Assembly: GCA_022627515.1 (NCBI GenBank)
Contig: JAKEGK010000067.1
Location: 1-35,572 of the forward strand
Length of the DNA stretch: 35,572 nucleotides
From: Gammaproteobacteria bacterium
Lineage (GTDB): Bacteria > Pseudomonadota > Gammaproteobacteria > SZUA-152
Direction: 5' to 3'
Position numbers and translations under genes: made by a program. Under the pieces are notes generated by a model. It made no database searches. It saw only the letters and a list, made by a program, of their open reading frames with translations, and was not told the origin of the DNA. This document shows, piece by piece, positions 1-35,572 of this stretch (positions are counted from its first letter, which is position 1; each line of letters begins with the position of its first letter).

Positions 1-23
1 ACACTAGTGAACATCACTAGTGT
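1..23. repeat. Perfect palindrome at the window edge
   Basis: Ten-base arms (ACACTAGTGA and TCACTAGTGT) are perfect reverse complements around a 3-base centre. There is no T-run, so it is not a typical terminator. The left context is cut off, so it could be an operator, an element end or chance. Confidence 0.5.
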
Positions 24-82
24 CTCATAAAGTATATTGCGCACCAGAGACTTTCTTATGCCACCACACCTGTGGTATGGAA

Positions 83-206
83 AAGCTGGTGGAGACATGG
101 ATTTACAAAACCGTCGGCGGCTGGGACGCCGCCGTCGAGCATTCTTTTCGAAACAAGAATTGTAGTATTCACAGCGTGTTTTGTAAACCCATGTCTCCAC
201 CAGCTT
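83..206. repeat. REP/MITE-like nested inverted repeat
   Basis: The 29-base arms at 83-111 and 178-206 are reverse complements with one mismatch. Inside lies a GC-rich hairpin at 112-137 (10-base arms with one mismatch and loop TGGGAC). A smaller AT-rich hairpin follows at 141-160 (ATTCTT/AAGAAT). The nested architecture is what dispersed palindromic elements (REP/BIME or small MITEs) look like. No second copy is present in this window, so dispersal is not shown. A structured RNA is an alternative. Confidence 0.5.
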
Positions 207-335
207 CAGCGCGCATTAAAAACTGCAAATCTCGAAGTCTATCCAGTTTATGAGCAATATTTATGGTGCAGCAATGATTGTTGTTCGCAATTTAAATTGA
301 TTGTTGATAACGGTCAATGCGGTCCAGCGCCGTAA
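207..335 (+). pseudogene. Possible 3' remnant of an interrupted gene
   Basis: An open frame running out of the right arm of the palindromic element encodes a Cys-containing tail. It includes the stretch LEVYPVYEQYLWCSNDCC and ends GQCGPAP at a TAA at 333-335. It resembles a real protein C-terminus but has no start of its own; the upstream frame is just the repeat. It may be the end of a gene into which the element inserted, or chance. I do not recognise a family. Confidence 0.2.
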
Positions 336-372
336 TAGTAATAATTAAAAAGTTAATTACCGGGAGTCCGCC

Positions 373-846
373 ATGCCTATGAAATTAACTACCAACGCTT
401 TTCAGCACAACTCCGAAATACCCAGTGACTATACTTGCCAGGGAGAGGATATCTCGCCCGCTTTGACCTGGAAAGGTGTGCCTGCAGGGACTAAAAGTCT
501 GGCGCTCATTGTGGATGATCCCGATGCACCGGACCCTGCCGCGCCCAAAATGACCTGGGTACACTGGGTTTTATACAATATTCCCCCCGAGGTTCATGAA
601 CTGCCGCAAGGGATCGATGCCAGCGAGCTACCACAAGGCACCATGCAAGGTGTAAATGATTGGCGCCGCACGGGGTATGGCGGACCTTGTCCACCCATTG
701 GACGTCACCGTTATTACTATAAACTCTATGCCCTGGATCAGGTTCTCCCGAATCTGGGAAGACCAGGAAAATCAGAACTCGAAGAGGCCATGCAAGGGCA
801 TATTATTGCGAGCGCGGAACTGGTCGGAACTTATGAAAAACATTAA
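373..846 (+). CDS. YbhB/YbcL family Raf kinase inhibitor-like (PEBP) protein
   Basis: A 157-residue protein of the phosphatidylethanolamine-binding-protein superfamily, full length for bacterial members. Hallmarks are DDPDAPDPAAPKMTWVHW (residues 48-65) and GYGGPCPPIGRHRYYYKLYALD (101-122), which form the conserved anion-binding pocket. There is no signal peptide, so it is probably cytoplasmic like E. coli YbhB. The physiological ligand of the bacterial proteins is not established. ATG 373 is preferred over ATG 379 because a GGGAG sequence at 362-366 is better spaced for it. The gene appears monocistronic; a weak 6-bp hairpin (877-898) follows it without a T-run. Confidence 0.9.
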   Translation: MPMKLTTNAFQHNSEIPSDYTCQGEDISPALTWKGVPAGTKSLALIVDDPDAPDPAAPKMTWVHWVLYNIPPEVHELPQGIDASELPQGTMQGVNDWRRTGYGGPCPPIGRHRYYYKLYALDQVLPNLGRPGKSELEEAMQGHIIASAELVGTYEKH

Positions 847-949
847 TTCGAAACATCAATTAGTGTTAATACTTACCCAGGGCGAATTGACACCCTGGCA
901 AGAAATCCCGCCCTTTCAATCAACGAACTAGTTATTCAAACAACATAAA

Positions 950-1783
950 ATGAAAATCGCCTATTGCGGCTATGATTTTTTTCATGCTTGCCTGAATGAG
1001 CTGTTGACTAGTGAGTATGATGTTTATCGCGTCTTTACCTTTCCCTGCGATAACCGTTTTAATTTCAATCAATACATGCATGCTATTTGCAAGAAGCACA
1101 ATCTTCCTCTGAGTGAAGAACGAATAGATGACGACGCCGTGAAAGAGCTTGAAGCCGAGGGATGTGAGTTGATCATTACCGCAGGCTATAAGTATAAAAT
1201 TCCAGCACTGAACGGGTGCTCGATTAGAGGTGTTAATATTCATCCCGCGTTATTGCCGGTTGGCCGGGGTATCTGGCCGTTGCCCTGGACGATTTTAACT
1301 GGTCAGGCGCAAAGCGGCGTCACGATTCATAAATTGTCAGAAACTTATGATGCCGGGGAAATATTAGCGCAGCAGCAATTTTCACTGGATTCCAGCGAGC
1401 GGCTCGAATCACTTTCCGCCAAGGCTCAGCTGTTAGCAACCCGGCTATTGCGCACAGTTATCCGTGATTTTGAGCGCTACTGGGAAAATGCATTGCCGCA
1501 AGCAGGTGACGTTGTCGATTGGGGTATGCCTGCCAGGCAACACCGCACATTGATGTGGCAAAATGGCGTGGAAGAACTGGACCGGATCTGCCGCGCGTTC
1601 GGAAAGTTCGGATGTTTTGGATTCTTTGATCACCGGAATTGGGTAGTGTACGGGCTGAGCGCCTGGAAAGAGCAACATAACTTTGCAGCCGGTTCGGTAG
1701 TCCATAAAACGAATACAGAAATGATTGTTGCGGCAAGTGATGGTTTCGTTACCCTGTTGTATTTTGAACCGGCGCCGGAATGA
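950..1783 (+). CDS. Formyltransferase family protein
   Basis: A 277-residue protein with the formyl-transferase N-terminal fold used by methionyl-tRNA and GAR formyltransferases. The catalytic triad pattern is visible: Asn96 and His98 in GVNIHPALLP and Asp134 in TYDAGEIL. The loop between them is PVGRGIWPLPW. The first strand MKIAYCGYDFF matches the family start, so ATG 950 is likely right. The C-terminal part (after about residue 185) is shorter than in Fmt and resembles a small OB-like extension. It is not fmt itself; such proteins act on sugar-nucleotide amines or unknown amines. The substrate cannot be told from sequence. Confidence 0.8.
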   Translation: MKIAYCGYDFFHACLNELLTSEYDVYRVFTFPCDNRFNFNQYMHAICKKHNLPLSEERIDDDAVKELEAEGCELIITAGYKYKIPALNGCSIRGVNIHPALLPVGRGIWPLPWTILTGQAQSGVTIHKLSETYDAGEILAQQQFSLDSSERLESLSAKAQLLATRLLRTVIRDFERYWENALPQAGDVVDWGMPARQHRTLMWQNGVEELDRICRAFGKFGCFGFFDHRNWVVYGLSAWKEQHNFAAGSVVHKTNTEMIVAASDGFVTLLYFEPAPE

Positions 1784-1852
1784 ATCACGATGCACCCGGA
1801 GGCGGAATCGCATGATTGAAATAAAGTTAAACTGCCAGCTGGCAAAAACGTC

Positions 1853-2248
1853 ATGATTGATCCGATTGGACTGGTAATTGCAATTATCGTTGCGATAGTC
1901 GGTTATCGCTACGCGGCTAAAAAGCAGCAATCCCGCACCCTGGATGGCCACGTGCTGAAACGGCTGGAAGACGCCGGCTATGATTTAACACAAACGCACA
2001 AAATTGAATTCTGGTTTTTCGGCAATATAAAAACATCCATAGACAACGCCGCCACAGATTTGCGGAGGCGCCAATATGAAGTTCATGTCACTGAAACCGA
2101 AGATGATCCGAGGTATATCATTCGGGCCATAAAGCCGATGAAACCAGAGCTTGCGGCTTTGCAAGGTTTGCGGAAGGAATTCACGCAATTGGCGAAAATC
2201 CACGGTGTGGAATATGATGGATGGGGGACAGAATATGTAACCAGTTGA
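1853..2248 (+). CDS. Membrane-anchored RraB-like (RNase E inhibitor) protein
   Basis: A 131-residue protein. Residues 5-21 form one transmembrane helix (IGLVIAIIVAIVGYRYA), followed by a basic segment. From about residue 28 there is an RraB-type domain: LEDAGYDL, then EFWFFG, a helix ending RRRQYEVHVTE, and the terminal signature YDGWGTE. RraB in E. coli is a soluble inhibitor of RNase E; this protein adds a membrane anchor. RNase E itself is membrane associated, so the anchor fits, but function is inferred from the domain only. The start at ATG 1853 has no strong Shine-Dalgarno. Confidence 0.75.
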   Translation: MIDPIGLVIAIIVAIVGYRYAAKKQQSRTLDGHVLKRLEDAGYDLTQTHKIEFWFFGNIKTSIDNAATDLRRRQYEVHVTETEDDPRYIIRAIKPMKPELAALQGLRKEFTQLAKIHGVEYDGWGTEYVTS

Positions 2249-3116
2249 ATAAGGGGCAATTCATATCAAACATTATAGCTTTCACCGTTTGACAAACCGT
2301 TGAACAAGACTCATCAAGATTTTCCCGTTATGTTGCCCGGTTGATATTACATTTCTTGATATACATAGACTACGTATAGACATGCCCGCAAATCAAGACT
2401 ATGCTCTTACCTAAGTGGCGCTACTTACGAGCGTTACGTACATACAGTTGACGCCACACTACTAACTAGTTGTAACGTGTTGTCAAAGGGAGTGTAGTAT
2501 GAAGCGCATGCAATATGTGTTTCTGAAAAGCAGGGCGCATGGGCAAGCAAAAAGCTGTTCTGGTTTTTTCTTCATACTTTCCTTTCTCAAATTAGATTTC
2601 ACCAACCCGCAACGATTGTTGCTCACTTGCCAAACTCACAATTGCCGCAGCTTTGCACGCAGACTGCACCAGTACGACCTGGTAAAACCAGTGGCAATTC
2701 CAGTGAGTTCTCACCTAAAACATCGGGACAAAAATCTTGTTATAAACAATAGACGAAGAAGTAGTTGCAGATAAGTTACGTAATATTTTTATTTCCAGAA
2801 TCAAAGGAGAACTGCATACGGCATATAAATTATTGACCATCACAGTTAGGCATTGGAAATAAAACTGTAACGAGTCTGGAAACCGGATGTTGCGCGGATA
2901 TGCCGCCAGTTTCCAAACGCAGCATGGATGTGTCATCAGGAATCGAGGATTCTCCACTGCTGCTGTCTCTGCAATGAAAGGCGGGATTAATGGACATTGC
3001 AGTAATGCCGGGTTTGATAAAGAAGCGGAGTCTTCGCAGACCCGGATAACTTGGGCGTCATATGCTTTACGTATATGTGGATGTCAAAACAATGAAAGTC
3101 GTTTGGGAGAAGAAAT
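2249..3116. other. Gene-poor intergenic stretch
   Basis: No convincing gene in about 870 bases. A 91-codon ORF at 2499-2774 has a plausible AGGGAG upstream of its ATG but a composition without recognisable domain. A 118-codon ORF starting at 2887 runs out of frame into the next gene. Short inverted repeats occur (TATTTCCA at 2790-2797 and TGGAAATA at 2854-2861). This is probably regulatory or decayed sequence upstream of the large cytochrome-like lipoprotein. Confidence 0.4.
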
Positions 3117-3164
3117 ATGGAAGCGTGCTAAAGGTACCGGCTGGTACTCCTTGCGCTCGCGGTA

Positions 3165-6100
3165 TTGCTTTTTGCAGCATGTTCCGGTGGCGGTGAGGGA
3201 GGAGGCGGTAGTAATGATAATGGGAACGATAATACAGCGCTAAATGCCGATCAACAGGCATTTTCCACTACATTGTATCCGATTCTTGAGAATAATTGCG
3301 CGGGTTGTCATAGCAACAATAGCGCCGTTGAAATTGAGCTTGCGAATTTTGCGCATAGCCAGGTTGTTTTAGCGCATGCCGTAGTTATCAATCGTGACCT
3401 GGTAAACCGGGAAAATCCCCAACTTTCCCGCTTTGTGGAACGGCTTGTGGATGACAAGCATTTCTGCTGGACATCATGCAGCGAGGATGCGAATACCATA
3501 GCCAATGCGATTGGGCGCTGGAATGATTTGCTCGCCAATACCGGCGGCGGAGGCGGCGGGACCGTGGTATCTCCGCAGGATAGCGTCAGTGCGTTTGCGC
3601 AAAGCCTGCATCCGGTAGTCGTGCAATGGTGCGGAACCTGCCATGATGGCGTCACTACCGCTTTTTCGGGTTTTGCCAATACTGACGCTGAGACGGCCCA
3701 CGAAATTACCTTGACCCGCGCGCTGGTGAATTTTAACAGCCCGGCTGATTCGGAACTGGTGACTTATCTATCCGAACTGGAGCATAACTGCTGCTCAAAT
3801 TGCGCAGACAACGCCGCGCGTATGCAGAGCGCCATAGTCGAGTGGATTGATTTAATGGCCGCTGCGGGTAATAACAATGGTAACAACCGGCCACCGATTG
3901 CAGTAAATGATCTTTACAACACGCTATCCAATGTGCCTGTCACAACGGGCAACGTGCTCCTCAATGACAGTGACGTGGATAATGATACTCTGGGAATTGC
4001 AAGTTACAGTGCTTTGTCCAGCCGCGGCGGCAGCATTGTTAACAATCTTAACGGTACTTTCACTTATACGCCGCCTTTTGGTATTTCAGGTGCTGATAGT
4101 TTTACCTACACTATCACGGATGGCCGCGGTGGTTCCGATGATGCAGTAGTTACGATTAACGTGATACTCAATAACGGCCCGGTAGCCACCAATGATTCCG
4201 TAAAAGCCAACCAGAACACGCCCCTGGTTATTACCACCTTGCTGGCCAACGATACCAGTTCATCAGCCAACGTGTTGACTATCGTTTCAACAGATACACT
4301 GTCCCAAAACGGCGGCAGAGTCTTGTTGGGCGCTGGTAACAGCGTTACTTATACACCCCCCACAGACTTCACAGGCATAGACCGTTTTATTTACACTGTC
4401 ACCGATGGCGTTGGAACAGCCACAGCGCAAGTCGAAGTGGATGTTAACGCGCAGCCGGTGGCTGTCAGCGATGCGGTGTATACCTACGTTAATATAACAG
4501 CGAATACCGGCAGTGTGCTCATCAATGACCGTGACACCAATGGCGATACCCTGACGGTTAGCTCATTTGATATCTCCAGTGTGCAGGCTGGCAGTGTCTC
4601 GTACAATGGCGACGGAACCTTTACTTATGTTCCGCCGGACAATTTTGAAGGCAATGACAGCTTTGATTATATTGTTTCCGATGGCAGGGGCGGTGCAGCA
4701 ACGGCGACCGTATTTATCGCGGTGACCCAGCCGGTTCTGCGGGATGACAACCGGTTCCTCGCATTTCTTAATCAGACATCACCGTTATTTGACGAAGACG
4801 CCAACAGCGCGCGTGCTTACTACGCGGCAATCGATCCGGCGAATCAGTGTACAACCTTGGATGCATGGCGCAATGTCAATGGTTTTAACATTGGAGCCGA
4901 TGCCTTTGCCGTATACATCAATAACAACGACCTTGGTTTTGCGCGGCGCATGTTTGTGCGTACCGACCCGATTACCGGCGTGGTGGCGTCTTACGTGGAA
5001 AACTTTGCCACGCTCGCCGACGCGTTGAACCAGGTCAACCTTATTGCAACTGTCGCTATGGAATATACCGTGGCCCCGGGGCAGGATCCTCTGGATCCAG
5101 ATGCGCGGCACTATACGACGTTCTATGTATTCAACGGCAACGGTAACCGCGACCTGGGAGCGGATCTGGACGGCCGTGGATTCAAGTTTGTCCCGGGCCT
5201 TTGCAACATCTGCCATGGCGGGCGTCCCAAAGCCCTGGTAAATGGCGCTTATCCTGACGCGGGTGAAACCGGTGGAGGCTTCATTCCCTGGGATCTGGAT
5301 ACTTACCTTTTCGCGGATGCAACCGCCAGCGTAAGCCGCGCGGATCAGGAGAATCAGTTCAAGATATTTAACCGGACTGTACTTTCCACCAATCCGGGTG
5401 CGGCGCAGCGGCAAGTGGTGGAAGGCTGGTATGGCGGTTCGGGATTGCCGGCGAATACGTTCAACGGCGGTTTTGTCCCGCCAGGCTGGTCTTTCCCTGA
5501 TGCGCCCGCCAATGCAACGCAACTGTATTTGCAAGTGGTTGCTCCGAGTTGCCGGGCCTGCCATGTCATGCGCGGCAGTCCGCAGCAGAGTGATATCGAT
5601 TTTTCGACCTATGCAAAGTTCATTTCATACAAACCACGCATTGAGCATCTGGTGTATGACGAAGGCACTATGCCGCTGGCATTGCGTACCTTCGACCGTT
5701 TCTGGAATAACATTAATATTCCTGAAACACTGGCGATCTACCTGAATTCATCCAAGATTCTGGAAGACGATGAGCTGTTGACGCCAGGCCGCTCCCTCGC
5801 CAACCCCGGCCCATTCCGCGAAGCGGCGATCGGCAGGATAAATCTGAATGGCAATGGCAGCCTGTTTACCGGAGGAAATATCGCGTTTAACTGGACCCTG
5901 GTCTCCAGGCCTGCGCAAAGCACCGCTATCCTTCAAAACGTCAATCAGGCGAACGCGTTCTTTGTCGCCGATGTGCCGGGCGATTATGTAGCGCAGTTAG
6001 TCGTTAATGATGGAATCGCGGAAACACCACCCAGTCCGCCTGGCGAAGTGATAATCCGCGTGTCGCCTGCCGTGCGACCGGTATCCTTTGTCAGTGATGT

Positions 6101-6350
6101 TTCGCCCGTGTTTGAACAGTGCGCGGTGTGCCACCTTGGATTTGATAACCCGCGGTTTAATAACCTGGGAACACTCTATGACAATGTCATCAACTTTGTT
6201 AATCTTGATGATCCTGTCAATAGCCTTATTCTCACGAAACCATCTGGTAACCACCATAACGGCGGCACCATTCCAGGATTCGAGACCAAAGCCAGTGATA
6301 AGTACAATTTAATATTACGCTGGATACTGGAGGGCGCGCCGGACAATTAA
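3165..6350 (+). CDS. Large multihaem lipoprotein-like protein with cadherin/VCBS-type repeats
   Basis: About 1,060 residues. The listed start (TTG 3165) only marks the intact frame. In-frame codons from 3132 encode RYRLVLLALAVLLFAAC, a lipoprotein signal peptide with lipobox FAAC, and an ATG with GGGAG lies at 3117; an in-frame TAA at 3129-3131 separates them. Five CxxCH c-haem motifs occur, at residues about 46 (CAGCH), 156 (CGTCH), 680 (CNICH), 796 (CRACH) and 986 (CAVCH). The first two are each followed by a Cys pair without His (CWTSC, CCSNC). Residues 242-523 are three roughly 94-residue Ig/cadherin-like repeats with FTYTPP and DGRGG motifs. Residues about 880-965 look like a PKD/Ig domain. 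Probably outer-membrane anchored and surface exposed, in redox or adhesion; the role is inferred. Confidence 0.8.
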   Translation: MLFAACSGGGEGGGGSNDNGNDNTALNADQQAFSTTLYPILENNCAGCHSNNSAVEIELANFAHSQVVLAHAVVINRDLVNRENPQLSRFVERLVDDKHFCWTSCSEDANTIANAIGRWNDLLANTGGGGGGTVVSPQDSVSAFAQSLHPVVVQWCGTCHDGVTTAFSGFANTDAETAHEITLTRALVNFNSPADSELVTYLSELEHNCCSNCADNAARMQSAIVEWIDLMAAAGNNNGNNRPPIAVNDLYNTLSNVPVTTGNVLLNDSDVDNDTLGIASYSALSSRGGSIVNNLNGTFTYTPPFGISGADSFTYTITDGRGGSDDAVVTINVILNNGPVATNDSVKANQNTPLVITTLLANDTSSSANVLTIVSTDTLSQNGGRVLLGAGNSVTYTPPTDFTGIDRFIYTVTDGVGTATAQVEVDVNAQPVAVSDAVYTYVNITANTGSVLINDRDTNGDTLTVSSFDISSVQAGSVSYNGDGTFTYVPPDNFEGNDSFDYIVSDGRGGAATATVFIAVTQPVLRDDNRFLAFLNQTSPLFDEDANSARAYYAAIDPANQCTTLDAWRNVNGFNIGADAFAVYINNNDLGFARRMFVRTDPITGVVASYVENFATLADALNQVNLIATVAMEYTVAPGQDPLDPDARHYTTFYVFNGNGNRDLGADLDGRGFKFVPGLCNICHGGRPKALVNGAYPDAGETGGGFIPWDLDTYLFADATASVSRADQENQFKIFNRTVLSTNPGAAQRQVVEGWYGGSGLPANTFNGGFVPPGWSFPDAPANATQLYLQVVAPSCRACHVMRGSPQQSDIDFSTYAKFISYKPRIEHLVYDEGTMPLALRTFDRFWNNINIPETLAIYLNSSKILEDDELLTPGRSLANPGPFREAAIGRINLNGNGSLFTGGNIAFNWTLVSRPAQSTAILQNVNQANAFFVADVPGDYVAQLVVNDGIAETPPSPPGEVIIRVSPAVRPVSFVSDVSPVFEQCAVCHLGFDNPRFNNLGTLYDNVINFVNLDDPVNSLILTKPSGNHHNGGTIPGFETKASDKYNLILRWILEGAPDN

Positions 6351-6401
6351 AAAACGTATCGCGTATTGTGTACAGCGCAATGAAGCAGAGATGAAATGCT
6401 A

Positions 6402-6430
6402 CCGGCCGGCCTGTGTCTCCTCGGGCCGGC
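6402..6430 (+). terminator. Possible terminator hairpin after the lipoprotein gene
   Basis: A GC-rich stem (GCCGGCC at 6405-6411 with GGCCGGC at 6424-6430) has a 12-base loop, followed by TTCTAAAG. The weak T-tract makes an intrinsic terminator uncertain. Confidence 0.4.
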
Positions 6431-6524
6431 TTCTAAAGAAAGCAATCGATATGATCACTAACACCGAAGTCAATGACAAGATGTTAATGGGAAATAGTGA
6501 AAGTAACGGTGCGGGAGGGCGGTA

Positions 6525-6827
6525 ATGGGGCAAGCGCAACGTATCAAAGATGAACCGTTGCGGGTTCAACAGGCGATCGTTGAATTATACTGCACCGCGG
6601 TTTGCCCTTATTGCAGACTGACGCGGCAATTTTTTAAAGATCGAAGTGTTGAATATCTGGAGTTTCATGCCGATGCCGATAAAGTCATCTGGTCGGAAAT
6701 GGAACAGCGCAGTCAGAGGGCAACAGTGCCGCAAATTTTTATCAATGGATATCACGTGGGTGGCTATGAAGATTTGATAGAAATGGATAAAAGCAGGCAA
6801 CTCGACAAACTGCTATATGGCGCATGA
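6525..6827 (+). CDS. grxC: Glutaredoxin 3-type (GrxC) dithiol glutaredoxin
   Basis: A 100-residue thioredoxin-fold protein. The active site is Cys27-Pro-Tyr-Cys30 (VCPYC), the cis-proline loop is ATVPQIFING, and the glutathione-binding GGYEDL motif follows. It reduces disulfides or glutathionylated proteins at the expense of glutathione. It has about 15 extra N-terminal residues before the first strand compared with E. coli GrxC, so initiation slightly later is possible. GGGAGGG at 6513-6519 supports ATG 6525. It is a single gene. Confidence 0.88.
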   Translation: MGQAQRIKDEPLRVQQAIVELYCTAVCPYCRLTRQFFKDRSVEYLEFHADADKVIWSEMEQRSQRATVPQIFINGYHVGGYEDLIEMDKSRQLDKLLYGA

Positions 6828-6895
6828 CTGAAGCTGAAATTAAACCGGTATCATTATAATGGATGCCATCTTAGGGATCGCTGCAGGGATTGACA

Positions 6896-6980
6896 GCAAA
6901 CAGGAGGGAGGTGGTTTGGGGCCGGGTATCAGGCGGTTATGATGTTATGCTGAGAGCCGATATACCCGGTCCCTGTTTGC
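6896..6980. repeat. Nested inverted repeat downstream of glutaredoxin
   Basis: Outer arms GCAAACAGG (6896-6904) and CCTGTTTGC (6972-6980), and inner arms CCGGGTAT (6922-6929) and ATACCCGG (6962-6969), are perfect complements. The two stems are separated by 17 bases on the left and 2 on the right. No T-run follows. It may be a structured RNA, a processing or attenuation hairpin, or a small palindromic element. Confidence 0.4.
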
Positions 6981-7028
6981 GCCAATGAATATGACGATTT
7001 ACCGCATGGATAATCACGCAGTGATTTG

Positions 7029-7202
7029 TCACGCGGCTTGGGGCAGTGCCAGTTTTTCTTTCGCTACTTTGCCCAGGATACGCTCGTCAAATTGTTTTAA
7101 CACAACTTCAAAATCTACAGCCATAAATACTGCAATGGTGCGAATCGCGTTTTCATGATCTGCGGCCCATGGGTAGTGGTCCAGTAAAGCGCTGTTTCTC
7201 AT
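7029..7202 (-). CDS. Small hypothetical protein (57 residues)
   Basis: A short gene starting MRNSALLDHYPWAADHEN and ending KLALPQAA. Its ATG (7202-7200) is preceded by a near-perfect Shine-Dalgarno, AAGGAGG, complementary to 7210-7216, with a 7-base spacer. That ribosome site is the main reason to call it. The product is probably soluble and helical, with the central stretch IAVFMAVDFEVVLKQFDERILGKV. There is no signal peptide, Cys or known motif that I recognise. It is flanked by gene-poor sequence on both sides. Function unknown. Confidence 0.55.
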   Translation of the reverse strand: MRNSALLDHYPWAADHENAIRTIAVFMAVDFEVVLKQFDERILGKVAKEKLALPQAA

Positions 7203-7643
7203 GATTCATCCTCCTTAACAAAATTGACAACAACCAGCTTGGGTATGCATGCGCATAAACCTTAACCACGCAATACATCGTTGTGACGGTGATATAAACA
7301 TACCGGATCACGATTACCTATGAATTACTTCACACGAGGAGAGTGTTTTTTCACGTACTTATGAATAGGTAACAGCAATGTAGACAATAAGGATTATATG
7401 AAGGGCGATTTGCATTTGGCTACTTGTTCAGAGCTTCCTTATTATTAACAAACGCATGATAATCAACTCCCTGTCATCAATGTTATTTTTATTACAATTT
7501 AACAAACCAATAAAAGGTTGTACATCTTGCTGACCGCCAAGAGGATGTGTAATGGATGCCTGCCCGGTTATGGTTAGTGCTAACTATAATCAAACACTGA
7601 GTTTTAGTAATTAGCCATATAATGGATAAAACCAACATATGGT
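7203..7643. other. Intergenic stretch without recognised features
   Basis: AT-rich sequence upstream of the minus-strand small gene. It contains a loose inverted repeat, TTACCTAT (7314-7321) and ATAGGTAA (7365-7372), that could be a regulatory site. I see no coding signal. Confidence 0.3.
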
Positions 7644-8051
7644 ATGAGTAACACCGTACGATCGGAATCCTTTTCTGACATCCGGTTTATCGGGCGTAGT
7701 GCAGGGGCGGCGATGAAAGTGCTTATTGACGCTAGTTGCAGGTGTGGCTGTTTTGTGGAAGGTGGCGGTTGATACCGATTTATACCGTGCCAGTTCGAGC
7801 ATAGAGTCATTCCGTTCACTGATTCCGGTGGTTCAGGCTAAAGGATTTATCATGCCGGATTTGCCGCCCTTGAAGGCCCGCTAAAACTGCTTAGCATAAA
7901 AAAATAAACCAGTGGTTTGGTGCAACTATACAATCAGTGGAAGGTGCGCGATGAATTGTATGTCAGGTCAGAAATAACAGACCGGTTGTTTTGGCTGCAT
8001 GTGATTAGAGGTCTGGGGATTCTGGAACCCCGCATCGCGAATGTACGGTAA
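7644..8051 (+). pseudogene. Possibly decayed coding sequence, frame-broken
   Basis: Three coding-like pieces lie end to end in different frames. The first starts at ATG 7644 (MSNTVRSESFSDIRFIG) and stops at 7770-7772. The second, in another frame, ends PDLPPLKAR at 7882-7884. The third ends LGILEPRIANVR at 8049-8051. None has a recognisable domain. The pattern suggests a gene that has collected frameshifts, but non-coding sequence with chance open frames would look similar. Confidence 0.25.
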
Positions 8052-8206
8052 TAGGTGTTTATCCCTGTATAGATTTAATATAGTGATAAATATCAATAAG
8101 ATAGAATCGATGCAGATAATTTCCATCCGGCGTTGAAACTTTACAATATAAGCAATTACTAATATTATATCGAAAATTCGACCCTACCTTGGAGGAATTA
8201 TTAAAT

Positions 8207-8410
8207 ATGAACATTGATCGCATTGTGCTGGCGTGGGCCGGTTCCGTGGTGCTCGCGAGCGTCTTATTATCGCAACTGCATTCGCCATACTGGCTGTTAC
8301 TAACGGCATTTGCCGGAATAAATTTACTGCAAAGCGCATTTACCGGGTTTTGTCCTATGGTCAAAATTTTGAAGTCCTTAGGCCGCAAGTCCGGTCCCGC
8401 GTTTAACTGA
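8207..8410 (+). CDS. DUF2892 (YgaP-like) membrane protein
   Basis: A 67-residue inner-membrane protein with two hydrophobic helices. It carries the DUF2892 signature [25 protein letters not shown] followed by a basic tail; this domain also forms the membrane part of YgaP-type rhodaneses. ATG 8207 is chosen because the upstream TTG at 8189 overlaps the GGAGG ribosome site (8191-8195). Family members often sit near sulfur or redox genes. Here the neighbour is a SulP transporter 200 bases downstream, but a terminator separates them. Exact function unknown. Confidence 0.85.
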
Positions 8411-8444
8411 TACATCGGTTATATCAAACATTGCTGTGCGCAAG

Positions 8445-8473
8445 AAAAGGCGTTCAAGTAACGCCTTTTTTTT
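8445..8473 (+). terminator. Intrinsic terminator of the DUF2892 gene
   Basis: A perfect 10-base stem (AAAAGGCGTT at 8445-8454, AACGCCTTTT at 8460-8469) has a 5-base loop and an eight-base T-run (8466-8473). It lies 35 bases after the DUF2892 stop. Confidence 0.92.
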
Positions 8474-8613
8474 GATTGTTTTCATTGGCGCAAACAAGGT
8501 AAATATTTTTATAACACGTCAATAGCGGCAGGATATCTATCCGTTGCTATGATAACATTACGCACTTGCATTACCGTTGACTAATCCCATTGAATTACCG
8601 CAGAGTATATTAA

Positions 8614-10398
8614 ATGCAGAGTCGCGCTATCGTTTGTCCCCTATGGCTGGTTCGGCTGTTTCCTTTTATCCGCTGGTGGTACAAGGTTGACCGGCAATCA
8701 GTTCGTCATGATTTAATAGCGGGTATCGTCGGTGCGTTTGTGGTCTTGCCGCAAGGTGTGGCATTCGCCGCAATTGCAGGGATGCCGCCGGAGTATGGAT
8801 TATACGCCGGAATGGTGCCTGCAATCGTGGCCGCTCTATGGGGTTCATCATGGCATCTGGTCTCAGGGCCAACGACCGCAGCTTCGATCGTGCTATTTTC
8901 CACGTTAAGTAATCTGGCCGAGCCGGGCTCCGTAGAGTACGTGCGACTGGCGCTGACTTTGACTTTTATGGTTGGCATCATCCAGCTTGTCATGGGTCTG
9001 GCGAAGCTGGGGACACTGGTGAATTTTATTTCCCATTCAGTTGTCATCGGTTTTACCGCTGGTGCGGCGATTCTAATTGCGGTTAACCAGTTAAAGCATT
9101 TTTTTGGTATCTCAGTTCCAAGTGGCGCACATTTTTATGAAATTATCCTTGAAATTGTGGCCCGCATTGATCAGGTGAATTTTTATATCCTGGCTGTGGG
9201 TATTGTGACGCTGGTTACCGGTTTGTTAATCAGGCGTTACATGCGCAAAATTCCTTATATGATTGTCGCTATAATTGTTGGCAGCATGGCGGCAATAATC
9301 CTGGACGCGATCTATGGCCACAATATCACGGGTATCGTCACAGTTGGCGCATTACCTGCGTCGTTGCCGCCCTTATCCGCCCCGGATTTTACATTGTCTA
9401 CGATCAAGGAACTGGCGCCTGCGACGCTGGCGGCGACGTTATTTGCGCTGGTTGAAGCAGTGTCCATCGCGCGTTCCCTTGCGATCAAATCCGGCCAGCA
9501 TATTGACGGCAATCAGGAGTTCGTGGGGCAGGGATTGTCAAATATCGCCGGGAGTTTTTTTTCCGGCTATGTGGCGACCGGATCCTTTAACCGGAGCGGC
9601 GTGAATTACGAAGCCGGCGCAAAAACACCGCTAGCCGCCGTGTTTGCGGGTGGCTTGTTGGTGATTATAGTGTTATTTGTGGCGCCGTATGCGTCGTATT
9701 TGCCAAATGCCACCATGGCGGCGATTCTCTTTTTGGTTGCGTGGGGATTGATCGACTTTCATCATATTAAACGGATACTGAAACACAGCCACACTGAATC
9801 GACTATTTTACTCACCACATTTTTTGGGACGTTATTTCTTGAGCTGGAATTTGCCATACTTTTGGGGGTGATTTTGTCGCTGGTTTTATATCTGCACCGT
9901 ACATCACGTCCAAAAATTTATGCCCGTGTGCCGGATCCGCGCCTGCCGCGGCGGAAATTCAATACGGATGCGACGTTGCCGGAATGTCCGCAACTAAAAC
10001 TGGTGCGCATCGATGGTTCGCTATTTTTTGGCGCCATTAGCCATGTGCGGGAAACGCTGGTGACATTCGAACAGCAAAACCCCGGCCAAAAAAACCTGTT
10101 GTTACTGGCGCAGGGAATTAATTTCGTAGATCTGGCCGGTGCGGAATTTCTGGAAAACGAAGCTGAACGGCGCCGGGAAACCGGTGGCAGATTATTTCTG
10201 TATCGTGTCAAGGAAGGCGTCAGCCAGACACTGCGTAAAGACGAGGCAATTAACACGATTGGCGAAGAAAATATTTTTTACGGCAAGGAGGAAGCGCTTA
10301 GTACCATCGTTAATAAACACCTCGATAAGTCTATATGCGCGCAGTGTAATAAAAGAATTTTTCTTGAATGCGAGTACTTGCCAAAACCGCAAAATTAA
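8614..10398 (+). CDS. SulP family anion transporter with STAS domain
   Basis: A 594-residue inner-membrane permease of the SLC26/SulP family (sulfate, bicarbonate or other anions, usually H+ or Na+ coupled). The N-terminal consensus PQGVAFAAIAGMPPEYGLYA, followed by SGPTTA, is clear, with about 12 to 14 membrane helices up to residue ~420. The C-terminal cytosolic STAS domain (about 455-560) includes the loop NFVDLAGAEFLE. The last 20 residues carry CAQC plus a further Cys, which is not part of the standard STAS fold and may bind metal or act as a redox switch. The substrate cannot be told. The gene ends 5 bases before the convergent peptidase gene. Confidence 0.92.
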   Translation: MQSRAIVCPLWLVRLFPFIRWWYKVDRQSVRHDLIAGIVGAFVVLPQGVAFAAIAGMPPEYGLYAGMVPAIVAALWGSSWHLVSGPTTAASIVLFSTLSNLAEPGSVEYVRLALTLTFMVGIIQLVMGLAKLGTLVNFISHSVVIGFTAGAAILIAVNQLKHFFGISVPSGAHFYEIILEIVARIDQVNFYILAVGIVTLVTGLLIRRYMRKIPYMIVAIIVGSMAAIILDAIYGHNITGIVTVGALPASLPPLSAPDFTLSTIKELAPATLAATLFALVEAVSIARSLAIKSGQHIDGNQEFVGQGLSNIAGSFFSGYVATGSFNRSGVNYEAGAKTPLAAVFAGGLLVIIVLFVAPYASYLPNATMAAILFLVAWGLIDFHHIKRILKHSHTESTILLTTFFGTLFLELEFAILLGVILSLVLYLHRTSRPKIYARVPDPRLPRRKFNTDATLPECPQLKLVRIDGSLFFGAISHVRETLVTFEQQNPGQKNLLLLAQGINFVDLAGAEFLENEAERRRETGGRLFLYRVKEGVSQTLRKDEAINTIGEENIFYGKEEALSTIVNKHLDKSICAQCNKRIFLECEYLPKPQN

Positions 10399-10403
10399 TC
10401 CGT

Positions 10404-11330
10404 TTAAAACCGGTGCATTGTTTCACCACCGTTTTCAATCCAGCCATGAATCATTTTTTTAGTGGTGAACGCGCTGGCGCAACGTCCTTCACGGTCTATC
10501 AAGATAACTCCGCCGCGTCCCTTGACCCTGTTTTGCAGGTACTCTATGCCCTGTTTGACGGCAAGGTTGGCGTCGAGGTTTTTAAGTTCAATTAAATCCG
10601 ATATTCTTTTCGCAAGTACCGTGCGCATGAAGTCTTCGCCATAGCCGGTGGCTGAAACGGCGCATGTCACGTTGTCGGCATACACGCCGGCGCCAACTAT
10701 CGGGGAATCTCCGACACGCCCCCATTTTTTATTGATAATGCCGCCGGTTGACGTCGCTGCGGCTAGGTTTCCCTGTTTATCACGGGCCACCGCCCCGATG
10801 GTGCCAAGTTTTTGTTCCTGGCCGGCAGCATCATGATCCAGCAGTTGTTGACCTTTGCGTTTAGCTGCTTCGTATTGTTGAATGCGCTGTTTTGTTAAAA
10901 AGTATTTGTCCGGCACCCGCTCCATACCGCAATGTTCAGCAAAGCGCATGGCTCCTTCACCAACTAACATCACATGTTCCGTTTTGGCCAGGACCAGACG
11001 CGCCAGCATGACGGGATTGGCGATATTGGATATTCCAGCCACGGCGCCAGCGGACAAATCGCTGCCGTCCATAATGGCGGCATCCATTTCCACCTTGCCA
11101 TTTTCATTAAGAACCGAACCGCAGCCTGCATTAAACAACGGATCGTCTTCCAGCATTACCGCGCAAACTTCAACAGCCTCCATCGCCGACCCGCCCACGC
11201 TCAGTACATAGCGGCCATGCTCCAGGACAATGCGTATACTTTCCAGATAACGCACTGCATCCTTGCCTTCTTTAACATGATCCAGCGTACCCGCACCACC
11301 GTGTATCATCAATGAGTAATTGTTGTTCAT
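10404..11330 (-). CDS. Isoaspartyl peptidase / plant-type L-asparaginase (Ntn hydrolase)
   Basis: A 308-residue precursor of the threonine-dependent Ntn hydrolase family (IaaA type). The N-terminal MIHGGAGT and the loop LFNAGCGSVLN are typical. Autocleavage is expected before Thr177 in LGTIGAVARD, giving alpha and beta subunits; the beta part carries TSTGG and GRVGDSPIVGAGVYAD, which shape the active site. It hydrolyses beta-aspartyl dipeptides and asparagine. The length is normal and all key motifs are present. It is convergent with the SulP gene. No strong Shine-Dalgarno precedes the ATG at 11330. Confidence 0.92.
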   Translation of the reverse strand: MNNNYSLMIHGGAGTLDHVKEGKDAVRYLESIRIVLEHGRYVLSVGGSAMEAVEVCAVMLEDDPLFNAGCGSVLNENGKVEMDAAIMDGSDLSAGAVAGISNIANPVMLARLVLAKTEHVMLVGEGAMRFAEHCGMERVPDKYFLTKQRIQQYEAAKRKGQQLLDHDAAGQEQKLGTIGAVARDKQGNLAAATSTGGIINKKWGRVGDSPIVGAGVYADNVTCAVSATGYGEDFMRTVLAKRISDLIELKNLDANLAVKQGIEYLQNRVKGRGGVILIDREGRCASAFTTKKMIHGWIENGGETMHRF

Positions 11331-11452
11331 AAAAAACCAAAACCTGATGTTATTTGAGATCAGTATGCAATTAGAATAGATGGCGCCTGCATTTTCTTCA
11401 AATCGCTTTCCGGTATCGTTGCCATAAATCCACGAATGTTTACATAAATAAT

Positions 11453-11614
11453 TTAAACAAAAAGAAATTCATCTGCTTTGCAGCCACGTTTCAGGCATGT
11501 TGCTTTGTGCAGGCCAGGCGTTTTTGCAGTGCGACAAATAACGACTGCTGTATGCAGCGCGGCACACACTGAAATGATTGTTTCAGCGTCCTGACGGGCG
11601 AATGCGATGCTCAT
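11453..11614 (-). CDS. Small hypothetical protein (53 residues)
   Basis: A short ORF starting MSIAFARQDAETIISVCAA at ATG 11614-11612, with GGAGGGA 6 bases upstream on the minus strand, which is the main support. The product has four cysteines, a short hydrophobic stretch (LHTAVVIC) and a basic tail. No family recognised. It lies 120 bases upstream of the peptidase start on the same strand, so a shared transcript is possible. Confidence 0.4.
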   Translation of the reverse strand: MSIAFARQDAETIISVCAALHTAVVICRTAKTPGLHKATCLKRGCKADEFLFV

Positions 11615-12042
11615 GGTTTTCCCTCCAGACATAAACCGCCGATCAATCTAGTGAGTTACCTGATTGTAACACTTGTACCATGGTGTAACCGGCTGTTTTT
11701 CGATGGTTGATCAGTTACTCCGGCGCATTGTATTGGCCTGTTTCCCGGAATTTGGGGCGATAATTGTGCGGGTCCCGGTTTTAGTTAGCGCAACACCTGG
11801 GAACGAGTTCATCCCCTGCGCCGTGGCGGAACCAGGTATCGGCGGAGCGGCGAAGGAATACAATTAACAGCGTTAGTTTACCAGCCTCATACAGGTACGC
11901 TATTGATTAGCGTGATTGCATTTTACCGGTTCAATTGTTACATGGTTGAAACATTTGAATAACAGAGATGACGGATCCCTGTTGTTATACTCGTTGCAAT
12001 GTAGTTTGCAGGACTGAAATTAAGTCTAACCGGGTGAAGTTT
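11615..12042. other. Intergenic stretch upstream of the MATE gene
   Basis: No supported gene. A 64-codon ORF at 11673-11867 lacks a ribosome site and any known motif. The MATE frame is open back to ATG 11968, but that N-terminal extension (Cys-rich, CCYTRC) is unlike MATE proteins. Presumably this holds promoter elements for the divergent small ORF and the MATE gene; none stands out. Confidence 0.4.
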
Positions 12043-13458
12043 ATGTTTACCGCTATAGCGGGTTTGGCGAAGAAAACCATGCTGAAGACACTGAAAGCGA
12101 ATTTGCCAACGCATTCTTTTTGGCTGACATTCTCAATGGAAGAGTTGCGTAAACTGACGCAAATTGCCACGCCGTTGATCATGGTGTCGCTGGTTACCAT
12201 GAGTATCTCCATTACCGACGTTATTATGATCGGCAGGCTGGGCACTCTGCAACTGGCCGCCGGCGCGGCGGCCAGCGATTTCTATTCCATATTTTTCTAC
12301 CTTGCGGCCGGTGTGATAGCGGCCATATCTTCTCTGATCGCCGAGGCGCGCGGCAGACGGCAATTCCGAGCGATAAAATCCATTGCTGTGTCGGGCATGA
12401 TAGCGGGCTTTTTAGCAGGCATACCGGCAGCCATCCCTATATATCACGGCGCGTATTTCCTGCATTTGATTGGAGTGCAGCCGGAAATCGCCGCGGCCGC
12501 AGCGCCCTACAGCCGTACGATGGCGATTGCTATATTTCCCATGCTGGCAATGATGACCATGCACTATTTTTTGTCCGCCCACGGAAAAACACAAATTATC
12601 CTGATAGTAACTGCGCTTGCGCTGCCAATAAACATTTTCGGCAATTATCTGTTGTTGTACGGCAATCTTGGATTTCCCAACCTGGGTCTTGCGGGTGCGG
12701 GTATCGCAACCGCCGTCACCGGAACATTCATGTTTTTGTCGATGGTTTGTTATGTGCTTGTTCACCCGCGCTTGAGACGTTATCTGTATTTCCCTTCAAA
12801 CATTTTCAATCACTTTGCGCACGTCCGGGAAATAGTCAAAATTGGGCTGCCGATCGGTATATGCCACGTGGGTGAAATGGGTGTATTCCTTTTTTCCACA
12901 GTTACCATGGGCGTCTTCGGTGCTGAAGTACTGGCGGCGCATACCATTGCGCTGCGGGCGGCAGGTGTTTTTTATGCGCTGCCCTTGGGTTATGCGCAGG
13001 CAGCAACGGTTAGAATTGGTTACCTTTCGGGACAGGGGGATACGCGTGCGATACGCAGCACCCTGCAAACCATCATCAACCTTGCATTAGTAAGCGGTGT
13101 TGCGATATTTATTGTAATTATCGCGGTGAAAAACAGTTTGCCAGAACTGGTATTGGATCCGCAGCAAATAACCGGTGTAGTTGCCGCTGAAGCCTCGATG
13201 TTTTTAACCTTGTTGGCGTTTATGCAGCCCAGTGTGAGTCTGGGCACTATCACAGCGGGTGCGTTGCGGGGATTTAAGGATACTCAGATGCCAATGGTAT
13301 TTTCACTCACCAGCTACTGGGGATTGGGTTTTATGGGAGCCTTGGTTCTGGCATTCCAGCTTGGACTGGATGGCGCCGGCATTTGGCTGGGCCTTTTGCT
13401 GGCGACAATCGTATTTGCCGCGGCGGTATTGGTGAGAATCAGAAACCGGTTCTGGTGA
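12043..13458 (+). CDS. MATE family multidrug/sodium efflux transporter
   Basis: About 471 residues from ATG 12043, with a 12-helix MATE architecture. The family core begins at LTQIATPLIMVSLVTMSI, followed by DVIMIGRLGTLQLAAGA; the second half repeats the pattern with GLPIGICHVGEMGVF and GALRGFKDTQMP. MATE proteins expel cationic drugs, metabolites or dyes using Na+ or H+ gradients (NorM/YdhE type). Three in-frame ATGs (11968, 12043, 12136) are possible starts. 12136 would give about 440 residues, nearer the family minimum; 12043 has a GGGTGAAG sequence just upstream. The gene is monocistronic and convergent with the AsmA-like gene. Confidence 0.88.
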   Translation: MFTAIAGLAKKTMLKTLKANLPTHSFWLTFSMEELRKLTQIATPLIMVSLVTMSISITDVIMIGRLGTLQLAAGAAASDFYSIFFYLAAGVIAAISSLIAEARGRRQFRAIKSIAVSGMIAGFLAGIPAAIPIYHGAYFLHLIGVQPEIAAAAAPYSRTMAIAIFPMLAMMTMHYFLSAHGKTQIILIVTALALPINIFGNYLLLYGNLGFPNLGLAGAGIATAVTGTFMFLSMVCYVLVHPRLRRYLYFPSNIFNHFAHVREIVKIGLPIGICHVGEMGVFLFSTVTMGVFGAEVLAAHTIALRAAGVFYALPLGYAQAATVRIGYLSGQGDTRAIRSTLQTIINLALVSGVAIFIVIIAVKNSLPELVLDPQQITGVVAAEASMFLTLLAFMQPSVSLGTITAGALRGFKDTQMPMVFSLTSYWGLGFMGALVLAFQLGLDGAGIWLGLLLATIVFAAAVLVRIRNRFW

Positions 13459-13521
13459 CATTTAGTAACAGAGGATTCTGAATCGGGAATCCATGCTCGC
13501 ACGTTTAATTGCAGTATGGTT

Positions 13522-14319
13522 TCAATTACCCAGCAGCTTTTTAAGCTGATCTTGCACTTTTTCTTCTTCCGCTTTTAGTTTAAGGTCGGCTTTTTCCTGC
13601 AACCGGGCTTTTTCCGCATCAACTCTTTTTTGCACTTCCGCCTTGATCACTGCAAGCTCCTTGTCCAGACCCTGCTTCTTAATCTCCTTTTTGGCATGTT
13701 CAATTAGCTGGCCCAGTATCTGTCTGGAAATCTGCTCCGGAGTGCCCTTCAGGTTGTTCAATGGCAGTGCCGGGAGTTTAAGATCGTAGGTTTTGTTATT
13801 CAGTGGCACGACCTTGGCGTGCAGTCCGGCATCTTGTATCACGAAACGCGTAATATCGAGAGTCATCGTGGAACCTACAGAACTTTCGGTGGTTGTTGAA
13901 GCAGGGGAGGTCCCGGTAGTACCGCTGTCCAGGTTATCCTTGAGCACATTCAGACTGCCCTTGCGTTCCGCGTTAATTTCGTAAAATACCTCCGGCGCCG
14001 CGATATTTATCAAATCAATGACGATGAGATCCCCGGTGGTTTTATCAAGATTGATATCTGTCGTAATTTCGCCCAGCGAAAAGGCGGTGGGCAGGGAAAA
14101 TCCTTCAGGATTGGCAACGCTTAAGCCGTTGATAGTGGCCGAACCTTCCGCAAGGCTGATTTTTACATTCTCAACCTGTACGGCAGTTCTGGTGGCTTCG
14201 CTGCCGTATTTTTCTATCGCCGTTTCGGCAATAGTATCGAGATTAGTGAATACATAATATAAGCCTCCTGCAATTACAACAATCAGTAAGATGACAAGAC
14301 CCAGGAGTGCTTTTTTCAT
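13522..14319 (-). CDS. AsmA-like membrane-anchored protein
   Basis: A 265-residue protein with a single N-terminal anchor (KKALLGLVILLIVVIAGGLYYVF). It continues with an AsmA-like beta-rich region (VQVENVKISLAEGSATINGLSVANP and the LDITRFVIQDAGL block). The C-terminal ~70 residues (about 195-265) are a highly charged helix rich in Lys, Glu and Gln, likely a coiled coil. The short length sets it apart from the full AsmA/TamB lipid-transfer proteins of 600 residues or more. It probably faces the periplasm. A role in envelope lipid homeostasis is only suggested by the fold and by the neighbouring PqiA-like gene. Confidence 0.7.
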   Translation of the reverse strand: MKKALLGLVILLIVVIAGGLYYVFTNLDTIAETAIEKYGSEATRTAVQVENVKISLAEGSATINGLSVANPEGFSLPTAFSLGEITTDINLDKTTGDLIVIDLINIAAPEVFYEINAERKGSLNVLKDNLDSGTTGTSPASTTTESSVGSTMTLDITRFVIQDAGLHAKVVPLNNKTYDLKLPALPLNNLKGTPEQISRQILGQLIEHAKKEIKKQGLDKELAVIKAEVQKRVDAEKARLQEKADLKLKAEEEKVQDQLKKLLGN

Positions 14320-14524
14320 GGGTGGTTTCCTGTAACTAAGTTGTTAACCAAATTGATAATAACGCGCTGCCAGAATAACGCTGTTGTCCCGCGGACGTCT
14401 TGCAATGATACTGTAATCAAAACGGCGACATTGTGAATATTTTAAGAATTAACGGCTTTTTATGATTCAGATTTTGACTGTCATGCAAGTCGCCGATATT
14501 GAAGCGGGATGGCGCGCTTTTACA

Positions 14525-15040
14525 TTATTCTGATTTCGGGTCGTTCGTCAGGCTAACGACGCGCCGGGTAATAAACATAATAAGCAGAACGGACAAACCA
14601 AACACAAATAATCCGGAATGCACTTCAATACTGGCAATTGCGCCCAATTTTACCGTCACAATAAGCACCGCCACTACCATGACATCGAGCATTGCCCATC
14701 GCCCGTATTCATGCATTAAATGGAGCAGTTTTTTCACTGTGCTTGAATTGGCTGTCCGGTTAAGTAACAGTCCGAACAGCACGCCGATTTTCAATATGGG
14801 TACAACAATACTGAATCCTGCAACGACTGCAAACAGCAGCAGATGACCATTTTCCAGTAATTCCACCACGGCGGACAGTACGGAAAACGAATTGCTGAAC
14901 ATTAACAGTTTAGTGATCGTCATCATCGGCAATATCAATCCCATAACCAGCAGGCACGAGGCGATCACCAGTAAAATCAGCAATAATTTCGCGTCCTTTT
15001 CGGGCAGGATATTTTTATTATTATTTGTTTCAGGATTCAT
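14525..15040 (-). CDS. PqiA-family (paraquat-inducible protein A) membrane protein
   Basis: About 171 residues from the ATG at 15040, which has AGGA upstream; an upstream in-frame start at 15121 would add 27 unlikely residues. Four membrane helices are visible, and the family pattern LPMMTITKLL, GHLLLFAVVAGFSIVVPILKI and YGRWAMLDVMVVAVLI is clear. It corresponds to a single PqiA domain; E. coli PqiA has two. PqiA proteins work with MCE-domain proteins in lipid transport across the envelope. No pqiB or pqiC is present here, so this is a stand-alone copy of unproven role. Confidence 0.85.
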   Translation of the reverse strand: MNPETNNNKNILPEKDAKLLLILLVIASCLLVMGLILPMMTITKLLMFSNSFSVLSAVVELLENGHLLLFAVVAGFSIVVPILKIGVLFGLLLNRTANSSTVKKLLHLMHEYGRWAMLDVMVVAVLIVTVKLGAIASIEVHSGLFVFGLSVLLIMFITRRVVSLTNDPKSE

Positions 15041-15241
15041 GCATGTATTATCCTGAACCTTGCGCCCGAAGTAAAAGCAGTTTTGCTTTAGCGGTGTTGG
15101 CAGAATTGGAGAGATTTCCATTAAAGCGGTATTTGTTGGTGTTGAATGGCGTTTTCGTTGCGGCTGCTATTAACCGGTTTTGGCGCGGTATGAGTTGCTT
15201 CATCCGCTGCCACGCCGGAAAATGAAAATCATCCAAACAAT

Positions 15242-15274
15242 AAAAAAAACGGTAACCAAATGTTTACCGTTTTT
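15242..15274 (-). terminator. Intrinsic terminator for the Hsp20-DUF2934 transcript
   Basis: The stem AAAAACGGTAA (15245-15255) pairs with TTACCGTTTTT (15264-15274) around an 8-base loop. On the minus strand it ends in an eight-base T-run (complement of A 15242-15249). It lies about 100 bases after the DUF2934 stop. It could also act on the plus strand. Confidence 0.85.
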
Positions 15275-15369
15275 GACAACATTAAGCGAGGTTGTTTATA
15301 AACAATCCGGCTACTATATTTATCCTTTGCTCTACAGGGTAACGTACTACTCCCGGATGAACAGCGTCG

Positions 15370-15609
15370 CTAATGTGTTATGTCCGCTTGTTTAGTCGAA
15401 GCCTTACGTAACATTTCGTCTACAATTTTTTCCGCTTCAAACCAGTCACGCAGATGCTCGTCACCTTCGAAGCTTCTCGCCAACGCCCGGTAGTAAGCCG
15501 TTTCGGCGATCATTTCTTCGCGTTCTTCCGGTGTTATTTCAGCTTCTGCGAGCTCACGCAGAGTTGCTTTGTGAGCCCGCGCCGGCTTTTTAGACTTTCC
15601 TTTCGGCAT
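15370..15609 (-). CDS. DUF2934 family protein
   Basis: A 79-residue protein with a basic N-terminus (PKGKSKKPARAHK). It has the DUF2934 core: ITPEEREEMIAETAYYRALARSFEG followed by DWFEAEKIVDE. Members are small soluble proteins of unknown function, often encoded beside small heat-shock proteins or stress genes, as here. It starts 31 bases after the Hsp20 stop on the same strand and shares its terminator, so co-transcription with hsp20 is likely. A stress role is inferred from context only. Confidence 0.8.
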   Translation of the reverse strand: MPKGKSKKPARAHKATLRELAEAEITPEEREEMIAETAYYRALARSFEGDEHLRDWFEAEKIVDEMLRKASTKQADITH

Positions 15610-15640
15610 TTTTCATTTCCCCTTGCGTCGTTATTGAAGA

Positions 15641-16150
15641 TCATTCGATCTTGACCGTATGACGATGCGCCTTTTTCACTTTAGGCAGCGTGATTTCCAA
15701 AACCCCGTCTTTGTACGTGGCTTTGGTGTGCTCACTGTCCACTTCAGCTGGAAGTGCTACCGTGCGGGCGAATTCACCATGCGTGGTTTCGCAACGATAG
15801 TATTCGCCTGTTTCTTCCTTCGCTTCATGGTGTGCCATGCCTTTGATCGTAATACTGGCTTCGCTGACGGAAATTTCCAGTTTGTCTTTTTCAACACCGG
15901 GAACTTCGGCACGAACCAATACTTCTTTTTCACGATCTATGACATCAACTTTCGGCAATTTACCGCCAAATGGCGCGGCTGCTTCAGTTAACGCAGGCCA
16001 TTCCCAGCGTAAAGGTCTTAACCACCCACGAGGAAACAGACTTTCGAAATAACGGTCAATTTCTTCGAATGGCGTCAAGGCTCGCGTGGGTTCAGCTTTG
16101 CGGATTTCTTTGCTTTCCTTTTCGGGTTGCAGTTTGGCCACTTTGCTCAT
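15641..16150 (-). CDS. Hsp20 / alpha-crystallin family small heat-shock protein
   Basis: A 169-residue ATP-independent chaperone that holds unfolding proteins. The alpha-crystallin domain spans about residues 75-165: PKVDVIDREKEVLVRAEVPG, VSEASITIKG, GEFARTVALPAEVD and the strand DGVLEITLPK. The N-terminal arm (ALTPFEEIDRYFESLFPRG) is typical of bacterial Hsp20. The C-terminus ends VKIE, close to the usual IXI oligomerisation motif. ATG 16150 is chosen over 16171 because AAAGGAGGTGA lies directly before it. It is divergent from the hydrogenase operon; I found no clear sigma-32 promoter or RNA thermometer. Confidence 0.93.
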   Translation of the reverse strand: MSKVAKLQPEKESKEIRKAEPTRALTPFEEIDRYFESLFPRGWLRPLRWEWPALTEAAAPFGGKLPKVDVIDREKEVLVRAEVPGVEKDKLEISVSEASITIKGMAHHEAKEETGEYYRCETTHGEFARTVALPAEVDSEHTKATYKDGVLEITLPKVKKAHRHTVKIE

Positions 16151-16256
16151 TGTTCTCACCTCCTTTAGCATTGAAATTTTAATAAATGTTGTACATCAAA
16201 TATTACAAATTCATTTATTTCTAGATATATATAAGCACACGCTAATATAGCTTGCA

Positions 16257-16270
16257 TTGACATTTATCAA
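16257..16270. promoter_or_regulatory. FNR/ANR-like binding site
   Basis: TTGACATTTATCAA differs by one base from the FNR consensus TTGAT-N4-ATCAA. It lies in the intergenic region between Hsp20 and the hydrogenase operon, about 165 bases upstream of the first hydrogenase gene. Anaerobic activation of the operon is a reasonable inference. No clear -10 box is seen at the expected distance. Confidence 0.45.
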
Positions 16271-16434
16271 CGATAATAAATTTGATTAACAAATTGATTT
16301 GACGCATAAAAATAACTATCACACTATGTTGTAATGTAAGCCTTTTTAGGGGCCGTTGAGTCAATATATTCATCGCAGGTGAATTTCAAGCGTAATCAGC
16401 ATGCACCATTTAGGTGTAATCCAGGATTCGGGAC

Positions 16435-17547
16435 ATGAGTCACTCGTTTTACTACATGGCGCGTGATCAGCTGCAGGCGCTGATTAATGAGCTTCGTGCG
16501 CGGGGTTACCAATGCATTGGCCCACAGGTGCGGGATGGCGCGATTGTGTATGACAGCCTCGCCGATTGTACGCAACTTCCACGTGGTATATCCGAGCATC
16601 AGTCCCCGGGCCGCTACGTTTTATCGGAAAACAATAGCCAGCGCTATTTTTCCTGGGCGAATGGTCCACAGGCTATCAAGCCTTATGTTTTTGCGCCCAG
16701 GGAAAGTCTTTGGCGCTGCGAAAAAGACAACACCGGCCAACTCCGGTTCACGGATTTGAAGCCTGCGCCCGGACCGGTTGCTATTATCGGTGTGCGGGCT
16801 TGCGATCTGGCGGCATTATACATCCAAGACAAGCATTTTCTGCAGGAAGAGAAAAAGGATCCTTACTATCTGGCGCGCCGGCAGAAGTTATTTCTTGTTG
16901 CCGTCAATTGCACGCATGCCGCGGATACCTGCTTTTGCGCCTCGACCGGTGATGGTCCCCGCGCCAGTTACGGCTATGACATAGTGTTATCGGAGCTGGA
17001 TGATGGTTTTCTGGCGCATGGTCTTAGTGACAAGGGATTGGAACTCATCAAGCAACTTTCAACCAGTCCGCCAACGGAAACACAACTGCAACAGGCGGAT
17101 GAGGAAATCCAGCACGCGGCCCGGCGTCAAACGCGGCGTTTGCCGTCGCGTAATTTGAAGCAGGCCTTGTTTAATAATCTAGAGCATCCGCGCTGGGAAG
17201 AGGTTGCCAAACGATGTCTGGCGTGTGGTAATTGCACGTCCGTGTGTCCCACCTGTTTTTGTCATGCCGAAGATGAGGAGCCGGCGCTGGATGGAAGCGG
17301 CAGTGAATACTTCCGGCAGTGGGATTCCTGTTTTACGCAGGGGCACAGTTATATCCACGGCATCACGATTCGCTCGACAACGGCGCAACGTTACCGGCAA
17401 TGGCTAACGCATAAACTGGGAAGCTGGCACGATCAGTATGGCCGCTCCGGTTGCGTCGGCTGCGGGCGTTGTATTACCTGGTGCCCTGTCGGCATCGATA
17501 TCACCGAAGAAGCCGCCGCAATCTGTGGAGAGAACATCGATGCCTAA
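16435..17547 (+). CDS. hydB: Group 3b [NiFe]-hydrogenase (sulfhydrogenase) beta subunit, 4Fe-4S
   Basis: A 370-residue iron-sulfur electron-transfer subunit (HydB/HyhB type). The C-terminal third has two 4Fe-4S motifs: [16 protein letters not shown] (from Cys261) and [16 protein letters not shown] (from Cys340). The N-terminal two thirds hold the family motif [14 protein letters not shown] and further Cys ([10 protein letters not shown]). It passes electrons between the hydrogenase module and the flavin subunit and resembles the sulfite reductase/sulfhydrogenase beta chain. It is first in an operon whose next gene overlaps its end by 8 bases. Cytosolic; no signal peptide. Confidence 0.9.
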
Positions 17548-18373
17548 TCCCTACCTCCCATACGAAGCTAAAATTATTGAACGTATCCAGGAATCACCGA
17601 CGTTGTTTACCCTGCGCTTGCGTTTTACCGATCCGGTCATACATAAAGACTTCCGGTTTGAACCAGGCCAGTTCAACATGTTGTATTTGTACGGGGTGGG
17701 AGAAGTGCCGATTTCCATTGTATCCGATCCGCAGGATGAGCATATGCTGGATCATACCATTCGCACCGTGGGCCGGGTGACACGAGGCCTTGCCGCCCTG
17801 AAAGAAGGTGATCGCATCGGGGTGCGCGGTCCCTTTGGCCGCGGATGGCCATTGGCTCACGCGGAACAGCATGATGTGGTGGTGGTTACCGGCGGCCTGG
17901 GTTGCGCGCCCGTGGTATCGGTGATCCATTATATGATGCGGCGCCGGGAACGGTTCGGCCTGATCAATATTGTGCAGGGCGTCAAGCACTCCAGTGATTT
18001 CATCTGGAAAGAACGCTATGACCAGTGGCGGAAAGCACCGGATACGGAAGTGCTGGTGGCGGCGGATGCCGGTGAATCGTTATGGCCCTGGCATGTGGGG
18101 CCGGTAACCGGATTATTTGACGATCTGAAATTTGACAAAGACCGCGTGATTATCATGATGTGCGGTCCGGAAGGCATGATGCGCGTCGTGGTGAAATACA
18201 TGCTGGCGCAGGGCGTCGATGAAAGCGCAATATGGTTAAGCATGGAGCGTGACATGCATTGCGGTATCGGGCATTGTGGTCATTGCCAGTATGGCGGCAA
18301 ATTTGTTTGCCGCGATGGACCGGTATTTTGTTACAAGGAAATTGTAGACCTGTTCGGCGTTAAAGGATTTTAG
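17540..18373 (+). CDS. hydG: Group 3b [NiFe]-hydrogenase gamma subunit (FAD/NAD(P)-binding, 2Fe-2S)
   Basis: A 277-residue ferredoxin-NADP reductase-like subunit. The FAD-binding barrel includes [20 protein letters not shown]; the nucleotide-binding half has [15 protein letters not shown] and [11 protein letters not shown]-terminal 2Fe-2S site of the PyrK/HydG type begins at Cys241 ([13 protein letters not shown], then C and C). It exchanges electrons with NAD(P)H. Start ATG 17540 overlaps the stop of the beta gene and has GGAGAG upstream. The next gene begins 2 bases after its stop, so the subunits are probably translationally coupled. Confidence 0.92.
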
Positions 18374-18375
18374 TA

Positions 18376-19146
18376 ATGAAACCGAAAATTGCCGTGCATA
18401 AATTTGCTTCCTGCGACGGTTGCCAGTTGGCGTTTCTGAATGCCGGTGAAGATTTGCTGACCTTGGCCGGTATGGTTGACATTATCCATTTTACCGAAGC
18501 CGGACCGATTGATGAAGAAACTGAAGTTGATATTGCTTTTGTTGAAGGCAGTATCACCACGCCGGCCGATTGCAACCGTATCCAGCGGATTCGTAAAAAC
18601 AGCCGCTATCTGCTTACGATTGGCGCGTGCGCCACGGCTGGGGGATTGCAGGCGCTGCGTAACTTTGCCAATGCGAAAGAATGGGTTGCCTCGGTTTATG
18701 CCGCGCCGGAATATATTCAGTCACTGGCCACTTCGACGCCTATTCGTGAGCATGTTAAAGTGGATCTGGAATTGTGGGGTTGTCCTGTCAGTGCGAAGCA
18801 GGTATTACGTGCCGTGCATGACTTGTTGTTTGGTGTTACGCCAAAAGTGGAGCTGGATAAGGTTTGCATGGAATGCAAACGCCAGCGTCATGTGTGTGTG
18901 ATGGTCAGTAAAAATATTCCCTGTATGGGTCCTGTGACCCGCACCGGTTGCGGCGCCATTTGTCCGCAGGTGGGGCGTGGATGTTATGCCTGTTTCGGTC
19001 CGGCGGAGAATAGCAATACCGGGGCAATGGGTGTCTGGTTGCAGGGATTGGGCTTGATGCCGGAAGCGATTGCCAAAAGGTTTTTGTTTATCAACAGCGA
19101 AGCGCCCGAGTTTCGCGCGGCCGGGACGCAGTGGAAATCCAAATAA
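18376..19146 (+). CDS. hydD: Group 3b [NiFe]-hydrogenase small (delta) subunit
   Basis: A 256-residue small subunit that carries the electron-relay Fe-S clusters. The proximal-cluster motif CDGCQ is at Cys13/Cys16, with further ligands in IGACATAGG and LWGCPV. The distal region is CMECKRQRHVCVM, then IPCMGPVTRTGCGAICP and CYACFGP, giving the usual three-cluster ligand set. No Tat signal is present, so the enzyme is cytoplasmic, as expected for group 3. AAAGGA precedes its ATG. The downstream large-subunit gene begins 12 bases later. Confidence 0.93.
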   Translation: MKPKIAVHKFASCDGCQLAFLNAGEDLLTLAGMVDIIHFTEAGPIDEETEVDIAFVEGSITTPADCNRIQRIRKNSRYLLTIGACATAGGLQALRNFANAKEWVASVYAAPEYIQSLATSTPIREHVKVDLELWGCPVSAKQVLRAVHDLLFGVTPKVELDKVCMECKRQRHVCVMVSKNIPCMGPVTRTGCGAICPQVGRGCYACFGPAENSNTGAMGVWLQGLGLMPEAIAKRFLFINSEAPEFRAAGTQWKSK

Positions 19147-19195
19147 CTTTAAACGAAAATGACCGACCGTAAAAAAAATCAACATCGAAGTTCCC

Positions 19196-20458
19196 GTGCT
19201 TGCCCGGGTGGAGGGTGAAGGCGCGCTGGAATTATCGATCAAGGATGGCAAGATCGAAAAACTTCATCTGCGGATCTTTGAACCGCCACGCTTGTTCGAA
19301 AAACTGCTGGAAGGCCGTCCATATACGGATGTGATTGATATCGTGGCTCGCATTTGCGGGATCTGCCCGGTCGCCTATCAAATGAGCGCGGCGCATGCGA
19401 TTGATAGTATTTTTGGTGTAAATGTTAATCCGTGGGTACGAACCATGCGCCGCCTGATGTATTGCGGTGAATGGATAGAAAGCCATGCGCTGCACATTCA
19501 CTTGTTGGCGGCGCCGGATTATTTTGGTTTTGAGAACGTAGTGGCCATGGCGAAGCAATATCCGGATGAGGTGCGTCGCGGCTTGCTTCTGCAATCGTTG
19601 GGGAATCGCCTGTTGCGGCTGTTGGGTGGCAGGTCGGTGCATCCGGTGGGGGTGTGTGTGGGCGGATTTTACAGCGCGCCATCTGTTGACGCAGTAAAAA
19701 CGTTGTTAAAAGAATTTAAACAGGCCCTGCCGATGGCGGAGCAACTGGTGCGCTGGACAGCCGCATTTAATTTGCCGGATGACCAGCAACTGTTTACTTC
19801 GGTTGCGCTGTGTCACCCTCATGAATATCCGATGAATGAAGGGCGTATTGTATCAAGTTCAGGGCTGGATATCGCCATCAATGAATATCAGAATTATTTT
19901 ACCGAAACTCATGTACCACATTCCACGGCATTGTATTCACATTTTAACGGTCAGCCTTATCTTGTGGGGCCTTTGGCCAGGCTGAATTTGAACCTTGGTA
20001 AACTCCCGTCCGGTGTCCGGCAGCTGATTACAGAATCAGGTATTGCTTTCCCCAGCAATAACATGTTTCACAGCGTGATTGCCCGCGCCGTGGAAATTTA
20101 CTATGCGTTTGTCGAGTCGATTCGTATCATGGAGCAATATACGCTGCCCGCAGCGTCTTGCATGGACTTTTCCCCTAAAGCCGGAGTGGGGTATGGATGC
20201 ACGGAAGCGCCGCGGGGTATTTTGTGGCATCGCTATGAACTGGATGAAAAAGGTGATGTCGTAAAAGCCACTATTATTCCCCCAACCAGTCAAAACCAGG
20301 CCAGAATCGAGCAGGATCTGCAAACTTCGTTGATGTCCTTTGGGCTGGATCACGGCGATGATGAATTGCGATTGCGATGTGAAACAGTAATTCGAAACTA
20401 TGATCCATGTATTTCGTGTGCAACACATTTCCTGAAACTCAGAGTCGACCGGTCGTGA
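19196..20458 (+). CDS. hydA: Group 3b [NiFe]-hydrogenase large (alpha) subunit, frame broken at its start
   Basis: The catalytic subunit. The NiFe-ligand motifs are RICGICPVAY (Cys54, Cys57) and the C-terminal DPCISCATH (Cys405, Cys408). The terminal peptide after His411 (FLKLRVDRS) is presumably cut off by the next gene's protease. The listed start is GTG 19196, which leaves only MLARVEGEG before the core. The natural start is probably ATG 19159 (MTDRKK, then INIEVPVLARVEGEG), but an A8 run at 19171-19178 puts it one base out of frame; seven A's would give an intact 432-residue protein. This may be an assembly error, a mutation or slippage. Otherwise complete. Confidence 0.9.
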   Translation: MLARVEGEGALELSIKDGKIEKLHLRIFEPPRLFEKLLEGRPYTDVIDIVARICGICPVAYQMSAAHAIDSIFGVNVNPWVRTMRRLMYCGEWIESHALHIHLLAAPDYFGFENVVAMAKQYPDEVRRGLLLQSLGNRLLRLLGGRSVHPVGVCVGGFYSAPSVDAVKTLLKEFKQALPMAEQLVRWTAAFNLPDDQQLFTSVALCHPHEYPMNEGRIVSSSGLDIAINEYQNYFTETHVPHSTALYSHFNGQPYLVGPLARLNLNLGKLPSGVRQLITESGIAFPSNNMFHSVIARAVEIYYAFVESIRIMEQYTLPAASCMDFSPKAGVGYGCTEAPRGILWHRYELDEKGDVVKATIIPPTSQNQARIEQDLQTSLMSFGLDHGDDELRLRCETVIRNYDPCISCATHFLKLRVDRS

Positions 20459-20919
20459 AACCGGTAGCGATTATTGGTATTGGTTCACCCTATGGCGCCG
20501 ATCAGACTGGCTGGCGCGCGGTTGAGTTTCTCAAGCAGGATCACGCGCTGCAAATCCTATCTGACAATCAAATCAAGTTCATGAACTGTGACCGGCCAGG
20601 CCTGACGTTGCTGGACTATGTGGCTGATTCTGACTGCGCTATCTTGATCGATGCAATTGAGGGTGGCGATAGAGGTAATGTGATTCGAGTGGAGAAGAAT
20701 CAGCTATTGCACGATAGTGTCGGATTTTCCACTCACACTTTGGGAGTGGTAGAAGCCTTGACGCTGGGTACCCAGTTAAATGTTTTGCCGCAAACAATTG
20801 AACTGATCGGTATAGAGGTTGGTGATACAAGCTCGGACTACCTGCCTGAAGCCGGTACCTTTATTCAACTTAAACACGTCATTTATAATCTAATTCAAAG
20901 CTATTTCACATCGCGGTAA
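20455..20919 (+). CDS. Hydrogenase maturation endopeptidase (HyaD/HycI family)
   Basis: A 154-residue nickel-dependent protease that removes the C-terminal peptide of the large subunit after Ni insertion. Features are VAIIGIGSPYGADQTGW, the central DCAILIDAIEGG, the His-bearing FSTHTLGVVEAL, and LIGIEVGD. The second acidic residue of the usual DD/DE pair is Gln here. GTG 20455 is chosen because it overlaps the hydA stop (GTGA), which couples translation; an ATG at 20407 would lie deep inside hydA. No hypA-F genes are present, so the rest of maturation is encoded elsewhere. Confidence 0.88.
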   Translation: MKPVAIIGIGSPYGADQTGWRAVEFLKQDHALQILSDNQIKFMNCDRPGLTLLDYVADSDCAILIDAIEGGDRGNVIRVEKNQLLHDSVGFSTHTLGVVEALTLGTQLNVLPQTIELIGIEVGDTSSDYLPEAGTFIQLKHVIYNLIQSYFTSR

Positions 20920-21057
20920 TTTTTTATTTCACTTGTTTCCCTGACTAAACCTATCCCCGTTATACGGTGTCTCCCTTATCAAACGCCGGAGCTTTTTGAG
21001 TCACCGGACAACTGATTTTCCAGAAAGAAATTATGCTGTTGCGACGGAGGTACCGTT

Positions 21058-21390
21058 ATGAATATTATTAAATATCGAGTGTTGCTGATAATTACCTGTT
21101 TGTCGTTATGTACTTCTGTAACCGCGTCATACGGTGAAGATACAGATCTTATGTACGAATTTCAGCTGGAACAACTGATGGATCCATCCGAAGAACAAAT
21201 GCAATTGGAAAAGGACGGATATGTGTTTATCTACGATGGATTAAAGGAATCTGATATTCAATTGGTGCTGGACAAGCACTATAATCGTATGGGGTCGATG
21301 ATGTTTATTAATGTGATATGGACTGATGAAGCGGGTAATCCGATAGTGGACACGGATTCCGGTTTGCCGCTGAAAGATGATGATTGTTGA
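21058..21390 (+). CDS. Small secreted hypothetical protein
   Basis: A 110-residue protein with a Sec signal peptide (residues about 1-25: KYRLLL-like basic/hydrophobic start, cleavage near TASYGED). The mature part is acidic, with DPSEEQMQLEKDGYVFIYDGLKESDIQLVLD and a DDDC end. GGAGG lies 6 to 7 bases before its ATG. No known domain. It follows the hydrogenase operon after a 138-base gap, and a shared bidirectional terminator lies before the cytochrome genes. Role unknown. Confidence 0.7.
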   Translation: MNIIKYRVLLIITCLSLCTSVTASYGEDTDLMYEFQLEQLMDPSEEQMQLEKDGYVFIYDGLKESDIQLVLDKHYNRMGSMMFINVIWTDEAGNPIVDTDSGLPLKDDDC

Positions 21391-21604
21391 TATGATGCTG
21401 GTTAAGAATTTATCTTAGGATAGCGCTGGAGTGGCTATAAAACTAAGGTCATCGCCATGCCATTATATTCGGCTAAGAAACAAAAGAAGAAATGGCTATA
21501 GTTAGTGCAACGCAAAGTTAAAGTCGTAACGGCACGAGTGATAAAGTGTAAAATTGAAAATCTGCGCAGTGACGTTATAAAGGTATGAAAAATATTCACT
21601 TACA

Positions 21605-21638
21605 ATAAAAAACGCCACTTTAAAGTGGCGTTTTATTA
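21605..21638. terminator. Bidirectional terminator
   Basis: A perfect 13-base-arm palindrome (AAAACGCCACTTT and AAAGTGGCGTTTT, 21609-21634) is flanked by A and T runs. It sits between the convergent small secreted-protein gene and the cytochrome gene, and can end transcription from both sides. Confidence 0.9.
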
Positions 21639-21664
21639 TGTTAATAACAATTATGTAGTTTTGA

Positions 21665-22645
21665 CTATTTCACGTGGCAGGTCAGGCACAGCCCGCTGGG
21701 ATTCCCTTCGCCAGTGTTGACGTTGCCATTGCTTACCCGCAAGAAACTTGGGATAAACTGTGAATCCGGGCCATTGATAGGCACGCCATGTGGATCATGG
21801 CACGACGCGCACTCCACTTCGTAATTCTCGCCGGTGTTGTACATGCGGGGTTCATTTTTGTCCGGATAGGTATTACCGTTTCTATCATGAAACCACATAT
21901 CAGAGCCGGAAGCGTTGCTGAAGCCTTTGTATGGTTCAAAGAAATCAACGCCTATTTCCTTTCCGTAGGGACCCTCAGGATATTGAATGCCAATGGGGTG
22001 GTCATTTCTCAAATCAGTTCCTATCACAAACACCGTAAAGCTGGACATTGCTGTTTGGGAACTGTCGGTGTTATGACACAAAGTACAGAAACCCGCATCC
22101 TGTGTGGGCCCCATCCTGTAATGCAGGCCGACTGGTCCGGTTCTTCCACTTTGCCCCCACTGGTCCAGGAATGTGGAGTTCATTGCGGTTTCCTGCGCGC
22201 GATTATAAAAACCTGAGCCAGGCATATTGATGATTGAGTCGATGGAGATAGTGCCATCATGGCAAGTCAGGCAGGTGAGGGAGTTAGGTCCCGGTTGCCC
22301 GATGGGCCGATTCAACGTTCTAGGTTTGTCATAAATCTGGTATTCAGCGGTATTAATTGTGCGGTTCCATATAGGAGCATCTATCTGGCTGTTCGCACCG
22401 TGAGGTGTATGGCAGTACACACAGATTTCCACATACTGGTTCCGGAACAAATCCATAGCGTTACCCGCGCCACCGGCCTGCACGTTATAAGATAATGTTA
22501 AATTGTGGCGGGTGAATTCAATGCTATCCCGGTTGGGGGCTCGAGTGAAAGGATTCCAACCATCTGCTATAGCAGCGCTAATTGAAAAGAATACTGCAGA
22601 TATCGCAAAGACGCCTTTAAAGGCTTTGGATTTTAAACACCTCAT
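21665..22645 (-). CDS. Pentahaem c-type cytochrome (doubled-CXXCH type)
   Basis: A 326-residue exported cytochrome. The signal peptide is residues about 1-28 (KGVFAISAVFFSISAAIA). Five CxxCH motifs are present: CVYCH (75), CLTCH (125), CTLCH (about 191), CASCH (about 279) and CLTCH at the extreme C-terminus (320, ending HVK). The GTDLRNDHPIGIQYP motif supplies a probable distal His. ATG 22645 is preferred over TTG 22651 because GGGGAG is correctly spaced. The paralogue at 24120-24929 shares all motif positions, with an NHL propeller gene between them. It is probably periplasmic or surface electron transfer; partners unknown. Confidence 0.88.
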   Translation of the reverse strand: MRCLKSKAFKGVFAISAVFFSISAAIADGWNPFTRAPNRDSIEFTRHNLTLSYNVQAGGAGNAMDLFRNQYVEICVYCHTPHGANSQIDAPIWNRTINTAEYQIYDKPRTLNRPIGQPGPNSLTCLTCHDGTISIDSIINMPGSGFYNRAQETAMNSTFLDQWGQSGRTGPVGLHYRMGPTQDAGFCTLCHNTDSSQTAMSSFTVFVIGTDLRNDHPIGIQYPEGPYGKEIGVDFFEPYKGFSNASGSDMWFHDRNGNTYPDKNEPRMYNTGENYEVECASCHDPHGVPINGPDSQFIPSFLRVSNGNVNTGEGNPSGLCLTCHVK

Positions 22646-22946
22646 GCGCAAGCTCCCCTCATACTTTGTGAACCACTAGACTTCTAATCCCTCAGAAGCA
22701 GTGCCCCTCTTGCTGCTCTACCCACTTCTTTTACGGCATGAACAGCGGCGCGCGCTGTTATCCTTGGTCATTCGTTAATTTCTGTAGCTAGCTGCACAAC
22801 TAAAATGAAACTAACCAATTTTTGTTATAACGAAATTACCTTTAAACATTTGTAGTTTTTAAGGTTGAGTTAATCTAATAAAAATCCCTTAAGGTGTCAA
22901 TAAATTGGATCAATTATAAAGTACGTAAGAGATTAATCTGTTTTGA

Positions 22947-24047
22947 CTATTTCTTATTCTTACGAACAGAACTTAGCCATCCTTGGTCTGCCGCCAAATC
23001 GGCTGGCCGGAAAACATCCACTTTCTTAAAGTATTGGTCCACCAGATATACACGGCCATCTTCATCGACGGCGATACCTGCTGGCAGCATGTATTCACCG
23101 GGCTTGCCATCAAAACCACGGTCCCCCACGAACAATAATAATTGTCCTTGAGGATTGAATATCTGGAAATTACCAAACGCGGCATCTACCACATAAACGT
23201 TTCCCTCCTTGTCAGTTGCTATACCTTTGGGCCGGGAGAACTGACCGCTTCTGCGCCCAATAGCGCCAAAAGTAGACTTGAAGGTGCCGTCGTAGTTGAA
23301 TCCCTGAATTCTAAAGTTCCCTCCGTCCACCACATAACCTGTGCCGTCCGGGGCAGTCGCTGCCTGTAGAGGAAGATTGAACTGACCTTGTTCTGTGCCG
23401 CGATCCCCCACGGTCTTCAGATGTTCGCCAGAGAAAGCGTCAAATATATACAAATGATGTTCCTGAGAATCGACACCACCCGTGTCGACGACATAAATCT
23501 GTGCCCCGTCAGGGCTCACCGCTATCCCCGATGGCCGTTGAAAATACTCGCCTCCGCCAATTGCCCTCAGGTAGTTGCCGTCTTTGTCAAAGACTACGAC
23601 GCGCCGGGCGGTATTATCCGCAACATAGAGCGTGCCATTATTTTTGTCGATGGCGATACCAATTGGTTTGATAAGTTGACCGGTGCCTTCCTGCCCGATA
23701 ATTTTGAAATCTTTTCCCGGAGCATCAAATACCAGCACCACACGCTGCACTGTGTCGCTGACGTATACCCGGCCCTGGTACACCGCCACGCCGTAAGGTT
23801 TCTGTAATCCATAACCCGAGCCTACTGATCCCGTGGCAAACGTTTTAAAACGCTCCATGGATGTCGATTCTTTTACGTCGAAACTGGTCCTTAAAGTGCG
23901 TTCGTAAATAAAACGGGGTTTTTCTGGCGGTGGCGGATAGACAGGCGGTACGAACTCGCCATCCTTATGCCCGCGGGAGGAGCAACCGTTGAAAAAAAAG
24001 ACGCATAATAATAAAGCGATGAAATAGTAAGCAAGTTTCTTATGCAT
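22947..24047 (-). CDS. NHL-repeat beta-propeller lipoprotein
   Basis: A 366-residue protein. The signal peptide ends in lipobox FNGC, so the mature N-terminal Cys is lipidated. A Pro-rich linker (PPVYPPPPEKP) is followed by a six-bladed NHL propeller from about residue 75, with repeats such as LQKPYGVAV..GRVYVSD, LIKPIGIAID..LYVADN, RPSGIAVS..IYVVD, RPKGIATD..VYVVD and LPAGIAVD..VYLVD. Propellers of this kind mediate protein or ligand contacts. Flanked by two cytochromes on the same strand, it may be an assembly or docking factor for them, but that is inference from context. Confidence 0.88.
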   Translation of the reverse strand: MHKKLAYYFIALLLCVFFFNGCSSRGHKDGEFVPPVYPPPPEKPRFIYERTLRTSFDVKESTSMERFKTFATGSVGSGYGLQKPYGVAVYQGRVYVSDTVQRVVLVFDAPGKDFKIIGQEGTGQLIKPIGIAIDKNNGTLYVADNTARRVVVFDKDGNYLRAIGGGEYFQRPSGIAVSPDGAQIYVVDTGGVDSQEHHLYIFDAFSGEHLKTVGDRGTEQGQFNLPLQAATAPDGTGYVVDGGNFRIQGFNYDGTFKSTFGAIGRRSGQFSRPKGIATDKEGNVYVVDAAFGNFQIFNPQGQLLLFVGDRGFDGKPGEYMLPAGIAVDEDGRVYLVDQYFKKVDVFRPADLAADQGWLSSVRKNKK

Positions 24048-24119
24048 TGGTTTGACTTGATTATTTAATTTTATTTGAAGTGGGATTGCTTAAGAGACGC
24101 AAATCCATAATTGCAGATA

Positions 24120-24929
24120 TTATTTCGTATGGCAGGTAAAACACAATACCTCAGCGTTTGCACGCAACAAAAGTTCGTTGGTAGTGTCGTGGACATTGTG
24201 GCAGGTCATGCACTCTACATTGCCTTCATAAAGCTTTACACCATTGTCGAAACCGTTTTGATGGTCGGGTGGACGAAAATCCGGATCATCCCAACCGAGG
24301 CCGGCATATTGCATTGATATTGGGTGGTCGTTTCGCAAATCCGTGCCGATTACTTTTACTTCAATGTTATGTGCAACTTGTCCGTTGTGGCACTTGCCAC
24401 AACTTTCAATATCGTCACTCGCATTGAGACGCATATGCATTGCATTGTCCTGGGTGGGATCAAATGTGACGGGTTTGAAAACGACCATGTCTACGGCCAT
24501 GGTGCCATCGTGACATGACAAGCAGAGCATGCTGATAGGATTAGGTGTTCCAGGTCTTGTATCCAGGGTTTGTGATCCTGACTGGGGATAGAGTTGATAA
24601 TTTTCAACGGCGGGAACAAAGCGGTTCCAATCCTGAATGCCCCCAAAATCCGCAGGCTGCGCTCCCGCTTCTTCAGGTGGAATATGACAGTAGACACAGG
24701 AATAGCCGTAATCGGAAAATGCAACGCCGGGCATAGCTACTACGCCAGCCCGATCATTCAAGCCGGTAAAATCATGTTTCGATCCAAGTATCGGATCGTC
24801 AGCCCCCAGCACCGGATCGCCGACGATAGCTACGGCAAACGCGTGCGATCCAAAAACCAGACTCAGTAATACTATAGATACCAGGAACAGACCAAAACAT
24901 GGTTTGATGTTTGGTGCTGTGAATTTCAT
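24120..24929 (-). CDS. Pentahaem c-type cytochrome, paralogue
   Basis: A 269-residue exported cytochrome. The signal peptide is about residues 1-32 (LFLVSIVLLSLVFGSHAFA). Five CxxCH motifs are CVYCH, CLSCH, CGKCH, CMTCH and a final CFTCH at residue 263, two residues from the end. It shares GTDLRNDHPISMQY with the cytochrome at 21665-22645 and the same C-terminal haem placement, so the two are related by duplication. It is 57 residues shorter, mainly in the loops before the fourth haem. It is first in the minus-strand cluster and divergent from the monohaem-type cytochrome gene at 25192. Electron transfer in the periplasm or outside the cell. Confidence 0.88.
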   Translation of the reverse strand: MKFTAPNIKPCFGLFLVSIVLLSLVFGSHAFAVAIVGDPVLGADDPILGSKHDFTGLNDRAGVVAMPGVAFSDYGYSCVYCHIPPEEAGAQPADFGGIQDWNRFVPAVENYQLYPQSGSQTLDTRPGTPNPISMLCLSCHDGTMAVDMVVFKPVTFDPTQDNAMHMRLNASDDIESCGKCHNGQVAHNIEVKVIGTDLRNDHPISMQYAGLGWDDPDFRPPDHQNGFDNGVKLYEGNVECMTCHNVHDTTNELLLRANAEVLCFTCHTK

Positions 24930-25191
24930 GTAATAAAACTTTCCGCCCTTTTGAAATATTATTGACTATCTACGATAATCTTTCACTTATATTTTCGATC
25001 AGGTTTCTTTATATACCCATCGAATAAGTTATAATTCCAAATCCCGTTGAAAAATTAGAGTATCCCAAAATTTCAACCTTAGCTACATTTTGCTGTCACA
25101 TTCTTGTTATGTGTAAGAAAATATAACGGTTCTTAATATCCAAAAATTTTATTAAACTATAGTCCTGTCTCAATCTTAGTGGATTTTCAGA

Positions 25192-26502
25192 ATGCCGTTT
25201 CCAGGAAATTTGTTATTTTTAATAATAATCAGCGGTTTAAGCGTATTTGCAACGAATTTGTCCGCAGCGCCGCCAGTAGGGGAGCCGTCTTCGGTTACCA
25301 CCGGCGGTTTAAACGGCACGGCTGATGGAGCAAAGATTTATGCCGAGAATTGCGCCATATGCCATGGAGACAGCGGCGACGGTAACACCCGCGCGCAAAG
25401 CAGTTTGCGGCCGCCACCCCGTAACTTTACTACAGTGGCGGCTGCGCTGGAGTTGACGCGGGAACGAATGATTCACTCTGTTACCCATGGCCGTCCCGGT
25501 ACCGGCATGATGGCCCACAAAGATCGCTTAACGGAAGCGCAGATTGCAGCGGTAGTCGATCACATCCGCGATAAGTTCATGACCTTTCCTGAAGATAAAG
25601 AAAGCCGGGAACTGGTTAAACATGTGGAAGAGGAAAAAATTTATTCCAAACATTGCTCAGTATGTCACGGTGATAAAGGCGCCACGGCGGTCTGGGCGCG
25701 CAGTGGCTTGAATCCGCAACCAAGAGATTTTACTACGGCGCAAGCGCGTAAAGATCTGACGCGTGAACGCATGATTGCTTCAGTTACTAATGGCCGGCCC
25801 GGTACTGCGATGATGCCTCACAGAGACAAGTTGTCCGCCAGTGAAATCAGCCAGGTAGTGGATTATATCCGGGTAGCGTTCATGAGCGGGCCCATCGCGG
25901 TGGAATCCGAAATTCAACCTGGCATTGCGGCTCATCAGAACCTGCCGCAGGCTGCTTCACCTCGCATGCAGGGGCATCCGCAAATGCCTGGATTTAACCT
26001 GCCCGAATCAACCCAGAGTTCTTCCATGCGCGCCAATCCTCATCAACAGGATCCTCATCAAGGGGCGTATCCGGGTGGTGTGCCCGGTACGGCAGCGCCG
26101 ATTGGTCCTGTCGCCAGCGTTGATATGAGTGTACCCATGCCCAAGGGATTGAGGGGGAATATCGAGCACGGGCGTAAATTTTATATGAACAATTGCTTCA
26201 CTTGTCATGGTGTGAACGGTGATGGTAATGGACCGCGGGCGCATTTTAATACACCGAGGCCGCGCAACTTTACCAGCGAAGCATCACGCCGCATGTTGAA
26301 TCGGGAGCGTATCTTTAATTCCATTACCAATGGCAAGGTGGGGACTGTCATGCCTGCTTGGGGTAAGGTGCTTGATGAGCAGCAAATCGCAAACATTGCA
26401 GAGTTTGTTTTTACCGCTTTTATCGTTGTAAAAGAGTCTGCCGTGAGCGATAAAGACAAGCAAATTCAACAAGCCAGCCTAGACAAAAAAAAAGCCAACT
26501 GA
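25192..26502 (+). CDS. Tri-domain c-type cytochrome, probably N-terminal part of a longer protein
   Basis: A 436-residue protein with a Sec signal peptide (residues about 1-25). It has three class I cytochrome c domains with haem sites CAICH (54), CSVCH (155) and CFTCH (335). Each has a PRxFT strand and a Met-containing distal loop (GTGMMAHKD, GTAMMPHRD, GTVMPAWG). Between domains two and three (about 232-320) lies a Met-, His- and Pro-rich linker, unusual for this family and possibly metal-binding. It ends in SLDKKKAN right after an A9 run (26485-26493). The next ORF continues in another frame without its own signal peptide, so the two are likely one gene. Confidence 0.85.
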   Translation: MPFPGNLLFLIIISGLSVFATNLSAAPPVGEPSSVTTGGLNGTADGAKIYAENCAICHGDSGDGNTRAQSSLRPPPRNFTTVAAALELTRERMIHSVTHGRPGTGMMAHKDRLTEAQIAAVVDHIRDKFMTFPEDKESRELVKHVEEEKIYSKHCSVCHGDKGATAVWARSGLNPQPRDFTTAQARKDLTRERMIASVTNGRPGTAMMPHRDKLSASEISQVVDYIRVAFMSGPIAVESEIQPGIAAHQNLPQAASPRMQGHPQMPGFNLPESTQSSSMRANPHQQDPHQGAYPGGVPGTAAPIGPVASVDMSVPMPKGLRGNIEHGRKFYMNNCFTCHGVNGDGNGPRAHFNTPRPRNFTSEASRRMLNRERIFNSITNGKVGTVMPAWGKVLDEQQIANIAEFVFTAFIVVKESAVSDKDKQIQQASLDKKKAN

Positions 26503-26537
26503 TCCAATCTTCTCAGCAAGCGCAGCCTCACAGCGCT

Positions 26538-27506
26538 GTGCTTGCTGACGCTACGAATATCATTGCGCAGGTTTCTTCCCCTAAAGATGCCGGTCACGAA
26601 GCAGGACGGGCTATTTACAACTTTTATTGTTACTTTTGCCATGGCTATTCCGGAAACGCCAGAACACTGGCAGCCAGTTACCTGAATCCGAAACCGCGGA
26701 ATTTTTTAACGACGCCGCCCGATATCCTGTCGCGTGAGTCGATGATTGACGCTGTGACGCATGGCCGCCAGGGCACAGCAATGAAAAGTTTCAGTCATGC
26801 CTTGTCGTCGGCTGAGATCGAGGCTGTAGTCGATTTTGTGCGCATGGAGTTTATGGTAAACAAAGCGGAAAATACCCGTTATCATACTGTTGAGAACGGC
26901 TGGCCCAACCATGAACGGTATGCGCCGGCGTTTCCCTTTGCAATGGGTGAATTAGCCATTGATACACCCTGGGACTCGTTAACCGAAGAGCAACAACTGG
27001 GTAAACGGGTGTTTCTGGAAAGTTGCGTTACCTGTCACGACCGGGCAAAAGTCGAAGATGAAGGCGCCATTTGGGAATTGCGCGCCGTGTCCTATCCACG
27101 TAACCAATATTCCCACAGGGGAGATGACATGCCTGCGGCGGCTGATACAATGTCACAGGCTTCTCCTTACAAAAAACACGACCAGGCGCCGGTTATCAAG
27201 GATCTTTCACACAGTGAGAAACGGGGTCAACATTTGTTTCAGAGTAATTGTGCTTTCTGTCACGCGGCGGATGGCACCGGGAAAAACTGGATTGGCAGTT
27301 TTCTGGATTCCCATCCCCGCAACTTGACGGATGCCGGTTTCATGGGAACCATGACTCGTTCACGTCTTAAAAAAGTGATTCAGGAAGGTTTGCCGGGCAC
27401 CACTATGTCAGCCTGGAAACATGTGCTGAAAGATGAAGAGATTGACAGTATTATTGATTATATTAGCCGTAGTTTTCATCCGGTCGCGGATGAAAACACA
27501 AAATAG
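26538..27506 (+). CDS. C-type cytochrome with three haem motifs, lacking a signal peptide
   Basis: 322 residues from GTG 26538. Haem sites are CYFCH (31), CVTCH (163) and CAFCH (238); the first and last are class I domains closely like those of the previous gene (PRNFLTTPP, GTAMKSF; PRNLTDAG, GTTMSAW). There is no signal peptide and no ribosome site, so alone it would not reach the periplasm for haem attachment. Its frame is open upstream through the A9 run. A minus-one shift there would join it to the previous ORF, giving a protein of about 771 residues with six haems. It is therefore best read as the 3' part of a single gene. Confidence 0.8.
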   Translation: MLADATNIIAQVSSPKDAGHEAGRAIYNFYCYFCHGYSGNARTLAASYLNPKPRNFLTTPPDILSRESMIDAVTHGRQGTAMKSFSHALSSAEIEAVVDFVRMEFMVNKAENTRYHTVENGWPNHERYAPAFPFAMGELAIDTPWDSLTEEQQLGKRVFLESCVTCHDRAKVEDEGAIWELRAVSYPRNQYSHRGDDMPAAADTMSQASPYKKHDQAPVIKDLSHSEKRGQHLFQSNCAFCHAADGTGKNWIGSFLDSHPRNLTDAGFMGTMTRSRLKKVIQEGLPGTTMSAWKHVLKDEEIDSIIDYISRSFHPVADENTK

Positions 27507-27541
27507 CGGATATGGATCGAACTGGATTTTAGGAGCATGGA

Positions 27542-28603
27542 GTGACTGATAGCATCATAAAAGTTGGCGTGGTGGGTGGTACCGGTTATACCGGCGTCGA
27601 GCTTCTGCGGTTATTGGTAAATCACCCTAATGTCCGATTAACCGCAATCACGTCGCGGTCTGAAGCGGGGATGCCAATTGCGGAGTTGTTTCCAAGTTTG
27701 CGGAAACATCTTTCGTTAAAGTTTACCGATCCGGAAAACGGTGAGTTGGCTAATTGCGACCTGGTGTATTTCGCGACACCCAACGGCGTAGCAATGAAAT
27801 CCGCTCCGCAGCTTCTTGGTCAGGGCATCAGGATTATCGATCTTGCGGCCGATTTCCGTCTGAAAAACCAGGAAGTATGGGAACACTGGTATGAGCAGGA
27901 ACATGCTTGTCCCGAATTGCTGGCAACGGCGGTTTATGGCTTGCCGGAAGTAAATCGCGAACAGATCAAGTCGGCGCAACTGGTTGCCAATCCGGGCTGT
28001 TATCCCACATCGGTGCAACTGGGATTATTGCCTTTGCTGGAATCAAATTGCATTGATACAATGAACATCATCGCGGATTGCAAGTCAGGGGTCAGTGGCG
28101 CCGGGCGCAAAGCGAGCCTTGGCACTTCGCTCTGCGAGGTAAGTGAAAGTTTCAAGGCATACGCCGTGCCCGGACATCGGCACTTGCCGGAAATCAAGCA
28201 GGGTCTGCAAGCGGTTTCAAATAGAGAGATTGGACTGGTCTTCGTTCCGCATCTCGTGCCCATGATTCGCGGCATTCATGCCACTATTTACACCAGATTA
28301 AGCCGCGTTAACAGTAGCAGCGAAAACACAGATTTTTTTCAGGCTCTATTTGAACAACGTTACAAGGATGAACCATTTGTTGACGTGTTGCCCCCGGGAA
28401 GTCATCCCGACACCCGCAGCGTAAAAGGTGCGAATCATTGCAGAATTGCGATACACCGTCCGCTTAACGGCGACACCCTCGTCATTTTGTCCGTTATCGA
28501 TAACCTCGTCAAAGGTGCCGCAGGTCAAGCTGTTCAAAATATGAACATAATGTTTGGTCTAAATGAGTCCACAGGGCTAAATAACCCAGCGTTACTGCCG
28601 TAA
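27542..28603 (+). CDS. argC: N-acetyl-gamma-glutamyl-phosphate reductase
   Basis: A 353-residue NADPH-dependent enzyme of arginine biosynthesis that reduces N-acetylglutamyl phosphate to the semialdehyde. The Rossmann motif [17 protein letters not shown], the catalytic Cys153 in NPGCYPTS, and GHRHLPEI are all present. The length is standard for the short bacterial type. GTG 27542 is preceded by AGGAG. It starts the block argC to tyrS, which is conserved in gammaproteobacteria, and lies 35 bases after the cytochrome ORF. Confidence 0.96.
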
Positions 28604-28732
28604 TTACTGTAAATCCACCCTCGTTTAGAGAGCCATAGATCGATAATGGTGCTCCGGGGGTGGTATCTCCTTGAAATTCAAGAAGTGTTCGTTTCAATGG
28701 CTCTGATTTGGAAAAAAGGACGGCAGTTTTAC

Positions 28733-29449
28733 ATGGCTTCGCAGTTAATTATCAAATCACCGCAACCTCGCAAAACGGCGATGATCATTCTTTTGACGGT
28801 CATTGCGTTTGTCGGAGTGGGATATGGCATGTATTACTACGGTCATAACAGCTCGGGATTTGACTACGAAGCTATAAAAATTTCACGCAGTAATATGCAG
28901 CAACAACTCTATGAAATTGAAAAGGAAAATTCTAAATTGCGGGAAAGGAACGCGGTTCTGGAACAGGCTTCAATTATCGACAAAAAAGCCCAGAACGATG
29001 TGAATGGATCCATAAAACGCTTGCAAGATGAGGTGCTGGAACTGAAGGAACAGGTAGCGTTTTACCGAGGAATTGTTTCTCCAGCGCAAACAGCGTCCGG
29101 ACTGAATATTACCAGCTTCAAGCTTAATAAATTAGGTGACGTATCAGGCTATCACTTCAGACTCGTCTTGACTCAAATCAAACAAAATAACCAGATAATA
29201 CGCGGCAAGGCGAATATTTTGATCGACGGGTTGCAAAATGGCGAACCGAAGCAACTGAATATTTCGGACATTATGGGTAAAGCCAAAGATGATATGAACT
29301 TGCAGTTCAAATATTTTCAGACCATCGAAGGAGACATGGTATTACCGGAAGGATTTGTTCCGTCGAGTGTATTGGTCGATATAAAACCATCAGGTTCCAG
29401 TCAAAACTCAATATCGCGTATTTTTAATTGGACGGACATTATTTCTTAG
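28733..29449 (+). CDS. DUF6776-type membrane-anchored coiled-coil protein
   Basis: About 238 residues from ATG 28733; an upstream frame from 28646 would add unlikely sequence. It has one transmembrane helix (about 16-36, MIILLTVIAFVGVGYGMYYYG), then a long coiled coil (about 45-125) containing EKENSKLRERNAVLEQASIID and LKEQVAFYRGIVSPA. A small beta-rich domain follows. Proteins of this type sit between argC and bactofilin in gammaproteobacteria and face the periplasm. A cell-envelope or morphogenesis role is possible from the bactofilin neighbour; there is no direct evidence here. Confidence 0.75.
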   Translation: MASQLIIKSPQPRKTAMIILLTVIAFVGVGYGMYYYGHNSSGFDYEAIKISRSNMQQQLYEIEKENSKLRERNAVLEQASIIDKKAQNDVNGSIKRLQDEVLELKEQVAFYRGIVSPAQTASGLNITSFKLNKLGDVSGYHFRLVLTQIKQNNQIIRGKANILIDGLQNGEPKQLNISDIMGKAKDDMNLQFKYFQTIEGDMVLPEGFVPSSVLVDIKPSGSSQNSISRIFNWTDIIS

Positions 29450-29522
29450 AGATTGTTGAAGCAATGATTAAGGACATTGAATTTTAATTTTGGTGGAAAC
29501 GATACAAGTAGAGGTATCCATT

Positions 29523-30005
29523 ATGTTTGGTAACAAGAAAGGTAAAAAAAGTTCGGAACTGGATTCATTAATCGGTTCAAATACGAGAATGGTCGGTGAC
29601 GTGCACTTCAGCGGCGGTTTGCATATTGATGGGATCGTTAAAGGTAATGTGATAGCGGAAGGTGAGGACTCTCTGGTTACTACTAGTGATAAGGCGCGTA
29701 TAGAAGGTAATGTTCATGTGCATAATATGGTGCTGAGCGGTGAAGTTATCGGAGACGTATATGCGCTCAAACACATTGAGTTAGCGCCAAACGCTCGTGT
29801 GACGGGCAATGTATATTATAATCTGATTGAGATGGCGGGCGGTGCTGAAGTCAATGGTTCACTGATTCATTACGACAATAAAGATGCCAAACCGGCTCAA
29901 AAAAATAGCGGAGCGGAGATACCTGCAACGTCCGGCGATCACAAAACGAGCAATAGTGAATATCCTGTGAATACCATTGGCAAAGCCCAAAGCGGTTGTA
30001 ACTGA
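29523..30005 (+). CDS. Bactofilin family protein
   Basis: A 160-residue polymer-forming cytoskeletal protein. The right-handed beta-helix core runs from about residue 22 to 120 with repeating GxVxGxV turns (HIDGIVKGNV, ARIEGNVHVHN, VLSGEVIGDV, ARVTGNVYYN, AEVNGSLIHY). Flexible, Lys/Ser-rich ends flank it. Bactofilins polymerise without nucleotides at the membrane and help shape the envelope, often with M23 peptidases such as the one encoded about 2 kb away. ATG 29523 is preferred (AGAGG upstream) over 29490. Confidence 0.92.
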   Translation: MFGNKKGKKSSELDSLIGSNTRMVGDVHFSGGLHIDGIVKGNVIAEGEDSLVTTSDKARIEGNVHVHNMVLSGEVIGDVYALKHIELAPNARVTGNVYYNLIEMAGGAEVNGSLIHYDNKDAKPAQKNSGAEIPATSGDHKTSNSEYPVNTIGKAQSGCN

Positions 30006-30148
30006 TTGATATTTCATATAAAAAAAGTTACCTCATAAACTAAGCAATTGCAAACTAAATTAAAAGTTAAACAAAGTTGAATATTGTTAATTTGGCAACT
30101 ACATAGAGCATATAATTGCACTAGATATTAATCAGTTTTGGAGGTTTT

Positions 30149-30508
30149 ATGGATACCCCGGTCGCGGAACTTGAGACCAGTGACACTATCATTGTAACGG
30201 CGAACGCTGCCCGTAAAGTGAAGACCTTAATAGAAGACGAAGGAAACGACGCTCTTAAACTACGCGTTTATGTTACAGGGGGAGGTTGTTCCGGATTTCA
30301 ATACGGTTTCACTTTTGATGAAAATATTAACGAAGGCGATACCACGGTCGAAAAAGACGGTGTCACTTTTTTAATTGATCCCATGAGTTACCAATATCTG
30401 GCAGGCGCAGAGCTTGACTACAGAGAAGATTTGCAAGGCGCTCAATTTGTTATACGCAACCCGAATGCATCGACCACATGTGGATGCGGGTCTTCTTTTT
30501 CGATTTAA
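30149..30508 (+). CDS. erpA: Iron-sulfur cluster insertion protein ErpA
   Basis: A 119-residue A-type Fe-S carrier that delivers clusters to apoproteins. The three cluster Cys are Cys47 in [11 protein letters not shown] and Cys111/Cys113 in [14 protein letters not shown] precedes the ATG, and a TATAAT at 30111-30116 could be its -10 box. Position after bactofilin is typical of the gammaproteobacterial block, which favours ErpA over IscA. The Fe-S hydrogenase and other enzymes here would be possible clients. Confidence 0.93.
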
Positions 30509-30712
30509 AATAATTAAAAAAATAGCTTAATTCATATTTACCTTCATTGGCTTTATGACAAAGTAATTGGCCTGCTTTTCTGAACAGCGGATTGATCAAA
30601 TATAAATTTTTAGTATTCGAAATAAGGCTGTTCTTTACGGATTGGAGAAGGTCGCGGGCAATTGTGTTTTTGCTATCCTTACTAAGAATGCCAAGTGATT
30701 AGAGGATGTAAG

Positions 30713-31867
30713 ATGAGTGAGTATTTACCGGGATTGGCCGGTGTTCCAGCGACAAAGTCAAATATTTCCGATATCGATGGTGATAAGGGTTTGTTGTCGT
30801 ATCGCGGATATCCTATAGAGCAGCTCGCGGCCAATAGTTCATTCGAAGAGACCACGTTGTTGCTACTGGACGGGGAGCTTCCCACCCGTGACCAATTGCG
30901 CAACTTTGATGAACAATTAAAAGAAAACCGCCGGGTCAAATATAACATCCGGGAATTGATGAAAACTTTGCCTATAACCGGGCATCCGATGGAAATGTTG
31001 CAGACAGCCGTTGCATGCCTGGGTATGTTTTATCCGGGAAATGAATGTTTAACCGGAAGTGATGCTTGCGAGGATCTTTTTTATATTCACAACATGACGG
31101 TCAAAATTATCGCCAGAATGGGCACCATAGTAGCGATGTGGGAGCATATTCGCCGCGGTGATGATCCAGTTCCGCCGCGCAAAGACCTATCGCATGCGGA
31201 AAATTTTTTATACATGTTAAATGAAAAGGAACCGGACCCCATTCTGGCCCGAATTATGGACGTTTGCCTGATTTTGCATGCTGAACATACCATAAACGCC
31301 TCGACTTTTTCTGTATTGGTAAATGGATCTACCCTCGCTAGCCCGTATAGTGTTATCTCGTCTGCAATTAGTGCGTTGTCGGGTCCATTGCATGGCGGGG
31401 CAAATCAACGTGTTCTGGAGATGTTGGAGCAAGTGGGTTCTCCCGCCAAAGCGGAAGAATATGTCGATAAAAAATTGGCAAATAAAGAAGTGATTTGGGG
31501 AATGGGACATCGTGAATATAAAACCAAGGATCCCCGCGCTAAAATTCTGCAAAAAATGGTCACTGAATTATTGGAAAAAAAAGGTGGCAGCAATCCCCTG
31601 CTCGAAACAGCTATCGCAGTGGAAAAGGCCGCGGAGGAACGTTTGGCGCACAAGGGTGTTTACGCAAATGTTGATTTTTATTCCGGTATCTTATATTCGG
31701 AGATGGGCATACCAGCCGACCAATTTACCGCGATTTTTGCCATAGCGCGTTCCGCAGGATGGTTAGCGCATTGGCGTGAACAGTTGGCTGATAATCGTAT
31801 CTTTAGGCCAACGCAAGTATATACGGGAAAACCTTTGCGCGACTATGTACCACTTGATAAACGGTAG
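30713..31867 (+). CDS. Citrate synthase (short bacterial type)
   Basis: A 384-residue enzyme condensing acetyl-CoA and oxaloacetate. The catalytic residues are His227 (GPLHGGANQ), His266 (GMGHREYK) and Asp321 (NVDFYSG). At about 380 residues, starting LPGLAGVPATKSNISDIDG, it is the shorter type lacking the N-terminal domain of the hexameric NADH-inhibited GltA usual in gammaproteobacteria. It may be a citrate or 2-methylcitrate synthase; sequence alone does not separate them. ATG 30713 follows AGAGGA. It occupies the place where anmK sits in related genomes. Confidence 0.93.
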   Translation: MSEYLPGLAGVPATKSNISDIDGDKGLLSYRGYPIEQLAANSSFEETTLLLLDGELPTRDQLRNFDEQLKENRRVKYNIRELMKTLPITGHPMEMLQTAVACLGMFYPGNECLTGSDACEDLFYIHNMTVKIIARMGTIVAMWEHIRRGDDPVPPRKDLSHAENFLYMLNEKEPDPILARIMDVCLILHAEHTINASTFSVLVNGSTLASPYSVISSAISALSGPLHGGANQRVLEMLEQVGSPAKAEEYVDKKLANKEVIWGMGHREYKTKDPRAKILQKMVTELLEKKGGSNPLLETAIAVEKAAEERLAHKGVYANVDFYSGILYSEMGIPADQFTAIFAIARSAGWLAHWREQLADNRIFRPTQVYTGKPLRDYVPLDKR

Positions 31868-31904
31868 TATGTTTATGTGATTGAATAAATCCGGCCTGGA
31901 TATT

Positions 31905-33353
31905 CTATAAACGGCGGTCGGTCATTGCGGAACTGCTTAACGCAACGCTGGTGCGGCCTAAGGTGTCCAGAAGAGTCAGGTAACCCTGGGTATTCAATTG
32001 GAAATCGGTGCGATATTTCGCGGTGATAGGCGTGTCATCTGGCAGGTTCACCGTTAGTGGATTGCGGTGGATACCGTTAATACGGAATTCATAATGTAGA
32101 TGCGGCCCGGTAGCCAAACCACTGCTGCCTACATAGCCAATGATGTCGCCTTGCTTCACCACGTCGCCGTTGCGTAAATTGCGTTTGTAGTTTTTCATGT
32201 GAGCGTAAACAGTGCTATAGCGGCCCGCGTGCTGGATCATGACAGTATTACCGTAACCACCCTTTTTACCAACAAAAGTGATTTTACCGTCTCCTGCAGC
32301 TTTAATCGGTGTGCCTGCCGGGGCCGCGTAATCAACACCATTGTGTTGGCGCATCCGATTGAGCACAGGATGGAAACGCTCTCCGAACTTGGAACTGATG
32401 CGTGTAAAGTCTACCGGTGTTCTTAAAAACCGTTTACGCATGCTTTTACCTTCCGGCGTATAGTATTCCGCGCGGCCATTGCTATCGACATAACGCACGG
32501 CTCGGTAAACGTTACCTTTATTCACAAACTCGGCGGCAAGTATGTCACCATTGCGGACTTTTTTGCCGTCAAGAAAGTATTCTTCGTATATTAACGAGAA
32601 ACGGTCACCTGTCTTCACATCCAGCACGAAGTCGATATCCCAGCCGAAAATATTAGCTAATTCCATAGTCATACTGCCAGGGATTCCGGCTTCCTGAGCA
32701 GCTATAAATAACGAACTTTCAATTTTGCCGGCGGCATATGCAATACGTTTATTTAATTCAAGCTGGACGTCGGATGCAGTATAGGAATCGCCACTTTTTA
32801 TAACATGTAGTGATTGCTCGTTATTGATGATGTAGATAAGTTCCCGCAGTTCGTTATCGACGATGAGGAATTTTAATTCTTCACCCGGGATCAATCGTTT
32901 TAATTTTGCCGTGGAATTTCCCAGGCGGACTATTTTATGGAGTTCCTTGGGATTGAGTTGTAGCTTGGAAAAGACGGTTGCCAATGTATCGCCTTTTAAT
33001 ACTTTCACGCTTTTCCAGTTGACTTCAGGTATCTCAAAAGAGTTATCAACTGCTGTTTCGTCATACGAAGGTATCTCGAGTGGTAAATTGATTTTGTCGT
33101 GCAAGGATACTTGCTGGAAACTGGCGGGTTTATTTTGAGTTACCAAAGAATTTGCGCGTGTTGCAACCGCGATATCAGAAATTAAAAAGAAGATGACCCC
33201 AAATAAAGCAACGCTCGCGAACAAAATAGCCCAATGTGCATATGGAACACGTTTGCGAGGATTAGGTCCCGGTGATTTGAAATTTTGTTGGATAACAGGA
33301 CTATGCGCCATATGTCTACTCACAGAAAGTCTACTACGTATAACATTGAACAC
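31905..33353 (-). CDS. M23 family peptidoglycan endopeptidase with LysM-like/OapA domain
   Basis: A 482-residue, MepM-like enzyme that cleaves peptidoglycan cross-links. It has a single N-terminal anchor (about 43-63, WAILFASVALFGVIFFLI) and an OapA/LysM-like domain (about 112-200, VLKGDTLATVFSKL). The LytM fold carries zinc motifs HNGVDYAAP and GPHLHYEF and is periplasmic. The GTG at 33353 gives the longest frame; the ATG at 33311 is also possible, and neither has a good Shine-Dalgarno. It is divergent from tyrS and convergent with citrate synthase, the typical order except for the missing anmK. Confidence 0.92.
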   Translation of the reverse strand: MFNVIRSRLSVSRHMAHSPVIQQNFKSPGPNPRKRVPYAHWAILFASVALFGVIFFLISDIAVATRANSLVTQNKPASFQQVSLHDKINLPLEIPSYDETAVDNSFEIPEVNWKSVKVLKGDTLATVFSKLQLNPKELHKIVRLGNSTAKLKRLIPGEELKFLIVDNELRELIYIINNEQSLHVIKSGDSYTASDVQLELNKRIAYAAGKIESSLFIAAQEAGIPGSMTMELANIFGWDIDFVLDVKTGDRFSLIYEEYFLDGKKVRNGDILAAEFVNKGNVYRAVRYVDSNGRAEYYTPEGKSMRKRFLRTPVDFTRISSKFGERFHPVLNRMRQHNGVDYAAPAGTPIKAAGDGKITFVGKKGGYGNTVMIQHAGRYSTVYAHMKNYKRNLRNGDVVKQGDIIGYVGSSGLATGPHLHYEFRINGIHRNPLTVNLPDDTPITAKYRTDFQLNTQGYLTLLDTLGRTSVALSSSAMTDRRL

Positions 33354-33692
33354 ATCATGTTCAAAGAGGACTCAGTATACGCAGCTACGTAGGTAAAAAT
33401 CTAGCAAAAATTATCCGCTAACAATGTCTTATCAAAATCACTTCTAAAGCGCGTTAGATATTTCAAAATACATTATAAATAATGCTCTTGCTTTGTCACT
33501 TTGCGCGATGAAGTCTATCACATTTTGCAACCATAATATGCTAGTAAATTTTACTTCCCAGGCTGCCGAATTTGGATAATTGTTGATCGTATATTTCCGC
33601 TATTGTCAGGCGATTTATGCAATAAGGTTACCATTTGACGGTGGTTCATATAATATCGCCACTTTCCTGTTTTTGTGGTTGAGATTTTTCAC
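33354..33692. promoter_or_regulatory. Divergent promoter region, M23 peptidase / tyrS
   Basis: A non-coding spacer of about 340 bases. A TATAAT at 33649-33654, 38 bases before the tyrS ATG, may be the -10 box; no consensus -35 lies at the ideal distance. No other features seen. Confidence 0.4.
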
Positions 33693-34889
33693 ATGAATGT
33701 AGACAAGACTATCGAGTTATTAAAACGCGGCACGGAAGAAATCCTGCTCGAGAATGAGTTGCGCGACAAGTTAGTCAGTAAACAACCTTTAAGAGTTAAA
33801 TGTGGTTTTGATCCCACTGCCCCGGACATTCATCTCGGTCATACAGTATTGATTAATAAGTTAAAGGAATTCCAGGACTTGGGACACCATGCGATACTCT
33901 TAATAGGAGATTTTACCGCCATGATAGGTGATCCTACGGGTAAGAGCACTACCCGGCCTCCTTTGTCATTTGAGCAGGCGCGCGAAAACGCAAAAACGTA
34001 TGAAGAACAGGTTTTTAAGATTCTGGATCGTAAAAAAACAGAAGTAGTTCACAATTCTGATTGGATGAACAAAAAGAACGCGGCGGACATGGTTCATCTG
34101 GCTGCGAAGTACAATGTTGCCAGAATGCTGGAACGGGACGATTTCAGTAAGCGTTTTAAGGGTGGCCAGTCCATTGCGATTCACGAATTTTTGTATCCGC
34201 TCATTCAAGGTTGGGATTCAGTGGAATTAAAAGCCGATGTTGAGCTAGGTGGAACCGATCAAAAATTCAATTTGTTGGTAGGACGCGAACTGCAAAAAGA
34301 GCAAGGACAAACACCTCAGGTAGTGATTACAACACCACTACTGGAAGGGCTGGATGGCATTAAAAAAATGTCAAAATCCTTGGGAAATTATATCGGCGTC
34401 AATGAATCGCCGGATGAGATATTTGGCAAAATCATGTCTATATCCGATGAATTAATGTGGCGTTACTATGAGTTACTGAGTTTTCGCCCGCTAAATGAAA
34501 TTGAAAGGTATAAAAAGGAAGTGCAGCAAGGCGCTAATCCACGGGATGTTAAATTTAAACTGGCGCAAGAAATAGTAGCCCGCTTCCATAGTGAAAACGC
34601 GGCTAATCAGGCACTGGAGAATTTCATAGCGCGCTTTCAAAAAGGCAGTATGCCGGATGAAATGCCTGCGGTGGAACTGGCGTCCGAAAATGGTGTGTTA
34701 CCTATCGCGAACGTATTGAAGCAAGCGAATTTAACGAAAAGCACATCAGAGGCTTTGCGCATGATTAAACAAGGAGCGGTAAAAATAGATGGGGAAAGAA
34801 TAGAAGACGATAAACTCGAACTTTCAGCTGGCTATACAGCGGTGTTTCAGGTAGGAAAACGGAAATTCGCCAAAGTAACGATCATTTAA
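33693..34889 (+). CDS. tyrS: Tyrosyl-tRNA synthetase
   Basis: A 398-residue class I aminoacyl-tRNA synthetase charging tRNA-Tyr. The HIGH-type motif is HLGH in [14 protein letters not shown] is [10 protein letters not shown], and GFDPTAPD lies before it. A C-terminal S4 RNA-binding domain (about 335-398, [18 protein letters not shown]) is present. It belongs to the TyrZ-like type that lies just upstream of an rRNA operon in several gammaproteobacteria, as here. ATG 33693 is preferred; a GTG six codons upstream is possible. Confidence 0.95.
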
Positions 34890-35007
34890 CTGAGTAACTG
34901 ATAGTCAATTGTTAGTCGGCTTGGTTCGAAATTCTTGGTATCTCCAGCTGTATAAATTGCTTTAGGTCAACAAGCATTTTGTCCATTCGTAGTATTACTT
35001 TTTAAAG

Positions 35008-35035
35008 TTGATTACAGAAATTAACTATGTATAAT
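35008..35035 (+). promoter_or_regulatory. rrn promoter P1
   Basis: -35 TTGATT (35008-35013) and -10 TATAAT (35030-35035) with 16-base spacing, followed by a GC-rich discriminator (GCGCTCCGC) typical of stringently controlled rRNA promoters. Confidence 0.75.
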
Positions 35036-35110
35036 GCGCTCCGCTCAAGCAGTAGGAAGTTCGGTTTCTAAATTGAATAATCAAATAGTTTAGATCTTCG
35101 TATTCAAACC

Positions 35111-35138
35111 TTGACGCTGCGAACGTAACGCGTATAAT
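35111..35138 (+). promoter_or_regulatory. rrn promoter P2
   Basis: -35 TTGACG (35111-35116) and -10 TATAAT (35133-35138) with 16-base spacing and a GC-rich discriminator (CGCGCC). It lies about 100 bases after P1, as in tandem rrn promoters. Confidence 0.8.
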
Positions 35139-35287
35139 CGCGCCTCTTTGACGCTGAGGCATGGCAAACACTTTTTCTATAGCCCCGCTGAGATGAAGAA
35201 CTTGCTAAGATTTTAAAGACATTCAGTTGACGAGTTAGAAAAAGTATGTCAAAATCGAACGTCTTTGCTGGCTGAAAAGCTGGTGCC

Positions 35288-35299
35288 GCTCTTTAACAA
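35288..35299 (+). promoter_or_regulatory. boxA antitermination site
   Basis: GCTCTTTAACAA matches the rRNA boxA consensus bound by NusB/NusE, positioned in the leader between promoter P2 and 16S. Confidence 0.85.
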
Positions 35300-35470
35300 T
35301 GAAATCAGGTAATTTGTGTGGGCGCTTGCATGATTGGATTGGCTACAATGCATCATGTGAGTGACCAAAGTCAGTATCCGAGTAATAACTGAATTTGGAT
35401 CACTTTTCGGAATTGGTTACCGCCTTTGTTTTACAATTATTTGTTTTACAAAAAAAGGTAACTAAATATT

Positions 35471-35572
35471 AAACTGAAGAGTTTGATCCTGGCTCAGATT
35501 GAACGCTGGCGGCATGCCTAACACATGCAAGTCGAACGGTAACGCGGGGGCAACCCTGGCGACGAGTGGCGG
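35471..35572 (+). rRNA. 16S ribosomal RNA, 5' end (partial)
   Basis: Starts with the universal 27F region (AGAGTTTGATCCTGGCTCAG) and GAACGCTGGCGGCATGCCTA, then the V1 region. It is cut by the window edge after 102 bases. The GGCGGCATGCCTAACACATGCAAGTCGAACG block fits beta/gammaproteobacteria. Confidence 0.97.

Follow-up and report, generated by a model that had tools for sequence, protein, structure and literature searches.

The two adjoining cytochrome frames described here, ORF1 and ORF2, lie in a 35,572-nt stretch of gammaproteobacterial DNA, the whole of which is called the window. They are read, with a probability of about 0.9, as a single gene, recoded in a programmed way, that would encode two c-type cytochromes, a triheme short form and a hexahaem long form. 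Most transcripts or ribosomes would yield ORF1 only, an exported triheme cytochrome. A fraction would be shifted by -1 at a run of nine adenines (A9) and would then enter ORF2, giving a 771-residue hexahaem protein exported via the signal peptide of ORF1. In the mechanism proposed, RNA polymerase would insert an extra A at the run, and ORF2 would be in frame in the resulting A10 mRNA. Both proteins are very probably made, judging from the conserved site, the relation of the two frames, the selection on ORF2, the missing leader, and the replacement of the site in one genus.

Reading frames at the junction

The features of the locus are collected in Table 1. ORF1 has CxxCH motifs at 25351, 25654, and 26194 and three Cytochrome_CBB3 domains (Pfam). 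It begins with the N-terminal leader MPFPGNLLFLIIISGLSVFATNLSA, and its last codons are GAC AAA AAA AAA GCC AAC TGA. The first-pass annotation had placed A9 at 26485-26493, at the end of the first ORF, and these coordinates proved to be exact. The CxxCH motifs of ORF2 are at 26628, 27024, and 27249, and Pfam domains of the Cytochrome_CBB3 and cytochrome c kinds are present in ORF1 and ORF2 alike. No signal peptide was found for ORF2; the earliest codon at which it could start, a GTG at 26538, is not followed by a hydrophobic leader. The CBB3 domains and the lack of a leader after this GTG bear out the earlier description of a downstream ORF with haem domains and without a signal peptide.

When one A was added to the run in silico, or two were removed, a single frame of 771 residues with six CxxCH (residues 54, 155, 335, 480, 612, and 687) was obtained, in agreement with the ca. 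771 residues and six motifs that had been predicted for a -1 shift. Removal of one A left 23 stops. The locus thus has the characteristics of a multihaem c-type cytochrome, i.e. six CxxCH, CBB3 domains, and a leader on ORF1 only. Runs of nine A's are rare in this genome, a 4.45-Mb draft in which they occupy about 48 separate positions, counted over both strands.

Table 1. Features of the cytochrome locus and its neighbors in the window
Feature	Coordinates	Strand	Remarks
Second doubled-CXXCH cytochrome, five CxxCH	21665..22651	-	orthologues in same-family loci L039 and L040
NHL-repeat beta-propeller, probable lipoprotein, divergent	22947..24047	-	beside the pair in 17/17 loci checked
Doubled-CXXCH cytochrome, five CxxCH, divergent	24120..24929	-	beside the pair in 14/17 loci checked
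ORF1	25192..26502	+	exported triheme c-type cytochrome, 436 aa; would also make up the N-terminal portion of the hexahaem protein
ORF2 open frame, -1 relative to ORF1	26454..27506	+	putative C-terminal triheme half of the long product; own start and leader absent
A9, putative recoding (slippage) site	26485..26493	+	phase AAA AAA AAA; A9 or A10 in 66 loci
Zero-frame stop TGA	26500..26502	+	6 nt 3' of the run; ends the short product

Conservation of the run among relatives

The window's order consists of one family, represented by 24 genomes; the window's own genome was the sole representative of its genus in the sample. All 20 same-family loci that were read at the junction had exactly A9 in the same place, with ORF2 leaderless and in the -1 frame and the ORF1 stop shortly 3' of the run. 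Their ORF2 proteins were 62-68% identical to that of the window. In an eight-way DNA alignment of the junction, the only invariant columns were the nine A's and one isolated G.

The wider sample came from a class-wide search of 369 genomes, 37 of which had a strong ORF2 homologue, and from a GTDB contig scan and order-level searches; together, these yielded 87 distinct loci that could be classified. Of these, 55 combined a leaderless ORF2 with 9-10 A's at the junction. In 29 others, the run was missing, and ORF2 was a gene apart that began with a hydrophobic leader. The remainder were one in-frame fusion (L124) and two loci (L116 and L122) in which both the run and the leader were absent. One further order was added later, and the poly-A set thereby grew to 66 loci, the window included: 58 with A9 and eight with A10, from dozens of species in at least 13 gammaproteobacterial families (f1, f22, f23, f37, f53, f71, f75, f76, f77, f81, f101, f125, and f128). 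In each of the 65 poly-A loci whose frame could be assigned, ORF2 was in the -1 frame. This relation was constant, and the run itself occurred in all three codon phases (0, 1, and 2). A zero-frame stop lay 1-12 nt 3' of the run in 60 of 65 loci. Between loci, the flanks were 31-33% identical, a level close to that of random DNA, and the run 100%.

The poly-A loci share descent, so these counts are not independent trials; even so, the presence of the same run at the same junction in 66 loci points to a recurrence far beyond chance. A conserved run of nine with split frames across relatives had been named beforehand as the pattern that would support programmed shifting, and it was found in 20 of 20 same-family loci and in at least 12 further families. 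On the tree of loci, four to six changes among the classes were needed, with weak support for the deep branches. One genome (G014) carried two copies of the locus, L075 and L092, both with A9, reflecting either a paralogue or a mixed bin.

Selection on ORF2 and its probable dependence on ORF1

For 11 close pairs of relatives, the dN/dS of ORF2 was mostly 0.04-0.14 (maximum 0.23), and the invariant positions comprised the haem ligands and many others. ORF2 is evidently under purifying selection, as judged from these comparisons, and would be a translated, functional sequence. An ATG before its haem domain was absent in 62 of 65 poly-A loci, and in 35 of the 65 there was no ATG, GTG, or TTG. Attachment of haem c takes place outside the cytoplasm. 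In the poly-A loci, a leaderless ORF2 could not be exported as a cytochrome in its own right; the only simple route to haem attachment would be its translation as an extension of ORF1.

Among the 29 runless homologues, ORF2 has its own leader, and the short form corresponds to ORF1 alone. Where ORF1 could be assigned, ORF2 was already in the -1 frame in 15 of 24, often via a stop-start overlap. This prior relation suggests how the recoding arrangement could have arisen. The case that the first-pass annotation had regarded as refuting, a second gene equipped with a start and a signal peptide of its own, thus exists in 29 relatives, all of them runless, and not in the poly-A loci. A fused intact ORF in relatives, also foreseen there, was encountered in one lineage only, and all 65 assignable poly-A loci were out of frame. 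In that lineage (L124; G213:C38), the two cytochromes are fused in frame in one ORF without an A run, from which the hexahaem protein would seem to be viable as one chain.

Replacement of the run in one genus

Nine loci from genus g76 (family f71) form one clade (support 100/99), in which the heptamer G_GGA_AAG, of the phage lambda type, appears at the junction. L143 has A9, L144 has A9 and G_GGA_AAG, L145 has A8 and G_GGA_AAG, and six loci (L116, L148, L150, L152, L156, and L157) have G_GGA_AAG alone. The heptamer is in the phase of ORF1 in all eight loci that carry it. A GGAG lies 14 nt upstream of it in six of the eight, and a consistent downstream fold was not seen. In E. coli, G_GGA_AAG is highly shift-prone (PMC5009743).

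In g76, the -1 transition therefore appears to have outlasted a change of site, which probably started from A9, the form present in neighboring lineages. Since one genus has exchanged the A run for a ribosomal heptamer, selection would seem to keep the output of two products in some ratio, and not the mechanism.

Probable mechanism of the shift and alternative explanations

The first-pass annotation had proposed a dnaX-like -1 shift on A_AAA_AAA, with transcript slippage listed as an alternative. Programmed -1 recoding is supported by the present results; the emphasis on the ribosome should be shifted somewhat, since the pattern of A9 conservation fits transcript slippage better. In the 56 phase-0 A9 loci, the first AAA codon was always kept (56/56), and only 8.4% of nearby NNA codons were AAA. 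The invariance of a codon that is rare in its surroundings suggests that the run of nine is itself selected. For A_AAA_AAA in phase 0, the last seven A's of the run would suffice, but the two that precede them are invariant as well; likewise, the length of the run is conserved and its codon phase is variable. No downstream RNA structure was detected at A9 (mean z of -0.27 vs. -0.22 in control windows), and no Shine-Dalgarno peak or enrichment was found upstream of it. Frameshift stimulators are common but not obligatory. The two extra A's, the constant length, and the missing stimulators all favor slippage, and on comparative evidence the site has what a slippage site should have: a conserved junction homopolymer of about nine or more that depends on length and not on phase. 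Nine A's is the length at which slippage by bacterial RNA polymerase is efficient (PMC5009743), and selection against runs is evident at nine in many genomes (PMC1088944). In the GeneTack survey, a nine-A chelatase cassette gave a 40% shift in E. coli (PMC3711429).

Programmed -1 ribosomal frameshifting on A_AAA_AAA within A9, in the manner of dnaX and IS elements, would yield an identical pair of proteins without any heterogeneity in the mRNA. A zero-frame heptamer of the form X_XXY_YYZ is present in every phase seen, and the ribosomal heptamer of g76 lies in the same gene. We nevertheless consider this reading rather unlikely given the invariance of the two dispensable A's and the lack of stimulators; moreover, the more efficient A_AAA_AAG occurs in no poly-A locus. 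Transcriptional slippage is, with fair assurance, the likelier event at A9, and both processes could contribute there.

Other explanations dispense with recoding. Homopolymers are prone to error, and a single base would restore the frame, so a missing A in the assembly, or a frameshift mutation newly arisen in a single genome, had reasonably been listed at the outset. The same out-of-frame run is found in 66 loci from independently assembled genomes of at least 13 families, and an unrelated slippery heptamer substitutes for it in one genus, which reduces the probability of such an error to almost nothing. A pseudogene reading was likewise all but ruled out by the conserved -1 run of the relatives and the purifying selection on ORF2. 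Two separate genes, with ORF2 expressed from an internal start or by translational coupling, would resemble the 29 homologues that are separate genes, many with stop-start overlaps. However, a leaderless ORF2 would receive no haem c outside the cytoplasm, and in 35 of 65 loci no candidate start codon precedes the haem domain; such an arrangement is very improbable. Phase variation, in which the long form would be switched on in some cells and off in others as the DNA run changed in length, is slightly less probable still. A poly-A tract in an envelope-protein gene is a typical contingency site (a general point in PMC3711429), but in-frame run lengths were observed in 0 of 65 loci, where about one-third would be expected under free length drift, and G_GGA_AAG would not phase-vary.

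Under the preferred reading, that of a recoded gene with two products, the short form very probably matters too, in line with tssM1 (see below). A frame is most easily restored at a homopolymer, but the poly-A loci are without exception out of frame, and only one of the lineages read is fused.

Neighboring genes and possible function

Of the 17 loci checked, all have the NHL gene and 14 a doubled-CXXCH cytochrome next to the pair, both where ORF2 is separate and where it is recoded. Searches of PDB sequences with the ORF1 and ORF2 halves returned only generic cytochrome c and CcoP matches, and both halves are class-I-like haem domains. An AlphaFold model of the ORF2 core had a mean pLDDT of 69.5 and was not used. 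The simplest interpretation of the gene order is that the products would form an envelope electron-transfer unit with the neighboring pentahaem cytochromes and the NHL protein.

Counterparts of the NHL protein, the doubled-CXXCH cytochromes, and the triheme cytochromes seen here also occur in the undecaheme electron transfer (UET) locus known from Tenderiales and Gallionella (PMC10734462). However, UetDEG are described as being of the cytochrome c7 type (PMC10734462), and ORF1 and ORF2 are of the CBB3/class I type. Membership in UET was rejected on this ground, and because no undecaheme (UetJ) protein was seen and the neighbors have five CxxCH.

Elsewhere in the window, a 1061-residue ORF (3165-6350, + strand) combines several CxxCH with Big_9/cadherin-like repeats, an unusual adhesin-like and haem-binding mixture. 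An operon for a cytoplasmic-type [NiFe] hydrogenase (16435-20919, + strand) encodes a 4Fe-4S protein, an NAD-binding reductase, the small and large subunits, and a maturation protease.

Implications

Conserved recoding is uncommon in chromosomal, non-mobile genes of bacteria, and to the known cases the present locus would add a family of multihaem cytochromes that extends over at least 13 families of Gammaproteobacteria. Annotation of such loci would show two genes or a pseudogene. The swap in g76 constitutes a natural experiment in which it is directly testable whether the output or the mechanism is under selection, and the arrangement is relevant to the question of how the electron-transfer proteins of the envelope are balanced against one another. 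As a speculation to which we give little credence, the triheme:hexahaem ratio might itself be a control point, with polymerase slippage at A9 responding to nucleotide pools or transcription rate. In that case, the makeup of the envelope electron conduit would be matched to the energy state of the cell, and selection on the ratio would explain both why so mutable a run has not drifted into frame and why a ribosomal heptamer can replace it.

Comparison with known recoding systems

No earlier case of recoding in cytochromes was found in the literature searched, which included the main text of the GeneTack survey (PMC3711429); the word "cytochrome" is absent from that text. The magnesium chelatase case of the survey resembles the present one in that -1 recoding at poly-A joins two annotated genes and fused in-frame homologues exist elsewhere; the gene is a different one, and its run lengths are 7, 9, and 11 vs. 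9-10 here (PMC3711429).

In Citrobacter rodentium tssM1, transcriptional slippage occurs at A11, and the system needs each of the two forms as well as a certain ratio between them (PMC4256274). There, too, the poly-A lies just 5' of a stop, and slippage lengthens an envelope protein. However, that run has 11 A's, belongs to a gene for type VI secretion, and has been described from C. rodentium and a single Yersinia locus, whereas the cytochrome run of 9-10 is spread over at least 13 families and would join cytochrome domains. The gpG-gpGT pair of phage lambda also has a low-level -1 shift giving a short and a long form in a set ratio (PMC5009743); its product is a tail chaperone and not an exported haem protein, and the lambda-type heptamer is found in genus g76 only.

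The nearest parallel is dnaX, for which Thermus thermophilus uses transcriptional slippage at A9 and E. coli a ribosomal -1 shift at A_AAA_AAG (PMC1088944; PMC5009743). The two systems share an A9 site, two length variants, and homologues that rely on slippage of the transcript in some cases and on a ribosomal heptamer in others. They differ in that the slipped product of Thermus is the shorter one, whereas the shifted cytochrome would be the long one. The gene families are unrelated, and in the cytochromes the apparent swap of mechanism took place within one genus, in which an intermediate with both sites is preserved.
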